64,000 bases of DNA from Bacillota bacterium (lineage in GTDB: Bacteria > Bacillota > Clostridia > Lachnospirales > Lachnospiraceae). Below, one piece after another: positions 1 to 64,000 of this stretch. The notes beneath the pieces are model-generated. The model was not told the DNA's origin. It saw only the letters and a program-made list of their open reading frames with translations, and made no database searches. Where the stretch lies: contig JAQXUQ010000004.1 in the NCBI GenBank assembly GCA_029224465.1, forward strand, positions 1 through 64,000, written 5' to 3'. Within the stretch, counting starts at the first letter, position 1. Every line of letters begins with the position of its first letter. Both the position numbers and the translations under genes were made by a program.

Positions 1-1
1 T

Positions 2-253
2 GACAAGCCGGACGGCACTCTTGTCATTGAAATCTTTGATAACGGAATCGGGATGGATCAGGAGACTGCGGCTCATGTCTTTGACAAGTATTATCAGCAT
101 GATCCGTCCGGTGTTTCGTCCGGCAATGGTATCGGACTTGCGATTGTGCGGCGGATTGCGGAGCTGTATGGCGGGAGCGTCCGTGTCGAGTCGAAGCCCG
201 GGCAGGGCTCGGTGTTTACGGTGGAGCTGCCGGTGCGGGCGCGGGAGATGTAG
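2..253 (+). CDS. Sensor histidine kinase, C-terminal fragment (5' end outside window)
   Basis: The 83 visible residues are the end of a GHKL ATPase domain. A DNGIGM motif (N/G1 box) lies about residue 13-18 of the fragment, and GNGIGLAIV (G2 box) follows some 26 residues later. The end has the usual 'GG.v.veS.pG.Gs.F.v.LP' pattern that closes class I kinases. The protein would autophosphorylate on a histidine and pass the phosphate to a response regulator, which is probably encoded just upstream outside the window. The frame is open from base 2, so the real start is not visible and the signal sensed cannot be told. The family call is firm; specificity is unknown. Confidence 0.9.
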   Translation, partial: DKPDGTLVIEIFDNGIGMDQETAAHVFDKYYQHDPSGVSSGNGIGLAIVRRIAELYGGSVRVESKPGQGSVFTVELPVRAREM

Positions 254-310
254 AAGAGCAGCACCGGGCGGGCGCGGGTCGGCGGCGCGCCAGTGGACCT
301 TCTCTTTCCG

Positions 311-488
311 TTCAATACAATATCGCGTCGCCGGCTCATTCTGCATAGAAATTTAAAGACAAATTTCTAGTGCGGGCCGCCATTGCATAGAATTGCGGGA
401 TTTTAAGACAATACGGCCCGCACCATACAAATTTGCATAGATTTTCCAAGATGAAATTCATGGCAGAGGCGATATTGCAAGAATCGCC
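311..488. repeat. Dispersed palindromic element, subtype A, copy 1
   Basis: A 178-bp intergenic element nearly identical to the one at 10909-11086 (about nine differences by eye). The ends are inverted: TTCAATACAATATCGC on the left against GCGATATTGCAAGAA on the right. Nested arms follow: 342-355 against the AAATTCATGGCAGA block; AAATTTCTAG (361-370) against CCATACAAATTT; and a perfect stem GTGCGGGCCG (370-379) with CGGCCCGCAC (414-423). A fragment resembling the left end recurs at 524-545. It occupies most of the gene-free stretch 254-808. Function unknown. Confidence 0.85.
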
Positions 489-705
489 GGCCGCGCGCCG
501 CCCGCCCCCGCGCCCCGGCAGCATTCAATGCAATACCGCGTCGCCGCTGCGCTGCCTACCGCGCCGCGCCCTACCCCGCAGAGAATGTATAACATCCGCT
601 GATTATTCGCAAAATCTGTAAAATCTTTGTCCTCTCTTGCTGATATCATGGAAACGTAAAGTGCGGCGGCAGAAAGTGTATGCCGCGGCTAAGTGATGAC
701 ACAGG

Positions 706-773
706 TGCGCTGCGGCAGGAAGCCCTGCCGCAGCGCAGTGACCACGTAAAAGAGGAGATATACCTCTTCGTGG
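706..773 (+). promoter_or_regulatory. Two consecutive hairpins in the leader of the GH31/TRAP operon
   Basis: Hairpin 1 has a perfect 14-bp stem, TGCGCTGCGGCAGG (706-719) with its complement at 724-737 and an AAGC loop. Hairpin 2 pairs CCACG (742-746) plus AAGAGG (750-755) with CCTCTTCGTGG (763-773), leaving a short bulge. Neither has a U-tract, so they look like mRNA-stability or translation-control structures rather than terminators. They end 35 bases before the chosen start codon of the first GH31 gene. Confidence 0.6.
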
Positions 774-808
774 AGACGAAAATCTTCTTAAATACAAGGA
801 GGACCTCA

Positions 809-3346
809 ATGAAAGTTTGCTATCGCGCGGGAGCAGTAACGCAGAACAACGGCATAGCACACATCCAGACCAATGCGGTGGAAATCCGTGTGCTTTTTCT
901 GACAGACGACATTGTCCGGATCCGTGCCGGATTTGACGGAGACTGGGACGAGGCTTCTTACAGCCTTGCCATGACGGCATGGGATTCCAGAACCGATGAG
1001 CTTCTGAAAGACTACAGAAAGAGAGTGGAACTCTCGCCTTTATCGGTTACAGACGGCGAGGACCGCGCGGTTATTCAGGGAAGACGGCTCAAGGTTGTCG
1101 TCGAGAAAAATCCGATGCGCCTTCTGGTCTTCGATCAGGACGGATCGCTCCTGCACGCGGACATTCCAGATCTCGCTTACCGGCAGGATTCGAACGGCAG
1201 AAGAATTCACAGCTGTCAGATCGAGGCGGATGACTGCTTCTATGGCTTTGGCGAAAAGTCCGGAGAAATCAACAAAGCAGAAAAGTTCATGAACATGGCG
1301 CCCGGCGATGCGATGGGATATAACCCGAAGGAAACGGACTCGCTGTACAAGCATATCCCGTTCTATATCCGCCTGAACCGGACATCCAGACAGGCGGTCG
1401 GTTATTTCTACCACTGTACAGCCGAATGCGACTTCAACATGGGCAGGGAGAAGAGAAACTACTGGCACCGCTACGCGAGCTTCCGCGCGGATGCCGGAGA
1501 TATCGACCTGTTCCTGATCGCCGGACCTTCCATGAAAGACGTCATCCGGAGATATACGGATCTGACGGGCAAGTCTGTTCTGCTCCCCAAGGCGGCGCTC
1601 GGCTATCTTGGCAGCTCGATGTACTATCCGGAACTGCCCAAGGACAGCGACGACGCGGTGCTTGCGTTCATTGACACGACAAAAGAAGAGGGAATCCCGG
1701 TTGACGGATTCCAGCTTTCATCCGGCTACTGCGCGGTTGAGACCGGGCAGGGCATCAAACGCTGCTCTTTCACCTGGAATTACACAAGATTCAAGGATCC
1801 TGCGTCGTGGTTTGCGGCGATGAAAGAGCGCGGCATCACCGTTTCACCGAACATCAAGCCCGGCATGCTTTTAGTGCATCCGCTGCTTGAAGAAATGAAA
1901 GCGAAAGACATGTTCATTAAGGCATCCGACGACAACCCCTGCGAAGAGGAACCTGCAAAGGGACTCGGCATCGGCACGTGGTGGGGCGGCCCCGGTGTTT
2001 TTGTGGACTTTACGAAGCCTTCCACGAGAAAATACTGGAAAGAATACATCACCGAACATCTTCTGAAATACGGCTGCGAGTCCATCTGGAACGACAACTG
2101 CGAATATGACAGCTGTGTTGATAAGGATGAGAAGGTTTGTTTTGAAGGGAAAGGCGGGACAATCGGTAACCTCAAGCCGGTCATGAGCAACATCATGTGC
2201 CAGCTCTCGAACGAGGCGATCGAAGAGTACAATCCGCAGGTCCGGCCGTTCTCGGTATGCCGCTCCGGACACGCCGGGATCCAGCGTTACGCGCAGGTAT
2301 GGACCGGCGATAACCTGACCTGCTGGGAAGCGCTGAAATACAATATTGCGACGATGCTGGGTATGGGACTTTCGGGCGTTGCGAACATCGGCTCCGACGT
2401 GGGCGGCTTCTATGGGCCGGCGCCTGAAGAAGAGCTGTTTGTCAGATGGGTGCAGAACGGGATTTTCATGCCCCGGTTCTCGATCCATTCGACGAATACG
2501 GACAACACGGTCACCGAGCCGTGGATGTACAGTAATCAGAAGCAGACAATCCGCGACGCGATTTCGTTCCGCTACCGCCTGAGTCCGTACCTGTATTCGC
2601 TGGAGTACCGCGCACATACGAGCGGCCTGCCGATCATGGAAGCGATGTTCCTCGCATTCCAGAACGACCCCGCAACGTATGACGAAGGTGTGGATTTCAT
2701 GCTCGGCGACAATCTTCTTGTCGCGAACGTGGTTGAAAAGGGCGCGAAGACACGTACGGTCCGCTTCCCTGTGCCGCAAAACAGTGCGGAACGCTTCTAC
2801 AACTTCTACACGAGAGAGCCGTATCAGCCCGGGGAAACCGTGGAGTTTCCGGTAGATATCACCAGCATTCCGCTGTTTGTTAAGAGCGGCGCAATTATTC
2901 CGATGTCGGAAAATCAGCTGATGAACCTGAAGACCGAAAAGGTGAGGGCGCTGCACATTCTGATGGCGCCGGATGTGGATTCCTCGTTTACGATGTACGA
3001 AGACGATGGCGTGTCGAATGCTTATGAGGACGGTGTTTTCCGCAAAACAGAAATCTCCGTCACAGCCGGCACCAGGACGGTCATCTCCTTCCGCTCCGAA
3101 GGAAGCTATGCGTCAACCGTGGAGAAGATTCATCTGGATGCGGTCCACAGAGAAAAAGCTCCTTTCTACGTGCAGATTGACGGACAGGAAATTCCGCATT
3201 TCCTGCACAGAAGAAAGTTTGAGGAAGCAGAGTGCGGCTGGTATTACAGCCAGCGGCTGAAATCCGTCGAAATTGTCTACCCGAATTCGAAGAAGGATCA
3301 TGAGGTACTGATTTCGTTCGAGCAGTTTGATTTAATAGGAATGTAA
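809..3346 (+). CDS. Glycoside hydrolase family 31 (alpha-glucosidase/alpha-xylosidase type), copy 1
   Basis: This 845-residue protein is a retaining alpha-glycosidase of family GH31. The catalytic core shows the nucleophile region IWNDNCEYD (Asp429) and the acid/base region RSGHAGIQRY...VWTGDN (Asp501). The 72-residue gap between them suits the family. The N-terminal beta-sandwich domain contains FYGFGEKSG, and the C-terminal part carries beta domains including MYEDDG. The frame stays open 43 codons further up, but the ATG used here follows AAGGAGG at a proper distance. No signal peptide is seen, so it should act in the cytoplasm on imported glycosides. It heads a cluster with a TRAP carrier and a second GH31. 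TRAP carriers usually move acids, so an acidic disaccharide substrate is an inference; plain alpha-glucosides or xylosides are possible. Confidence 0.9.
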   Translation: MKVCYRAGAVTQNNGIAHIQTNAVEIRVLFLTDDIVRIRAGFDGDWDEASYSLAMTAWDSRTDELLKDYRKRVELSPLSVTDGEDRAVIQGRRLKVVVEKNPMRLLVFDQDGSLLHADIPDLAYRQDSNGRRIHSCQIEADDCFYGFGEKSGEINKAEKFMNMAPGDAMGYNPKETDSLYKHIPFYIRLNRTSRQAVGYFYHCTAECDFNMGREKRNYWHRYASFRADAGDIDLFLIAGPSMKDVIRRYTDLTGKSVLLPKAALGYLGSSMYYPELPKDSDDAVLAFIDTTKEEGIPVDGFQLSSGYCAVETGQGIKRCSFTWNYTRFKDPASWFAAMKERGITVSPNIKPGMLLVHPLLEEMKAKDMFIKASDDNPCEEEPAKGLGIGTWWGGPGVFVDFTKPSTRKYWKEYITEHLLKYGCESIWNDNCEYDSCVDKDEKVCFEGKGGTIGNLKPVMSNIMCQLSNEAIEEYNPQVRPFSVCRSGHAGIQRYAQVWTGDNLTCWEALKYNIATMLGMGLSGVANIGSDVGGFYGPAPEEELFVRWVQNGIFMPRFSIHSTNTDNTVTEPWMYSNQKQTIRDAISFRYRLSPYLYSLEYRAHTSGLPIMEAMFLAFQNDPATYDEGVDFMLGDNLLVANVVEKGAKTRTVRFPVPQNSAERFYNFYTREPYQPGETVEFPVDITSIPLFVKSGAIIPMSENQLMNLKTEKVRALHILMAPDVDSSFTMYEDDGVSNAYEDGVFRKTEISVTAGTRTVISFRSEGSYASTVEKIHLDAVHREKAPFYVQIDGQEIPHFLHRRKFEEAECGWYYSQRLKSVEIVYPNSKKDHEVLISFEQFDLIGM

Positions 3347-3355
3347 AGATAGCGG

Positions 3356-3378
3356 GCGCCGGCGGAAGCCGGCGCTTT
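3356..3378 (+). terminator. GC-rich hairpin after GH31 copy 1
   Basis: A perfect 8-bp stem GCGCCGGC / GCCGGCGC with GGAA loop is followed by only TTT, so it is probably a partial terminator or mRNA end-stabiliser between the GH31 gene and the next gene. Confidence 0.55.
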
Positions 3379-3560
3379 ACTTGTGTCCGCCCCGCGCAGC
3401 CGCGCGGGCCTCACAGCAAGATATGTATAAAAATCGCCCATCAAGAGCTGAAAATGTAAAGCCTTGCACAACGCCGCAGTGTAAAATGCTTGCATAAAGA
3501 AATGAATTTTCGATTAATTTCCTTAAAAAGAAATAAATTATGTGATTAAAAGGAGCCAAG

Positions 3561-4112
3561 TTGAACAAAGTCAGGTATTCCTGCAGCATTCAGCATACCC
3601 CGCATACAATTCAGGTTATGTTTTGCACGCAATATGACCAGTACCGGAAGAAACAGGAGTTTGCAATTGTCGCGGCAGGGATTGCGCTGGTGGCACTGGC
3701 GGTTTTGCTGCCTGTGCCGAAAGTCCTGCGGATTCTGCTGCTTGCGGCGGGCGGCTGGGTCATTGTCAGCCGTAACTTTCCCGCGGTAATGCGGGCTTCG
3801 GACACTGTGGAAGCAAGAACGAAGTCCGGCATGCAGCTCCCTGCTTACCGGTACGAATTCTATGACGATCATCTGCGGCTGTCCGGCGAAGGCAGCATGG
3901 CAATTCCGTATGAGAGCATCGGGCGGCTGGTGGAGGACAAGAAATATTACTATCTGTTTACCGGGCCGGACACAGTCATGATGCTGGACCGCAGTACGAT
4001 CGGAAGCGGACAGGAGGAATTCCGGAAGTTTTTGCAGGAAAAGACCGGAAAAGAATTCAGAAGAGCAAGAAATCTCTTGCTGACAACGCTGCGGGATCTG
4101 CTTGGGCAGTAG
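3561..4112 (+). CDS. YcxB-like small membrane protein
   Basis: A 183-residue protein starting at TTG just after AAAAGGAGCC. Residues about 33-72 form one or two hydrophobic membrane segments. The C-terminal half has the pattern of the YcxB-like domain: YRYEFYDDHLRL, then AIPYESIGRLVEDKKYYYLF, and a GQEEFRKFLQEK tail. The family has no established function. It sits between the first GH31 gene and the TRAP genes on the same strand, with a hairpin on each side, so co-transcription is possible but not certain. It may be a bystander rather than part of the sugar pathway. Confidence 0.7.
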   Translation: MNKVRYSCSIQHTPHTIQVMFCTQYDQYRKKQEFAIVAAGIALVALAVLLPVPKVLRILLLAAGGWVIVSRNFPAVMRASDTVEARTKSGMQLPAYRYEFYDDHLRLSGEGSMAIPYESIGRLVEDKKYYYLFTGPDTVMMLDRSTIGSGQEEFRKFLQEKTGKEFRRARNLLLTTLRDLLGQ

Positions 4113-4140
4113 CGCGGGGCGCACCCTATAAACGACAGTA

Positions 4141-4161
4141 ACCTGATGCCGGAAATCAGGT
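4141..4161 (+). promoter_or_regulatory. Small hairpin before dctP
   Basis: ACCTGAT / ATCAGGT with a 7-base loop lies 25 bases before the dctP start and just before its AAGGAGG. It may affect mRNA stability or translation; no U-tract follows. Confidence 0.35.
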
Positions 4162-4186
4162 GAGGTAAATACAAGGAGGATAATAT

Positions 4187-5212
4187 ATGAGACGATTCCA
4201 AATGGCGGCGCTCGCCATTGTAAGCGCCGCGATCGTTGGCCTGACCGGATGCGCGAACGCCACGCCTTCCGTCAACGCAAACGGTGAGAAAATCACCAAA
4301 CTGAAAATCGGTCATAACCTGGCCGAGGACCACGCGGTCAACATCGCGATCGAAGGAATGGCGGATGAAATCAAGAAAACATCCGGTGACACCGTGGAAA
4401 TGCAGATTTACCCGAACGGCATCCTGGGCTCCGAAACCGATATGATTCTGCAGATTCAGGCCGGCGCTCTGGACATGGCAAAGGTTTCCGCTTCGACGCT
4501 GGGCAACTTCAGCAGCGAGTTCAACGCGTTTTCGGTGCCGTATGTTTTTGACGACAGGGATCACTTCTACAAGTTCATGGATTCCGATGCGGCGAAGGAA
4601 GTTTTCCAGTCCACAAGAGATCAGGGATTCATCGCGCTGACCTGGCTCGATTCAGGCGCGCGCTCTTTCTACACGGCCAAGAGAGCGATCCGCGAGCCTT
4701 CCGACCTCAAAGGCCTCAAGATCCGTACAATGGATTCCAAGATGGCCATTGAAATGATGAAGGACCTCGGCGGCTCCGCAACGGTTATGGGTTACTCCGA
4801 TATCTACACGGGCCTGCAGCAGGGCGTCATCGACGGCGCGGAAAACAACATTACCGCCCTTCGTGACCACGGCGAAGTAAGCAAGTATTACTGCTACGAT
4901 GAGCACACAAGAATTCCGGATATTGTGATCATCTCGACAAAGGTATGGGACAGCCTGACACCTGAGCAGCAGGAGGAGCTGCAGACCGCCGCGAACAACA
5001 TGACCGAGAAGTACAAGAAGTCCTGGGCGGATTTCGAGGCACAGGTCAAGCAGGACGCAGAGTCCAAGTTCCATGTTACGTTCGTGGAAGACGTCGACAA
5101 GGCAGCGTTCCAGAAGGCATGCCAGCCGATCTACGACGAACTCAAGACTTCGGATCCTGACTGCTACAAGGTTGTGGAAGCCATCCGCGGGATGGCAGAC
5201 AGCGCGTCCTAA
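4187..5212 (+). CDS. dctP: TRAP transporter substrate-binding lipoprotein (DctP family), system 1
   Basis: A 341-residue extracytoplasmic binding protein. It has a short signal peptide ending in lipobox LTGC (Cys22), so it should be lipid-anchored outside the membrane. The DctP family pattern is clear: 'LKIGHNLAEDHAVNIA' near the N-terminus, YPNGILGSETDMILQIQAG, the ligand-binding segment DLKGLKIRTMDSKMAIEM with Arg, and the GYSDIYTGLQQGVIDGAENN block. The binding protein captures the solute and hands it to DctQM. The family mostly binds carboxylates such as uronates or aldonates through the conserved Arg. It starts after AAGGAGG and is followed 11 bases later by dctQ. The flanking GH31 genes suggest a sugar-acid-containing ligand. 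Confidence 0.93.
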   Translation: MRRFQMAALAIVSAAIVGLTGCANATPSVNANGEKITKLKIGHNLAEDHAVNIAIEGMADEIKKTSGDTVEMQIYPNGILGSETDMILQIQAGALDMAKVSASTLGNFSSEFNAFSVPYVFDDRDHFYKFMDSDAAKEVFQSTRDQGFIALTWLDSGARSFYTAKRAIREPSDLKGLKIRTMDSKMAIEMMKDLGGSATVMGYSDIYTGLQQGVIDGAENNITALRDHGEVSKYYCYDEHTRIPDIVIISTKVWDSLTPEQQEELQTAANNMTEKYKKSWADFEAQVKQDAESKFHVTFVEDVDKAAFQKACQPIYDELKTSDPDCYKVVEAIRGMADSAS

Positions 5213-5223
5213 GGAGGAACAGC

Positions 5224-5724
5224 ATGAAAAAGGTAAATAAAATGATCGACGGCGTGATGCGTTTCCTGATGGCAGTGTCCATGTTCGCGCTGATCGCAGG
5301 CGGTTTCTGGCAGATCTTCACCAGATGGATTCTGAAAAATCCCTCGACATTCACGGATGAATTCCTGCGCTATGTCCTGATCTGGGCTTCGATGATCGGC
5401 TCGGCATATTGCTTTTACACCGATCAGCATCTGGCGCTGGACCTTTTAAAGAGCAAAACACACGGCTCCTTCAAACTCATCCTGAACATCTTCATTGAAG
5501 GCTGCGTTATGTTTTTCGTAATTTATGTCTTCATTCACGGCGGCATGATGCTTTCGAAATACAGCACAAACGCTTCTTCCGTTATGCACATCCCGTTCAA
5601 GGTGCTGTACGCGATTCTTCCGGCATCGGGCATCATGATCGTTGCGGCAAGAGTGCTCAAGTACGTGGAATACCTGCTGGACTACCGCAGCGCAAAAGCT
5701 GAAAAGGAGGGAGCAAAGAAATGA
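5224..5724 (+). CDS. dctQ: TRAP transporter small membrane subunit (DctQ family), system 1
   Basis: A 166-residue protein with four predicted membrane helices (about residues 14-34, 50-66, 86-108 and 123-143). It shows the DctQ signature: an Arg after helix 1 (TRWILKNP) and FTDEFLRYVLIWASMIGSAY. It forms the membrane complex with DctM. The gene follows dctP after AAGGAGGAACAGC and overlaps dctM by 4 bases (ATGA), which indicates translational coupling. Confidence 0.92.
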   Translation: MKKVNKMIDGVMRFLMAVSMFALIAGGFWQIFTRWILKNPSTFTDEFLRYVLIWASMIGSAYCFYTDQHLALDLLKSKTHGSFKLILNIFIEGCVMFFVIYVFIHGGMMLSKYSTNASSVMHIPFKVLYAILPASGIMIVAARVLKYVEYLLDYRSAKAEKEGAKK

Positions 5725-7034
5725 TTGGTCAGTCTATCGCGATCCTGTTCGGATCCTTTTTCGTCCTTTTGTTCGCGGGCGTGCCGATCTCGGTCGGTAT
5801 CGGCATTGCTTCGATCATTACAGGCTGCTTCTTCATTCCGGCCGACATTTTCTCGATTATTGCAGCGCAGAGATGTTTTTCCGGAATTGATTCCTTCTCC
5901 CTGCTTGCCCTTCCGTTCTTTATGATGGGCGGCAACATCATGAACAAAGGCGGTATCGCCAAGAGACTTGTCAGACTCGCAAGACTTGTTGTCGGCAAGG
6001 TCCCCGGATATCTGGCGGCGACCAATGTTCTCGCGAATATGTTCTTCGGCGCGATTTCCGGTTCGTCCGTTGCCGCGACTTCGGCCATGGGCTCCATCAT
6101 GAGCCCTCTTGAAAAAGAGGAAGGCTATGATCCGAACTACTCCGCGGCAGTCAATATCTGCTCGGCGCCGACCGGGATCCTGATTCCTCCGTCAGGTCCG
6201 CTTATCCTGTATTCGATCACGGCAGGCGGCGTTTCCGTCGCGGCTCTGTTCATGGGCGGATATTTCACGGGTGCGATTCTGGGTATCGCCGTTCTGATCG
6301 TGACGATTATCCTTGCAAAAAAGAAAGGTTACACGGCATCTCAGATCGAAGAGAAGGATCCTGCCGGGAAGATTCTTGCGGATTCGATTCCGTCTCTGCT
6401 CGCGGTCATCATCGTCATGGTCGGTATTCTTGCCGGCTGGTTCACAGCGACCGAGGCAGGCGTTGTCTGCATCCTGTACTGCACGATCCTTGCGATCTGC
6501 TACCGTGAAATCACTTTCCGTGACTACTACGACATGCTCGCGGACACCATGGTCAGTTCCTCGACCATCCTGTTCCTGATTTCGGCATCCACGATCATGT
6601 CCTACGTTATGTCCTTCACGGGCATTCCCGGAGCAATCTCGAATGCTTTGATGAGCGTTTCCAGCAACCGCTACGTCATTCTCCTGATCATGAACGTATT
6701 CCTTCTGGTCATGGGCATGTTCCTGGACCTGACACCCGCGGTTCTGATTTTCACACCGATCTTCCTGCCGATCGCGACCTCTGTCGGCATGGATCCGGTC
6801 CACTTCGGTCTGATGCTGATCATGAACCTCGGCATCGGCTCCGTAACGCCGCCGGTAGGTTCCTGCCTGTTCGTCGGCTGCGGTATCGCGCATACAAAGA
6901 TCGAGGGTGTTACCCCGTACATCGTGAAGATCTTCTTTGCCATGGTGGCAGCGCTGTTCGCTGTTACCTTCATCCCGGCAATCCCGATGATCATCCCGTA
7001 CCTGCTCGGTCTGGTAGACAAATTCTGGTGGTAA
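5721..7034 (+). CDS. dctM: TRAP transporter large permease (DctM family), system 1
   Basis: A 437-residue polytopic permease of the usual length. Family blocks are visible: FSLLALPFFMMGGNIMNKGG, ANMFFGAISGSSVAATSAMG, PTGILIPPSGPLILYS, and near the C-terminus NLGIGSVTPPVGSCLFVG. DctM couples solute import to an ion gradient, usually Na+. The gene overlaps dctQ by 4 bases and is followed by a strong intrinsic terminator, so dctPQM is a unit with reduced read-through into the second GH31 gene. Confidence 0.94.
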   Translation: MIGQSIAILFGSFFVLLFAGVPISVGIGIASIITGCFFIPADIFSIIAAQRCFSGIDSFSLLALPFFMMGGNIMNKGGIAKRLVRLARLVVGKVPGYLAATNVLANMFFGAISGSSVAATSAMGSIMSPLEKEEGYDPNYSAAVNICSAPTGILIPPSGPLILYSITAGGVSVAALFMGGYFTGAILGIAVLIVTIILAKKKGYTASQIEEKDPAGKILADSIPSLLAVIIVMVGILAGWFTATEAGVVCILYCTILAICYREITFRDYYDMLADTMVSSSTILFLISASTIMSYVMSFTGIPGAISNALMSVSSNRYVILLIMNVFLLVMGMFLDLTPAVLIFTPIFLPIATSVGMDPVHFGLMLIMNLGIGSVTPPVGSCLFVGCGIAHTKIEGVTPYIVKIFFAMVAALFAVTFIPAIPMIIPYLLGLVDKFWW

Positions 7035-7044
7035 ATTACCGCAT

Positions 7045-7077
7045 GGGGCAGCGCCGCAAGGCCTGCCCCGTTTTTTT
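7045..7077 (+). terminator. Intrinsic terminator after dctM (likely partial)
   Basis: The stem GGGGCAG / CTGCCCC with an internal GC-rich loop is followed by seven T. It lies 18 bases before the next start codon and abuts that gene's ribosome site, so it would attenuate rather than separate the next gene. Confidence 0.8.
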
Positions 7078-7094
7078 ATAAGGAGAAGTTCATC

Positions 7095-9614
7095 ATGCTG
7101 CTCAAAGAGTACAAATCGATCGTCAAAACAGAGAACGGCTACATCATCCACGCTGATGCTGCAGATCTGATGCTTGTTTTTCTGCAGGAAGACGTCATCC
7201 GCATCCGCGTTTCATTTGACAGGACATTTCCGGAGGCATCGTACGCGCTGGTAACAACCGCCTGGGAAGACCGGCTGGACCCGCTGTTCGAAGGCGAAAG
7301 GAAGCGGATCACCGCGCTGGACGTTCCTTATGAAGAAGAGAACAACAAACTGGTGTTCCACACCGGTGCCCTGCGCCTTGTTATGAGAAAGCGCCCGCTT
7401 TCGTTCCTTCTTTATGATGACAAAACCGGCGAACAGCTGTATGCCGATCTCAGGGAAAGAGCTTTTGAAAAGGATCAGCTGGGCCGCGTTTCCCATTACT
7501 CGCTGATGGACCGCGCGAAGGACCATTTTTACGGCTTCGGCGAGAAAACAGGTTACCTGGACAAAAAGGGCAGGCGCCTGCGTATGTCGCCCAAGGACGC
7601 GATCGGTCACGATCCGGAATTCGGCGATCCGATGTACAAACACATTCCGTTTTACATTCGTCTGAACGAGGAGACGCTGCATCCTGTCGGACTGTTTTAT
7701 AACAATTCATATGACTGCGTCTTCGATATGGGGCAGGAAATCAGCGGCTACTGGGACCGCTACTGCTACTATCAGGCGGACGGCGGTGATATCGATCTGT
7801 TCCTGATGACCGGTAAAACAATCCGCGACGTCGTCGAACACTACACCTGGCTGACCGGCAGAACCGTGCTGCCGACCAAGCAGTCGCTCGGCTACTGCGC
7901 GTCCACCATGTACTACGCCGAGCTCGAAAAGGACTGCGACCAGGAAATCTACCGTGTCATCGACAAGCACGAGAAAGAAGATATTCCGATCGACAACTTC
8001 TGGCTCGCGTCCGGGTATTCCTCCGGAGAAGAGGACAACCTTCGCTATACCTTCAACTGGAATCACAAACGCTTCCCGGACCCGAAGGAGTTCTTCGACA
8101 GGATGTCGGCGCGCGGCGTCAACGTGATCTGCAATTTGAAGCCCGGTGTTTTGAAGAATCATCCGTATGCAGACTTCTACGAGCAGAGAAACGCGTTCAT
8201 CAAGACGCCGGACGGCAAAAGCGACTATTACGGCCGCTGGTGGGGCGGCGAAGGACGCTTCATCGACTTTACAGGAAAAGCAGGCCGGGACGCCTGGAAA
8301 GAACTCCTCGATAAAACAATCCTCTCCATGGGTGAAAAGACCGTCTGGAATGACAACTGCGAGATGGACGGCGTTGAAGACAGGAGCGCTTACTGCGATT
8401 TTGAAGGGCAGGGCGGCACGATGGCCGAGCTCAAGATCATTCATTCCAACATGATGGCGTGGCTCGGCAGAAAAGCCCTCCTTGAAAAATGGAAGGGGGA
8501 GCGGCCGTATGTCATCAACCGCGCCGGCTTTGCCGGTATTCAGCGCTACGCGCAGGTCTGGGGCGGCGACAATCTCACGGACTGGCGCACGGTCAAGTTT
8601 AATATCGATACGATTCTCGGTATGGGACTGTCCGGCTGCGCGAACATGGGATGCGACATCGGCGGCTTTACAGGTCCCGCGCCGACCGAGGAGATGCTGC
8701 TCCGCTGGATCCAGACCGCGATTTTCCAGCCCCGTTTTGTCATCAACTCCGCGAATACGGACAATACCGTGACGCAGCCGTGGATGTATGAGGAAGATCT
8801 GCCGTATATCCGCCGTGCGTTCCACCTGCGCTATCAGATGCTGCCGTATCTGTATTCGCTGATGCGGGAAGCCAGTGTGGACGGCGCTCCGGTTATGCGG
8901 CCGCTCTTTTATGAGTTCCCGCAGGACAAAAACCTTTACAGCGACCGTCACATGGAATTCATGTTCGGACCGTCGGTTCTTGTCGCGAATGTCGTGGAAG
9001 AAGGCGCGAAAACAAGGGAAGTATATCTTCCTGCCGGCGCAGTCTGGTATGACATGGCCGACAATATGAAGCAGTACGAAGGCGGGCAGACGATCGTGAT
9101 CCCTGTTGACAAGGACAGCATTCCGATGTTTTTGCGCGGGTCAGGCATTTTCATGACGACCGGCGACATCAAAAAGATCACGAAGGATGCGATGCGTCAT
9201 CTGGATATCCTGATCGGCGCGCAGGAAGACGCTTCGTTTGACTTCTATGACGACGACGGACATACGATGCAGTATGAAGACGGCGTTTACGCGCTGACGA
9301 AAATCGAGGTAACAAGCGGAGAAAGAACAAAGGTCCGCTTCCGCAAGAGCGGAAGCTATGCTTCCACGGTGCAGCAGATTCAGCTGCGTGTCGTGAGCAA
9401 GGAGAAGGGCGCTTACTGGTGCGATGTCTGCGGCCGCAGGCTCCCCCGCTTTATCGTAAAGGACGACTTCGATGCGGCGCGGGAAGGCTGGTTCTACAAC
9501 ATGCCGGACCGCACGGTCCTTGTGAAGTTTGACCGCCCGCAGCAGGATGACTTCGAGGTTACGGTGTCTACTGAAAAGTTTGATCTGGTGGGAATGGTGA
9601 AGCCGGAAGAGTAA
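7095..9614 (+). CDS. Glycoside hydrolase family 31, copy 2
   Basis: An 839-residue paralogue of the gene at 809. It has the same layout: FYGFGEKTG in the N-terminal sandwich, VWNDNCEMD with nucleophile Asp420, NRAGFAGIQRYAQVWGGDN with acid/base Asp492, and C-terminal beta domains with FYDDDG. No signal peptide is visible, so a cytoplasmic enzyme is expected. The start follows AAGGAG. The two copies differ in loops (for example one lacks the extra CEEEPAKGLGIG segment of copy 1), which hints at different linkages or aglycones. It is the last gene of the cluster and converges on an AraC regulator. Confidence 0.9.
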   Translation: MLLKEYKSIVKTENGYIIHADAADLMLVFLQEDVIRIRVSFDRTFPEASYALVTTAWEDRLDPLFEGERKRITALDVPYEEENNKLVFHTGALRLVMRKRPLSFLLYDDKTGEQLYADLRERAFEKDQLGRVSHYSLMDRAKDHFYGFGEKTGYLDKKGRRLRMSPKDAIGHDPEFGDPMYKHIPFYIRLNEETLHPVGLFYNNSYDCVFDMGQEISGYWDRYCYYQADGGDIDLFLMTGKTIRDVVEHYTWLTGRTVLPTKQSLGYCASTMYYAELEKDCDQEIYRVIDKHEKEDIPIDNFWLASGYSSGEEDNLRYTFNWNHKRFPDPKEFFDRMSARGVNVICNLKPGVLKNHPYADFYEQRNAFIKTPDGKSDYYGRWWGGEGRFIDFTGKAGRDAWKELLDKTILSMGEKTVWNDNCEMDGVEDRSAYCDFEGQGGTMAELKIIHSNMMAWLGRKALLEKWKGERPYVINRAGFAGIQRYAQVWGGDNLTDWRTVKFNIDTILGMGLSGCANMGCDIGGFTGPAPTEEMLLRWIQTAIFQPRFVINSANTDNTVTQPWMYEEDLPYIRRAFHLRYQMLPYLYSLMREASVDGAPVMRPLFYEFPQDKNLYSDRHMEFMFGPSVLVANVVEEGAKTREVYLPAGAVWYDMADNMKQYEGGQTIVIPVDKDSIPMFLRGSGIFMTTGDIKKITKDAMRHLDILIGAQEDASFDFYDDDGHTMQYEDGVYALTKIEVTSGERTKVRFRKSGSYASTVQQIQLRVVSKEKGAYWCDVCGRRLPRFIVKDDFDAAREGWFYNMPDRTVLVKFDRPQQDDFEVTVSTEKFDLVGMVKPEE

Positions 9615-9836
9615 TTGCCGGCGGGGCCGCACGCGGCCGGCGGCAAGGCTGCACGGCGTCGCGGCGTGCGTTACGGCAATGCGGCACGCTTGGCCGCGTG
9701 CTGTAAGCGCGTGGCAGACGTCCGGCGCCGCGGCGTACGCGTCAGGCGAAGCTGGCACGGCATTGCACCGTGTCGTGCCACGCCGTGAGCGCTGCTGTGA
9801 TCGCGCGTGCGCCATGCTGAAGGCCATATCATAGAG

Positions 9837-9865
9837 GAAAAGCCGGGCGGCAGCCCGGCTTTTTC
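9837..9865. terminator. Bidirectional terminator between GH31 copy 2 and the AraC gene
   Basis: A stem AGCCGGGC / GCCCGGCT with a short loop is flanked by AAAA on the left and TTTTT on the right, so it serves both converging genes. The preceding 9615-9836 is GC-rich with many CGGC/GCCG motifs; I see no gene in it. Confidence 0.85.
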
Positions 9866-9892
9866 TGAACCGTAAAGATGATGGATGCTGGA

Positions 9893-10723
9893 TTAGGAAG
9901 ATGATTTATGCAGCTCGCGGGCATGTTTTCTGTAAGCCGACGGTGTTTCGCCCGTAATCTGCTGAAAAATCCGGTTGAAATGTGTCAGACTTGCGAATCC
10001 CGTCTGCTCCGAAACCTGCGTGACGTTCAGATCGGTCTCCATGAACAGACGCTGTGCGTTCATGATGCGGGTCTGCTGGATGTACTGGACGATCGTGCGG
10101 CCGGTGACCTTGCGGAATTCCCGGCACATATAGTATTCGCTGATGTAGAAATGGGACGCAAGCTCCGGAAGCGAAAGCGGATCGGCATAATTCGAGTGGA
10201 TATATGCCATGATCTTCTGCATGCGGTTTTTGTTCTGGATGTAACCTTTCTCGTGGCTGGTCCGCAGAATCTTGAGAAGAAGGAGATTCAGCAGAGAGCG
10301 AAGATACGTGTCATGATATTCCTCTGCATTGTCCTTTTCTTCCAGCATGTCGAAAATCGTGCGGCGGATCCAGTGCAGCAGATGCGGATCAGGCCTGTAG
10401 AGGCCGCTCCCCTCCTTGGCGGCGGCAAGAAGCGCGGGATCACTGATCATTTCCGGTGTAAAGTAAATCACAACCCGTGAAAACGACGCGTCCTTGTCAC
10501 TGTAAGAATGATGCATGACGAGCGGCGCGAACAGCATAATGTCCCCCGGGACATTGTCAAACGCGACTCCGTTCAGCTGCTGGTGGCGGCTTCCGGAATC
10601 GAGAAAATACAACTCAAAATACTCATGGTAGTGGGAACGGGACATATTGTCGTTGACGCCGGAAATCTGTTCCAGCGCGATGCCTTTTCCCTGTGCCATT
10701 TCGGCCTGTGCGCTGTCAATCAT
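9893..10723 (-). CDS. AraC family transcriptional regulator
   Basis: A 276-residue regulator. The N-terminal half is a cupin-like sensing domain (HYHEYFELYFLDSGSRHQQLNG, then MLFAPLVMHHSY). The C-terminal 100 residues are two helix-turn-helix motifs of the AraC type (LSLPELASHFYISEYYMCREFRKV, and VTQVSEQTGFASLTHFNRIF). Such proteins bind DNA and change activity when a sugar fits the cupin. The ATG is preceded by AGAGG on this strand. It converges on the GH31/TRAP cluster, so local activation of that cluster is the simplest reading, but no operator was identified. Confidence 0.9.
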   Translation of the reverse strand: MIDSAQAEMAQGKGIALEQISGVNDNMSRSHYHEYFELYFLDSGSRHQQLNGVAFDNVPGDIMLFAPLVMHHSYSDKDASFSRVVIYFTPEMISDPALLAAAKEGSGLYRPDPHLLHWIRRTIFDMLEEKDNAEEYHDTYLRSLLNLLLLKILRTSHEKGYIQNKNRMQKIMAYIHSNYADPLSLPELASHFYISEYYMCREFRKVTGRTIVQYIQQTRIMNAQRLFMETDLNVTQVSEQTGFASLTHFNRIFQQITGETPSAYRKHARELHKSSS

Positions 10724-10908
10724 CTTTCTGGCCTCTCTTTGATAAGCATCGTTCCATTACAGGCATACACCTGATATGATCAGAATACTACAGCAAAAGC
10801 AAATGTCCTTCAAGGATGCAAAACAGCACCTTTGTCTCATCGCAAGGCAAGGCTTGCCTGGCCAGCGGAATGATCGGCCCCGCGCGCGGCGGCGGATCTG
10901 CCCGTCTG

Positions 10909-11086
10909 TTCAATGCAATATCGCGCCGCCGGCTTGATCTGCATAGAAATTTAAAGATAAATTTCTAGTGCAGGCCGCTATTGCATAGAATTGCGGGATT
11001 TTAAGACAATACGGCCTGCACCATACAAATTTGCATAGATTTTCCAAGATGAAATTCATGGCAGAGGCGATATTGCAAGAATCGCC
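10909..11086. repeat. Dispersed palindromic element, subtype A, copy 2
   Basis: Also 178 bp and about 95% identical to the copy at 311-488. The central stem reads GTGCAGGCCG / CGGCCTGCAC here against GTGCGGGCCG / CGGCCCGCAC there, so one pair changed on both arms (G-C to A-T). It fills most of the 539-base gap between the AraC gene and the Cys-rich small protein; the flanks are very GC-rich with no gene seen. Confidence 0.85.
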
Positions 11087-11262
11087 GCCCGCGCGCCGCT
11101 CGCCCCGCTCGCCGGCCACGCTCACCGAGCCGCGCCGCAAGCCGCGCCGGCCCCGCCGCGTCGCGCCCGCACATTTCCCCGAATTAGAATACACGAAAGC
11201 TTGCATGCGTGAGATAATAACAATGAGAGAGGGGAGAACGGAATAAAAGGAGCCATAAAGAC

Positions 11263-11478
11263 GTGGAATACAAAAGCTTACTGATTAAAGACACAACAAG
11301 AGAACAGCGCGAGGCAATTATCAAGGAGTCGCTCAGCTGCGGCGGCGGATGCGAAAACTGCTCGGCCTGCTGGCTAGGCGGCGGCGACCCGTGGGGAATG
11401 TATCAGGACTATATCGACGGCAAGAAAGAAATCGCGCAGATCAACATGGAGTACAACCGCGGAACGGTACAGGGATAA
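11263..11478 (+). CDS. Small cysteine-rich protein, unknown function
   Basis: A 71-residue protein starting at GTG, 9 bases after AAAAGGAG. The middle contains SCGGGCENCSACWLGGG: four cysteines (spacing C-x4-C-x2-C-x2-C) able to bind a metal. The flanks are charged and helical, and there is no signal peptide. It ends 3 bases before the YhhN-like gene, suggesting co-transcription. I cannot name the family with confidence. A small metal-binding or redox protein is possible. Confidence 0.7.
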   Translation: MEYKSLLIKDTTREQREAIIKESLSCGGGCENCSACWLGGGDPWGMYQDYIDGKKEIAQINMEYNRGTVQG

Positions 11479-11481
11479 AGT

Positions 11482-12141
11482 ATGCACAGAGTAAGCCTCG
11501 CGATGTTCATCATCACCGGCGCGCTGCATCTGTATGCGAGCTGGAAAGATCAGGTGAAGCAGCGCGCGCGGACCAAGCCGCTGCTTCTGGGATTTCTGCT
11601 GCTCTATTATATTACAGCCGGCAGCAGACGCTGCGTTTACCTGATCCTCGCGCTGGCGGCGAGCTGGCTCGGTGACATTCTCCTGATTCCAAGGGGCAAC
11701 GGCTGGTTTACGGCTGGCGGCGTGAGCTTTATGTTCGCGCATCTGTTTCTGATTCTGGTGTTTTCGGAAGGCATCATCAAAGAGCTGGTCCGCTGGCCGA
11801 TCGCACTTTTGCTCGCGCTCGTTTACGGCGGCATATCCGCCCGGATTGTCCGGGCACTGCGCGGCACGGTTCCCGGAAGAATGAAGTTCCCGATGTACTT
11901 TTATCTCTTGTGTAATACGGCGATGAATGTTTTTGCGTGTATGCAGATGTTTACGCTCGGTAAAACAGGCGCAGCCGTTTCATTCATCGGAGCGGTGCTG
12001 TTTTTCATTTCAGACTGCACTTTGTTTCTTGTGCGGTATTATAAGAAACCGGAGATTGTTTTCCGGAAACATTTCACGGTGATGCTGACCTATCTCGCGG
12101 GCGAGTTCCTGATCACACAGGGCAAAATCATGCTCGGCTGA
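11482..12141 (+). CDS. YhhN/TMEM86 family membrane protein (lysoplasmalogenase-like)
   Basis: A 219-residue protein with about seven to eight membrane segments. It carries the family marks KPLLLGFLLLYY in the first third, LAASWLGDILL (the conserved Ser/Gly-Asp motif) at about residue 58, SFMFAHLFLI, and GAVLFFISDCTLFLVRYY with a second conserved Asp. Members of this family hydrolyse the vinyl-ether bond of lysoplasmalogens. Many anaerobic clostridia contain plasmalogens, so that role is plausible here. The adjacent lipid kinase fits a lipid-metabolism setting. Assignment rests on motifs only. Confidence 0.8.
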   Translation: MHRVSLAMFIITGALHLYASWKDQVKQRARTKPLLLGFLLLYYITAGSRRCVYLILALAASWLGDILLIPRGNGWFTAGGVSFMFAHLFLILVFSEGIIKELVRWPIALLLALVYGGISARIVRALRGTVPGRMKFPMYFYLLCNTAMNVFACMQMFTLGKTGAAVSFIGAVLFFISDCTLFLVRYYKKPEIVFRKHFTVMLTYLAGEFLITQGKIMLG

Positions 12142-12169
12142 CGCCTGCTGCCGGATGGAACGAGGAGTT

Positions 12170-13102
12170 ATGAAATACATTTTTATCATCAATCCGCATG
12201 CCGGAAAGGGCGGCGCCGCGCGGCAGATCCGCGGGCAGCTGGAGCACCTTTCCGAAGCGGAACGGAGTCTGTGTTCGCTTTACGAGACAAAGGGCGAGGG
12301 TGATGCCACTTTGTATGTCCGGAAATATCTCGCAGAGAACCCCGGCGGGCCGGTGCGCTTTATTGCCTGCGGCGGCGACGGGACGCTCAACGAAGTGGTG
12401 GCGGGTGCGGCCTTCGAAGAAAACGCGAGCGTTACATGCTATCCCTGCGGGAGCGGCAATGATTTTGTAAAGATCTTTGGCGGCGTTTCAAATTTTATGG
12501 ACATCCGGCGGCTGCTTTCCGCGAAGGACCGGAAAATTGACCTTTTGTATGACGGCTCCCGCTATGCGGACAACGTTATCAACTTCGGATTTGACACGAC
12601 GGTCGCCATGACAGTCGCAAATGCCCGCGCGAGGAAAGGCCGCGCCGGCATCCGATACTATACGATGGGCGTGATCAGGGCGCTGGTCCACAGCATGCGC
12701 AACCGTTTTACGATTACAGCCGACGGAGAAGTGCTCAACCCCGGCGGGGAGATGCTGCTGTGTACAATCGCGAACGGGCAGTACGTCGGCGGATCATTTC
12801 GCTGCGCGCCCCGCGCGGTACCCGACGACGGGCTGATAGATGTCTGCGTCGTGCTTCCGATTTCGAGACTGCGCGCTGTCAGCGTGCTGAAAGTCTATCA
12901 GAACGGCGGACATTTAGACCGCGAAGATTTGAAGGACGTTATCATTTACCGCCGCGCGAAGAAAGTCGAAGTGAGCGCCGCGGAAGGCTCGGCCTATTCG
13001 CTGGACGGAGAGATGATTTACAGCACGCAATTTACGGTGACCGTCAAAGAGAAGGCGCTGAACTTCGCGGTGCCGCAGGAAGAGAGTGCGGGCACGCGGT
13101 GA
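12170..13102 (+). CDS. Diacylglycerol kinase-family lipid kinase (YegS/DagK type)
   Basis: A 310-residue soluble lipid kinase. It has the nucleotide-binding pattern of the family: INPHAGKGG near the start, CGGDGTLNEVV (GGDGT at 68-72), and YPCGSGNDFVKIFG about 25 residues later. The C-terminal beta-sandwich has the NGQYVGGSFRCAPRAVPDDGLIDV block. It would phosphorylate diacylglycerol or a related lipid with ATP at the membrane surface. An ATG five codons upstream exists, but the one chosen follows CGAGGAG. It lies 28 bases after the YhhN-like gene. Confidence 0.9.
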   Translation: MKYIFIINPHAGKGGAARQIRGQLEHLSEAERSLCSLYETKGEGDATLYVRKYLAENPGGPVRFIACGGDGTLNEVVAGAAFEENASVTCYPCGSGNDFVKIFGGVSNFMDIRRLLSAKDRKIDLLYDGSRYADNVINFGFDTTVAMTVANARARKGRAGIRYYTMGVIRALVHSMRNRFTITADGEVLNPGGEMLLCTIANGQYVGGSFRCAPRAVPDDGLIDVCVVLPISRLRAVSVLKVYQNGGHLDREDLKDVIIYRRAKKVEVSAAEGSAYSLDGEMIYSTQFTVTVKEKALNFAVPQEESAGTR

Positions 13103-13170
13103 AGTTTCGAAAGCAGTTCGCATAGATAGGCGCTCAGAAAAGCGCTGGCCGCGCCGCGGTAGGAATTCGC

Positions 13171-13200
13171 TTGACAGTCAAAGGCGCGCAAGCCTATTCT
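13171..13200 (+). promoter_or_regulatory. Sigma-A type promoter for the flavin reductase gene
   Basis: TTGACA (13171-13176), an 18-base spacer and TATTCT (13195-13200) lie 47 bases before the start codon. Confidence 0.6.
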
Positions 13201-13247
13201 GAATTTACAGACAGTGTCAGCTGCGAATACGAATGAAGGTATAACAA

Positions 13248-13814
13248 ATGGATATCAAAGGATCACAGGCAGTCATTCTGCCGGAAGGTGCTTTTGTCAT
13301 TGGAACGTATGATGCCGAAGGAAAGCCGGATGCCATGATCGCGGCCTGGGGCACGCAGTCGGATTACGGCGAGATCACGTTTTTCCTGGCAAAACATAAG
13401 ACAACCGAGAACATTAAAGTCACGAAGGCATTCACCGTCGCTTTTGCAACCGAGGAGACGATGGTCATTTCGGACTATTTCGGCCTCGTTTCCGGAAACA
13501 AGGACGACAAAATCTTCAAGTCCGGCGTACATGTTCACAAGGCGCCGCATGTCAACGCGCCGGTGATCGAGGAATATCCGCTGACGCTGGAATGTGAGGT
13601 CAAGAGCTACGACGATGAGACCGGCATTCTGGTCGGAACGATTGTAAACGAGCTTGCGGATGATTCCATCCTGACCGACGGTAACGTCGATCCGGACAAG
13701 TTCCATCCGATTCTTTTTGATCCGGGCACCGGAACTTACAGGAAGATCGGGCCGGTTGTCGGCAAGGCGTTCCATGTGGGACTCCAGATCCGTAACGATA
13801 CTGCGGAGTGGTAA
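13248..13814 (+). CDS. Flavin reductase-like FMN-binding protein
   Basis: A 188-residue protein of the flavin reductase/DIM6-NTAB split-barrel family. The FMN-binding features are the N-terminal 'GAFVIGTYDAEGKPDAMIAAWG' region, FFLAKHKTTENI and KAFTVAFATEE, and the VSGNKDDKIFKSG segment that is common in anaerobe members. It probably binds FMN and takes part in flavin or small-molecule reduction. The gene has its own promoter and a terminator downstream, so it is monocistronic. The physiological substrate is unknown. Confidence 0.82.
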   Translation: MDIKGSQAVILPEGAFVIGTYDAEGKPDAMIAAWGTQSDYGEITFFLAKHKTTENIKVTKAFTVAFATEETMVISDYFGLVSGNKDDKIFKSGVHVHKAPHVNAPVIEEYPLTLECEVKSYDDETGILVGTIVNELADDSILTDGNVDPDKFHPILFDPGTGTYRKIGPVVGKAFHVGLQIRNDTAEW

Positions 13815-13949
13815 AGCGCGCACAGTTGCGGAGCCAAAACAACTTCAAAGACATTGCACCACAGGGCTGCCTTCCGGGGGATTTCACTTAGGAATTCAAT
13901 GAAAATAGTATATGATTAGTGAGGCCTTCAATCAGCAAACCTGAAAACA

Positions 13950-13992
13950 GCGATCACATGAGAGCATTAATGCTCCGTGTGGTCGCGTTTTT
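13950..13992 (+). terminator. Intrinsic terminator after the flavin reductase gene
   Basis: GCGATCACATGAGAGCAT pairs (with G-U pairs) with ATGCTCCGTGTGGTCGC and is followed by TTTTT. It is the only structure I can support in the gene-free stretch 13815-14194, which is otherwise AT-rich. On the other strand it could also stop the nuclease gene. Confidence 0.75.
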
Positions 13993-14194
13993 GAATCGCG
14001 CAAGTTGGAAAAGACAATCGTTTTATCATTACTTCCATGAATAACAGCTATTATAGAGCCTCTTTCCATTTGCCATGTAGACAAGCGGAATCAGATGCTG
14101 TACCACAGGCCGTACCAGTTCTGCGGACTTCTGACATAATTCTCCGCTTGTTTATTCATCTTTACCTGCACTCGTTCTTCAGGCAGCATTTAAC

Positions 14195-15199
14195 TCACAC
14201 GCCTTTATTTCCTTCAGTTTCATCTATCTCGGGCAAATTTATTAATTCCTGCAATTTCTTACGCAGGACATCCTTATCTGGCAATTGCAGTTGATACTGG
14301 GCGACCATCATCGGCGATAATGTACGGCTCATGGCGTATTCTACCACCTCATCATTCTTGGATGCGCACAATAGCAGTCCTACACTCGGATTTTCATCCG
14401 GCTTCCTGACCTGTCTGTCCAGTCCTTCAAGATAGAAGTCCATCTTGGAAACATATTCAGGCTTGAATTTCCCGACTTTAAGTTCTATAGCTACAAGGCA
14501 GTGCAGGCTGCGGTTGAAGAACAGAAGATCAATCCTATAGTCCTCGCCGCCCACCTGTATTGGATATTCTTCGCCTATAAACGAAAAATCCTTCCCCAGT
14601 TCCAGAATGAAATCACGCATTCCTTTGACAAGAGCTTTGCGAAAGTCATTCTCGTGGAAAGTATCGGGCAAATCAAGAAACTCAACGACATACTGATCAA
14701 GGAATGGATTTTGCCGTGATTGAATGGGGTCCGGCAGCAGCTTATTTTTTGAGAGCATGTACCGCTCATAGTACCCGCTGTCCATCTGCCGCTCAAGCTG
14801 GCGGGAACTGTATCGTTCTTTTATCGCCAGTTTCATATAAAATTCCCGTTCCTCATCGCTTTTGCAGCCGGACATAATAAGGAGATGATTTGTCCAGCTC
14901 AATTGTGTCAGCAGTGCTGACACTTTCTCATTCCCAGCATATAGCTCATAAAATTGCTTCATGCGATAGAGCCCGCGCCGGTTAAACCCTTTAATGCCGG
15001 GGAAACGGTTTTGGATATAATTAGCGAGAGAATCGATATATCCGTCGCCGTATGCTGCTTCCTGAGACTTTTCTGACAGGAATTTTCCAACCTTATGATA
15101 CATCAATATCAGTTCTTCATTTACCTTGCGGTAGGCATTGTTCCGGGCAATCTCTATAATTTTTCCGATTTCTGTGAAGGTACTGTCAAGCTCGTTCAT
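14195..15199 (-). CDS. YhcG/DUF1016 family PDDEXK-type nuclease
   Basis: A 334-residue protein matching the YhcG family. The N-terminal half is helical (NNAYRKVNEELILMYHKVGKFLSE, LANYIQNRFPGIKGFNRRGLYRMKQFY). The C-terminal half is a nuclease fold: YRIDLLFF supplies Asp224, and CLVAIELK supplies Glu239-x-Lys241, the D...ExK triad. The family is often found near restriction-modification and other defence genes, but its biological role is not settled. The gene follows a small XRE protein after 3 bases, with GAGGAA inside the end of that gene, so translation is coupled. The pair is more AT-rich than its neighbours, which may mean transfer. Confidence 0.9.
   Translation of the reverse strand: MNELDSTFTEIGKIIEIARNNAYRKVNEELILMYHKVGKFLSEKSQEAAYGDGYIDSLANYIQNRFPGIKGFNRRGLYRMKQFYELYAGNEKVSALLTQLSWTNHLLIMSGCKSDEEREFYMKLAIKERYSSRQLERQMDSGYYERYMLSKNKLLPDPIQSRQNPFLDQYVVEFLDLPDTFHENDFRKALVKGMRDFILELGKDFSFIGEEYPIQVGGEDYRIDLLFFNRSLHCLVAIELKVGKFKPEYVSKMDFYLEGLDRQVRKPDENPSVGLLLCASKNDEVVEYAMSRTLSPMMVAQYQLQLPDKDVLRKKLQELINLPEIDETEGNKGV
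14905..14923. promoter_or_regulatory. 19-bp palindrome inside the YhcG gene (copy 2)
   Basis: GTGTCAGCAGTGCTGACAC: perfect 9-bp arms around one base, identical to 15228-15246. It lies in coding sequence (reverse strand), where it encodes part of VSALLTQ, unlike the first copy, which encodes other residues. Confidence 0.6.
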
Positions 15200-15202
15200 G
15201 CG

Positions 15203-15469
15203 TCAGTTCCTCGTATCAGTATGAAAAGTGTCAGCAGTGCTGACACTTTTGGTGGCTTTATCAGTATCGTCCGGCATAAATTCCAGTATATCATCCACGC
15301 TGCAGTCCATTACGCGGCAAATATTCTCTACATTCTCAAGAGAGATATATCCGTTCCGTTTGAGACGTGTGATGATATTTGCGGAAAATCCGGCTTGCTT
15401 CTGCAACTCGGTATTTGTCATTTCCTTATCAATCATCATGTGAAACAGCTTCTTGTAGGAAACAGCCAT
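15203..15469 (-). CDS. Small XRE/Cro-type HTH regulator
   Basis: An 88-residue DNA-binding protein. Residues about 5-65 form a Cro/CI helix-turn-helix (YKKLFHMMIDKEMTNTELQ, then AGFSANIITRLKRNGYISLENVENICRVMDCSVDDILEF split across helices). This small Lachnospiraceae-type XRE domain is followed by a short polar tail. The start is preceded by GGAGG with 7 bases between. The first copy of the 19-bp palindrome lies in its 3' end. Its position ahead of the nuclease gene suggests that it controls the pair. Confidence 0.88.
   Translation of the reverse strand: MAVSYKKLFHMMIDKEMTNTELQKQAGFSANIITRLKRNGYISLENVENICRVMDCSVDDILEFMPDDTDKATKSVSTADTFHTDTRN
15228..15246. promoter_or_regulatory. 19-bp palindrome in the end of the XRE gene (copy 1)
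   Basis: GTGTCAGCAGTGCTGACAC, here extended by AAAA on the left and TTTT on the right. It ends 29 bases upstream of the YhcG start codon, where a repressor site or RNA hairpin could affect the second gene. Confidence 0.6.
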
Positions 15470-15513
15470 CAGGGAACCTCCAATTTCTTTTTATGCATTC
15501 ATTAACCTATATT

Positions 15514-15543
15514 ATTATATCACACAAAAATGAATTACTCGAA
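15514..15543 (-). promoter_or_regulatory. Promoter of the XRE-YhcG pair
   Basis: On the reverse strand a TATAAT (15519-15514) with extended TGTGA lies 45 bases before the XRE start. The -35 is weak (TTCGAG after an 18-base spacer). The rest of the 401-base gap 15470-15870 holds no gene I can see except the promoter on the other strand. Confidence 0.55.
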
Positions 15544-15779
15544 TAGAATGTGAAAAAGTTGCTTTTATATCTCTTCTGTCAGATGACAGGGGAGTTCTTG
15601 TTTTCCACGCATGAACCCATTATTGATAAGGACGCTTACGAGGCAGATCAGCGAATTCGTAACAGCAGACGCAGGTAGACTCCAATGGGCGAGATGCCGA
15701 TTATTTCACGAATTTACAATCCCTTAGTGAGCCGCGCTTTAGGGGCAGTTCTATTTTTGAAAAATATTGTATTAATGTA

Positions 15780-15835
15780 TTGACACAATGAGATAGAGAC
15801 GGTATAGTGTTATTGTACTAAGTTAATAATACAGT
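15780..15835 (+). promoter_or_regulatory. Promoter and likely GntR operator for the ABC operon
   Basis: TTGACA (15780-15785), a 17-base spacer and TATAGT (15803-15808). Right after it is a dyad, TTGTACTA-N6-TAATACAG (15813-15834), in the place where YtrA-type repressors bind their own promoter. The start codon follows about 36 bases later. Confidence 0.75.
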
Positions 15836-15870
15836 TTGCGGGAGGGACGCCCGCAGACAGAAAGGACACC

Positions 15871-16239
15871 ATGAAGTGGGAATTCAAGAACGGAATACCG
15901 ATTTATCTGCAGATCATCGACCAGATAAAACGGCAGATCGTCAGCGGCGAACTGGCGCCCGGAAGCCGGATTCCGGCCGTCCGGGATCTCGCGCAGGAAG
16001 CCGGCGTCAACCCGAACACAATGCAGCGGGCGCTGACGCAGCTGGAACAGGAAGGCCTTTTATACACGCAAAGGACGAGCGGACGATTTGTAACGCAAGA
16101 GGAAGAAATCATGAAACAGACGAGAATACAGCTGAGTGACGAGTACATCGCGGAGCTTTTCAAGCATCTGCAGGAACTGGGGCTCTCCCGTGACGATATC
16201 GTGGAAGCCGTCAGCGCATGGAGGGACAATGGCAAATGA
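15871..16239 (+). CDS. GntR family regulator, YtrA subfamily
   Basis: A 122-residue protein, typical of the short YtrA branch. The N-terminal winged helix shows GIPIYLQIIDQIKRQIVSG, PAVRDLAQEAGVNPNTMQRAL and EGLLYTQRTSGRFVT. The C-terminal 45 residues are a short helical dimerisation tail with no ligand domain. Such repressors sit first in operons with ABC exporters and autoregulate. The stop codon overlaps the next start (ATGA). The dyad at the promoter just upstream is its probable target. Confidence 0.93.
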   Translation: MKWEFKNGIPIYLQIIDQIKRQIVSGELAPGSRIPAVRDLAQEAGVNPNTMQRALTQLEQEGLLYTQRTSGRFVTQEEEIMKQTRIQLSDEYIAELFKHLQELGLSRDDIVEAVSAWRDNGK

Positions 16240-16931
16240 ATCTGATTGAATGTAAAGAACTATCGAAAACGTACGGCAAAACAACCGCGCTTGACCACAT
16301 CAGCCTCTCCCTGGAGAGCGGACGGATCGTCGGTCTGGTCGGCCCCAACGGCAGCGGCAAAACAACCCTGATCAAACTCATCGAACACCTCCTTGTTCCG
16401 ACGTCCGGCGAGATTCTTGTCGAAGGAATGGCTCCCGGAAAAGACACGAAGCGCCTGGTTTCCTATCTGCCGGACCGGGATTTCCTGCCGGAAGACATGA
16501 AGCTGGAAACACTGCTGGATATGTACGTGGACTTTTACAGTGATTTCAACCGCGCGAAAGCGGAAGAAATGATCAGAAGCCTCGGCATTCAGGAGAGTCA
16601 GCGGCTGAAAAAGATGTCCAAAGGCACCAGAGAAAAAGTACAGCTCATCCTGACCATGAGCCGCGACGCGCATATCTATCTTCTGGATGAGCCGATCGCC
16701 GGTGTGGATCCGGCGACCCGCGACTATATCCTGAACACGATTGTCGGAAATTATAATGAGAACGCGCTTGTTCTGATCTCGACGCATCTGATTGCCGATG
16801 TCGAGAAGGTGCTGGACGAAGTTGTTTTTCTGAAGGAAGGACAGGTTTACCTGCACAGGAACGCGGACGACCTGCGCACCGAAAAAGGTATGAGTATTGA
16901 CAGCTATTTCCGGGAGGTATTTAAATGTTAA
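16236..16931 (+). CDS. ABC transporter ATP-binding protein (YtrB-like)
   Basis: A 231-residue ATPase. Walker A GPNGSGKTT is at 36-44, and Walker B with D-loop reads IYLLDEPIAGVD. The signature motif is unusual (MSKGTREKVQL instead of LSGGQ), as in YtrB-like exporters. The chosen ATG overlaps the repressor stop; an earlier in-frame ATG lies in the repressor gene. It should energise the following permease, perhaps exporting peptides or lipids; the cargo is unknown. Confidence 0.92.
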   Translation: MNLIECKELSKTYGKTTALDHISLSLESGRIVGLVGPNGSGKTTLIKLIEHLLVPTSGEILVEGMAPGKDTKRLVSYLPDRDFLPEDMKLETLLDMYVDFYSDFNRAKAEEMIRSLGIQESQRLKKMSKGTREKVQLILTMSRDAHIYLLDEPIAGVDPATRDYILNTIVGNYNENALVLISTHLIADVEKVLDEVVFLKEGQVYLHRNADDLRTEKGMSIDSYFREVFKC

Positions 16932-17719
16932 ACAGGCTTTTAAAATATGATATGAAATCCTACAGCAGAGTGCTGCTGCCGCTGTACGGAGCGATTCTGG
17001 CGGTAGCCGCGGCGAACGGCCTTGCGTGGAGAGTGTCGGATGTGACAGGCGGTTCTGTTTTGGCGGGGATATTAACGACAGCATATATCATTCTGATGTT
17101 CGCGGCCGTCATTCTGACCGTGCTCACAATTCTGCTGCGGTTTTATAAGAACCTGCTCGGGCGGGAAGGCTATCTGATGTTCGCGCTGCCTGCAACGGTT
17201 GGCGAGCATATTGCGAGCAAGGTTATCAGCGCCGCGGTCTGGGTCGTGATCGGCAGCGTTGCGGGGCTCCTGTCTTTTCCGGTTATTATGCTTCTTTCCG
17301 GGAGCATCCGCACGGAGGAATGGAATGAGATGATGAAAGTGATGCCGTATCTTTCGGAGCGGCTCTCGCAGTATACGGCAGGCATCGCGTGGGGCGTGAT
17401 TTTCCTGATTCTTTCGCTGATCGCGTTGATCGTAAAAGTTTACGCGTCCATCGCGCTTGGCTCCTGCGCAAACGAGTACAGGTTTCTGTGGTCGGTCGGC
17501 GCGTTCATTCTGTTCAGCATTATTGAGTCGTTTCTGACGGCGGGACTTGCGGGCGCCGGTGCGAAGATCAACATTATGCTGACCGGCTCTACGGCTGTTA
17601 CTGACAGCGCCGGATTCACACCGTTCATGATGGGCGCCTGCGTGTACTGCGCGGTGCTGGCCGGGATTTACTGGTTTGTGACATGGCTCTGCCTGGACCG
17701 GAAGCTGAATCTGGAGTGA
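16925..17719 (+). CDS. ABC transporter permease
   Basis: A 264-residue membrane protein with six predicted helices (around 15-33, 40-66, 95-120, 150-175, 190-215, 232-255). It overlaps the ATPase gene by 7 bases and starts after GGAGG. The beginning, MLNRLLKYDMKSYSRVLLPLYG, is typical of permeases paired with YtrB-like ATPases. With the ATPase and the GntR repressor it makes a small self-regulated export operon; envelope-stress roles are known for relatives but cannot be confirmed here. Confidence 0.85.
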   Translation: MLNRLLKYDMKSYSRVLLPLYGAILAVAAANGLAWRVSDVTGGSVLAGILTTAYIILMFAAVILTVLTILLRFYKNLLGREGYLMFALPATVGEHIASKVISAAVWVVIGSVAGLLSFPVIMLLSGSIRTEEWNEMMKVMPYLSERLSQYTAGIAWGVIFLILSLIALIVKVYASIALGSCANEYRFLWSVGAFILFSIIESFLTAGLAGAGAKINIMLTGSTAVTDSAGFTPFMMGACVYCAVLAGIYWFVTWLCLDRKLNLE

Positions 17720-17743
17720 TGGTGCGGCGATAGAGGTTTTGAG

Positions 17744-18202
17744 ATGGTAGATTATGACATTTTATGTGAGCAGCTGGAAAGCCTCGCGGAAAGTGACCGC
17801 TGGTTTCTGCCGGTGCTCGCGAACGCCTCGGCGCTTCTGTATACGCAGCTGCCCCGTTTGAACTGGGCAGGGTTTTATCTGCGGCGCGGCGATGAACTGA
17901 TCCTCGGACCCTTTCAGGGACAGCCCGCCTGCGTCCGGATTCCGTTCGGGAAAGGTGTCTGCGGAACTGCAGCGATGCTGGACAAAACACAACGAGTGGC
18001 AGACGTTCACCGGTTCCCGGGACATATCGCCTGCGACAGTGCCAGCAATGCAGAAATTGTGATCCCTCTGCATGACAAGCAGGACCGGCTCTGTGGTGTG
18101 ATGGATATTGACAGCCCGGAGAAAAACAGGTTCAGCGCAGAGGACCAGAAAGGCCTTGAGAAATTTGCGCGGATACTCGAGCGCTGTATGGAGTTTGACT
18201 GA
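17744..18202 (+). CDS. msrC: Free methionine-(R)-sulfoxide reductase (GAF domain)
   Basis: A 152-residue GAF protein of the fRMsr family. It shows NWAGFYL, LGPFQGQPACVRI, GKGVCGTAA and FPGHIACDSASNAEIVIP, with the three cysteines used in catalysis and resolving (in GQPAC, GVCG and IACD). It closes with VMDIDSPEKNRF. It reduces free methionine R-sulfoxide in the cytoplasm, a repair reaction after oxidative stress. Length and motifs match the family completely. It is followed by a terminator and probably shares the upstream transcript only by read-through. Confidence 0.95.
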   Translation: MVDYDILCEQLESLAESDRWFLPVLANASALLYTQLPRLNWAGFYLRRGDELILGPFQGQPACVRIPFGKGVCGTAAMLDKTQRVADVHRFPGHIACDSASNAEIVIPLHDKQDRLCGVMDIDSPEKNRFSAEDQKGLEKFARILERCMEFD

Positions 18203-18225
18203 TAGCAGGAATCATCGGATATCGG

Positions 18226-18267
18226 ACAGCCGTCTTTGTGAAAAATCACAGAGACGGCTGTTTTTTT
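18226..18267 (+). terminator. Strong intrinsic terminator
   Basis: ACAGCCGTCTTTGTG pairs with CACAGAGACGGCTGT and is followed by seven T. Confidence 0.92.
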
Positions 18268-18415
18268 ACATAAAAATAGCCGGAGAATGAAAATTTTATA
18301 AAACGATAATAGGATACATTATTGATGTTATATTCAGTTTTTGGTATATATATCATCGGGTTAAATATTTTTCATTGCATGAAATTTATTAATAAAAGGA
18401 GCCACAAATTATAAA

Positions 18416-20851
18416 ATGACAAAAAAGAATTTCACCAAACGAATTACCTCTATGGTATGTGCCGCGGTGCTTTCTGCCGGTCTTGCGGTATCTTCACTGC
18501 CTGCCGGTGCGCTTGCGGTTTACGCGGAAGAAAATGCGCAGGTGCAGGAAGTTCCGGCGGAAACGACACCTGCAGAAACAAGTAATGCAGGTGAGGAAAG
18601 TGCGGAGCCTCAGCCGGCGGCAGCTTCTCCGTATACGTCTGGAGAGACTCCTGTGGATGCGGCAGCGGAGTCCGCGTCTTCGGCAACAGAAGCACCTGCA
18701 ACAGAGACGCCTGCGGATGAGGCGACAAATACAGTTTCGAGCGGTGCACCGCAGGGAGATGCTGTTGAAACGGAAGCTCCTGCGGAGAGTGCGGTGCCGG
18801 CAGCCGATGAAGAGACCCCGGGCGAAACAACAGCGCTTACGGAGCTTGCATCGAAAGCAGAGGCAGTTGCGGCAACAGAACAGGCAGACGATGACCGGGA
18901 AAATTCAGAGACAGAAACTACAGAGGAAGCGGAAACTTCCGCGGGCGAGACGGTGGAAGAAGAGTCTGTGAGTGAAAACAACACAGCCGACACAGAAGAC
19001 AGCACGCCGGTAAATGAGGCTGACAATACTGACACAGAAGAGACGGAACCGGAAGAAGATGCGGAGGAAAACACCGTCGTAGCGGAAGAAGAGGTTTCAC
19101 CTGCGCTGGCGCTGAGAGCGCTTGCGGTGTCTACGGATGCGGCGGCGGGAACGCTGGAGGAGAGTGAAACGGCGGATGAAAAAAAGGTAAAGATTGATTA
19201 TGATGACCAAAACGATATTCATAGTGTTAAGCTGACCGGACAGGACGGCAAAGATTATACTGTAGTGCTGTTTTGCATGAATAATCAATTACATTGGCCG
19301 CACAAAACGGATAGCATCACGCCACCGGAATACAAACAGTCTGATATAAATGACTTCAAACTGCAAAATGGACAACAATTAAGTGAGGATCAGAAGAATC
19401 AGATAAAAGCACTACTTTATGCTGGATATCCGAATAACGGATTCAGCTTATTTCAGATTGTTGAACAAGACAATTCTATGGATGTGGGTGAGTTCAATAA
19501 ACTACTGATTCCACCGGCTTGGATTCGCTCTGACTTTCCGGACCTTGGAGCTATAGAGTTTACCTATGAAAACTCCAAAGATAATGGAACGAATAAAAGT
19601 ACCCTCAGCACCTTTTTGGATCAGGCAGCCGCCTATTATCAGCCTTCAGCTGCGTCACCCCTATTAACTCCTTCGGGCCATACATATGCAGAAATCCAAA
19701 ATACATCATTTTGGAAAGCAGCTTTCTATCTAGAAAACTCTAATAATCCGATTTCTGATTACAGTACGTACTATGGGAATGGAACGGCGTATGTAACGGA
19801 GAAAACTGCACATACGCAGACGAACAATGCAATCTGGCATCTAATGTATAAATTAGGGGTTGAGAAAAATAATATTTCGTCATTAGATAATGAGTCACTT
19901 GCTGAAGAATTATACAACTATTCACAGGGACCGGAAAATTGGAAGAATATCCTGGAAACAAAACCGGCCGATACACAGGTAACTATTTCCGGGGATGGCA
20001 CCTTCAAAAAAGAGAAAGATGGTTTATGGAAAACCGGAACCCTTATACTGAATGCCCCGGGTAATCAGAAATTTACACTTACTCTGCCGGACGGTGTCAC
20101 TACTGAAGACGGTAATACAGAGATTATGCCCGGGACGGAATTTGCGCTTGTAACAAAAGATGAGCCTGCAAATAAGGAGCTGGAAGTTACAGCGAAAGCT
20201 AATGTTGTATGGATGGACGGAGATCTTAAAATCTATACCCCCGCAAAGAATATTACAGATTCGGCGGGCAAAGGCTTTCAGAGCATGATTGGTGCTCTTA
20301 TTCGAAAAACACCATTAGGAGCCGTCTTCACACTTTCATATAAGCCGGAAACCACAGAGGAACCAGAGAACCCGACGCAAGGGGATAACAATACGCCTCC
20401 GGGTGAGAATCCTTCAGAACCGGAAAAGGAGACACCTACAACCCCTGCAGAGCCTACCGCTCCGGACACGCCCACACCCGATAAGAACAATCCTGCCACA
20501 TCGGATAATACGACAAATAACAACACCGAGACAACCGACCCTGTTACCAATAACACCACAGAGCCCTCTGATCCGGTCGTAACCAAGACCACAGTAGTCT
20601 CCACGCCGGTAACGAACGGCACCACCGCAGCAGATGAACCTGCAGTCATCAACACAGCAGTCTCTGCCCCGGTCGTCACTAAAACTTCGGCAGCATCGGC
20701 TCCGCAGACCGTTTCAACCCCGGTCAGCAAAGGCCAGACAATTGTCACCGGCGATGAGTCGCAGATGGGACTTTACCTTTCCGTATTCGCGGCAGCAGCA
20801 GCCGGTCTTGCCGTCTGGTTCGCGAGAAAACACAAGAAAAACTGCAGATAA
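18416..20851 (+). CDS. Secreted, wall- or membrane-anchored surface protein with possible thioester domain
   Basis: An 811-residue surface protein. A signal peptide (about 1-37, cut near VYA-EE) is followed by a 200-residue Ala/Glu/Thr stalk. A folded domain (about 255-620) has a lone Cys287 in VVLFCMNN and a TQTNNAIW motif at 467-474. That resembles the Cys/Gln pair of thioester adhesins, but the Gln spacing is not the usual TQxAIW, so this is uncertain. A Pro/Thr/Asn-rich linker (about 640-770) follows. The C-terminus is TGDESQ, a hydrophobic helix and a basic tail, like the TGD-type sortase anchors of clostridia, without LPXTG. The folded domain is more AT-rich than the stalk. An ECF pair lies downstream. 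Confidence 0.82.
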   Translation: MTKKNFTKRITSMVCAAVLSAGLAVSSLPAGALAVYAEENAQVQEVPAETTPAETSNAGEESAEPQPAAASPYTSGETPVDAAAESASSATEAPATETPADEATNTVSSGAPQGDAVETEAPAESAVPAADEETPGETTALTELASKAEAVAATEQADDDRENSETETTEEAETSAGETVEEESVSENNTADTEDSTPVNEADNTDTEETEPEEDAEENTVVAEEEVSPALALRALAVSTDAAAGTLEESETADEKKVKIDYDDQNDIHSVKLTGQDGKDYTVVLFCMNNQLHWPHKTDSITPPEYKQSDINDFKLQNGQQLSEDQKNQIKALLYAGYPNNGFSLFQIVEQDNSMDVGEFNKLLIPPAWIRSDFPDLGAIEFTYENSKDNGTNKSTLSTFLDQAAAYYQPSAASPLLTPSGHTYAEIQNTSFWKAAFYLENSNNPISDYSTYYGNGTAYVTEKTAHTQTNNAIWHLMYKLGVEKNNISSLDNESLAEELYNYSQGPENWKNILETKPADTQVTISGDGTFKKEKDGLWKTGTLILNAPGNQKFTLTLPDGVTTEDGNTEIMPGTEFALVTKDEPANKELEVTAKANVVWMDGDLKIYTPAKNITDSAGKGFQSMIGALIRKTPLGAVFTLSYKPETTEEPENPTQGDNNTPPGENPSEPEKETPTTPAEPTAPDTPTPDKNNPATSDNTTNNNTETTDPVTNNTTEPSDPVVTKTTVVSTPVTNGTTAADEPAVINTAVSAPVVTKTSAASAPQTVSTPVSKGQTIVTGDESQMGLYLSVFAAAAAGLAVWFARKHKKNCR

Positions 20852-20872
20852 GAATGAACAGATAGCAGAAGC

Positions 20873-20915
20873 AAAGCTGTCGCCGGGTGGTGAATCTGGC
20901 GGCGGCTTTGTTTTT
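20873..20915 (+). terminator. Intrinsic terminator after the surface protein
   Basis: AAAGCTGTCGCC pairs with GGCGGCGGCTTT and is followed by GTTTTT. Confidence 0.8.
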
Positions 20916-20960
20916 GCGTTCACCGAAAATCTCTGCTGCCACAAAAAGTTATCCTGCCGC

Positions 20961-20990
20961 TGAAACTTTTTAAACTGCCGGATGGTCTAA
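20961..20990 (+). promoter_or_regulatory. ECF-type promoter of the sigma factor operon
   Basis: TGAAAC followed by a T-run (20961-20970), then GGTCTAA (20984-20990) after 17 bases. This resembles promoters of SigV-like ECF factors (TGAAAC ... CGTC), so the operon probably activates itself. Confidence 0.6.
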
Positions 20991-21092
20991 TATATAGATG
21001 CATCGAGAACCTCCCATTCAAAACCTGAAGGGTGGTCCCGGGACTGCGCTGTAAAGCGCAAGGCAAGCTGAATTAGAACGAGGAATAAAAAC

Positions 21093-21614
21093 TTGAAAGC
21101 AGACACACTACGCAAACAGGATCTTGTCGAACAGATCCTGCTGAAAAATTACAATACCTATTACCGGATGGCCATGAGCTATACACATAATGAGCAGGAC
21201 GCGATGGATATCGTGCAGAACGGGTGCGAGCGCGCGATTCGCAAATCACATCTTCTGGAAGATGAAAAACTCGCAGGCACCTGGGTCTACCGGATCATGA
21301 TGAATGAGACGTTCCGGATGCTGAAAGAACGCAGCAGGTTTAACAGTGAACTGGCGGGAGCGGAGACTCCGGATGACGGGGCGGCTGACGAACTTCCCGG
21401 CAAAACAGAAACCGTCACCGACTCCTATGAAAATTTTGATCTGCACAGAGCCATGGAGGCACTGCCGCCGGAGGAGAGAGCGGTCATACAGATGCGGTAT
21501 TTTGACGAATTAAAGCTTTCGGAAATCGCCGGAATTCTTCAATTAAACGAAAGTACAGTCAAAAGCAGACTCTACCGGACGCTGGACAAGCTGCATCTGC
21601 AGCTGAGTGTATGA
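21093..21614 (+). CDS. ECF sigma-70 family RNA polymerase sigma factor (SigV-like)
   Basis: A 173-residue sigma factor with region 2 (NYNTYYRMAMSYTHNEQDAMDIVQNG) and region 4 (LPPEERAVIQMRYFDELKLSEIAGIL then ESTVKSRLYRTLDKL). The start is TTG after CGAGGAA. It directs RNA polymerase to a small set of envelope genes. The next gene encodes an RsiV-like protein, so the factor is most likely kept inactive at the membrane. A matching ECF promoter lies upstream. Naming as SigV is by neighbour and promoter, not proven. Confidence 0.9.
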   Translation: MKADTLRKQDLVEQILLKNYNTYYRMAMSYTHNEQDAMDIVQNGCERAIRKSHLLEDEKLAGTWVYRIMMNETFRMLKERSRFNSELAGAETPDDGAADELPGKTETVTDSYENFDLHRAMEALPPEERAVIQMRYFDELKLSEIAGILQLNESTVKSRLYRTLDKLHLQLSV

Positions 21615-21663
21615 GATGGAAATAAGGCCGCGGATCAGCAGACATGCAGAAGAGGAAATCACA

Positions 21664-22641
21664 ATGAGAACAGGAAACGATCAGTTCAGACAGATGGAAA
21701 AGGAATATAAAGAAGTAAAGATGACAGCAGAACAGGAAAAGCTCCTGAAAAATACGATCGAAGCCGCCAAGCAGCAGCACGAACGGGATCTGGCGGCACT
21801 GGGCGATGACAGCGTCAAAGGAGCCAGAACAATCCGGAGAGGAATCTATACTTTCCGCAAAACAGTGCTTTCGCTGGCTGCGGCAGCCGCTGTTTTCGTG
21901 GCGGTTCCGAATGTATCCGTGCATGCGGCGCAGGCACTCGGCAGCATTCCGGTGCTTGGAGGGCTGGTGCAGGCGGTTACATTCCGGAATTATCAGACAG
22001 ATGACGGACATAATTCCGCGGATGTGCAGGTACCGCAGATTGAGATCGGCGATTCTTCGTCGAGTGCCGGGGATACAAGTTCAGTAGCGGGCAGTCAGGC
22101 AGTGCCTGCCGCGGCGGCCAGAAAATCCGCGAACGAAATCAATGAAGAAATCAAGACCGTCTCGGATAAGCTGGTGCAGGAATTCAAGGACAACATGACG
22201 AAGGAAGGATACCAGAATGTGCAGGTTTCCTCGGAAGTTGTCGCAACGACCGATCAGTATTACACACTGAAACTGATCTGCCTGCAGATCGCAGCCGACA
22301 GCATGGAAACAGACTACTATTATACAATTGATCTCGCGACCGGCCGCAGAGTAGCGCTGAAAGATCTGTTCAAAGATGGCGCCGATTACAAAACACCGAT
22401 CGTCAGCAGCATCGAACAGCAGATGAAAGACCGCAACAAGAAGGATGAGAATCAGATCTTCTGGACTGCACAGGAACGGAAAGACAATGGCTTTGAACTT
22501 CTGACCGACAAAACACAATTCTACATCAACCAGCAGAACCAGCTCGTCATCGCGTATCAGCAGGGCGATGTTGCGCCGATGTATATGGGAAATGTAGAGT
22601 TTACAATCCCGGAGGACGTGCTGCAGGGCATCCGGAAGTAA
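21664..22641 (+). CDS. RsiV-like membrane anti-sigma factor (DUF3298)
   Basis: With the ATG after AGAGGAAA the product has 325 residues; an alternative GTG at 21607 overlapping the sigma gene gives 344. A cytoplasmic N-terminal part (about 1-50) binds the sigma factor. One membrane helix (TVLSLAAAAAVFVAV) follows, then a Ser/Ala linker and an extracellular domain with the DUF3298 pattern (YYYTIDLATGRRVALKDLF, DKTQFYINQQNQLVIAYQ, FTIPEDVLQG). In Bacillus RsiV this domain binds lysozyme and triggers cleavage and sigma release. A lysozyme or envelope-damage role here is inferred from the family. Confidence 0.85.
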   Translation: MRTGNDQFRQMEKEYKEVKMTAEQEKLLKNTIEAAKQQHERDLAALGDDSVKGARTIRRGIYTFRKTVLSLAAAAAVFVAVPNVSVHAAQALGSIPVLGGLVQAVTFRNYQTDDGHNSADVQVPQIEIGDSSSSAGDTSSVAGSQAVPAAAARKSANEINEEIKTVSDKLVQEFKDNMTKEGYQNVQVSSEVVATTDQYYTLKLICLQIAADSMETDYYYTIDLATGRRVALKDLFKDGADYKTPIVSSIEQQMKDRNKKDENQIFWTAQERKDNGFELLTDKTQFYINQQNQLVIAYQQGDVAPMYMGNVEFTIPEDVLQGIRK

Positions 22642-22742
22642 GGGAAAGCAAACGGGGCGGCGCGGCGGCAGGCATTCAGACTTGACTTTTCTCTCCCGGC
22701 TGCCGGAAGCGGACCGCGAATAGGTGCTGCCGCGCCACCGCC

Positions 22743-22911
22743 CAATGCAATAACGCCGGGAGTCCCGGATTTGCATAGAAAATCCAAGACGTTTCAGAAG
22801 ACGCGGAGCATATTGCATAGATTTGAGCCAAATCTATGCAATACAGCTCCGCGTAGTTGAAATGTCTTGAATTTTTCATGCGGAATGAGTCAGCGGCGGC
22901 TTATTGCATTA
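22743..22911. repeat. Dispersed palindromic element, subtype B, copy 1
   Basis: About 169 bp with inverted ends (AATGCAATAACGCCG against CGGCGGCTTATTGCATT). An outer stem uses CCAAGACGTTT with AAATGTCTTG. A central hairpin has CGCGGAGC / GCTCCGCG around TATTGCATAGATTTG / CAAATCTATGCAATA. It shares the words TTGCATAGA and ATCCAAGA with subtype A but is arranged differently. Its partner is 54661-54831. It sits in the gene-free stretch 22642-23233, whose only other item is the operator below. Confidence 0.82.
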
Positions 22912-23137
22912 AAAGCGGGCGGAAAGGCCTCTGGCGCCGCCGCATCCCCCACGCAAATTAGTATACACTTTATCTCGTCCACCCCGGAAACAGCATCACT
23001 ACATCGCCACCCCGCCAGACCCTCTCAATTAACTGGCTGAAGTGCACTATATAGTTGTTGAAATTCCAAATTAATAACATAATCTGCACAAACCATCTTG
23101 CTATTTCCATCTGTAAATAGTAATGTAGATTGCAGAA

Positions 23138-23154
23138 AAACTGGTATACAGTTT
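23138..23154. promoter_or_regulatory. UxuR-type operator, box 1
   Basis: AAACTGGTATACAGTTT is a near-palindrome with a GTATAC core. It lies 80 bases before the MDR dehydrogenase start, inside a possible -35/-10 spacer. It resembles the hexuronate repressor (UxuR/ExuR) consensus and recurs at 26886, 27045 and 31078. Confidence 0.7.
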
Positions 23155-23233
23155 ATGCCGGATATCGCTCAATTAGATCCGGCACAGGGATGATGCTACT
23201 ATTGTAAGTGCTTGTCATAATACGGGAGGACAT

Positions 23234-24301
23234 ATGGAAACAATCAAGGCAGTACGGATCATGAAACCCGGCGAGCTCCGCATCGTCGAAGAGGAGATGC
23301 CGCACATTGACGAGGTCAATAACGTCCTTGTTAAAGTCAAAGCGTCCGGACTCTGCGGCTCCGACGCAGGTATCTACCATGGAACCAACGCGGCGGCGAC
23401 CTATCCCAGAATTATCGGACATGAGATCGTAGGAGAAGTTGTAGAGTGTGGCGCTTCGGCTTCAAAGGTCAAGGTGGGGGACCGGGTCATCATTGATCAG
23501 GTTACCGCGTGCGGACACTGCTATGCGTGCCGGCACGGCAGACCGAATGTCTGCCAGAATCTGAAAGTCCGCGGCGTTCATATTGACGGCGGCTACCGTG
23601 AGTATATGGCGGTTCCGGATAAGGATTGCTATATCTTGCCGGAGGGACTGCGGTATGTAGATGCTGTTTTGATTGAGCCTACGACGATTGCGGTCCAGGC
23701 CTGCTCGCGCGCACAGATTCAGGAGGACGACGAGGTCCTGATTAACGGGCAGGGTGCGCTTGGAACCCGCATGCTCAGCATTGTAAAGCTGCATCATCCG
23801 AAGAAGATTATTGTTTCGGATATTGTTGACGAGAAGCTGCAGGATGCGCTGCGAAACGGTGCTACCGATGTTATTAATCCTCTGAAGGAAAACTTTTTCG
23901 AGAAGCTGCGTGACATCACGACCGACGGTTATGGTCCGACCGTGTCCATCGACTGCGCATGCACAAAGGATTCACTCGGAACGATGATTCAGGGATCGGG
24001 GAATGCCGGACGAGTTATCACTATGGGCTTTACCAATACGCCTACAGAGGTTACAAACTTCGGCATTACTTCCAAAGAGCTCGACATTCGCGGATCCCGC
24101 CTGCAAAATCGCAAGTTCCAGGAAGTCATCGACCTAGTGAAGGAGGGTAAAGTCAACCTCGACCACCAGATTTCGCATGTCTGCGATTTTCGCGAGGCGC
24201 AGTCGGGATTTGATTTCAATGATACGCATGATCCGTCTATTCGCAAGATTGTTTTTACGATGGAAGGAGAGCCGTATAAAGTCCGCCCGGACAAGGACTG
24301 A
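23234..24301 (+). CDS. Zinc-dependent MDR dehydrogenase (sugar-acid dehydrogenase), copy 1
   Basis: A 355-residue medium-chain dehydrogenase. Catalytic zinc ligands are in GLCGSD and IIGHEIVGEV, and the structural zinc site is CGHCYACRHGRPNVC. The nucleotide-binding part contains NGQGALGTRML, a divergent Rossmann motif. Relatives include L-galactonate, L-idonate and sorbitol dehydrogenases. It starts after GGGAGGAC and is followed by uxuA after 80 bases. In a hexuronate pathway it could interconvert a keto-uronate and an aldonate, doing the job of the missing UxuB; this is inference. The GTATAC box upstream suggests control by the GntR gene at 30327. Confidence 0.88.
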   Translation: METIKAVRIMKPGELRIVEEEMPHIDEVNNVLVKVKASGLCGSDAGIYHGTNAAATYPRIIGHEIVGEVVECGASASKVKVGDRVIIDQVTACGHCYACRHGRPNVCQNLKVRGVHIDGGYREYMAVPDKDCYILPEGLRYVDAVLIEPTTIAVQACSRAQIQEDDEVLINGQGALGTRMLSIVKLHHPKKIIVSDIVDEKLQDALRNGATDVINPLKENFFEKLRDITTDGYGPTVSIDCACTKDSLGTMIQGSGNAGRVITMGFTNTPTEVTNFGITSKELDIRGSRLQNRKFQEVIDLVKEGKVNLDHQISHVCDFREAQSGFDFNDTHDPSIRKIVFTMEGEPYKVRPDKD

Positions 24302-24381
24302 GCGGCACAAAAGCCGATGCAAAACCCGGCAGCAGCCGGGGAAAGTACAGGGGACAAGCAAATAATAAGGAGAAATGAACT

Positions 24382-25512
24382 ATGGAAATGACACTCCGCT
24401 GGTACGGAAAAAAGTTTGACACAGTTACGCTGCAGCAGATCCGACAGATTCCCGGCGTTACAGGTGTAATTACAACGTTATATGACACGACGCCCGGCGA
24501 AGTATGGCAGCCGGAACGGATCGCCGCGCTCAAAAAGGATGTTGAAGACGCAGGTCTGCATATTTCCGGCATCGAATCCGTCAACGTGTGCGATTCGATC
24601 AAAGTAGCGGACAAAGACCGTGACCACTATATCGACAACTATATTGAGACACTGGAAAATCTCGGAAAACAGGACATCCATCTTGTCTGCTATAACTTTA
24701 TGCCTGTTTTTGACTGGACTAGAACGGAACTGGCACGCGTCAAGCCGGACGGATCGACAGGCCTTGCTTACAATCAGAAGGCGATCGACGCCATTGATCC
24801 TGAAAATCTTGCAGAATCGATGCAGAAGATGTCCAACGGCGCGGTTATGCCCGGATGGGAACCGGAGCGCATGAACAAGATCCAGGAACTGTTTGCAATG
24901 TATAAGGATACAGACGGAGAGAAGCTGTTCCAGAATCTTGTCTATTTCCTGAAGGCAATCATGCCGGTCTGCAATAAATACGACATCAAAATGGCGATTC
25001 ATCCGGATGATCCCGCGTGGTCTGTTTTCGGGCTGACAAGAATCATTAATTCCGAAGAGGGAATTCTGCGCCTTATGAAAGCAGTGGATGATCCTCATAA
25101 CGGTGTTACTTTCTGCGCAGGTTCTTACGGCACCAACATCAATAATGATCTGCCGCATATGATTCGTGTTTTGCAGGGAAGAATTCACTTTGCGCATGTC
25201 AGAAATCTGAAGTTTAACGACAAGTCAAGAGAAAACTATGACTTCGAGGAAGCGGCACATCTTTCCTCGGATGGAAGTTTTGACATGTATGAAATTGTAC
25301 GCGCACTTTATGAGACTGGTTTTGACGGACCGATCCGCCCGGATCACGGCAGAATGATCTGGGACGAAGTCGGCAAGCCCGGTGTGATGCCCGGCTATGG
25401 CCTGTATGACAGGGCGCTTGGCGCCACCTATATCAACGGGCTGTGGGAAGCAGTTGATAAGGCGGAGACGAGGGGCGTACCGTCGGGGGTACGGGAGAAG
25501 AATCTGTATTAA
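24382..25512 (+). CDS. uxuA: Mannonate dehydratase, copy 1
   Basis: A 376-residue UxuA protein. D-mannonate is dehydrated to 2-keto-3-deoxy-D-gluconate in the cytoplasm with a divalent metal. Family blocks are MTLRWYG, QIRQIPGVTGVI, DTTPGEVW, CYNFMPVFDWTRT, MAIHPDDPAWSVFGLTRII, HFAHVRNL and the C-terminal RPDHGRMIWDE with GYGLYDRALGATYINGLWEA. The start follows AAGGAG. It is in an operon with the dehydrogenase before it and a decayed second dehydrogenase behind it. A second UxuA of 351 residues is at 31191; the two differ in a middle segment, so substrate preference may differ. Confidence 0.95.
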   Translation: MEMTLRWYGKKFDTVTLQQIRQIPGVTGVITTLYDTTPGEVWQPERIAALKKDVEDAGLHISGIESVNVCDSIKVADKDRDHYIDNYIETLENLGKQDIHLVCYNFMPVFDWTRTELARVKPDGSTGLAYNQKAIDAIDPENLAESMQKMSNGAVMPGWEPERMNKIQELFAMYKDTDGEKLFQNLVYFLKAIMPVCNKYDIKMAIHPDDPAWSVFGLTRIINSEEGILRLMKAVDDPHNGVTFCAGSYGTNINNDLPHMIRVLQGRIHFAHVRNLKFNDKSRENYDFEEAAHLSSDGSFDMYEIVRALYETGFDGPIRPDHGRMIWDEVGKPGVMPGYGLYDRALGATYINGLWEAVDKAETRGVPSGVREKNLY

Positions 25513-25545
25513 GTGAAGATTGCAAAACAGAGCAGAGGGGACAAA

Positions 25546-26019
25546 GTGAAAGCAATAAGACTGGCAGCACCGTGAGAAATATCCTGCATTGACGTAGATA
25601 AGCCGGTACCGAAGGAAGGAGACGCGTTGATCCGCATTACCGCAGCCGGGATCTGCGGCAGTGATATCGGTGCTTTCCGCGGGACAATGGCGCAGCAGGT
25701 GATGGAATGTTCCGGAGCAAACGCGGCAATCCGCTCGACGCTGGATTATGTGTCGTATGCGGGGAGAATTACGTTGACCGGCTGGCCTAAGAAAGAAACC
25801 AGTCTTCCCACGGATCTTTTCACGAAGAAAGAGCTGGACATCCGCGGCGCGAGAACCAGTGAAGGGGAATTCGAGGAAGCAATGAATCTGATGCTCACGG
25901 GAAAAGTGGACATGACCAGGCTCCTTACAAGTACAATTGCGATCAATCAGGTTCCTGAAATCCTTACGGATATGGAGAAGAATCCCGGAAAATACATGAA
26001 GGTGGTAGTGACATTCTGA
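25546..26019 (+). pseudogene. Decayed MDR dehydrogenase (nonsense codon and large internal deletion)
   Basis: This is a remnant of a gene like the intact dehydrogenase at 35453-36487. The N-terminus reads VKAIRLAAP, stop, EISCIDVDKP against MKAVKIEKPWEIACVEQDRP, so TGG (Trp10) became TGA. The reading frame then continues to SDIGAFRGT and jumps directly to QQVMECSGAN, losing about 180 codons (residues 49-230 of the intact protein) that hold the structural zinc site and most of the Rossmann fold. The C-terminal third is well preserved (SLPTDLFTKKELDIRGARTSEGEFEE shape). It follows uxuA by 33 bases, so it was once the third gene of that operon. Confidence 0.9.
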
Positions 26020-26051
26020 GAACTGCCTTACACTTTTGCCGGAAGCGGCGT

Positions 26052-26100
26052 ATGCCCCATGGCAGTTTCAAAGGAGAAGCTGCCATGGGGCATTGATTTT
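26052..26100 (+). terminator. Terminator of the uxuA operon
   Basis: ATGCCCCATGGCAG pairs perfectly with its complement (26080-26093) over 14 bp and is followed by TGATTTT. Confidence 0.8.
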
Positions 26101-26127
26101 AAGAATGAGATTTTATGGAGTTTATAG

Positions 26128-26868
26128 ATGAATCCGATCCTGTTAACCAGCAACATGTCTGATATTATGCCGTTTATTTTGGCGATTCTTCTGATTTTTA
26201 TTATTCCGATGATGATGTCCAGATATGGAATCAGTGCGGAAGATCTGCTTCGGAAGATTTTCGCGTCCGGGCTTCGAAAGAAGGAATACTCCGCGGCAGA
26301 CGAGGAAAATACGATTCGCAATAAGAAGAATAAAAAGGCACCACACCTGAATAATAGTACACATAACGACATTATTCAGATGGTTTCCGATCTCATTATT
26401 TTTTCCAGAAAGAACAAAACAGGACTGGTATACCCGGGCACGATTCAGTTCGGAGGCAAGACAGGAAATATTGCGGCGTTTGTGGTAACCGGTTCCAGGA
26501 TTATCGGGCTGAATTGTTTTGGCTTCGGAGGAAATATACTGCATGATACCGCATCCGATGTTTGGAAACAGCAGATCAATGGAGTGACGCAGGATATTCC
26601 TGATCCCCTGAAATTGAATAAAGAGCAGTATGCGATTGCAAGAGCGGCGATGGATGCCAATGGAATGAAAGACCTGCCATTGGAAATAATGGCTGTCTTC
26701 ACAAACAGGCATGTAAGCATACAGGCAGCAGATGCGGAAGTTTGCACGACACACGATTTGATTTCCTATCTGGCACAAATAGTTTCCGGTGAGAAGGAAA
26801 TTTTTGAACCGAACGAGACAGCCAGAAGAATCAATAAAATTGTTTATCGAATTCAAAAGAAGAAATAA
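26128..26868 (+). CDS. Membrane protein with degenerate NERD-like domain
   Basis: A 246-residue protein. Residues about 12-32 are a membrane helix and the following 60 are basic. The rest resembles the nuclease-related NERD fold: TGNIAAFVVTGSRIIGLNCFGFGGNI, a Trp (VWKQQINGVTQDIPDP), then LPLEIMAVFTNRHVSIQAADAEVCTTHDLISYL. The NERD active-site Asp and ExK appear replaced (Ala in AAFVV, and NCF), so if the resemblance is real it is probably inactive. No other family was recognised. It lies between two parts of the hexuronate cassette but has no evident link to it. Confidence 0.6.
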   Translation: MNPILLTSNMSDIMPFILAILLIFIIPMMMSRYGISAEDLLRKIFASGLRKKEYSAADEENTIRNKKNKKAPHLNNSTHNDIIQMVSDLIIFSRKNKTGLVYPGTIQFGGKTGNIAAFVVTGSRIIGLNCFGFGGNILHDTASDVWKQQINGVTQDIPDPLKLNKEQYAIARAAMDANGMKDLPLEIMAVFTNRHVSIQAADAEVCTTHDLISYLAQIVSGEKEIFEPNETARRINKIVYRIQKKK

Positions 26869-26885
26869 TGTCTGTCCACATGCAT

Positions 26886-26904
26886 AAAACTGGTATTCAA
26901 TTTA
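26886..26904. promoter_or_regulatory. UxuR-type operator, box 2 (weaker)
   Basis: AAAACTGGTATTCAATTT resembles boxes 1 and 3 with one core change (GTATTC). It is 159 bases upstream of box 3, a distance that would allow looping. Confidence 0.45.
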
Positions 26905-27018
26905 TCCCATGGAATTAACACAGATGGATAATTTCATAAAATAAGATCGGGATAGAAAAAAATATGCACAATAATAGGTGCCATTTCATATGCATAACGT
27001 AAAAAATTAGACAATATA

Positions 27019-27063
27019 TTGACAGCGATATAGGATTGAACTATAAAACTAGTATACAGTAAA
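27019..27063 (+). promoter_or_regulatory. Promoter and UxuR-type operator (box 3) of the second TRAP operon
   Basis: TTGACA (27019-27024), 17 bases and TATAAA (27042-27047). The box AAAACTAGTATACAGTAAA (27045-27063) overlaps the -10 and start site, an ideal repressor position. The start codon of the binding protein is 65 bases further. Confidence 0.85.
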
Positions 27064-27127
27064 TCCAATGCGGGTTTACAGCACACAGTGAATGTTTGGC
27101 ATCGTCCAATCAGGGAAAGGGGAAAAT

Positions 27128-28204
27128 ATGAAAAAGAGGGCTTTAGCTACAATCATGGGAGTGATGATGGCAGCGTCCGTACTTGTTGGATGCGGTTCCG
27201 GATCCTCGTCTTCCGGCAACGCCAAAACCGGAGATACATCATCTGCTGCAGAAAGCACTGCAGAGGCGTCAACGACTTCCGGCGCAGTCGATACAAGCAA
27301 AGCAGAATATCATCTTACACTGGGACATACCAATGCGGAGGATGATTCTTGGAATGCCGGGGCTCTTGCATTCAAGGAATATGTAGAAAAGAATTCTAAT
27401 GGACGGATTGCTGTTGAGGTTTATCCGAATTCGCAGCTTGGATCGGAAGTTGACATGATTCAGTCTATTCTTCAGCAGTCAGGCTGTGACATCACCTTCA
27501 CAGGAGAATCCATGCAGACCTACGAACCGGATCTGGGCATGATTGGTATGCCGTATCTGATCCAGTCCGATGAACAGATGGACAAAGTGCTTACAGGCGA
27601 TGTAGGGAAAGAATTTGAAGGCCTGATGGAGAAGTCCGGCATGAAGGTGCTGGGATACTACACAAGAGGACCCCGTTATATTACATCGAATAAGAAGATC
27701 ACTTCTATAGCAGATATGAAAAACCTGCTGATTCGTACACCGCAGTCGCCGATGACGGTAGCCGCATTTGAGGCTACAGGCGCAAAGCCTACACCGATGG
27801 CTCTTAGCGAAGTATTTACATCTCTGCAGCAGGGAACCATCGAAGCACAGGAAAACCCGATGGCTATGATCCAGACACAGTCCTTCTATGAAGTACAGAA
27901 GTATCTGATCAAGACAGCACATCTTCGCGCGTGGGTATACATTGCGATGGGCAAGGCACAGTATGATGCTCTTCCGGAAGATCTGCAGAAGGTCGTTATG
28001 GATGGCGGCGCTTATGCACAGGAAAAGGAACATGAGCTTTTCCTCAAGAACGAAGAGGAATATGCGAAGAAACTCCAGGAAGAGGGAATGGAGTTCGTTG
28101 ATGTAGACCAGCAGGAATTCGCAGATGCAATGATTAAAGGCGTGCTTCCTACACTCACAGACAGCCAGAAGAAACTTTATGATGAAATCGAGGCTCTGAA
28201 GTAA
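27128..28204 (+). CDS. dctP: TRAP transporter substrate-binding lipoprotein (DctP family), system 2
   Basis: A 358-residue lipoprotein with lipobox LVGC (Cys22) and a Ser/Gly linker. DctP blocks are HLTLGHTNAEDDSWNAGALAFK, YPNSQLGSEVDMIQSI, the Arg-containing DMKNLLIRTPQSPMTVAAFEATG, and ALSEVFTSLQQGTIEAQENP. It should bind a hexuronate or similar acid and hand it to DctQM. The start 12 codons downstream of the first in-frame ATG is taken because of AGGGGAAAAT. The gene has its own promoter with a GTATAC box, and a 16-bp hairpin separates it from dctQ. It is diverged from system 1. Confidence 0.93.
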   Translation: MKKRALATIMGVMMAASVLVGCGSGSSSSGNAKTGDTSSAAESTAEASTTSGAVDTSKAEYHLTLGHTNAEDDSWNAGALAFKEYVEKNSNGRIAVEVYPNSQLGSEVDMIQSILQQSGCDITFTGESMQTYEPDLGMIGMPYLIQSDEQMDKVLTGDVGKEFEGLMEKSGMKVLGYYTRGPRYITSNKKITSIADMKNLLIRTPQSPMTVAAFEATGAKPTPMALSEVFTSLQQGTIEAQENPMAMIQTQSFYEVQKYLIKTAHLRAWVYIAMGKAQYDALPEDLQKVVMDGGAYAQEKEHELFLKNEEEYAKKLQEEGMEFVDVDQQEFADAMIKGVLPTLTDSQKKLYDEIEALK

Positions 28205-28233
28205 TTACGTCAGTAAAAGCTTTAGAATAAATG

Positions 28234-28270
28234 CAAACGGATATTCTTCCATCAGAAGAATATCCGTTTG
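28234..28270 (+). promoter_or_regulatory. Perfect hairpin between dctP and dctQ
   Basis: CAAACGGATATTCTTC, loop CATCA, and the exact complement: a 16-bp stem with no U-run. Such structures typically protect the upstream binding-protein mRNA and lower expression of downstream genes. Confidence 0.7.
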
Positions 28271-28322
28271 ATGCAAGATAGGTCATTTCCATCAGCATTT
28301 ATTGACATGGAGACTGAAAGCA

Positions 28323-28883
28323 ATGAAATTGTTTAATAAGATTGTAGCGGTATATAGAGAAATTTTAAGCTTTGCGGGAGGCTTTTTCTTTCTTGCCTTT
28401 TGCTTTTGCGTATTAGTCCAGATCATTGCAAGAAACCTGCTGCCCTCTGCACCGTCATGGACGGAAGAAGCAGCCCGTTATACTTTCATATATATGGTTG
28501 CTTTTGGAAGCGCTGTTGCAATGCTCAAAGATGAGTTTGTATATGTGGAGTTCTTAAGAGACTCGCTGGAAGCGAAAGGACACCATCGAGTCAATCAGGT
28601 AATGCGCCTTATCATTACGTTGGCTATTTTTGTTCTCTGTGTATATATATTGTTCTTCTCGGAGCCTGCATTTGCGTTTCTTAAGTTCCGTATGGTCTCG
28701 ACAGCTATGCAGATCCCGATGCAGTATATTTACTTCTCACAGATCCTGATGTTTTTGCTTTTGTCGATCAGTGCAATTTTCCGCGTAATCATGTTTATCA
28801 GAGACTGGAATAAGACCGGTGAAGAAAACGCGATGGAACAGGAAATTCAGGATGTGATCGAACAGACAGGGGAGGCTCACTAA
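28323..28883 (+). CDS. dctQ: TRAP transporter small membrane subunit (DctQ family), system 2
   Basis: A 186-residue protein with four membrane helices. It contains the DctQ marks LVQIIARNLLPSAPSWTEEAARYTFIYMVAFGSA and, later, the QIPMQYIYFSQ segment. The ATG chosen has GGAG ten bases before it; a TTG seven codons earlier is in frame but lacks a ribosome site. It ends at the start of dctM (TAATG), so the two are coupled. It forms the membrane part with DctM. Confidence 0.9.
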   Translation: MKLFNKIVAVYREILSFAGGFFFLAFCFCVLVQIIARNLLPSAPSWTEEAARYTFIYMVAFGSAVAMLKDEFVYVEFLRDSLEAKGHHRVNQVMRLIITLAIFVLCVYILFFSEPAFAFLKFRMVSTAMQIPMQYIYFSQILMFLLLSISAIFRVIMFIRDWNKTGEENAMEQEIQDVIEQTGEAH

Positions 28884-30196
28884 TGGTAGCGGTACTGTTT
28901 ATTTCCTTTTTGGTATGCCTTTTCATAGGTGTGCCGGTTGCATTCAGCCTTGGTATCTCTTCGATTCTGTATTTCATAGGATCCGGAATGCCGATTTCCA
29001 TGTTTGCGCAGAAGTTTTTTGCCGGAATGGATTCGTTTACTCTGCTTTGCATCCCCGGATTTACCTTTGCAGGAAATCTGATGAATCAGGGCGGTATATC
29101 GGATAAGCTGCTGGACTTCGCAGATGCGCTTGTCGGTCATCTAAGAGGCGGCCTTGCGTATGCAAACGTTCTGGCGTCCATGGTTTTTGCCGGAATCTCG
29201 GGAACTGCACTTTCTGATACGGTATCGCTTGGCGGTATTGAAATTCCTATGATGGCGAAACAGGGATATGATATTCCTTTTTCGGTTGCGGTTACCGCAG
29301 CAAGTTCCTGCATGGGACCGATTATTCCTCCTTCCGTACCGATGATTATTGCGGCGACAATGACAGGTCTGTCGGTATCCAAAATGTTCATGGCTGGCAT
29401 CATTCCCGGTATTCTGATGGGCGGTGGAATGTGTTTCGTATGCTGGTTTGAATCCAAGAAGAATAATTATCCCAAGCGTGACCGCAGACTTTCGTTCCGT
29501 GAAATGATGCACGCAGGACGTGAGGCTATATGGGCGATCATCATGGTTGCCATTATCCTGTTCGGAATTATGGGCGGTGTTATGACCCCGACAGAGGCAT
29601 CCATTGTCTGTATTGCGTATGGCACAATCGTGTCTGCTGCAGTTTACAGAAAACTTTCGATTAAGACATTCTATAGTTGCCTCAAAACAACACTTTCCAG
29701 CGCAGCAGCAATTATGGCACTGGTCGCATTTGCAAATGTATTCGCGTACATTCTGACAAAAGAACGTATTCCGAATATGATTGCTGACGCAATGCTGAAT
29801 CTTACCACAAACAAATATATCATCCTGCTTCTGATCAACATTTTCCTGATCTTTGTAGGTATGTTCATGGAGACAATTGCTGCTATTCTGATCCTGTTTC
29901 CTGTTTTGCTTCAGCTGGCGACAGCGGTTGGGGTGGATCCGATTCAGTTTGGAATTATCGTCGTTATGAACCTGGTTCTTGGACTTTGCACTCCTCCTGT
30001 AGGTGTATGCCTGTTTGCGGCTACGGCTATCGGTGACAATTACTCCAAGAAAAACGGCGGTCCCGGGAATAAGCTTTCAGACAGTGTCAGAGCATTAGTT
30101 CCGTTCATGATTTCGAATTTTGCGGTATTGGCTCTTGTAACGTATGTGCCTGCACTTACAACAGGGTTTGCCAACATGATTTCCGGTGGAAAATAA
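28883..30196 (+). CDS. dctM: TRAP transporter large permease (DctM family), system 2
   Basis: A 437-residue permease of the same length as system 1. It has FTLLCIPGFTFAGNLMNQGG, SMVFAGISGTALSDTVSLGG, ASSCMGPIIPPSVPMII, and NLVLGLCTPPVGVCLFAAT near the C-terminus. It uses an ion gradient to import the acid bound by DctP. The promoter box upstream ties it to the hexuronate regulon. It is followed by a hairpin shared with the converging regulator. Confidence 0.94.
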   Translation: MVAVLFISFLVCLFIGVPVAFSLGISSILYFIGSGMPISMFAQKFFAGMDSFTLLCIPGFTFAGNLMNQGGISDKLLDFADALVGHLRGGLAYANVLASMVFAGISGTALSDTVSLGGIEIPMMAKQGYDIPFSVAVTAASSCMGPIIPPSVPMIIAATMTGLSVSKMFMAGIIPGILMGGGMCFVCWFESKKNNYPKRDRRLSFREMMHAGREAIWAIIMVAIILFGIMGGVMTPTEASIVCIAYGTIVSAAVYRKLSIKTFYSCLKTTLSSAAAIMALVAFANVFAYILTKERIPNMIADAMLNLTTNKYIILLLINIFLIFVGMFMETIAAILILFPVLLQLATAVGVDPIQFGIIVVMNLVLGLCTPPVGVCLFAATAIGDNYSKKNGGPGNKLSDSVRALVPFMISNFAVLALVTYVPALTTGFANMISGGK

Positions 30197-30270
30197 TTCG
30201 CCGGCGCATGGATATGTACATTTTGCAGCAGTTTGTAAGCTGAACATATTATCAGAACAGTTTAGAGCGT

Positions 30271-30306
30271 AACAGGCTCCCGATTCATCCGAACCGGGAG
30301 CCTGTT
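30271..30306. terminator. Hairpin between dctM and the converging GntR gene
   Basis: AACAGGCTCCCG pairs with CGGGAGCCTGTT over 12 bp around a 12-base loop. There is only a weak T stretch (TTAATT), so termination strength is unsure. Confidence 0.6.
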
Positions 30307-30326
30307 AATTATGATTTACCGGAAAT

Positions 30327-31040
30327 TCAAAAGAGTGTTTGCGCCGCGTTATCAGAAAGAGATTCTCCGCGGAAGTACGGCTGCCCTGTACTTGTTCTGA
30401 ATGTATTACATTGCATTACGTTCGTGACATTACGGAAATGCCGCACCAAAGCCTCATTTAATGCATTCCTGTCCTCACGGTTGATCGCGTCAACGATAGC
30501 TTCGTGCTGGGACACCATATTTGTCTTGGATTCGGCTTTGAGCGTCAGGAGTCTGGCACGGAAATAGTTGATTTCATTCATTCCGGCGTATTCAAACGCA
30601 TAGTCCTTCTTGTCAATCGAGTAAAATAAAAAGTGAAACTCCGTATCGAGCTCAAAGATATGATTGTAGTCGTTGATCTGCAGGAGCTGTTTTTGCCTCG
30701 CGATCATGGAATTCAGGACAGGAAGAATCGGCTTCAGAAGTCCCTTGTCAAAATCGTCCAGAATTACCCTCGTTTCAATCACTTCCCGAATATATCGGAT
30801 TCGTTCAAGCTTCACGAGATCAATTGGCGATACAAAACTGCCGCGCTTGGGATAAATATCAAGACAACCTTCCGTCGCAAGCCGCTGCACGGCTTCACGG
30901 ACCGGAATGCGGCTGCAGTCATATTGTCTGGAAATTTTGACTTCGCTGAGTTTGCAGCCCGGCTCGAGCTGCAAGTAGGCAATCTCATTGCGCAGGTTGT
31001 GGTATATATTGTCGGCGAGTGTAATGTCCTCGGTCTTCAT
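30327..31040 (-). CDS. GntR family regulator, FCD subfamily (probable hexuronate repressor)
   Basis: A 237-residue regulator. The N-terminal winged helix reads ADNIYHNLRNEIAYLQLEPG, ISRQYDCSRIPVREAVQRLA and GCLDIYPKRGSFVSPI. The C-terminal all-helical FCD domain holds metal/ligand-binding residues in DTEFHFLFY and SQHEAIVDAI with HFRN. The frame is open 24 codons further up, but the chosen ATG follows AGGGGC and leaves the GTATAC box in the upstream region rather than in the gene. The same box precedes the dehydrogenase-uxuA and TRAP operons. It probably represses these and itself, relieved by a uronate or keto-uronate. Confidence 0.88.
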   Translation of the reverse strand: MKTEDITLADNIYHNLRNEIAYLQLEPGCKLSEVKISRQYDCSRIPVREAVQRLATEGCLDIYPKRGSFVSPIDLVKLERIRYIREVIETRVILDDFDKGLLKPILPVLNSMIARQKQLLQINDYNHIFELDTEFHFLFYSIDKKDYAFEYAGMNEINYFRARLLTLKAESKTNMVSQHEAIVDAINREDRNALNEALVRHFRNVTNVMQCNTFRTSTGQPYFRGESLSDNAAQTLF

Positions 31041-31077
31041 ACGATAGCCCCTGTGATTGCAGATTTGTGGAAAGAAT

Positions 31078-31094
31078 AATTCTAGTATACATGC
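31078..31094. promoter_or_regulatory. UxuR-type operator, box 4
   Basis: AATTCTAGTATACATGC, 38 bases upstream of the GntR start on the reverse strand. It shares TAGTATACA with box 3 and suggests autoregulation. Confidence 0.65.
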
Positions 31095-31134
31095 TTTCAG
31101 GGAAAAATCCACAGGGAAGATTGATGCAAAATAT

Positions 31135-31162
31135 GAGCTCCCGCATCCATATGCGGGAGCTC
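31135..31162 (-). terminator. Terminator of the left aldonate operon
   Basis: GAGCTCCCGCAT pairs perfectly with ATGCGGGAGCTC around a 4-base loop. On the reverse strand it is followed by ATATTTTGC, a modest U-run. Confidence 0.75.
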
Positions 31163-31190
31163 TGTAACGCTCAGTCAGCGATCTATGTGA

Positions 31191-32246
31191 TTATTCCAGT
31201 GTCTCGATGGTTCCGCCGTTCGCCTCAATCAGACCGTTCAGATACGCGCTTCCAAGCGCTCTGTCATAAAGGCCATAACCGGCTCTGCCGGTTTCTCCCC
31301 AGATCATACGGCCATGGTCAGGACGGAAATACCCGTCAAAGCCATTGTCAACGAGAGCTTTGACGATGGCATTTAAATCAAGAGAACCGTTCTGGCTAAG
31401 ATGTCCGGCTTCCTCAAAGGAAGTATCCGGAAGAATCTTCACGTTACGGATGTGCATGAAGGCGATTCTGTTCATGCCGGCATACTTGCCAACCATAGCC
31501 GGGATATCATTCTTGGGAGAACTGCCAAGAGAGCCGGTGCACAGGCAAAGGGAATTCGCCGGCGAATCTACAATCGAGAGCATTCTGTCCAGATTCTTCT
31601 CACAGGTAATGATTCTGGGAAGACCGAAGATCGGATACGGCGGATCATCCGGATGAATGGCCATTTTGACGCCAACCTCTTCGGCAACCGGAACGACACG
31701 CTTCAGGAAATATGCAAGATTCTCCCAAAGTCCTTCTTCACCGATTTCACTGTATGCATTAATGAGGTCACGGACCTCTTCCTGTGTGTAAGAAGCATCC
31801 CAGCCGGGAAGATGAATATCATCCTTGAGCGGATCCAGCCCCTTAAGCTGATCCCAGTACATGACAAGGCTTGTAGAGCCATCGGCTGCTTTTTTATCCA
31901 GCTGCGTTCTTGTCCAGTCAAAAACAGGCATGAAGTTATATGTAACGACCTTTACGCCGTATTTCGCGCAGCGGCGGATGCTCTCGCAGTAGTTATCAAT
32001 CATCCTGTCGCGGTCAGGACGGCCAAGCTTGATCTCTTCCGGAACCGGGATGGACTCGACGACATCAAAAACAAGACCGTTCTCCCTGCACTCATCCGCA
32101 ATGTGCTTGATGCTTTCTTCCGGCCATACTTCTCCGGGCTTTACATCATAGACAGCCGATACAATGGAACGCATGCCCGGAATCTGACGGATCTGCCAGA
32201 GCTTTACCGGATCATCATCTCCATACCAGCGAAATGAACTTTTCAT
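31191..32246 (-). CDS. uxuA: Mannonate dehydratase, copy 2
   Basis: A 351-residue UxuA protein with SSFRWYGDDDPVKLWQIRQ, YDVKPGEVWPEE, TYNFMPVFDWTRTQLDK, MAIHPDDPPYPIFGLPRII, FMHIRNV and RPDHGRMIWGE, then GYGLYDRALGSAYLNGLIEA. It should dehydrate D-mannonate to 2-keto-3-deoxy-D-gluconate. It is the last gene of a four-gene operon behind a LarA-family protein and an IlvD/EDD dehydratase. AAAGGGAG precedes the start. The first copy (24382) is 376 residues and belongs to the hexuronate cassette; the pair is probably paralogous, split between two regulons. Confidence 0.95.
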   Translation of the reverse strand: MKSSFRWYGDDDPVKLWQIRQIPGMRSIVSAVYDVKPGEVWPEESIKHIADECRENGLVFDVVESIPVPEEIKLGRPDRDRMIDNYCESIRRCAKYGVKVVTYNFMPVFDWTRTQLDKKAADGSTSLVMYWDQLKGLDPLKDDIHLPGWDASYTQEEVRDLINAYSEIGEEGLWENLAYFLKRVVPVAEEVGVKMAIHPDDPPYPIFGLPRIITCEKNLDRMLSIVDSPANSLCLCTGSLGSSPKNDIPAMVGKYAGMNRIAFMHIRNVKILPDTSFEEAGHLSQNGSLDLNAIVKALVDNGFDGYFRPDHGRMIWGETGRAGYGLYDRALGSAYLNGLIEANGGTIETLE

Positions 32247-32287
32247 GATTTATAATCTCCCTTTCCTTTATTAACTGCAAAACAAAT

Positions 32288-34048
32288 TCAGTCTTTAAAC
32301 TTCAGATAAGCGCCTTCCATCGGGGAAGCGGCATGTTCCGCGAATAACCGGAGCGCGCCGGCTTTATACTTTCTCGGCTTCGGCACCCATGATTTCCGGC
32401 GTTCTTCGAGGATTTTTTCCATTTCCTCCGGAGTCTTACGCTCGCCCTTGACGCCGACGATATTCAGTTTACGCGCAAAAACATCCAGCTCGATGATATC
32501 GCCTTCCTCAACCAGAGCGATCGGGCCGCCGGCCTGCGCTTCCGGAGAGCAGTGACCAATAACAGGGCCGGTGGAAGCTCCGGAAAAACGGCCGTCTGTA
32601 ATCAGAGCGATTGTCTTACCCAGTTCTTTATCCGAAGATATTGCCTCGGAAGTATAGAACATTTCAGGCATGCCGGAGCCCTTGGGACCTTCGTAGCGGA
32701 TAAATACGGCGTCACCGGGCTGTACCTTGTGGTGCAGTACCGCGTCGATGCATTCCTCTTCGGAATCAAACGGTCTTGCATGCAGCGTTGCTTTGAACAT
32801 TTCCTTCGGGCAGGCGGTGTGCTTGATGACCGCGCCTTCCGGAGCCAGGTTTCCCTTGAGAATCGCGATAGATCCGTCCGTTCCGATTGCCTTGTCAAAC
32901 GGATGAATGATATCTTCCTTCTTAATGTTTGTCCCGCGAGCTTTATTTGCTTTGTCAAGCCATTCCTGGCATCTGTCATAGAAGCCGTTCTTCTTGAGCT
33001 CTTCCAGATTTTCGCCAAGCGTCTTTCCTGTGATGGTCATTACATCAAGGTGAAGCACGCTCTTGATTTCCTCCATGATCGCAGGAACGCCGCCTGCATA
33101 ATAGAAGAACTCGGCCGGATACTCGCCTGCAGGACGCACATTCAGAAGATAGTGAGCGCCGCGGTGAAGTCGGTCAAACGTATCGCCTGTGATTGTAATG
33201 CCGAATTCATGCGCTATTGCCGGAATGTGAAGCAGCGCGTTTGTGGAGCCGGAGATCGCCGCGTGAACCAGAATCGCGTTCTCGAAGCTTTCAAGAGTCA
33301 CGATGTCTCTGGGACGCATGTGCTCCATCTTTGAAAGACGCACAGCCTGACGGCCGGCTTCTCGCGCATATTCGACAAGGTCCGGGCTTGTAGCGGGCAG
33401 CAGCGCGCTACCCGGAAGGGTCAGGCCCAGTGCTTCCGCCATGATCTGCATGGTCGACGCGGTGCCGATGAAAGAGCAGGCGCCGCAGGAAGGACAGGCG
33501 TTTTGTTTTGCCCAGTCGAGACGGGATTTATCAATTTCTCCTCTTTCATATTTAGCGGAATACATGCCCAGTTGTTCCAGCGTGAGCATTTCCGGACCCG
33601 CTGCCATTGTGCCGCCCGTTACAACAACCGAAGGAATATTGACTCTGGCAAGTCCCATGAGATTGCCGGGCATTCCTTTATCGCAGCTCGCAATGAAAAC
33701 GCCCGCGTCAAAAGGCGTTGCGTTCGCCTGAATTTCGATCATGTTCGCGATCATTTCACGACTGGCAAGTGAGTAGTTGATGCCGTCTGTGCCCTGGCTT
33801 TCACCATCGCACATATCAGTTGTAAAATATCTCGCGCCATGTCCGCCTTCTTCGGAGACACCTTCGCGCGCGGCAGCGACAAGTTTATCCAGATGACCGG
33901 ATCCCGGGTGACTGTCTCCGAATGTACTCTCAATGAAAATCTGAGGCTTGGAGAGGTCTTCTACGGACCAGCCGGTTCCAAGACGCAGAGGATCCATTTC
34001 CGGAGAAATTTCACGCATGCGCTGACTGATCAACTGCTTTTCTTTCAT
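32288..34048 (-). CDS. IlvD/EDD superfamily dehydratase, copy 1 (probable aldonate dehydratase)
   Basis: A 586-residue enzyme. The iron-sulfur ligands are in TTDMCDGESQG, FIASCDKGMPGN and CPSCGACSF, and FSGASTGPVIGHCSPEA is the conserved C-terminal block. The family includes dihydroxy-acid dehydratase, phosphogluconate dehydratase and pentonate/hexonate dehydratases. The setting (LarA-family protein, UxuA, MDR dehydrogenase, no branched-chain amino-acid genes) favours an aldonate dehydratase giving a 2-keto-3-deoxy acid. The start follows GGAGGAAAGCAT. It lies 41 bases upstream of uxuA in its transcript. Exact substrate unknown. Confidence 0.9.
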   Translation of the reverse strand: MKEKQLISQRMREISPEMDPLRLGTGWSVEDLSKPQIFIESTFGDSHPGSGHLDKLVAAAREGVSEEGGHGARYFTTDMCDGESQGTDGINYSLASREMIANMIEIQANATPFDAGVFIASCDKGMPGNLMGLARVNIPSVVVTGGTMAAGPEMLTLEQLGMYSAKYERGEIDKSRLDWAKQNACPSCGACSFIGTASTMQIMAEALGLTLPGSALLPATSPDLVEYAREAGRQAVRLSKMEHMRPRDIVTLESFENAILVHAAISGSTNALLHIPAIAHEFGITITGDTFDRLHRGAHYLLNVRPAGEYPAEFFYYAGGVPAIMEEIKSVLHLDVMTITGKTLGENLEELKKNGFYDRCQEWLDKANKARGTNIKKEDIIHPFDKAIGTDGSIAILKGNLAPEGAVIKHTACPKEMFKATLHARPFDSEEECIDAVLHHKVQPGDAVFIRYEGPKGSGMPEMFYTSEAISSDKELGKTIALITDGRFSGASTGPVIGHCSPEAQAGGPIALVEEGDIIELDVFARKLNIVGVKGERKTPEEMEKILEERRKSWVPKPRKYKAGALRLFAEHAASPMEGAYLKFKD

Positions 34049-34104
34049 ATGCTTTCCTCCTTGTAATCATACATTTCCCGTTTTCGGACGCCGGAACGAA
34101 TGTG

Positions 34105-35376
34105 TCAGTCATCCACTTTCCAGAGCCCTAGTGCAGGTGTGCTTACATAATAGATTTCTTCGCCATCCGGCAAAACATTCCAGCCGTCCTTCAGCTTCTT
34201 CGGATCATAACGTTTACTGATCTCGTTATAATCCGCCCACTGATAACCTACGCCCTCAATTTCCTCTCTGGACATCAGATCCGGCCTGGTAGCGTAGGTG
34301 ATCGTGAATCTGCCATCCGTGGATCCCTGAATCAGATGTGCCGCGCTCATCAGTTTTCCCTCGAAGGCGCCCTGACGATAAAGATCAAGGATATGCTTTG
34401 TTCCGGTGTATCCGTATTTGCGGGTCATCGCATCCATTTCTTCATTTTCGCCAAATGCCCGAATACCGGGGGCAAGAAGGATCAGTTCACCGCCGTCCGC
34501 GATCATCATGCGGGTGCGGTACACGCCTTTATTGCCGACCCATGTGGTTTTCAGTTCTGTAGGTTCCAGATATGCGACAACCTTCGCGGCCCTTCTTTCC
34601 ACATGGACGATGTTGAGCTTCTGTGCCAGTTCGCAGGCATGCTCAAAAGGTTTTCTGGATTGCCCGATGTATAAACCGTGAAGCTTGACCGCATCATTTT
34701 CGGAGGTCGTGACCGTCTGCAGATATACAAGCGGGATCTTGCCGTCAATAAAGTGCTGCTGCGCGTAATCATACAGCTTTCTCGCAGGGCTGTTCATCAC
34801 GCCAAGCGCTTTTTCCATGCCGCAGATTGCGCTCAGCATGTGCGACTTATTGATCATCTCGCGTCCGCCGGTGCCAACGAAAATATTCTTTGAATAATTC
34901 GCCATGCCAACGACTTCGTGCGGAACAACCTGCCCGACCGAGAGAATCAGATCATACCCGCCGTCGAACAGAAGATGGTTGACTTCAACGTCAATTTTTT
35001 CGGGGAAAAGTCCGCCGCTGATCTCTGCACATACTTCCGCGGGGACATATCCAAGCCGGATGGTGTCAGTCTGCCAGTGATGGACGATGATCCGGTCTCT
35101 TGGGATCACATCACCGAAGAACTTTTGCATTTCTTCATCGCTCATCGGCATGTGGGTACCCAGCGCGGGCATGACATCGACATGCGCTTTGTCACCGATC
35201 ATTTGATAGATCTTCTGCGTGATGATACCGGAATAGGAATAGCATCGTGTATAATCCGGAGGAATAATCAGAACCTTATGAATATCGGGCCACTGACTTA
35301 AAAGATTCCGCAGCATTTCGTTCAGCTGTGCATCAGAGATACCGTTTTTCTCCTCTGTAAGGTAGAGTTCCTTCAT
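34105..35376 (-). CDS. LarA-family racemase/epimerase (nickel-pincer type)
   Basis: A 423-residue protein of the LarA (DUF2088) family. Marks are DVMPALGTHMPMSDEEM, IIVHHWQTD, LSVGQVVPHEVVGMANYSKN with VGTGGRE, and the later KTTWVGNKGVYRTRMMIADGGELI. LarA enzymes use a nickel-pincer nucleotide to invert the C2 carbon of 2-hydroxy acids; lactate, malate and aldonate forms are known. Here it lies in an operon with aldonate enzymes, so a C2 epimerisation such as gluconate/mannonate is likely, by inference. The cofactor genes larB, larC and larE are not in the window. GAGGT precedes the start. Confidence 0.85.
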   Translation of the reverse strand: MKELYLTEEKNGISDAQLNEMLRNLLSQWPDIHKVLIIPPDYTRCYSYSGIITQKIYQMIGDKAHVDVMPALGTHMPMSDEEMQKFFGDVIPRDRIIVHHWQTDTIRLGYVPAEVCAEISGGLFPEKIDVEVNHLLFDGGYDLILSVGQVVPHEVVGMANYSKNIFVGTGGREMINKSHMLSAICGMEKALGVMNSPARKLYDYAQQHFIDGKIPLVYLQTVTTSENDAVKLHGLYIGQSRKPFEHACELAQKLNIVHVERRAAKVVAYLEPTELKTTWVGNKGVYRTRMMIADGGELILLAPGIRAFGENEEMDAMTRKYGYTGTKHILDLYRQGAFEGKLMSAAHLIQGSTDGRFTITYATRPDLMSREEIEGVGYQWADYNEISKRYDPKKLKDGWNVLPDGEEIYYVSTPALGLWKVDD

Positions 35377-35452
35377 ATGCTTATACCTCGTAATTTGAAA
35401 AAGGCCGGAGCAGCATAAGCTGCTCTGGCTGACTGCTGTTTATGAAATAATT

Positions 35453-36487
35453 TTACTTGTCTAATCCTACGTTTACAACAACCTTCAGGTAGTTTCCGGG
35501 GTTCTTTTCGATGTCTCTTATGGTTTCCGGTGCTTCGTCCATAGAAACAACCTTTGTCAGAATTCTGCGGATATCAACCTTGCCGGAGTTGATCAGCTCA
35601 ATTGCCTCTTCAAATTCTCCTGCGCTGGTGCGTGCTCCGCGGATATCAACTTCTTTCTTGGTAATCATATCGGTAGGGAGAGAAGTCTCCTTGGACGGCC
35701 AGCCCGTGAATGTAATGCGGCCCGCGTTGGAAACGATGTCAAGAGTCTGACGGATGCAGGGATTTGCTCCGGTGCATTCCATGACAAGCTGCGCACCTAC
35801 GCCATTAGTAATTTCATTAATTCTGGCTACAACGTCTTCCTTGCCGGAATTAATGATGTTCTCAACACCGACGCTCTTTGCAAAATCCAGTCTTTCCTGT
35901 ACAAGATCGATGATCGTTGCGTGCGCGCCGTAAGCCTGCGCAACCATGCCCGCGAGAACGCCGATCGTTCCGGCGCCGTAGATCGCCACATGTTCACCGG
36001 CCTTGAGAGCACCTCTGTGAACACCATGAAGAGAAATCGTAAGAGGTTCTGCCATAGCCGCGAGAACCCAGTCCATGTCATCAGGCATCTTTACAAGCAG
36101 CTTGGAAGGATGGCAGAAATACTCGGCCATGCCGCCGTCAATATGAACGCCAAGCACATGCAGATCTACGCAGCAGTTGGTTCTTCCGATGCTGCAGGGA
36201 TAACAGTGACCGCAATATACATAAGGATCGACGATGACCTTGTCGCCGACCTTGAATCCCTTCGGATTGTCTTCTTCGTCAATGGCTTCAATAATTCCGG
36301 CGAGTTCGTGACCGATGACTCTGGGATAGGAAACCAGCTTGTTGGTTCCGCGGAATGCGCCGATATCGGAACCGCATACGCCGGCGGTCATGATACGGAT
36401 CAGAGCCTGTCCCTTTCCGGGCTTCTCAGGTCTGTCCTGTTCAACGCAGGCAATTTCCCAGGGCTTTTCGATTTTGACAGCTTTCAT
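35453..36487 (-). CDS. Zinc-dependent MDR dehydrogenase (sugar-acid dehydrogenase), copy 2
   Basis: A 344-residue protein. Catalytic zinc ligands are in AGVCGSD and VIGHELAGII, the structural zinc site is YCGHCYPCSIGRTNCC, and the nucleotide-binding loop is IYGAGTIGVLAG. It resembles idonate or galactonate 5-dehydrogenases. It is the first gene of the left aldonate operon, read from a promoter at 36582-36610. The remnant at 25546 is a decayed close relative. It may interconvert a 5-keto or 3-keto acid and an aldonate; the substrate is not defined. AAAGGAG precedes the start. Confidence 0.9.
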   Translation of the reverse strand: MKAVKIEKPWEIACVEQDRPEKPGKGQALIRIMTAGVCGSDIGAFRGTNKLVSYPRVIGHELAGIIEAIDEEDNPKGFKVGDKVIVDPYVYCGHCYPCSIGRTNCCVDLHVLGVHIDGGMAEYFCHPSKLLVKMPDDMDWVLAAMAEPLTISLHGVHRGALKAGEHVAIYGAGTIGVLAGMVAQAYGAHATIIDLVQERLDFAKSVGVENIINSGKEDVVARINEITNGVGAQLVMECTGANPCIRQTLDIVSNAGRITFTGWPSKETSLPTDMITKKEVDIRGARTSAGEFEEAIELINSGKVDIRRILTKVVSMDEAPETIRDIEKNPGNYLKVVVNVGLDK

Positions 36488-36581
36488 AAGTTAATATTCT
36501 CCTTTCGGTATATGAAGTTTAAGGTGGATAAGAATGCTCCAATGTGTGGATATACAACTTGATTTTTCATCAGGCGACTTC

Positions 36582-36610
36582 ATTATAACGTCATACGTCA
36601 TACGACACAA
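36582..36610 (-). promoter_or_regulatory. Left divergent promoter with ATACGTCATACG operator
   Basis: On the reverse strand TTGTGT (36610-36605), a 17-base spacer and TATAAT (36587-36582). The spacer holds the 12-mer at 36593-36604; a second overlapping half repeat (ACGTCATACGTCATACG) is present. It drives the dehydrogenase-LarA-EDD-UxuA operon. The core fits GT-N3-AC, the usual FadR-family GntR pattern. Confidence 0.8.
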
Positions 36611-36827
36611 TGCAAAAGTTGCACATAAATGGAAGTGAATAATTGTAGAAAACATGTAATTGAAATTTATGTATTATGATGGCATAATAATTGGATTTTT
36701 TTTTAAACAGTAGTTTTTATATACAACAATATAATATGAAAACACGGTCAATTGTAAATTAATGCCAAAAAATGAATCTGCAGATTAGAGATTATTAATG
36801 AAAATTTAATTTTTGACATGTTTTGGA

Positions 36828-36856
36828 TTGACACTAGACGTATGACGTATTATGTT
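36828..36856 (+). promoter_or_regulatory. Right divergent promoter with the inverted 12-mer
   Basis: TTGACA (36828-36833), a 17-base spacer and TATGTT (36851-36856). The same 12-mer is in the spacer in inverse orientation (CGTATGACGTAT, 36839-36850). It drives gntP. The AT-rich rest of the 490-base gap 36488-36977 shows no gene. Confidence 0.8.
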
Positions 36857-36977
36857 TCAGACAGGATAGATGAAGGTGCGGGCGATTTCAGGAACCATCG
36901 TCTGCGAAGATCCTGTAAGCGGAATAATAGAAAGTCCGCAGAACAGGGGGGACATTCAGTAAAAGGAGAAATGACCT

Positions 36978-38342
36978 ATGTTAATGGTAATCTTCCTGAT
37001 TTCAATCGCGGTGCTGCTGTTCTGTATCATTAAGTTGAAACTGAACGCTTTCGTAGCACTGCTGGTAACTGCGTACGGAACAGGTATAGCCTGCCGCATG
37101 TCTCTTGCGGATGTCACGGACACGGTAACCGCCAAGTTCGGTTCGACCCTTGGCGGCATTGGTATTGTAACCGGCCTTGGCGTTATCCTCGGCATGTTCA
37201 TGTATGAGTCCGGCGGTATTGACAATATCGCGAATGGCATTCTGAAGAAACTTGGCGATGACAAGTCCCAGATTGCTGTCGCGATCTCCGGATTCATCAC
37301 AGGTATTCCTGTATTCGGTGATGTTGTTTACATTATGTTCGCGCCGATGCTGCGTGTACTTTCCAGAAGAACCGGCTATTCCATGACAGGTTATGCCTGC
37401 GCGATCTCCATTGCGACAACCTGCACATTTGCCCTTGTACTTCCGACAGCCCCGCCTCTTGCGGTAGCGGAGAACATGGGAATTAACGTAGGTATTTTCT
37501 TCTTCTACGCATTGATTTCCGCATTTGTCGGCATGATCGTCGGTGGTATCATCTACGGCGGATTCCTGAACAAGCAGGACCATAAAGCCGGCAAAACATG
37601 GGACTTCTCCGATATGGACGCCGAAATAAAGGAAGCGGCGGAGGAAACAGGAAAAGCCGGTGCAAAGCCGAAGATGAGCGCGGGAATGGCTCTGTCCATT
37701 CTGCTCGTTCCCATCATTCTGATTCTGATTGGTTCGTTCGGTCCGATGTTTATGCCGGAAGGAACTGTTTTGAATGTACTTAAGTTCCTCGGCTCCAAGA
37801 ATGTAGCAATGACGATAGGTGTCCTTTACGGTGCCCTGATTTCCAGACCGTATCTGCAGCGTTCCGTTACCGAGATTATGTCGGACGGCGCAGACAAGGT
37901 CGGCCTGATCCTTCTGATCACCGGTGCCGGCGGAGCTTACGGCGGAATCCTTCAGGCTTCCGGCATTGCTGATTTTATTACCGGATTTTTCGGAAAGTTC
38001 AACATTCCGATCCTTGTGCTCTGCTTTGTCATCGCGCAGGTTCTGCGGTGCGCTCAGGGATCCACGACAGTCGCTCTTACAACGACATCTGCCATTATGG
38101 CGTCGGCGGCCGCGGCTTCCGGAGTTTCTCCGATTCTCTGCGCGATTGCCATCTGCGCGGGCGGCATCGGACTTTCTCTTCCGAACGATTCCGGATTCTG
38201 GGCAATTTCCAGATTCTTCCATATCGATGTCACAGATACGATCCGCGGCTGGACGATCGGCGGCTTCATTGCAGGCGTAACGATCCTGATTTTTGTCAGC
38301 ATCCTCAGCCTTTTCCAGGGAGTTCTTCCGGGACTGATGTGA
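36978..38342 (+). CDS. GntP-family gluconate (aldonate):H+ symporter
   Basis: A 454-residue permease with about 12-14 membrane helices. The family marks are KFGSTLGGIGIVTGLGVILGMFM, ITGIPVFGDVVYIMFAPM, LPTAPPLAVAENMGI, LLITGAGGAYGGIL and, near the end, LPNDSGFWAISRF. GntP proteins import gluconate or related aldonates with protons. AAAGGAG precedes the ATG by 10 bases. It is the first gene of the right divergent operon, followed by a terminator and the GntR-dehydratase-aldolase genes. Exact solute is not given by sequence. Confidence 0.93.
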   Translation: MLMVIFLISIAVLLFCIIKLKLNAFVALLVTAYGTGIACRMSLADVTDTVTAKFGSTLGGIGIVTGLGVILGMFMYESGGIDNIANGILKKLGDDKSQIAVAISGFITGIPVFGDVVYIMFAPMLRVLSRRTGYSMTGYACAISIATTCTFALVLPTAPPLAVAENMGINVGIFFFYALISAFVGMIVGGIIYGGFLNKQDHKAGKTWDFSDMDAEIKEAAEETGKAGAKPKMSAGMALSILLVPIILILIGSFGPMFMPEGTVLNVLKFLGSKNVAMTIGVLYGALISRPYLQRSVTEIMSDGADKVGLILLITGAGGAYGGILQASGIADFITGFFGKFNIPILVLCFVIAQVLRCAQGSTTVALTTTSAIMASAAAASGVSPILCAIAICAGGIGLSLPNDSGFWAISRFFHIDVTDTIRGWTIGGFIAGVTILIFVSILSLFQGVLPGLM

Positions 38343-38440
38343 CGCGGTTTCTTACAACTTATAATCAGGTCCGACTGCTGACGGCCTGATCGAACTGTCT
38401 TCCGGAGCGAGGTTCCTGCCCGGAAAACGGTTATTCAATG

Positions 38441-38484
38441 ACAGGAAGGCCGGAGAAGATAAGCTCCGGCCTCCCTGTGTTTTT
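38441..38484 (+). terminator. Terminator after gntP
   Basis: ACAGGAAGGCCGGAG pairs with CTCCGGCCTCCCTGT with one mismatch over 15 bp, followed by GTTTTT. Confidence 0.88.
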
Positions 38485-38508
38485 ACCTAAATTCCAGATG
38501 TTCTGTGA

Positions 38509-38547
38509 TATAATTCTGAAAGTCAGTAAATACCATAAATGGTATTT
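38509..38547 (+). promoter_or_regulatory. Promoter and palindromic operator of the GntR-EDD-aldolase operon
   Basis: An extended -10 (TGATATAAT; TATAAT at 38509-38514) is followed 13 bases later by AAATACCATAAATGGTATTT (38528-38547), perfect 8-bp arms. This overlaps or follows the start site, the usual place for autorepression. The sequence differs from the ATACGTCATACG boxes. Confidence 0.7.
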
Positions 38548-38596
38548 GCGGCTGTTCATTTCATTGGAAAGGCATCGTGGTCATCAGGTAATCAAT

Positions 38597-39331
38597 ATGC
38601 AGGAAAATCAGTTTCAGAATGTTACAACCAACAATCTGCCGCTCCCGGAAAGGGTTGCCGAGCAGATTTCGCAGCTGATCATAACCAGAAATCTTAAAAG
38701 CGGAGACAAGCTTCCGAACGAGTTCGAGCTGGGAAGTCTGCTGAATGTCGGCCGGGGTTCCATCAGAGAAGCCGTCAAGATATTGGTGGCCAGAAACATC
38801 CTTGTCATTCAAAGGGGAAAAGGTACCTTTATTGCCAATAATCCGGGGCAGGTCAGCGATCCATTGGGATTCGCGTTTTATAAAGACCAGCTCAAGCTCG
38901 CGCAGGATCTTCTGGAGGTACGTATGGAGATCGAGCCATGGGTCGCGCAGCTGGCGGCAGAACGAGCAACGGATGCAGATATTGAGAATATAAAAAGAAT
39001 ATGCGGTGAAGTCGAGACAGATATACTGGAAAAAAGAGATCATCTTCCGAATGACAACCGGTTTCATATCGCGATCGCCGACTGCACGCATAATGATGTC
39101 GTACCGAAACTGATTCCGGTCATTACTTATGCAGTCGGTCTCTTCGGTTCTTTGAACGGAACCAGACTTCTTGCCGCAACGATTTCCGGACATCGGAATA
39201 TTGTTGACGCGATTGCGGCGCATGATCCTGCCATGGCACGAAAGATGATGGCCGAGCATCTGGAACAGAATCGTAAATCTATTATGGAAGCGGTGAACAT
39301 GAGGACAGATAAAGATGAATCAGAGGAGTAA
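38597..39331 (+). CDS. GntR family regulator, FadR subfamily
   Basis: A 244-residue regulator. The winged helix has [42 protein letters not shown] and [10 protein letters not shown], and the FCD-type helical domain has [35 protein letters not shown] and [13 protein letters not shown]. The frame is open 53 codons further up, but the chosen ATG (weak AGGT site) puts the TATAAT and palindrome upstream. It overlaps the next gene by 17 bases. It probably controls the divergent aldonate operons through the GT-N3-AC boxes, and possibly its own promoter. Confidence 0.88.
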
Positions 39332-41033
39332 AAGTGAAAGATTATGGTGGTCGCAGTTTGACGCTCTCGAAATGGGCAGCGGCTGGGACGAGCATGATAT
39401 TCAAAAGCCGCAGATTATGATAGAAGACGCGTATGGCGATTCCCATCCCGGAAGCGTACATCTTAACAGACTCACCGAACAGGCGAAGTACGGCGTTTTC
39501 GAAAAAGGCGGTTTCCCGGCACAGTATCACTGCACAGACATCTGCGACGGCTGTGCGCAGGGAGGACCGGGCATGAACGTCATTCTCGCGTCCCGTGAAG
39601 CAATCGCCAATATGGTGGAGATGCACGCGAGTGCGGTCCAGTGGGACGGCATGATTCTTTCCTCGAGCTGCGATAAATCCGTGCCGGCGCATTTGAAGGC
39701 AATCGCCAGAATGGATATCCCTTCGATCTTTATTCCGGGTGGAAGCATGAGACCCGGTCCGAACGCAACGACATCGATTCTTGCCGGAGATATCTCTTTG
39801 CGTCAGAAGAGAAAAGACGCAATTTCACCGGAAGAAATCCGGGATTATAAATTGACCGGCTGTCCTTCCTGTGGGGCCTGCGCCTTCCTCGGAACGGCCA
39901 GCACGATGCAGTGTATGGCAGAAGCGCTGGGACTTGCACTCCCCGGAAGTGCGCTTGCTCCGGCAACGATGCGTGACATTCTGGACTATGCTAGAGAAGC
40001 AGGCCGCAAAATCATGGAGCTGGCCGCGAAGGATATACGGCCGTCGCAGATTCTGACCGAGGCGGCATTTCGCAACGCTATCATTGTACACAGCGCGATC
40101 GGAGGTTCAACGAACGCGACCCTGCATCTGCCTAGCATCGCGAGAGAGCTCGGGTATGATCTGCCGATTGAACTGTTTGATGAAATCAACCATAAAGTTC
40201 CGCACATCGGCAACGTAACGCCGAGCGGACAGCATCAGACAGAGTCCTTCTGGTTTGCCGGCGGAATTCCGATGGTTCAGCTGGAGCTGCGCGATATGCT
40301 TGACCTCGATGTCATGACGGTTACAGGTAAAACCCTCGGTGAAAATCTGGAAGATCTGCAGAAGTCTCATTTCTTTGAAAGAAATCTTGGCTATCTTCAC
40401 AACTACGGATTGCAGAGGGAAGATGTCATTCTTCCGGTTGATCAGATTCATGAAATTGGCAGCGTTGCAGTTATGAAGGGGAATATTGCGCCGGAGGGGT
40501 CTGTTTTTAAGTATTCGGCGTGTGTACCCGAACAGAGAAAGGTTACCGGACCTGCCAGGGTTTTTGACTGCGAGCAGGATGCCTATAACGCGGTTGTAGA
40601 ACACAAAATTCATTCGGGAGACATTATGGTCATTCGTTACGAAGGACCAAGAGGCGCCGGCATGCCGGAAATGCTGATGGAAACGGAAGCGATTGTCTGT
40701 GATCCGACCATCAACGGAAAAGTTGCACTTCTTACCGACGGACGTTTTTCCGGAGCGACAAGGGGAGCTGCAATCGGTCATGTGAGCCCGGAAGCGGCAA
40801 GCGGCGGGCCAATCGCGTTCCTCGAAGAAGGAGACCTGATCTCCTACGACTGTGAGACCCGGGAAATTAATATGACGGGAATTCATGGCGTTCCATGCTC
40901 GATTGAAGAGGCGTCTGCAGAGCTGGAAAGAAGGTCGAAGGCAGGAATCCCCAAGCGGCCAAATCGCAAAGGATTCTATAAGTTCTATACAGACCATGCT
41001 GTTTCTGCGATGAAAGGGGCAGGGCTGGAGTAA
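39315..41033 (+). CDS. IlvD/EDD superfamily dehydratase, copy 2 (probable aldonate dehydratase)
   Basis: A 572-residue enzyme parallel to the one at 32288. The cluster ligands are in [24 protein letters not shown] and CPSCGACAF, with [19 protein letters not shown] near the end. It starts inside the 3' end of the GntR gene (17-base overlap) and is followed after 33 bases by an aldolase gene. That pairing gives a two-step route: aldonate to 2-keto-3-deoxy acid, then cleavage to pyruvate and an aldehyde. The two copies are clearly diverged, so they probably act on different stereoisomers. Confidence 0.9.
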
Positions 41034-41066
41034 CGATCTGTCCTGCGAACAGTAAAGGGGAAAATT

Positions 41067-41834
41067 ATGAAAAATCTTTGGAAAGAAAAGCTTGACCGGG
41101 GAGAAAAAACCGTAGGCACGTTTTTCGAGAGCGGCAGTGCGGCAGCCATTGAAAGTATGGGCTTCGCAGGGCTTGACTATGTCATTATCGACACAGAACA
41201 CGGCCCTTTTGAAGCGGAAAGCGTCGGAGATTTTGTCTGTGCTGCGGAAAGGAGAAATCTGACCCCGCTCGCGAGAGTCAAGGAGATTTCAAGACCTGCT
41301 GTTTTGAAACTTCTGGATGTCGGCTGCAAGGGCTTAATTATACCCCAGGTTCATTCGATTGGAGATGTCCGGCAGGTTGTGGAGTATGGCAAGTACTATC
41401 CGATCGGCAGCCGCGGCGTCGCCGGGCAGAGATCGAACGGCTTTACATATGATATGGGAGGCTCGCTGGATGAATGGTTCCGGAACGCAAACGAGGAAAC
41501 GCTGCTGATCCCTCAGTGTGAGACAACAGGTTGCCTCGAGGATATTGAAAATATCGCCGCAGTCGAGGGCATCGCCGGAATTTTTATCGGACCGTACGAC
41601 CTTTCTACTGCGATGGGGATGCCCGGACAGTTCTCCAATCCGGAATTTCTGAAGGCAGTGCGCAGGATTATAGATGCCTGCCATGCAGCCGGTAAGTTCT
41701 GCATGATTTACTGCGATAACGCGAAGAAGGCGCAGGAGTATTTCAAGATGAATGTGGACAGCGCTGCCATCGGGCTGGATATCTGTGTCATGGTGGACGG
41801 GTATCGTCAGGTCGTGAAAGAGGCGCTGGAGTAA
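41067..41834 (+). CDS. HpcH/HpaI-family aldolase (2-keto-3-deoxy acid aldolase)
   Basis: A 255-residue class II aldolase of the HpcH/HpaI family. It has the conserved VIIDTEHGPF motif (Glu and His for metal and substrate), DVGCKGLIIPQVHS, RGVAGQRSNGF, and GIAGIFIGPYDLSTAMGMPGQ. Members cleave 2-keto-3-deoxy-L-rhamnonate, KDG-like or 4-hydroxy-2-oxo acids to pyruvate and an aldehyde with a divalent metal. AAAGGGGAAAATT precedes the start. In this operon it most likely splits the product of the dehydratase before it; no KDG kinase is present. A terminator follows. Confidence 0.9.
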   Translation: MKNLWKEKLDRGEKTVGTFFESGSAAAIESMGFAGLDYVIIDTEHGPFEAESVGDFVCAAERRNLTPLARVKEISRPAVLKLLDVGCKGLIIPQVHSIGDVRQVVEYGKYYPIGSRGVAGQRSNGFTYDMGGSLDEWFRNANEETLLIPQCETTGCLEDIENIAAVEGIAGIFIGPYDLSTAMGMPGQFSNPEFLKAVRRIIDACHAAGKFCMIYCDNAKKAQEYFKMNVDSAAIGLDICVMVDGYRQVVKEALE

Positions 41835-41869
41835 GCCGGAAGCGGATGCAAATTTTTATTTATTGTAGA

Positions 41870-41917
41870 TTCACAGCTCTTACCTTCTCAATAGGTGGTA
41901 GGGGCTGTGAATTTTTT
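41870..41917 (+). terminator. Intrinsic terminator after the aldolase
   Basis: TTCACAGCTCTTACC pairs (with G-U pairs) with GGTAGGGGCTGTGAA, followed by six T. Confidence 0.88.
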
Positions 41918-42037
41918 CTTCCAATCAAATTAAAAGATATTCCAATGAAATGATATGTACCTCTACATGATTAAAAGGTATTGTAGGAACACAGAGAACT
42001 TCAGAAACTGTTTTACACACATATTAGGGAGGGAAAA

Positions 42038-43282
42038 ATGAAAAGAAAAGCAATCTGCGTTCTGTTAACTTCGGCACTGACAGCTGCGCTCCTTGCGGGG
42101 TGCGGCAGCTCCGGCAGTTCTTCCGGATCATCTGCTTCTTCTGCGGACACTGCAGAAGCAGTTGAAACAGCGGAGACGACAAAGACAGAAGAGGCGCCTG
42201 CTGAAAATTCCGGCACAGCGCAGGCAGAAGACAATGCAGTCGTTCTTGGGGCAGACGACACAAGCAAACTGAAGGCTTATGATTTTGACCTGAGTGTTCT
42301 GGGAGATACTCCTGCCACAAAATTAGACGATGCAGTTAAAGACGGAGACTTTGTCGTTGCTTTGTCGGACTCCTTCAGCGGAAATTCCTGGAGACAGCAG
42401 TTTGAGAAAGAATTTGAGGCAGCAGCAGAAAAATACAAACAGGAAGGATATATCAGCGACTATGTAATTCTGGACGCAGGCGGGGATCAGACCAAACAGG
42501 TTTCTGATATTGAAGACCTGATTACGCAAGGCGTAGATGCCATAGTGGTTGACGCTATTACAGACGTAGCGCTTAACGATGTCCTTCAGGAAGCACAGGA
42601 TGCCGGTATTCTGGTCCTCAATTGTGACAACCTTGTCACCACCGATGTTACTTCCAAGATTATTGTAAGTGATTATGATTTTGGCTACACAGGAGGATCC
42701 TGGCTTGGAGAACAGCTTGGTGGAAAAGGCGGTAAAGTTGTAGTACTGGATGGCACTGCCGGAAGTTCTACAGATACGAACCGTCATAACGGAATGGTAG
42801 ACGGGCTCAAGGCTTCCGATCCCTCTGCGGAGATCGTGGCGCAGCAGAACGCGGACTGGGATTACGCGACAGCATCTACTGCTATGGGAACGATTCTTTC
42901 TGCCAACCCTGAAATCGACGGAGTCCTTTCCCAGGGTGGTGCTATGACAATGGCAGCGATTGATGCGTTTGTTGCGGCAGACCGTAAACTTGTCCCGATG
43001 ACCGGCGAGGCATCGAATGGATTTCTCAGGATGTGGTCCGAATATAAAGATCAGGGATTTTCATCTATTGCATTCGCAAATCCGCCTTTCCAGAGCGTAA
43101 TGTGTCTGAATCTTGCGATCAACAAGCTTAACGGAGTGAAAATCGCTCCAACCTATCAGCTCAATATTCCCAGCATTACCGATGATATGATTGATGGATT
43201 GTATGATTCTGATCTCTCCGATTCGTTCTGGGTATTCTCGACGCTGAGTGAAGATCAGGTCAAAGAGTTATTTGCAGAATAA
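42038..43282 (+). CDS. Sugar-type ABC transporter substrate-binding lipoprotein
   Basis: A 414-residue lipoprotein (lipobox LAGC, Cys22, then a Ser-rich linker of about 60 residues). The body is a periplasmic-binding-protein type 1 fold (FVVALSDSFSGNSWRQQFEKEF, DLITQGVDAIVVDAITD, LNCDNL, GGKVVVLDGTAGSSTDTNRHNG, DGVLSQGGAMTMAAIDAF). This group binds sugars, nucleosides or autoinducer-like molecules. GGGAGGG precedes the start. The next three genes are the matching ATPase and two permeases. A 10-bp hairpin follows, probably favouring high expression of the binding protein. Ligand unknown. Confidence 0.92.
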   Translation: MKRKAICVLLTSALTAALLAGCGSSGSSSGSSASSADTAEAVETAETTKTEEAPAENSGTAQAEDNAVVLGADDTSKLKAYDFDLSVLGDTPATKLDDAVKDGDFVVALSDSFSGNSWRQQFEKEFEAAAEKYKQEGYISDYVILDAGGDQTKQVSDIEDLITQGVDAIVVDAITDVALNDVLQEAQDAGILVLNCDNLVTTDVTSKIIVSDYDFGYTGGSWLGEQLGGKGGKVVVLDGTAGSSTDTNRHNGMVDGLKASDPSAEIVAQQNADWDYATASTAMGTILSANPEIDGVLSQGGAMTMAAIDAFVAADRKLVPMTGEASNGFLRMWSEYKDQGFSSIAFANPPFQSVMCLNLAINKLNGVKIAPTYQLNIPSITDDMIDGLYDSDLSDSFWVFSTLSEDQVKELFAE

Positions 43283-43324
43283 CGCAGCGGATCATTCTGA
43301 ATGCTTTTCAGAATATCTGTCCGG

Positions 43325-43356
43325 AGAGCCAGGCGGGCGGAAGACTGCCTGGCTCT
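43325..43356 (+). promoter_or_regulatory. Hairpin between binding-protein and ATPase genes
   Basis: AGAGCCAGGC / GCCTGGCTCT with a 12-base loop, followed by TATTTG. Probably an mRNA stabiliser or partial terminator inside the operon. Confidence 0.65.
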
Positions 43357-43427
43357 TATTTGAATTATGACAGATGAAAAACATGAGGAAGTTGTCTTAT
43401 AGGCCAAAATAAGGCCAGGGAGGAAGA

Positions 43428-44948
43428 ATGAAACCTGTATTGGAAGTCCGTGATCTGGATAAATCTTTTGTCGGTGTTCATGCATGCGACCATGTTTCAT
43501 TTAAATGCTATCCCGGAAGAGTTCATGTGCTGCAGGGAGAGAACGGCGCCGGCAAAAGTACGGTGCTGAAGATGATTTCCGGTTTGTATCATCCGGATTC
43601 CGGGCAGATTCTTGTAAATGGAGAACCGGTGAAGTTTGAACATCCGTTGGACGCTCGCCGAAAAGGAATCGCCATGGTCTATCAGGAAATGACCATTTTT
43701 CCGGAATTGACCGTAGCGCAGAATATTTATATCAACCGGGAAAACGAGCATTTCAGAAAGCGTACCAACCTGATTGATGAAGTCGAGATGATCAACAGCG
43801 CGGTCACACTTGCAGCAAGGTATGGAATAAGTATCGACCCATATGCCCGTGCAGGAGACCTGCCGATTGCCCAGCAGCAGATAATTGAAATTCTAAAGGC
43901 GCTTGCCTCAGAACCGGATATCTTGATTCTGGATGAGCCGACGGCAACGCTTACTACTACGGAAGTCAGCAAATTATATGAAATCGTACAGGAACTTTTA
44001 AGAAAGAATAAAGCGATTTTGTTCATTTCGCACCGCATGGGGGAGGTATTCCAGTTCGGCGACGATATCACCATCATGAAGGACGGGCAGATGGCAGGGT
44101 CCTATGAAATAAAAGATCTGAAGGAAAATGATATTATCCGGCTGATGGTAGGGCGGGAACTGCAGAATATCTTTCCGCCAAAACAGGACGCGACCGGTGA
44201 GGAAATTTTTCGGGTAGAAAATCTGAGTGATGGAAAGATACTGAATAGTATCAGCCTGACTCTTCACAAAGGAGAAGTCCTGGGAATATCGGCATTGGAT
44301 GGGCAGGGCCAAACGCAGCTTCTTGAGACAATTGCCGGCGTTCGCAAGCATACCAGAGGAAAGATTATCCTGAAAGGGAAAGAGATCCGCTACAACTCGG
44401 TGAGAGGCGCGCATGCGTTAGGAATCGATTATGTTCCGGAAGACAGAAAAGGCAAAGGGCTGTGTCTTACGTTGTCAGTAGGGGAGAACATTGCTATGGG
44501 ATCGCTTCCCCGCAGATCCAGGTTCGGTTTCATCAATCTGCGTTCCGAGAATCAGGTCATCAGCAAATATGTGAGAGCAATGAATATTAAAACTCCGTCA
44601 GCGGCTCAGCTTGTTGGAAATCTTTCGGGAGGAAATCAGCAGAAGGTTTCTATTGGGAAGAATCTGGCCGACGAACCTGTTCTCCTTCTTTTAAATGAGC
44701 CTACCCGGGGCATTGATGTTGAGGCAAAACAGGAGATTTACAAACTGATTCGTGAACTGGCAGATCAGGGTGTAGGCGTTATTGTCTATACCAGCGATAT
44801 GATGGAAGTTATTGGAATCAGTGACAGGGTACTGACGATGTACGAAGGCAGACTGACTGGTGAATACACGGGAGATATGATCAACGAAGTCAGCATTATG
44901 CAGGGCGCGATGGATCTTAATCATCAGGCGGTGAAAGGAGAACAGTGA
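43428..44948 (+). CDS. Sugar-type ABC transporter ATP-binding protein (RbsA/MglA-like)
   Basis: A 506-residue protein with two fused ATPase domains, the standard form of the CUT2 sugar family. The first domain has Walker A GENGAGKSTVLKM, an RAGDLPIAQQQIIEILKAL signature region and Walker B ILILDEPTATL. The second has a degenerate Walker A (SALDGQGQTQLLETIAG), as usual here, with LVGNLSGGNQQKVSIGKN as signature and LLLLNEPTRGIDVEAK. GGGAGG precedes the start. It energises the two permeases that follow; its end overlaps the first permease start. Confidence 0.94.
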   Translation: MKPVLEVRDLDKSFVGVHACDHVSFKCYPGRVHVLQGENGAGKSTVLKMISGLYHPDSGQILVNGEPVKFEHPLDARRKGIAMVYQEMTIFPELTVAQNIYINRENEHFRKRTNLIDEVEMINSAVTLAARYGISIDPYARAGDLPIAQQQIIEILKALASEPDILILDEPTATLTTTEVSKLYEIVQELLRKNKAILFISHRMGEVFQFGDDITIMKDGQMAGSYEIKDLKENDIIRLMVGRELQNIFPPKQDATGEEIFRVENLSDGKILNSISLTLHKGEVLGISALDGQGQTQLLETIAGVRKHTRGKIILKGKEIRYNSVRGAHALGIDYVPEDRKGKGLCLTLSVGENIAMGSLPRRSRFGFINLRSENQVISKYVRAMNIKTPSAAQLVGNLSGGNQQKVSIGKNLADEPVLLLLNEPTRGIDVEAKQEIYKLIRELADQGVGVIVYTSDMMEVIGISDRVLTMYEGRLTGEYTGDMINEVSIMQGAMDLNHQAVKGEQ

Positions 44949-45934
44949 TGGATAGTCAGAAACCGGTTAAAAATCTTCTGGGTTCACGTCACAACAGGAA
45001 ATTGTTGTTTTCCCGCAAGAGCGAGGTTGTATTTATATACGCCTTTCTGATTGTGTTTATTATCGTTGCCGCCATTTTAAGTTCGCATTTTCTCGGATTG
45101 AGAAATGTGCGTAATCTGTTTTCCAAGAATGTGGGCCTTCTTCTGGTGTCGCTTGGTCAGATGTTTGTCATTCTCCTCGGCGGAGTGGATCTCTCTACGG
45201 GAGCGGTGATTTCCGTTATCAACGTCTTGTGTGTAAGTATTCTGCGTGATGGCAATACAGGCTCCTATTTTGCAATGCTAGTTGTGGCAATTGCGTTTGG
45301 AGCTTTAGTCGGATTAATAAACGGACTTCTTGTTACTAAAGGCAATATACAGCCAATTATTGCGACCCTTGCAACACAGACAATTCTATCCGGAATTGCG
45401 CTGTACATTCAGGCTAAGCCCGGTGGAGAACTGCCGAAGAATCTTTGTAATTTCGTTACAAAGGGCTGGAACTACCTGGTTCCGATCATTATCGGGATTG
45501 CTGCCACACTTGTCATCTGGCTGCTTCTGAACAGAACAAGAACAGGACGTAATATTCTGGCAGTCGGCGGCAACGAGCAGGCAGCGAGGTCATCCGGCAT
45601 TCTGGTGGACAGAACCAAGGTTCAGGCTTTTATTATCTGCGGAATAATGTCAGCACTTGCAGGACTGTATATTTCCGCATATTCAAAATCCGGAAGTCCT
45701 ATTATCGGAGACTCCTATTCGCAGAATTCCATTAACGCGGCAGTTATCGGCGGAGCAAGTCTGATGGGCGGAAAATCCAGCGCGATCGGATGCGTTGCGG
45801 CGGTTCTGATTATCGGAATTGTCGGAAATATTCTCAATCTGATGCATGTTTCATCATATTACCAGTATGTTCTGACGGGCGTTATTCTTATGGTTGCTCT
45901 GACAATGAGCGCGCTTAGAAAAATGAAACAGTGA
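44948..45934 (+). CDS. Sugar-type ABC transporter permease 1
   Basis: A 328-residue permease of the RbsC/AraH family with about ten membrane helices. Marks are GQMFVILLGGVDLSTGAVISVINV (the family GG.DLS motif), GLINGLLVTKGNIQPIIATLATQTI, GRNILAVGGNEQAARSSGI and INAAVIGGASLMGGKSSAIG. A GTG one codon upstream overlaps the ATPase stop; the ATG is preferred because of AAAGGAG. It pairs with permease 2. Confidence 0.92.
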   Translation: MDSQKPVKNLLGSRHNRKLLFSRKSEVVFIYAFLIVFIIVAAILSSHFLGLRNVRNLFSKNVGLLLVSLGQMFVILLGGVDLSTGAVISVINVLCVSILRDGNTGSYFAMLVVAIAFGALVGLINGLLVTKGNIQPIIATLATQTILSGIALYIQAKPGGELPKNLCNFVTKGWNYLVPIIIGIAATLVIWLLLNRTRTGRNILAVGGNEQAARSSGILVDRTKVQAFIICGIMSALAGLYISAYSKSGSPIIGDSYSQNSINAAVIGGASLMGGKSSAIGCVAAVLIIGIVGNILNLMHVSSYYQYVLTGVILMVALTMSALRKMKQ

Positions 45935-45945
45935 CGGGGGACAAG

Positions 45946-46884
45946 ATGAAATCTAAAAAATCAATTCAGGTTATTGCCGTATACGCAATCATGATACTGA
46001 TGCTGATTTTCGGTAACATTGCAGTTCCCGGATTTATCAGCACTAATAATATTGCGGTCATTTTAAGAGAAATGTCCTTCCTGGGTATCTGTGCCATAGG
46101 TCAGACATTAGCCATTCTGACCGGAGGAATTGACTTATCTCTCAGCAATACCCTTTTGCTTTGTAATATTATGAGCGCATTTATCGTCAGCGGGTCTGAT
46201 AAAAACGTACCTGCCGCACTGCTTGTCTGCCTGCTTGTGTCAACAGCAATCGGGCTGGTAAATTTCGCTGGTGTATATCTGCTTCATATACCAGCGATGA
46301 TTATGACCCTTGCTTCCGGAAGTGCAGTCTATGGCATAGCATATATTTATTGCGATGGTGCGCCAAAAGGAAAATCTTCACCGTTTACAAGCGCTCTCGT
46401 AAACTCGAGATTTCTGGGGACTATTAACTGGACGACGGTGATCTGGCTGATATTGTCTGTAGTGATCATTATCGTCCTTAAGTACTCTGTGTTCGGCCGG
46501 TCTGTATATGCGATTGGTGTCAATCCGGTTACCGCTTCCTATTCCGGAATTTCCGTTCCGAAAACGCTGGCTGTCATTTATATTCTTTCTTCCGTGCTGG
46601 CGGGGTTTACAGGATTTTTGTTCCTCGGGTATACCGGGACAGCATATCTGTCTACCGGTGCGACATATAACATGGATTCCATTGCATCTGTAGTCATTGG
46701 AGGAACCTCTATTGCCGGTGGTTCAGGAGGATATTTGGGGACAATAGCAGGCGTTGGAATTATGACAATTCTTACCAGTCTTCTGACTGCCATGGCAGTT
46801 CCGCAGGCAGGAAAAGATATTATACAGGGAACTTTGATTATAGTGCTGCTCGTTACCGTGTACGGAAGAAAAAAGAAAGAGTGA
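45946..46884 (+). CDS. Sugar-type ABC transporter permease 2
   Basis: A 312-residue permease of the same family as permease 1 but clearly different in sequence, so the membrane channel is a heterodimer. It has GQTLAILTGGIDLSLSNTLLLCNI, IPAMIMTLASGSAVYG, GRSVYAIGVNPVTASYSGI and MDSIASVVIGGTSIAGGSGGYLG. A GTG at 45931 overlapping the previous stop is possible; the ATG after GGGGACA is preferred. It ends on the start of the cyclase-family gene, so translation is coupled. Confidence 0.92.
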   Translation: MKSKKSIQVIAVYAIMILMLIFGNIAVPGFISTNNIAVILREMSFLGICAIGQTLAILTGGIDLSLSNTLLLCNIMSAFIVSGSDKNVPAALLVCLLVSTAIGLVNFAGVYLLHIPAMIMTLASGSAVYGIAYIYCDGAPKGKSSPFTSALVNSRFLGTINWTTVIWLILSVVIIIVLKYSVFGRSVYAIGVNPVTASYSGISVPKTLAVIYILSSVLAGFTGFLFLGYTGTAYLSTGATYNMDSIASVVIGGTSIAGGSGGYLGTIAGVGIMTILTSLLTAMAVPQAGKDIIQGTLIIVLLVTVYGRKKKE

Positions 46885-47579
46885 TGTATATGTGGAAAAT
46901 GCTTTCCTATCCTGTGGAGGACACAGGAATTAATTGGCCGGGATGTCCGTCATATATCCATGGGAATGTAGTAAGTCTTGCTGGAGGAAACAATTGCAAT
47001 ACTTCTCTGATTACACTTTTTAATCATTTCGGAACGCATATTGACGCGCCGAATCATTATAATCCAAACGGCCCAGCGCTGAACGAAGTTCCGTTTTTTG
47101 AACGGTTTATTTATGATCATCCGTTTGTGCTTGATCTTCCCAAAAAGGCCGGAGAAAAAATACTTCCCGAAGATCTTGAACCATATGAAAAACAGCTGGC
47201 AGAATGTGATCTTTTATGCATCAGAACCGGATTCTGGAAGATCAGAGATCAACATAAAGACCTGTATAATCATAATGGACCTGCAGTAAGCGCCGCGGCA
47301 GCAAAGTATTTGATGGATCATTTTTGCGGTCAGATCAAGGCAATCGCGCTGGACTTCTTATCTCTTGCCAGCCCTTCCGATACGATAGACGGTGATGAGG
47401 CTCATCGCTATATGCTTGGAATTCATCATAACGGATACATTATGATTATTGAGGACTGCAATCTTGGCGCGCTCCCGGAGGTTATTGAGGGTGGAGATAT
47501 CAGAAGAATTTATGCCATTCCTCTTCGGTTTTCAGGGGTGGACAGCGGACCGGTTACTGTTTTCGCAGAGATGAATTAA
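46884..47579 (+). CDS. Cyclase-family metal-dependent hydrolase (kynurenine formamidase-like)
   Basis: A 231-residue protein with the family motif HFGTHIDAPNHYN (metal-binding His and Asp) and the later LDFLSLASPSDTIDGDEAHRYMLG pattern. This fold is found in kynurenine formamidases, isatin hydrolases and other Mn/Zn-dependent ring-opening hydrolases. GTG at 46881 and ATG at 46890 are other possible starts. It sits right behind the transporter genes and before an amidohydrolase, so it probably opens or hydrolyses the imported molecule. The substrate is not known; a cyclic amide or lactone is possible. Confidence 0.85.
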   Translation: MYMWKMLSYPVEDTGINWPGCPSYIHGNVVSLAGGNNCNTSLITLFNHFGTHIDAPNHYNPNGPALNEVPFFERFIYDHPFVLDLPKKAGEKILPEDLEPYEKQLAECDLLCIRTGFWKIRDQHKDLYNHNGPAVSAAAAKYLMDHFCGQIKAIALDFLSLASPSDTIDGDEAHRYMLGIHHNGYIMIIEDCNLGALPEVIEGGDIRRIYAIPLRFSGVDSGPVTVFAEMN

Positions 47580-47592
47580 GGCGGAGGATACT

Positions 47593-48495
47593 ATGATTAT
47601 TGATATTCATGCACACGTCTGTGATACGATTGCGGCTATAACGCAGGGAGAACCGCTGCGTTCTCTGCGCTATGGACTGGCACAAATCGGAAACCGGAAG
47701 GTGCAGTTTTTTCCGCCTTCTTTTGAAAACAGCAATAGCCCGGTAGAAGTTCTGATCGCGCAGATGAATGCCAGCGGAGTTGACAAGGCGCTTTTAATGG
47801 CCAACCCGTATTATGGGTATACAAATGATTATTTTATTGAAAGCGTGAATAAGTATCCGGATCGTCTGAAAGGCATTGCGCTTGTCGATCTGCTCAAGGG
47901 AAAAGAGGCTGCTGAAGAACTTGCGGGTATTTATGACAGTACGCCGCTGATTGGTTTTAAGATTGAAACAGACAGCACATTTCAGTGTGCCAAGAACAAA
48001 CATATGGCTGATGAGGATCTGCTGCCGGTTTTTGATGTTATGAATGCATATCATCAGCCCTGTTTTATCCATATGTTCACGGGACGAGATATAGAGGATC
48101 TTCACAAGCTTACTAAGTTGTTTCCGAAGATTTTGTTCGTTCTGTGTCATATGGGTGCTGACAGCTGTTTCGCCGGAGGCCTGCATAATGACCGTTTTGA
48201 CGATCTGGTAGAGCTCGTACGTAATAATCCTATGGTATATTTTGATACTTCTACTGTTCCGGTATACTTTAAGGAAGAATATCCTTATCAGACTTCGACA
48301 GCGATTATTCGAAACGCGTACGAAAAGGTAGGACCTGAAAAAATGATGTGGTCCAGTGATTATCCGGGGATGCTTAATCATGCGACATATGATCAGCTGA
48401 TCCACCTGTTAGACAGGCATACCGGGATACCGCAGTCCGATCTGGATTTGATAATGGGAGAAAATGCGCGGCGGCTTTTCTTTAAAGATGTCTGA
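47593..48495 (+). CDS. Amidohydrolase-family TIM-barrel metal hydrolase
   Basis: A 300-residue protein starting after GCGGAGG. The N-terminal IIDIHAHVCD gives the HxH metal site. Further marks are KGIALVDLLKGKEAAEELAGI, CFIHMFTGRD with a His, FVLCHMGADSCFAGG, and MMWSSDYPGMLNHATYDQ with a catalytic Asp. This is the amidohydrolase-2/decarboxylase branch, which includes hydrolases and non-oxidative decarboxylases. It lies 13 bases after the cyclase-family gene, so the two probably act in one pathway on the transported solute. Reaction not identifiable from sequence. Confidence 0.88.
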   Translation: MIIDIHAHVCDTIAAITQGEPLRSLRYGLAQIGNRKVQFFPPSFENSNSPVEVLIAQMNASGVDKALLMANPYYGYTNDYFIESVNKYPDRLKGIALVDLLKGKEAAEELAGIYDSTPLIGFKIETDSTFQCAKNKHMADEDLLPVFDVMNAYHQPCFIHMFTGRDIEDLHKLTKLFPKILFVLCHMGADSCFAGGLHNDRFDDLVELVRNNPMVYFDTSTVPVYFKEEYPYQTSTAIIRNAYEKVGPEKMMWSSDYPGMLNHATYDQLIHLLDRHTGIPQSDLDLIMGENARRLFFKDV

Positions 48496-48620
48496 CCGTC
48501 AGTACAATTTTATTGATGGAAGCATTTGCAGTTATGTCATAATATTTGCTAAGAATATAAGTCAGGGAGGGTATGAATTCATATCCTCCTTTGCGCTTTT
48601 GCAGCGGGGTATCTGTTTTT

Positions 48621-49664
48621 ATGAAAAAGATTTTCCAAGGAAAAATGCCGGAAAAATATACAGTATTTGCCGTGTTTCTTGGAATCATTGCGGTGATATT
48701 TCTGCTGCAGGGATTGCGGGAGCATCCTGAGTCTCAGATCGATGCCAATCCTGATGATAAAGTGGGGAAGGTGGTCGTATCCATAGTAGAACCGGATCAT
48801 GCATTGATCGCCGACTGGATCGACAGAATCAGAGAAATTGCCGAAAGCACCGGCCTTAAACTGGTATATGACGAACCGGAACAGTATTCTTCTTCATGGC
48901 AGATAGAAAAAATCAACGAGTATATTGACGGAGAGAGAAAGGACATCAAGTATCTCGTCCTTTTTCCGAGCAGCAGAACAGGACTCGATCGTATATTGGA
49001 GACAGCGGAACGCCAAGGGGTAAAGGTGATTCTGGTGATGGAAAATGCGCAGGACTACAACCTGTGTGCGGCCGGAATCAGTATTGATTATCGAACACAG
49101 GGAAAAATGTGCGCAGAATATCTTGATGAGCTGTTTCATGGGAAAGAAGCCGGGATTGTTGAAATTACGGAATCTTCCGGAAGCAGGATGTCCAATCTTC
49201 GGTCGGCGGGATTCCGGGAAGCTGCGGCTTTGCATAATAATTTGACAATCCTTGAAACCGGACAGGGAAACGGGAGCATTAACAGTACCAAATCGGTTCT
49301 TACGGATATTCTTCAAGGCAGAAACAAGGATGAGATTGACGCAGTTTTTTCGTGCAGTGATGAAGACGGCATAGGTGCGCTCTACGCTCTGAAGCTGGCG
49401 GGATATCATCCGGACAAGGATTTGAAAATTATCTCGATTGGAGGCAGTCAGGATGCCCTGAAAGCTATAGCAGCAGAAGAATACACTGCGACGATAAAGC
49501 CGCGTGATAATCTCGGTGATGTTATTGCAGCCGATTTGAAAACGCTTGAAAGCGGAAAAGATATATCGCCAAAATACATCGCGGTTGAAAATACCCTTGT
49601 CACACAGGCAACTGTCTCACAATATGTTCACATGGTGACAATGAAGAATGAAAAAACAGAATGA
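48621..49664 (+). CDS. Membrane-anchored periplasmic-binding-protein-type sensor component
   Basis: A 347-residue protein from the ATG used here; one at 48573 adds 16 residues but its AGGGAGG is only 2 bases away. A single N-terminal membrane helix (FAVFLGIIAVIFLLQGL) has no lipobox. The rest is a type 1 binding fold (VVSIVEPDHALIADWIDRIREIA, KYLVLFPSS, KVILVMENAQ, IDYRTQGKMCAEYLDELFHG, DEIDAVFSCSDEDGIGALYALKLAGY). It is stitched to the kinase gene by an ATGA overlap. It most likely binds the same solute as the ABC binding protein and presents it to the kinase. Confidence 0.85.
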   Translation: MKKIFQGKMPEKYTVFAVFLGIIAVIFLLQGLREHPESQIDANPDDKVGKVVVSIVEPDHALIADWIDRIREIAESTGLKLVYDEPEQYSSSWQIEKINEYIDGERKDIKYLVLFPSSRTGLDRILETAERQGVKVILVMENAQDYNLCAAGISIDYRTQGKMCAEYLDELFHGKEAGIVEITESSGSRMSNLRSAGFREAAALHNNLTILETGQGNGSINSTKSVLTDILQGRNKDEIDAVFSCSDEDGIGALYALKLAGYHPDKDLKIISIGGSQDALKAIAAEEYTATIKPRDNLGDVIAADLKTLESGKDISPKYIAVENTLVTQATVSQYVHMVTMKNEKTE

Positions 49665-51484
49665 AAATACATAAGAAAAAAGCCAGCAGTTCCATACGAA
49701 GAAGAATGGTCCGGTATCTCCTGTATGTTTCGCTTCTTCCGCTTATCGGTTTGACAATTATCAGTATCATTTTGCAGGTCAGAACCACTTCTTCTGTATC
49801 TACTTCCTCCATGCAGACTGAGGTTACGCTTGCTTTTTCAGACATAAATGGAAGATTCGAAGATGCTCAGGAACTTTGCAGGCAAATTGAAAACAATGCA
49901 TTACTGCAGAGGCTGATGAGAGCTGATTATCCGAATACGGCAAGAAAATATGCTTCAGAACTTGAGGGAAGTATGGAGCTGGCCTCGATGGTGCTGTCAG
50001 ATGATGCTTTCAGCGGCGTGTATCTGCTAGGAAACAATGGAATCATCTGCAAATCGGATTCGGGATCACTGATTTCGGACCGCTTTCAGGATACGGCGTG
50101 GTATCAGAAGGCATTGTCTTCTCTCACAGCAAACTGGTACAGTATGCATAATGGCAGTTATGTCGTAAGGACAGCCAATGACAAAATTATCACATGCTGT
50201 TATCCATTCAGAGACACGCATTCCGGAGAAAACACCGGTGTCATTGTTGTGGATATTTCGGTAGCTAAACTACATAACCTTTACGATGGAAATGTGGTGG
50301 GAAATGGGGCGTTATTGATTCTGGATGAAAACAATCACATATTTTTTCAATCTGCCGGAACGAATCTTCGTGAACAACAGCTGAATGATGCGGCGAATGT
50401 AGTCCGCAGGCATTCATCTGATCTCCTGCTTCAGAGAACAATTCTGCCACTGACGGACGGCAATAATTTGTATATCGTTGCCAGACATTCGTTTATTACC
50501 GGCTGGACTATTGCCGGAGTTGTTTCGAGAAATTTCTTCTTTTACTCCGCCACAAATATGCTTTATGTAATCATTGGAATCATGTTCCTCGAGGCAGCGC
50601 TTGCAATTGTATTTTCCGGAATTGCCTCTCGCAGACTTTCGGCGCCGATTATTGAAATAGAGGAGGCTATGAGTGCAGCTGCCCAAGGAGATCTGAGCGT
50701 ACATGTCACGCCCAAGGGGGAAGACGAGCTTGCGTCGCTTGCGGCAGAATTCAATGAGATGGTCGTACAGATCAACAATCTTATGAATTCGAATTATCAA
50801 AGCCAGAGAAGGATGCGTAAATTGGAACTGAAAGCTCTGCAGGAGCAGATTAATCCGCATTTTCTGTATAATTCACTTGATTCTATTAAATGGCTGTTGA
50901 GATTAAACCGTACAGAGGATGCGATTACGATGCTTAAAAATCTTTCCATGTTATATCGTATTTCGCTGAGTCATGGCAGAGATTTCATCCCGATTCGAGA
51001 TGAAATACGGCATGTCAGAGCATATCTTGAGTTACAGCGGCAGGAATACAAATCCAAATTTACTTATGAGATTCACGCGGATGAGCAAACATTTGATTAT
51101 CTGTCTCCAAAAATAATTTTACAGCCTCTGGTCGAGAACTCCCTGACGCACGGGGTCGGAGGCGCTGCTTCGGAAATACATGTTGAAGTAATTGTCCGGC
51201 AGGAGAAAGATCAAATTGCCATGATTGTACGGGATGACGGCGCAGGAATGAGCGTTGAAGCACTGAAAGCACTGAGAAATAGGCTGGCCGATATGACAGA
51301 GGATAAGAGTATGATTCCAAGTATCGGGAGTGGCGGCTATGGCCTCAAAAATGTAAGCGACAGGATACGATTATATTTCGGTCAGGATTGTGGATTATAT
51401 ATTGAATCTGAAGAAGGAAAGGGAACTGCAGTTACAATTCTTATGGACAAGCGCAGTCTGGAACATCCTTTGAATGAGAATTGA
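49661..51484 (+). CDS. Sensor histidine kinase, YesM/LytS type
   Basis: A 607-residue membrane kinase. A first helix lies near residues 20-40, a large extracellular Cache-like domain follows (about 45-275), then a second helix (LYVIIGIMFLEAALAIVF), a HAMP segment (APIIEIEEAMSAAAQGDLSVHV), and the His_kinase domain with QINPHFLYNSLD (His400), then LQPLVENSLTHG and RDDGAGMS as ATP-binding motifs. It starts inside the stop of the binding-protein gene and ends 27 bases before the regulator. It should pass phosphate to the YesN-type regulator next door in response to the bound ligand. Confidence 0.93.
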   Translation: MKIHKKKASSSIRRRMVRYLLYVSLLPLIGLTIISIILQVRTTSSVSTSSMQTEVTLAFSDINGRFEDAQELCRQIENNALLQRLMRADYPNTARKYASELEGSMELASMVLSDDAFSGVYLLGNNGIICKSDSGSLISDRFQDTAWYQKALSSLTANWYSMHNGSYVVRTANDKIITCCYPFRDTHSGENTGVIVVDISVAKLHNLYDGNVVGNGALLILDENNHIFFQSAGTNLREQQLNDAANVVRRHSSDLLLQRTILPLTDGNNLYIVARHSFITGWTIAGVVSRNFFFYSATNMLYVIIGIMFLEAALAIVFSGIASRRLSAPIIEIEEAMSAAAQGDLSVHVTPKGEDELASLAAEFNEMVVQINNLMNSNYQSQRRMRKLELKALQEQINPHFLYNSLDSIKWLLRLNRTEDAITMLKNLSMLYRISLSHGRDFIPIRDEIRHVRAYLELQRQEYKSKFTYEIHADEQTFDYLSPKIILQPLVENSLTHGVGGAASEIHVEVIVRQEKDQIAMIVRDDGAGMSVEALKALRNRLADMTEDKSMIPSIGSGGYGLKNVSDRIRLYFGQDCGLYIESEEGKGTAVTILMDKRSLEHPLNEN

Positions 51485-51511
51485 TGATTAATCATGGTGC
51501 AGGTGGAAAAG

Positions 51512-53122
51512 ATGTATACGGCAATTGTATGTGATGATGATGAGATCATCACGCAGGGAATCGCGTCTTTTATACCATGGGAGAAAATTGGTATTGAACT
51601 ATGTGGCATAGCGTATGACGGTACGGCAGCCAGAAAGCTGATTGATGAACACCATCCGGATATTTTGGTCAGTGATGTCTGTATGCCAGGCGCGAGTGGA
51701 ATTGAACTGACCAGATATGCAAAACAGCAGAATAATGATACGCAGGCAATAATTATCAGCGGATATGATAACTTCAGATACGCGCAGGAGGCCATACGTG
51801 CAGAAGCCTCCAATTATCTGCTTAAGCCTATAGACGAGGATGAACTTATAGATTGCCTGAAAAAATGTGTGTCAATTCTTAGACTGAAGGAAGCCGGAAG
51901 CACGCTGAAAATAGGAAGCGTTTTATATAAGAAGAGCGAAATACTCTCCCTTATGAATGAAGGTACAGAGAGCTATATTCAGATCCACGGGATAGAAAGG
52001 CTTCAGCGAATATCTAAGGTATGCATTGGTCTCTGGACAGCAGAGATTGATGATTATATCAATTATTCCAGACAGTTTTCGGAAACAGAATGTCGTGGAA
52101 TGCTCTCAATTCTCGATAGATGCGTTGAAGATTCCAACAATCATGCCATTGAATTTGAAAAATTCGCCGGTGCTGTTTCTTTCTATATATTGGCAGAAGG
52201 AAGAAAAGAGTGTCAGAGCTTCGGCGAGAGCGTCATTGCAAAGTGTCGCAAGGAAATTGCAAAGGAGTATGACGGGCATACAGTGACGTCTGTTCGAAGT
52301 GAAATCCATGATGATTTGCGGCAGACGCAGATGGCAAGAGAGGAACTACGCCTCGCACATCAGAATCGATTCAACTATCCTTCGGCATCTGATATTGTCT
52401 TCTCACAGGATATCAATAGTATGCAGAAGGCGGAGACACAGTTGATACATAACGAGTCGATTGATACATCAGCCATCGTATCTTCGATTATCCGCTGGGA
52501 TAAACACGGAGTTGACCGGGAACTGGAAGATATGCGAAAATCACTCCTTGCGAACGGTGGTAAGTCTTATTTGTACATGAGACTGATGACTGCCGGGTTA
52601 TTTGGCTCGCTTCTGAAAGAACTCCGTAAAATGGGGGTTGACGAAGAGTCTCTTGGATTGAGTCCAAGGGAGCAATATAGTCGAATATCCGGCGCGGGAA
52701 ATCTTACGGAAGCAATTTCCATGCTCCGTGAAAATATCTATTGTATAATTGATCAGCTCGAACAAGATCAGCAACACAAGAATAAAAAATTAATGTATAA
52801 GGCCAAACAGTACATAGAGGAACATTACATGAATCATGATTTGTCTTTAGAGCAAGTTGCAAACCAGGTTCACATAAGTCCCAGTTATTTTAGTGTTCTG
52901 TTTAAAAATGAAGAGGGAATTGCTTTTACAGATTATTTGATCAGGATCAGGATTCAGAGAGCCTGCGAGCTGATGATGAATACGGATTTGAAGGCTTATG
53001 AAATAGCGGATAAGGTGGGATATGATACACCTGCTTATTACAGCACGGCGTTTAAAAAAGCCATGGGGATATCCCCGACAGAGTATAAAAAAATGAATAT
53101 GAAAAAGAATATATCTGAATGA
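51512..53122 (+). CDS. Response regulator, YesN/AraC type
   Basis: A 536-residue regulator. The receiver domain has CDDDEIIT near the start and phosphoacceptor Asp55 in DILVSDVCMPG, with Lys in NYLLKPIDEDE. A central linker of about 300 residues follows, then an AraC-type DNA-binding end (IEEHYMNHDLSLEQVANQVHIS, and ADKVGYDTPAYYSTAFKKAMG). The ATG used has AGGTGG close upstream; one six codons earlier is in frame. It most likely activates the ABC-hydrolase operon in front of it. Confidence 0.93.
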   Translation: MYTAIVCDDDEIITQGIASFIPWEKIGIELCGIAYDGTAARKLIDEHHPDILVSDVCMPGASGIELTRYAKQQNNDTQAIIISGYDNFRYAQEAIRAEASNYLLKPIDEDELIDCLKKCVSILRLKEAGSTLKIGSVLYKKSEILSLMNEGTESYIQIHGIERLQRISKVCIGLWTAEIDDYINYSRQFSETECRGMLSILDRCVEDSNNHAIEFEKFAGAVSFYILAEGRKECQSFGESVIAKCRKEIAKEYDGHTVTSVRSEIHDDLRQTQMAREELRLAHQNRFNYPSASDIVFSQDINSMQKAETQLIHNESIDTSAIVSSIIRWDKHGVDRELEDMRKSLLANGGKSYLYMRLMTAGLFGSLLKELRKMGVDEESLGLSPREQYSRISGAGNLTEAISMLRENIYCIIDQLEQDQQHKNKKLMYKAKQYIEEHYMNHDLSLEQVANQVHISPSYFSVLFKNEEGIAFTDYLIRIRIQRACELMMNTDLKAYEIADKVGYDTPAYYSTAFKKAMGISPTEYKKMNMKKNISE

Positions 53123-53212
53123 AGACTGGAACAGATGTACATATTAGATGTTAGATGAGTTTCGCACGGTAGATATTGCCCTGCTGTTGTCCGTCCATCC
53201 GCGCTCTTTCTC

Positions 53213-53242
53213 TTGAATCCACCCCACCCTTTTTGTTACAAT
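53213..53242 (+). promoter_or_regulatory. Promoter of the rubrerythrin gene
   Basis: TTGAAT (53213-53218), an 18-base spacer and TACAAT (53237-53242), 99 bases before the start codon. Confidence 0.55.
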
Positions 53243-53341
53243 ATGAATGAAAGTTTCTCTGCCGCCATGCCCGGCATGTGCATTCTGCCCGGACAGACGC
53301 CGGAGCTTTTATTCACAGAGACTATACATGGAGGTAAAACG

Positions 53342-53878
53342 ATGAACCCTTATTCCGGCACAAAAACTGAAAAGAATCTTCTTGAGGCTTTTGCAGGCGA
53401 ATCTCAGGCCCGCAACAAATATACTTATTTTGCATCTGTAGCGAAGAAACAGGGATATGAGCAGATCGCGGCGCTGTTCCAGAAGACGGCAGACAACGAA
53501 AAAGAGCACGCAAAGCTCTGGTTCAAGGAACTGGGGATGCTCGGCGATACAGATGAGAATCTGCTTTCCGGCGCGGAAGGCGAGAATTACGAGTGGACCG
53601 ACATGTATGACCGCATGGCGAAGGAAGCGGATGAGGAAGGCTTCCATGAACTTGCGGCAAAGTTCCGCGGCGTAGCAGCGATCGAGAAGACCCATGAAGA
53701 GCGTTATCGCAAGCTCCTCGCAAACGTGAAGAACAATGAAGTCTTCAAAAAGAGCGAAGTCAAAGTCTGGGAATGCAGAAACTGCGGACATATTGTTGTC
53801 GGCACTTCCGCTCCCGAGGTTTGCCCGGTTTGCAAGCATCCGCAGGCATTCTTTGAGGTTCGCGAGGAGAATTACTAA
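53342..53878 (+). CDS. rbr: Rubrerythrin
   Basis: A 178-residue rubrerythrin. The N-terminal four-helix domain supplies a di-iron site ([58 protein letters not shown]). The C-terminal rubredoxin domain has WECRNCGHI and CPVCKHP (two CxxC pairs) for a mononuclear iron. It reduces hydrogen peroxide in anaerobes, using electrons from NAD(P)H through other rubredoxin carriers. The start is taken at the ATG after GGAGGTAAAACG, 43 codons inside a longer open frame. It is a separate gene with its own promoter. Confidence 0.97.
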
Positions 53879-54056
53879 GCCACGCAGGGCAGATAAATGC
53901 CGCGAAGCCGGAGACGACCCCCACGGCAGCCTGACAACGCCTGACGGCGGATATATTTTGAGCCAATGAGATGAAGAGCACGGCGAAAGTATTGTATACT
54001 TTTGTTGTGCTCTTTTTGCGCGGAAGAAAACGCCGCGCGGAGCGGAAAGGTTCCCG

Positions 54057-54632
54057 ATGAAACATGAGCAGTTTATCGATCTTGTAGAGGCCAATCCGGT
54101 TGTCGCCGCGGTTAAGGACAACGTCGGACTCGAAAAATGTCTTGCGTCGGATATTGGTGTCGTGTTTGTTTTGTACGGCGATATTGTAAGCCTTCCCGGC
54201 ATTGTGAGCCGCCTGAACGCAGCCGGCAAAACCGTCCTCGTCCACATGGACCTGATCACGGGGCTTGCGCCGAAGGAGGTTTCGGTCGACTTTATCCACG
54301 CCCAAACATCCGCCGCCGGCATCATCTCCACCCGTTCGAATCTGATCGAGCATGCCGCGTCGCTGGGCATGAACACGGTGCTGCGGTATTTTATGATTGA
54401 TTCGATTGCATTGCGGAATGTGCAGCGGCAGAGCGAGTCCAAGGTGCAGCCTGATATCGTTGAAATTCTTCCGGCGATTCTGATGCCGGAATTCATCAGC
54501 AAGATTAAGGCAATTACACGCGTGCCGCTGATGGCCAGCGGCCTTGTCACGACCAAAAAGGAAGTGCTGCATGCGCTGAATGCCGGGGCGGTTGCTGTTT
54601 CGACGACGGATCAGCGGCTCTGGACCGCGTAG
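54057..54632 (+). CDS. glpP: Glycerol-3-phosphate responsive antiterminator
   Basis: A 191-residue GlpP protein. The family marks are VFVLYGDIVSLPGIV, KTVLVHMDLITGLAPKEVSVDFIH, GIISTRSNLIEHA, ILPAILMPEFISKIKAI and VPLMASGLVTTKKEV. GlpP with glycerol-3-phosphate binds leader RNA of glycerol genes and prevents termination. The genes that follow are glycerol-3-phosphate oxidation genes and a glycerol kinase, as expected. The start is chosen after GGAAAGG. I could not recognise its RNA target in the leaders downstream. Confidence 0.93.
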   Translation: MKHEQFIDLVEANPVVAAVKDNVGLEKCLASDIGVVFVLYGDIVSLPGIVSRLNAAGKTVLVHMDLITGLAPKEVSVDFIHAQTSAAGIISTRSNLIEHAASLGMNTVLRYFMIDSIALRNVQRQSESKVQPDIVEILPAILMPEFISKIKAITRVPLMASGLVTTKKEVLHALNAGAVAVSTTDQRLWTA

Positions 54633-54660
54633 CGCCGCCGCATGCGGCGCCTGCCGCGCA

Positions 54661-54831
54661 TTCATGCAATAGCGGGAGAAACGCTTGAATTGCATAGAGA
54701 ATCCAAGACATTTTGCAAGGTGCGGAGCGTAATGCCTAGATTTTGAAGAAATCTAGGCATTACAGCGCCGCACGGCAGAAACGTCTTGGAAAATTTATGC
54801 AAAATAAGCGCGCGGCGGCGTATTGCATTGA
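54661..54831. repeat. Dispersed palindromic element, subtype B, copy 2
   Basis: About 171 bp with ends TTCATGCAATA and TATTGCATTGA. The outer arms CCAAGACATTTTG and CAGAAACGTCTTGG pair as in copy 1. The centre is a perfect hairpin, AATGCCTAGATTT / AAATCTAGGCATT, whose bases differ from copy 1 on both arms. It fills most of the 367-base gap 54633-54999 between glpP and the FAD enzyme gene. Confidence 0.82.
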
Positions 54832-54999
54832 CCAGCCGCCGCAAACCGCACCGGCGCCGCTAGCCGCGCGCCGCCGCATGCAGGCTGGACATGGGCCGGC
54901 CGTCACAATCATTTGTTAGTTGTTCCGTACTGCTTTGGAGACGGGAGATGCAGGACGGGTGGAATACTTGTACGCTTTTTTCAAGGAGGTAATGGAACA

Positions 55000-56445
55000 A
55001 TGATGTACGATGTGGTAATCATCGGCGCCGGCGTTTCCGGCGCGGCAATCGCGCGGGAACTCTCACGCTATGACTGCAATGTATGCGTTCTCGAAAAAGA
55101 AGAGGACGTCTGCTGCGGCACATCCAAAGCCAACAGCGCGATCGTGCACGCAGGCTATGACTGCAAGCCGGGATCGATGATGGCGAAGATGAACGTGCGC
55201 GGGAACGCAATGATGGAACAGCTCTCGAAAGATCTGGATTTTCCGTTCAGGAGAAACGGATCGCTTGTTTTGTGCGTCGAAGAGGAACAGCTTCCTGCTC
55301 TGCAGAGGCTCTACGAGCAGGGTATTCAGGACGGCGTTCCGGGACTGCAGCTTCTGGATCACGACGCGGCGCTTGCGATGGAGCCGAATCTTTCGGACAA
55401 GGTCGTGGCTGCCCTGTATGCGCCGAGCGCGGGCGTCGTCTGCCCGTTTCTGATGAACATTGCCATGGCCGAGAATGCTTTTGAGAACGGGGTGGACTTC
55501 CGCTTTAACACAGAGGTCGAAGCGCTGCGCCGCGAGGAGGATGGCCGCTGGCACATCCGCACGAACAACGGCGAATACCTTGCGCGCTGCGTAGTCAATG
55601 CGGCCGGTGTTTACGCCGACATCTTCCACAACATGGTGAGCGCGAAGAAACTTCATATCACGCCAAGACGCGGCGACTACCTGCTTCTGGATCACGAGAC
55701 CGAAGGCTTCGTGCAGCACACGATTTTCCAGCAGCCGGGGAAGTTCGGCAAAGGCGTTCTGGTTGCGCCCACGATCCACGGTAACACGCTGGTCGGCCCG
55801 ACGGCGATTGACGTACCGGACCGCGAAGACACCGCCACCACGCAGGAGGGCCTCGACCAGGTTATTTCGCGTTCGGCGATTTCCGTGAAAAACCTGCCGC
55901 TTCGCAAGGTTATCACTTCGTTCGCCGGTCTTCGCGCGCATGAAGACGGACATGATTTTGTGCTCGGCCCGGTGGAAGACGCGCAGGACTTCTATGACTG
56001 TGCCGGTATTGAGTCGCCCGGCCTCTCCAGCGCTCCGGCTATCGGAGAGTATATCGGGGGGATGGTTGCGGAGCGGTTTTGTTTTGACAGAAAAAAAGAG
56101 TGGAAAGCTACCCGCAAAGGCATCGTAAGCCCGAAGAATCTTTCTTTTGAGGAACGAAACGAACTGATCAGGCGGAATCCGGCGTACGGACAGATCATCT
56201 GCCGGTGCGAAAACATCACCGAAGCCGAGATCATCGACGCCATCCGGCGGCCCCTCGGAGCGCGCTCGCTGGACGGTGTCAAGCGCAGAGTCCGCGCAGG
56301 CATGGGCCGTTGTCAGGGCGGCTTCTGCAGTCCGCGCGTGATGGACATTCTTTCACGTGAACTGGGGCTGCCGATGGAGAAAATCACCAAGAGCGGCGGC
56401 CGCTCGAATATTGTGCTGGACATCCAAAGAGGGGAGGGGCAGTAA
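55000..56445 (+). CDS. FAD-dependent glycerol-3-phosphate dehydrogenase-type oxidoreductase (GlpA-like) with 2Fe-2S domain
   Basis: A 481-residue flavoprotein starting after AAGGAGG. The FAD-binding motif VVIIGAGVSGAAIAREL is at the N-terminus, and GTSKANSAIVHAGYDCKPGS matches the GlpA/LhgO group. The C-terminal part is a BFD-type cluster domain with IICRCENITEAEI and GMGRCQGGFC, giving four Cys. Clostridial operons with a second FAD protein and a DUF1667 protein in this order form an anaerobic glycerol-3-phosphate dehydrogenase complex; the neighbours fit. It should oxidise glycerol-3-phosphate to DHAP. It ends one base from the next start (TAATG). Confidence 0.88.
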   Translation: MMYDVVIIGAGVSGAAIARELSRYDCNVCVLEKEEDVCCGTSKANSAIVHAGYDCKPGSMMAKMNVRGNAMMEQLSKDLDFPFRRNGSLVLCVEEEQLPALQRLYEQGIQDGVPGLQLLDHDAALAMEPNLSDKVVAALYAPSAGVVCPFLMNIAMAENAFENGVDFRFNTEVEALRREEDGRWHIRTNNGEYLARCVVNAAGVYADIFHNMVSAKKLHITPRRGDYLLLDHETEGFVQHTIFQQPGKFGKGVLVAPTIHGNTLVGPTAIDVPDREDTATTQEGLDQVISRSAISVKNLPLRKVITSFAGLRAHEDGHDFVLGPVEDAQDFYDCAGIESPGLSSAPAIGEYIGGMVAERFCFDRKKEWKATRKGIVSPKNLSFEERNELIRRNPAYGQIICRCENITEAEIIDAIRRPLGARSLDGVKRRVRAGMGRCQGGFCSPRVMDILSRELGLPMEKITKSGGRSNIVLDIQRGEGQ

Positions 56446-57893
56446 TGAAAACAGTTGATATCGTAATTATCGGCGGCGGCCCCGCGGGACTTGCGGCGGC
56501 GCTTTCCGCGCGCAAGGCCGGAACCGAAAATATCCTTATTATAGAGCGGGACGATGAGCTGGGCGGAATTTTAAATCAGTGCATTCATAACGGCTTCGGA
56601 CTGCATACTTTTCATGAGGAGCTGACCGGCCCCGAGTATGCCGGCCGCTTTATCGATCAGGTGAAGGAAGCGGGCATTCCGTATCTTCTGAATACGATGG
56701 TGCTGGATATTTCGCGGGCCGGCGCAGCGCCTGACGCGTGCGCCGACGCAGGTGCCGCACAGACAGCGCCGGAAACAGCCGAAAGCGCTGCTGCCGGCGG
56801 CGCCCGCCACATCATCACCGCGACCAACCGCACTGACGGCCTTTTCCAGATCGGTGCGCAGGCTGTCATTCTCGCGATGGGCTGCCGTGAACGCCCCAGA
56901 GGCGCGCTGAACATCCCCGGCTACCGGCCGGCGGGCATCTTCTCCGCAGGCACGGCACAGCGCCTTGTCAACGTGGAAGGCTACATGCCCGGACATGAAG
57001 TCGTGATTCTGGGCTCCGGCGATATCGGCCTGATCATGGCGCGCCGTATGACACTCGAAGGAGCCAAAGTCAAAGTTGTCGCCGAACTCATGCCTTACTC
57101 GGGCGGCCTCAAAAGAAATATCGTGCAGTGTCTTGACGACTTCGGCATTCCGCTGAAGCTTTCACACACCGTTGTGGATATCGAAGGGAAAGATCGTGTG
57201 AAAGCGGTGACGATCGCGCAGGTCGGCGCGGACCGCCGCCCGATCCCCGGAACAGAGGAGCGGTATACCTGCGACACACTGCTTTTGTCGGTCGGTCTGA
57301 TTCCGGAGAACGAGCTTTCGCGCGCCGCGGGCATTGAGATCAACGGCGTGACGAACGGCCCTGTCGTCAACGAGAGTCTGGAAACGAGCGAGGAAGGGGT
57401 GTTTGCGTGCGGGAATGTTTTGCATGTGCATGACCTCGTGGACAACGTGTCCGAGGAAGCATCCCGCGCAGGCACGAACGCGGCGAGGTTTGTTGCCCGA
57501 AATTCCGGCAAAACAACACCGCCCGACACCCTCAATACGCAGGCCGAAGCCGGCGAAACCCGGACCGGAGCCAAAACCCGGACCGGAGCCGGCGAAATCC
57601 AGGTCCGGACTGGAAACGGTGTCCGATACACCGTACCGTCGTTTGTAAATCCGGAGAGACTGGACGGCAACCTGATTATCCGTTTCCGTGTCGGCGCGAT
57701 CTACAAGGATGCGAGCGTTGTCGTGCGCCTCGGCGGCGAGCGGCTGCGCGCCCTCAAAAAGAAAATTATTGCGCCCGGCGAGATGGAACAGGTCATCATC
57801 ACGAAAGACGAGCTGCTGCAGCATGAAAACGCAGACAGTATCGAGATCTCGATTGAAGAGAACAGCGCCGCACAGGCAGCGCAGAGCAGGTAA
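56445..57893 (+). CDS. FAD/NAD-binding oxidoreductase with two low-complexity insertions
   Basis: A 482-residue protein, longer than the roughly 420 usual for this subgroup of NAD(P)/FAD-dependent oxidoreductases. FAD motif VIIGGGPAGLAAALSARKAG is at the N-terminus, VVILGSGDIGLIMARRM is the NAD motif, and GVFACGNVLHVHDLVDNV closes the FAD site. Extra segments are an Ala-rich stretch at about 93-121 and a Thr/Gly/Arg stretch at about 362-390, the latter built of an 18-bp tandem repeat. The gene starts on the stop of the previous one. It belongs to the glycerol-3-phosphate dehydrogenase module. Confidence 0.88.
   Translation: MKTVDIVIIGGGPAGLAAALSARKAGTENILIIERDDELGGILNQCIHNGFGLHTFHEELTGPEYAGRFIDQVKEAGIPYLLNTMVLDISRAGAAPDACADAGAAQTAPETAESAAAGGARHIITATNRTDGLFQIGAQAVILAMGCRERPRGALNIPGYRPAGIFSAGTAQRLVNVEGYMPGHEVVILGSGDIGLIMARRMTLEGAKVKVVAELMPYSGGLKRNIVQCLDDFGIPLKLSHTVVDIEGKDRVKAVTIAQVGADRRPIPGTEERYTCDTLLLSVGLIPENELSRAAGIEINGVTNGPVVNESLETSEEGVFACGNVLHVHDLVDNVSEEASRAGTNAARFVARNSGKTTPPDTLNTQAEAGETRTGAKTRTGAGEIQVRTGNGVRYTVPSFVNPERLDGNLIIRFRVGAIYKDASVVVRLGGERLRALKKKIIAPGEMEQVIITKDELLQHENADSIEISIEENSAAQAAQSR
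57556..57590 (+). repeat. 18-bp tandem repeat in the FAD oxidoreductase gene
   Basis: Two direct copies of AAACCCGGACCGGAGCC, period 18, flanked by GCCGGCGAAA on both sides. It keeps the frame and encodes a TRTGA repeat. Confidence 0.75.
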
Positions 57894-57906
57894 GGGGGCG
57901 ACAAAG

Positions 57907-58269
57907 ATGGAAGAACGTACTTTGACATGTATTGGCTGCCCCATGGGCTGCCAGGTCAGCGTCCAGATGGACGCCGGTAAAATCCTTTCCGTGACAGGCA
58001 ACACCTGTCCGCGGGGAGACGCGTATGCGAGGGAAGAGGTCACGGCGCCCGCAAGGACGGTGACTTCGACGATTCCTGTCACGGGCGGCGGCAGAAAAGT
58101 CCGCATCCCCTGCAAAACAGCATCCGACATCCCCAAACAGAAAATCTTTGTGGTCATGGCGCAGATCCACAAAGCGGGCGCGCAGGCTCCGGTCAGGCGC
58201 GGGGATGTTTTGATCCGTGATGTGGCGGGCACCGGTGTCGATGTGATCGCGACGGGCGACGTGCTGTAA
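57907..58269 (+). CDS. DUF1667 protein of the glycerol-3-phosphate dehydrogenase module
   Basis: A 120-residue protein. The N-terminal ERTLTCIGCPMGCQVSV and the later GNTCPRGDAYAREEVT give four Cys, suitable for an Fe-S cluster. These are typical of the DUF1667 family that follows the two FAD genes in clostridial glycerol operons. A longer in-frame open region upstream lacks a ribosome site and overlaps the previous gene. It probably carries electrons from the flavoproteins. Confidence 0.87.
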   Translation: MEERTLTCIGCPMGCQVSVQMDAGKILSVTGNTCPRGDAYAREEVTAPARTVTSTIPVTGGGRKVRIPCKTASDIPKQKIFVVMAQIHKAGAQAPVRRGDVLIRDVAGTGVDVIATGDVL

Positions 58270-58414
58270 GGCGCGCGGGCCGCTCGGGCAGCCGCGCCGG
58301 AATTGCATCGCATCAGCCGGCCGGCTGCGAACACAAGCCGCGGCCGGCGAAGAGTGCCTTCGCACAGTCCGGCCGCGTTGCCGCACTGGCTGTGCTCCGC
58401 CGTCCGGCGCGTGA

Positions 58415-58461
58415 TATAATGCAACAATATACTGCCTGCCGTGGTCAGGGTCCGCGGCAGG
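58415..58461 (+). promoter_or_regulatory. -10 element and leader hairpin before glpK
   Basis: An extended -10 TGATATAAT (58415-58420) is followed by a hairpin CCTGCCGTGG / CCGCGGCAGG (58435-58461). There is no clear -35 and no U-run. The preceding 58270-58410 is GC-rich with no gene. Confidence 0.5.
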
Positions 58462-58482
58462 TGAACACTTTGGGGGATTATC

Positions 58483-59985
<1,503 letters not shown>

Positions 59986-60049
59986 GCATTGCGATCATGC
60001 GGGGTGGCCGAGGTGTGGCGCAGATGGGTGCGGGCAGCGCGATTTCGTG

Positions 60050-60215
60050 CAAAACGGAACAATATCAGGATTTGCAAGAAGGCCTTCGTTGCGAGAGAAG
60101 AAATCTCGGGATTTGCCGGAAGAAAACGAGCGAGACAACAAATTTCTTCTTGCAAAAGTATAGAAAAAGCGAATTTGCAAGAAAGGCTTCTTACAGGCAA
60201 GTATCATACAAATAT
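60050..60215. repeat. Degenerate short-repeat stretch after glpK
   Basis: Three related words, ATTTGCAAGAAGGCCTT, ATTTGCCGGAAG and ATTTGCAAGAAAGGCTT, recur within 130 bases. No stable ribosome site or protein family is evident, and short open frames occur on both strands. The whole 59986-60918 gap holds this stretch, an inverted repeat, two terminator-like hairpins and a 27-codon ORF. Confidence 0.4.
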
Positions 60216-60221
60216 TAAATA

Positions 60222-60248
60222 ATTAAAATACGATCAAAGTATTTTAAT
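60222..60248. promoter_or_regulatory. AT-rich inverted repeat
   Basis: ATTAAAATAC, GATCAAA, GTATTTTAAT: 10-bp perfect arms. It could be a protein-binding dyad near a promoter. Confidence 0.45.
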
Positions 60249-60297
60249 ATTGTTTCCGCCGGGTGTACTATACAATTAACAAAGATAAGAGAAGCAA

Positions 60298-60348
60298 GGG
60301 AGCTTCCGAAAGGCGCCATGGATGCCTTCGGAGGCTCTCTTTGTTTTC
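60298..60348 (+). terminator. Terminator-like hairpin before the small ORF
   Basis: GGGAGCTTCCGAAAGGC pairs with GCCTTCGGAGGCTCT and is followed by CTTTGTTTT. The 27-codon ORF begins 15 bases further, as in leader-attenuation arrangements. Confidence 0.7.
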
Positions 60349-60362
60349 AGAAAGGAGACAAT

Positions 60363-60446
60363 ATGAGATTCTTACATGAGGCGATTTTGTTTTTGAAGGA
60401 TTTTGGCGAGATGTTCCCGGAACACATGTATGTCGGGAGGAAATGA
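60363..60446 (+). CDS. Putative 27-residue small protein
   Basis: ATG follows GAAAGGAGACAAT, a near-perfect ribosome site. The peptide is amphipathic (MRFLHEAILFLKDFGEM then PEHMYVGRK) and has no known relative. A terminator-like hairpin lies before it and another after it (60541). Translation is suggested only by the ribosome site. Confidence 0.5.
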   Translation: MRFLHEAILFLKDFGEMFPEHMYVGRK

Positions 60447-60540
60447 AGAAAGCAGTGAATTGCAACGTGAAAAAATTAAATAGGCGGGGTCTGAAGTAAT
60501 GCGAAGAGAAATTAGTTCAGGCAGAACGGACATTAGTCGA

Positions 60541-60594
60541 GTCCCGGTGCAGCAATGACAAAATGATGGAAGCTGTGCCGGGACGAATTTTGTG
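60541..60594 (+). terminator. Terminator-like hairpin
   Basis: GTCCCGGTGCAGC pairs with GCTGTGCCGGGAC around an 18-base loop and is followed by GAATTTTGTG. No gene recognised in 60447-60918. Confidence 0.65.
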
Positions 60595-60918
60595 TTTGGG
60601 TATTTGTAAGTACTGGAAGCGCACTGACTGCATGTACCTTATGAGGATACAGGTATGCCCGAACGTTGAAGTCAGCACAGCGTGAAAAATATATTAACCA
60701 GCAATCACAATTATTGGAAAATTACTTTCAAATCGCATTGACATCACCGCAGAATACTTCATAATTGAATATATATATGAATAATTCGTCCGGTGCGCCC
60801 GCCGCCCTCAATGAACGCGTGGGACGGCTGCACCGATTGCGCCGGCATGCTGCCGCACCGCCGCCCCGTGCCGGGCGGCTCACCGGCAAACGCATACCCA
60901 CTCCCAGAGAGGCTAGCT

Positions 60919-61788
60919 ATGGAAATCAGCAGCAATATCCTCGTCAAAATAAAGCTTGGCTACAACCAGTTCACGCGCACGGAACGCAAAATTGCCGACT
61001 ACGTACTTGCGAACAGCAAAGATGTGCCGTTCATGTCCATCACCGAACTTTCCGACGCCTGCCATGTCGCGGAAGCCTCCGTACACCGCTTCTGCCGGAC
61101 GATCAAGGTCAAAGGCTATCAGGAATTCAAGATGATGCTGTCCCTGAGTGTCAAGGAAGAAGACGACAGGTCAAGAAAACTGCGCGAAAGCACAGGCTTC
61201 CCCGAAAGCGACGCCGGTAAACGCCAGTATCAGCAGATCCTGGAGTATCATCTGGATGCGATCCGGGAGACCAATGCGCTGCTGAACCCTGCGGTCGTAA
61301 ATGAAACTGTGGAGATGATGACGAGTGCGCGGCGGATTATGTTTTTAGGTGTTGGAAACTCCATGATCACCGCAGAAGAGGCACAGGGCCGCTTCCTGCA
61401 CATCACCCCGAAAGTTTGCTACGTCATCGACCCCCACATGCAGGCAATGGCCGCGTCCATGGTGGGGCCGGAAGACATGCTGATTTTCTTCTCTTATTCC
61501 GGAGCGACGAAAGACAACGTCATGATCGCGAAAATCGCGCGTGAGCGCGGCGCGAAAATCACCGTCATCACCCGATATCTGAAATCGGATCTGACGAGGT
61601 ATGCGGATACTGTTTTTATCTGCGGGGCGAAGGAAGGACCGCTCGAGGGCGGCTCCATGGGCGCCAAAATGAGCCAGCTCCACATCATCGACATCCTTTT
61701 CCAGTGCTATTATCACAGAAATGAAGCGGAGTCGCGGCGCAACAACGAGCTGACGGCGGCTGCGAATCTGGACAGATATGATAAGTAA
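60919..61788 (+). CDS. MurR/RpiR family transcriptional regulator
   Basis: A 289-residue regulator. The N-terminal HTH_6 domain reads NQFTRTERKIADYVLANSK, SITELSDACHVAEASVHRFC and RTIKVKGYQEFKMML. The C-terminal SIS domain (about 115-260) has IMFLGVGNSMITAEEAQGRF, MLIFFSYSGATKDNVMIAKIA and GAKITVITRY for binding a sugar phosphate. The frame is open 42 codons further up, but the ATG after AGAGG fits. Targets are unknown; the following gene is a membrane protein with no evident link. Confidence 0.92.
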   Translation: MEISSNILVKIKLGYNQFTRTERKIADYVLANSKDVPFMSITELSDACHVAEASVHRFCRTIKVKGYQEFKMMLSLSVKEEDDRSRKLRESTGFPESDAGKRQYQQILEYHLDAIRETNALLNPAVVNETVEMMTSARRIMFLGVGNSMITAEEAQGRFLHITPKVCYVIDPHMQAMAASMVGPEDMLIFFSYSGATKDNVMIAKIARERGAKITVITRYLKSDLTRYADTVFICGAKEGPLEGGSMGAKMSQLHIIDILFQCYYHRNEAESRRNNELTAAANLDRYDK

Positions 61789-61863
61789 GCGACATATCAT
61801 GGACAGAAACATATACTCCTCGTGGCGTTTTCCTGTTAAATGCAGAAAGAAAGGCGGGGAAAA

Positions 61864-63486
61864 ATGTCTATATTAAAATCCGATAATAAGAAATCCTAGA
61901 TCTACTATGCGGCCTTGGCTGCATTTGTAGTGGCAGAGTTATATCTTCTCTATTTCTTATACAAGTATATCAATCTGCAGCTTAACTCTGATGATGCAAG
62001 TGAACTGGTACTTGCGCATCTTCTGGCAAAACAGAAGCAGATCATCACTCCTGACTGGTATTACTCAACAGAGATTCGTTTTCTGAATACAAATCTTGTT
62101 TATGCCTTCATGTTTCTGCTGTTTCCGCACAGAGGCTGGCATGGCATCCGGATCGGATCCCTTTTCATTCTTCATATCCTGCTGCTTTTGAGTATCTGGT
62201 ACCTTTGCAGGCAGTCAAAACATAAAGAATGCTTTCCTTTTGCCGCACTCGCTTTGCTGATGCCGTTTTCCGCGGACTATTATTATGTCATTCTGGAAGG
62301 TGCTTATTATATACTGCATGTTGTCATTTCATTTGTGACCATCGGAACGATATTCAGTGCCATGCACAACAAGGGGGTGCGCAGATCCCTGCGGATGGTC
62401 CTGTCGATGGCAATTGCTTTGCTTGCCTGCATGGGCGGGCCGCGTCAGCTTCTGATTCTGTATCTTCCAATGGCCTTCTGCGCATTCATTTTAACGGCAT
62501 TAGAGGTTCGGGGAAATGGTTATCGAGAATATCGCAAATGGGGGGTATTCTCTTTGGCGGCTGTCCTGAATCTTGCCGCGGGATGCATCGGATATCTGCT
62601 CAACACGAAATTTCTCTCCAAAGCTTATCATTTCATGGTCTGGAATGGCCTTTCTTACAAAGCATTTGACTGGAACAGCTTTCTGACTGTCCTGAATGGT
62701 TTCCTCGGGACATTCGGATATGTCCCCGGACCCGTAGGAAAATATACAGCTACGAATCTGATAGCTGGTATTGTTTTTCTGATGACAGTTATTGCGATTA
62801 TGTATGCATTTAAAAATCGTGCGGCGGTTTCGGAGGAGTACTTCCTGCTTGCGGCATATTATGTCTGTGCCGTGGTGATTTATCTGCTGCTGTACTCTAT
62901 GACGGACATGGCATACCTGGGCCGCTACAATGTTCCGGTCGCTGTTTTTTCTTATGTACTGATCGCCATGTGGATTGCGGAAAAACCGTGGACGAAGGTG
63001 CGGAAGGATTCTGTTTTTGCGATGTATGCAGGGTTATGCCTGCTCAGCGGGATTCTGTCATATCATTTCATGCTTGCTTCGTTCAGCGAAACAGATTTTT
63101 CCAACGAAAATGAAAAAGTATCCCAGATTGTCCTGAACAAAGGATACCTTACCGGATATGCCACCTTCTGGCATGCGAACATTATTACAGAGTTCTCGAA
63201 CGGGCGAGTTGACATGTATGATTTTGGAGGAAACGCCAATCAGGATCTGGATCTCTCGGAATGCAGAAATGTAAATGATACCTACAAATGGCTGCAGCTG
63301 GTCAGCCATGATACGCAGAAACCGGAAGGAAAGGTCTTCCTGCTGCTGTCTGCGAATGAATATGACACCTGTGTCTGGAAAGAGGAGCTGACGGATGATT
63401 CGCTGATTTATTATTCGGATAATCTGCGTGCGTATGGCTTTGACAGTTGGAACGATATGCAGAGGACTCTGGGGAATGGGGAATAA
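61864..63486 (+). pseudogene. Polytopic membrane protein gene with in-frame amber codon at codon 12
   Basis: The natural start is the ATG after AAAGGCGGGGAAAA. After eleven codons (MSILKSDNKKS) the frame meets TAG at 61897-61899, then continues open for 528 codons. The next possible start is a TTG at 61915 with no ribosome site. The rest has a dozen or so membrane helices and a soluble C-terminal 100 residues. It resembles glycosyltransferase-like or polysaccharide-assembly membrane proteins in shape, but I cannot name the family. It is either a fresh pseudogene, a gene using readthrough or restart, or a sequencing error. Confidence 0.65.
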
Positions 63487-63497
63487 CAGTTCCTGCA

Positions 63498-63521
63498 GTG
63501 TGGATGTGAAAACATCCACAC
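63498..63521. terminator. Hairpin between the converging genes
   Basis: GTGTGGATGT, loop GAAA, ACATCCACAC: a perfect 10-bp stem with a stable tetraloop, without a T-run. Confidence 0.6.
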
Positions 63522-63530
63522 CCCGCCCCG

Positions 63531-64000
63531 TCACACCGGCAGCGCCGCAAACGCCACCGCCACAACCAGCGCGGGCAGAAGATTTGCGACGCGGATTCTT
63601 TTGTCAAAGAGCAGGTTCACACCGACACAGAATATCAAAACAGACCCCACACAAGACAAATTCGCCATCGCAGTGTCCGTCATAAACGGCAGCAAAACAC
63701 GCGCCAGCAATGTCATTCCGCCTTGCAGCAGCAGTACCGGCACGGCAGAAAAAGCACATCCTTTCCCCATCGACGCCGACATTACCAATATTATAATGAA
63801 GTCCATCAAAGCTTTGGAAATCAGAATCGAGTGGTCGCCGTACATCCCGTCCTGAATGGATCCGATGACAGCCATTGCGCCGATGCACACGGTCAGCGAA
63901 GCCGTGACAAACGCGTTCACAAAATTCTGATCTTTCGAATTCCCTGTCTTTTTCTTGAGCCATTCACCGAAGCGGTTGAATTGTTTTTCCAGATCTATGA
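63531..64000 (-). CDS. DUF554 family membrane protein, C-terminal part (5' end outside window)
   Basis: The frame is open to the right edge. The visible 156 or so residues begin with FNRFGEWLKKKTG and continue with VNAFVTASLTVCIGAMAVIGSIQDG, then GDHSILISKALMDFIIILVMSASMGKG and LLQGGMTL. These are family marks of DUF554 (YdfK/YqgA-like) membrane proteins, function unknown. The N-terminus is missing because of the window edge, not because the gene is broken. Confidence 0.88.
   Translation of the reverse strand, partial: IDLEKQFNRFGEWLKKKTGNSKDQNFVNAFVTASLTVCIGAMAVIGSIQDGMYGDHSILISKALMDFIIILVMSASMGKGCAFSAVPVLLLQGGMTLLARVLLPFMTDTAMANLSCVGSVLIFCVGVNLLFDKRIRVANLLPALVVAVAFAALPV

Follow-up and report, generated by a model that had tools for sequence, protein, structure and literature searches.

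What is the long palindrome that stands on either side of a GH31/TRAP module near the start of this contig, and does anything keep it there? The window, the whole stretch of DNA analyzed, is the first 64 kb of one contig (C4:1-64000) of a source genome of 2.55 Mb in 34 contigs (G000, 96% complete). A sequence-only reading had described two 178-bp copies, at 311-488 and 10909-11086, differing at about nine sites, and had proposed either selection for a folded structure or a mobile miniature element. Both copies are indeed there, with exactly nine differences between them (at 317, 328, 337, 338, 339, 360, 374, 381 and 419 in the first copy). The paired change in the central stem on which that reading drew is also real: in copy 2, G374>A on one arm is accompanied by C419>T on the other. 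The extent of the copies needed correction: the 178-bp match exists, but the unit shared by the family is only 172–174 bp here, and the final four bases are shared flank. By repeat comparison and covariance model, copy 1 therefore occupies 311..484 and copy 2 occupies 10909..11082, both on the plus strand and both of subtype A. Between them, as had been noted, lie two GH31 genes and the TRAP genes DctP, DctQ and DctM, together with a gene for an AraC-type regulator. Long hairpins are predicted for both strands of both copies.

The covariance model located two further copies in the window, both of subtype B and on the minus strand (copy 3, 22743..22914; copy 4, 54661..54834), and BLAST found a 23-bp end fragment of another copy at 524..546 on the plus strand (91% identity over 23 bp). 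In the sister genome, G029 (87% complete), copies occur at the places matching copies 1 and 2, C28:58305 and C28:69010, 10.7 kb apart. GC-rich flanks (485-520 and 11083-11180 in the window) go with many copies, and at several sites of the sister genome these flanks are missing along with the element.

The search of the whole genome proposed in the earlier reading turned up many more copies, so that an absence of other copies, which would have refuted that reading, does not apply. BLAST gave 14 matches at E ≤ 1e-3 in G000, and a covariance model built from 15 copies recognized at least 44 distinct full-length copies, a lower bound because 150 of 546 first-look candidates were scored. These two results exclude a chance origin of the repeat. 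The sister species RUG304 (an uncultured Lachnospiraceae, represented by G029) holds 23 copies, 3 of them truncated, so that the family comprises 67 copies, or 64 in alignment-based counts, from which the truncated ones were excluded. Our literature searches found no published description of such an element family, and nothing under the name "RUG304".

The family appears to be confined to these two species. It was present in 2 of 62 genus genomes, G000 and G029, in a survey that used stricter filters and scored 45 candidates per genome, and G029 was the sole carrier in another survey of 60 relatives (36 of the same genus and 24 of the same order). Other genus members match mainly the genes beside one copy, at 63–81% identity, and are too distant for intergenic alignment. 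A scan of genome contigs for the exact module pattern, which catches part of the copies, returned 19 stretches, 15 of them in RUG304 and one in RUG409. We take the other three (in Anaplasma, a cyanobacterium and a Clostridia MAG) for chance; the cyanobacterial and Clostridia stretches were inspected and have no palindrome. The RUG409 copy is the single one in 2.3 Mb, lies on a 5.4-kb contig (ONLK01000094.1) and is 96% identical to G029 C24:7542, and it is most simply explained as a mis-binned contig. It adjoins ORFs that resemble, by eye, cas3 and cas5 of a type I-C CRISPR system. A phage or plasmid origin is not supported, since the exact pattern had no match in viral contigs and one copy used as query had none in phages or plasmids.

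The element is regular. Its length is 171–173 bp in 63 of 67 copies, and among the 36 copies that are 172 bp long, 32 form a gap-free alignment of 172 columns (alignment A2, hand-chosen from equal-length copies and including none of subtype A). The alignment resolves six modules: M1 (ATGCAATA), M2 (TGCATAGA-WWW-TYCAAGAC), M3 (TATTGCATAGA), and M4, M5 and M6, which are near mirror images; the element ends read ATGCAATA/TATTGCAT. On the plus strand of copy 1, M1 (ATACAATA) forms the outer end at 315..322 (alignment columns 5-12), followed by M2 (TGCATAGAAATTTAAAGAC) at 342..360 (columns 32-50), M3 (CATTGCATAGA) at 381..391 (columns 71-81) and M4 (TTAAGACAATA) at 403..413 (columns 93-103). M5, at 433..451, was read in the sequence and from the list of flipped copies, being flipped as is typical of subtype A, and M6 (TATTGCAA), read in the sequence at 473..480 (family columns 162-169), forms the other outer end.

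The distances between modules hardly vary. AAGAC and TTGC are 22 nt apart in 75 of 76 matches, and the M1–M6 span is 164–166 in 58 of 59 scored copies (5 of the 64 were not scored). The M2–M3 offset is 41 in 58 of 61 scored copies of the 64, and the M4–M5 offset is 26 in all 56 scored, among which the 6 flipped copies are not included. The spacers are variable, with a median between-copy identity of 0.59 in G000. Columns 40-42, 82-83, 91-92, 121-122 and 132-133 are A or T, interchangeably, in nearly every copy. The outer module pair (columns 5-12/162-169) is paired in 97.7% of cells across 32 copies, so terminal inverted repeats are present, and the middle module arms are paired in 80.9%. In subtype A, which comprises 6 of 64 copies including both copies beside the GH31/TRAP genes, M5 is flipped yet conserved and lies 20 nt from M4, much as M2 lies 19 nt from M1 (by exact match at C22:12408 and by eye in others). 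The M1–M2 composite has 39 exact matches in G000, all within known copies or the partial copy C31:5989, and a reversed control pattern has none. A half-element at G029 C27:63709-63789 has M3 as its right end, which suggests that two units of about 81 bp, arranged head to head, make up the full element.

The covariation reported earlier for the palindrome stood between copies for the inner stem, but it did not extend to the outer spacers and was not accompanied by clear compensation between orthologues. The inner stem joins columns 57-69 to columns 104-116, and G374/C419 is its alignment pair 64/109. All on the plus strand, its 5′ arm spans 367..379 in copy 1 (with G374) and 10965..10977 in copy 2 (with A10972), and its 3′ arm spans 414..426 (with C419) and 11012..11024 (with T11017). 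In A2, the covariation score of this stem was 0.241 versus 0.166 in shuffles and its paired fraction 48.8% versus 43.1%, values that 0 of 500 shuffles reached in either case; it did not exceed shuffles in two-sided-change pairs (290/500) or in pair types (109/500). Shifting the partner by +1 column scored nearly as high (50.0% paired, covariation score 0.219), so the register of the stem varies or a bulge is present. In a register-free test, the duplex energy of a copy's own inner spacers was −17.4 kcal/mol, compared with −11.4 kcal/mol when spacers were swapped with those of distant copies (0/2000; 58 copies). The outer spacers gave −11.0 versus −10.8 kcal/mol (783/2000), and four control combinations gave 1144, 81, 1149 and 344 of 2000. 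We rejected the outer spacers as a paired stem, since they show neither covariation nor an excess of binding to their own partner. Between orthologues, 31 one-sided changes in the inner stem left the position paired only in G029 in 12 cases, only in G000 in 5, in both in 3 and in neither in 11, and two-sided changes kept the pair in both species in 1 of 7. Taken as a whole, the inner stem suggests, besides any protein array, a hairpin or cruciform, or upkeep of the palindrome by template switching.

The sister species allows the same loci to be compared directly. Families of short bacterial repeats are commonly taken for dormant parasites, and a sister species gives a same-locus test. Element-masked flanks link 20 G000 copies to 19 of the 23 G029 copies; C22:12311 and C22:13443 both map to one G029 copy, and 13443 is apparently the extra one. 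Divergence was measured in 15 of the 20 pairs, leaving aside two with truncated G029 copies, one with a shared partner, one chimera and one that aligns only when flipped. Four weaker pairs, whose flanks match over 172–311 bp, were left out of the orthologous set. In the 15 pairs, modules differ at 57 of 1139 sites (5.0%) and spacers at 180 of 1335 (13.5%; Fisher P 3e-13), and the difference is seen at A/T sites alone (4.5% versus 15.3%) as well as at G/C sites alone (6.1% versus 12.1%). The 120-bp flanks differ by 13.8%, a level that the spacers match. Over 2594 columns the element has 19 indel events, whereas the flanks have 165 over 2734 columns. The modules evolve about 2.7 times slower than the spacers, and the spacing hardly changes. 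Because modules diverge less than spacers at the same loci of two species, this comparison, made across one split, shows on sequence evidence that modules and spacing are held in place by purifying selection. The selection invoked in the sequence-only reading is supported as acting on the sequence and spacing of the six modules, but not on the fold as a whole.

We found no sign that the element is tied to the direction of transcription. Sixty of the 67 copies have a called ORF on both sides, in 23 tandem, 20 convergent and 17 divergent arrangements. At tandem sites the element lies on the same strand as the genes in 11 cases and on the opposite strand in 12, and with contexts this mixed a role linked to transcript direction is not supported. 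The ORFs were called by a greedy script rather than a gene finder, and calls of at least 180 aa overlap 7 of the 67 copies; nearly all copies stand between genes, but given these overlaps an intergenic position is not proven for each of them.

Our preferred explanation, to which we assign a probability of roughly 0.45, is that this lineage-specific dispersed repeat is kept as a multi-site platform for a putative sequence-specific DNA-binding protein and acts as double-stranded DNA. Such a platform should combine modules conserved at a fixed distance from one another with spacers free to vary, and this is what we found; boxes conserved at rigid spacing amid neutral spacers argue for a protein array on double-stranded DNA. 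The six modules would be the binding sites, with a bipartite site in which TGCATAG and CAAGAC boxes bracket an A/T tract and to which an outer ATGCAATA box, at a distance of 19 bp, is coupled, and the copy-specific inner stem may form a hairpin or cruciform at the element center. Since loci are shared and one paralogue pair has a clear boundary, we infer that the element spread as a unit of about 172 bp before the two sister species split. The bound protein might bridge or organize the chromosome, or insulate neighboring genes. The interchange of A and T in the tracts fits readout of double-stranded DNA; it is also compatible with RNA, because the A is, in some copies, opposite a T on the other arm. 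Several findings sit less easily with the protein-docking platform. Our survey detected no copy in 60 of 62 genus genomes, so the function of the family would be dispensable outside the clade. Copies have been lost or truncated in both species, and one of the 15 pairs, that of window copy 311, shows the opposite trend, with 8 module versus 4 spacer differences. Finally, a model made up of protein sites alone does not obviously call for covariation of the inner stem.

The strongest competitor, which we consider possible but unlikely, is a dormant MITE: a non-autonomous element bounded by terminal inverted repeats (TCTATGCAATA/TATTGCATAGA), in which the modules would serve as transposase sites and which would have no host function. 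Its inverted ends and the location of copies mostly between genes fit this description. Evidence for movement comes from two unlinked loci, C4_22743 (copy 3) and C24_63065, which are 84% identical inside the element and have unrelated flanks at both element ends. Because the similarity stops at both ends, the unit once dispersed as such; in other close paralogue pairs, one or both flanks are shared as well. The suggestion of a mobile miniature element thus survives as past dispersal of a discrete unit, on the strength of one clear pair, but neither target duplications nor a mobilizer were found. Across 64 copies and 1008 combinations, target duplications at the ends showed no convincing excess over shuffles (best z 4.5), which counts against a MITE. 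So does the lack of an autonomous relative with the same ends in G000, where the M1–M2 composite is confined to known copies, although that search misses a partner sharing only the 12-bp tip.

The fate of individual sites weighs on the same question. Among 24 unpaired G000 copies, 14 sites could be located in the sister genome, 7 with an element remnant (C5_1197, C4_54661, C10_67816, C6_84477, C6_83231, C10_100067 and C31_66359) and 7 without. At the site corresponding to C5_1197, G029 retains the two ends of the element; at those corresponding to C4_54661 and C10_67816, it retains 26 bp from a single end. The remnants indicate that these seven absences are deletions, not insertions in G000, and none of the 14 located sites is a clean pre-insertion site from which just the 172-bp unit is missing. 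At three sites (C19_71474, C22_13443 and C26_8519), the sister genome lacks a 249–382-bp segment comprising the element and flanks, with a nearly clean junction. These could be insertions, as the MITE account would have it, or deletions. Two G029 copies beyond the 19 linked ones have truncated G000 counterparts, recognized by their shared flanks. The conservation of modules in place, which is unexpected for dead copies, also tells against a MITE.

BOX, RUP and SPRITE of Streptococcus pneumoniae are argued, in the available part of PMC3049150, to be parasitic and enriched between convergent genes, with BOX being modularly expandable. The present family resembles them, as far as that part describes them, in being small, interspersed and strongly structured, in its restriction to one species and its nearest kin, a feature that favors a MITE, and in its slow current turnover. 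Compared by description, it differs from them in its fixed length, mixed contexts and modules constrained in place. The Correia element of Neisseria is likewise a short repeat with terminal inverted repeats, and the available part of PMC10969869 adds that it can carry a protein-binding site, for IHF. By description, six rigidly spaced modules set the present element apart from it, as does the absence of target duplications in 64 copies.

REP, BIME and REPIN elements, which are inverted intergenic repeats like ours, are mobilized by RAYT (PMC3733652, as far as the accessible text goes). The present unit, however, measures about 172 bp, against 20–40 bp in those elements, and its ends have no GTAG/CGTC tag. 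A RAYT-driven REP family was rejected because the Y1 transposase (PF01797, RAYT/IS200-type), present in 41 of 61 genus genomes, had no match in either carrier genome, G000 or G029. Two other genus genomes that were sampled in part, G028 and G014, have short dispersed repeats of their own; those of G028 include the GGGGACGGTCCTTTTGTTTC type, and this genome has 9 Y1_Tnp matches.

The ERIC repeat of enterobacteria, at 127 bp, is a palindromic intergenic repeat of similar size and is likewise present in tens to hundreds of copies. About 30 ERIC copies are given for K-12 in the accessible part of PMC10969869. One window copy searched against 20,395 E. coli records, which should hold ERIC, had no match at E ≤ 0.01.

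A narrower version of the protein-docking platform can also be considered. Supercoil domains are about 11 kb in size, and the copies might be fixed anchor sites of a clade-specific chromosome-organizing protein, with six coupled sites, an extrudable central hairpin and a neighbor distance of about 11 kb. We regard this version as doubtful. In the merged non-redundant set, 8 of 24 neighbor distances above 3 kb fall in 10.4–12.1 kb, a post hoc range, or 7 without the distance that depends on a remnant. For this count, tandem copies were merged, truncated copies and one remnant were included as sites, and distances below 3 kb were dropped. The excess was reached in 1 of 5000 sets under uniform placement and in 4–16 of 5000 under jittered placement at this width, which was chosen post hoc, and in 5–125 of 5000 at other widths. 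Spacings close to 11 kb occur on G000 contigs C10, C6 and C30 and on G029 contig C28. Strict periodicity was not significant in G000 alone, where 805 and 844 of 2000 random sets reached the observed values. The corresponding numbers were 24 and 20 of 2000 in G029 alone, with a best period of about 5.8 kb, 45 and 30 of 2000 for the two genomes pooled, which are not independent, and 131–140 of 3000 in the merged non-redundant set, again with a best period of 5.8 kb. A preferred neighbor distance near 11 kb is merely suggestive and serves as a lead only.

A structured RNA is an improbable reading of the element, and so is a hairpin that acts, once transcribed, on the stability or termination of mRNA. 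The inner stem covaries between copies, the module arms pair at the high rates given above (97.7% outer, 80.9% middle), and the predicted folds are strong. However, 6 of 64 copies have a flipped M5 that disrupts the M2–M5 helix, and covariation is absent from the outer spacers. Contexts are unbiased (23 tandem, 20 convergent and 17 divergent sites), as is the strand in tandem ones (11 versus 12). Because the flipped M5 is still conserved and the copies show no bias with respect to gene direction, we favor a protein array on double-stranded DNA over RNA. A known RNA family was rejected on the Rfam results: Rfam 15 gave no gathering-level match in the window and, at 4 loci, two matches at E ≤ 1, both far below the gathering score and outside the element.

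The least probable of the accounts considered here is upkeep of the palindrome without selection, in which template switching and ectopic recombination would make the inner stem and homogenize the modules. Some rearrangements speak for it. G029 C28:69010 is a chimera of two other copies, its left half and left flank being as at G000 C4:10909, its right half of the C30:115808 type and its right flank like that at G029 C23:33305. Tandem duplications of the element with its GC-rich flank are seen in G000 at C10:79451-79894 and C31:5703-7038. Template switching could also have produced the flipped module, and the lack of compensation between orthologues would fit, but homogenization would take the spacers along, yet these diverge at the flank rate, and at about 20 bp the modules offer little length for homologous recombination.

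The contrast between modules and spacers at shared loci makes it testable whether such repeats do anything for the host, and the modules show which bases to use to bait the putative protein.
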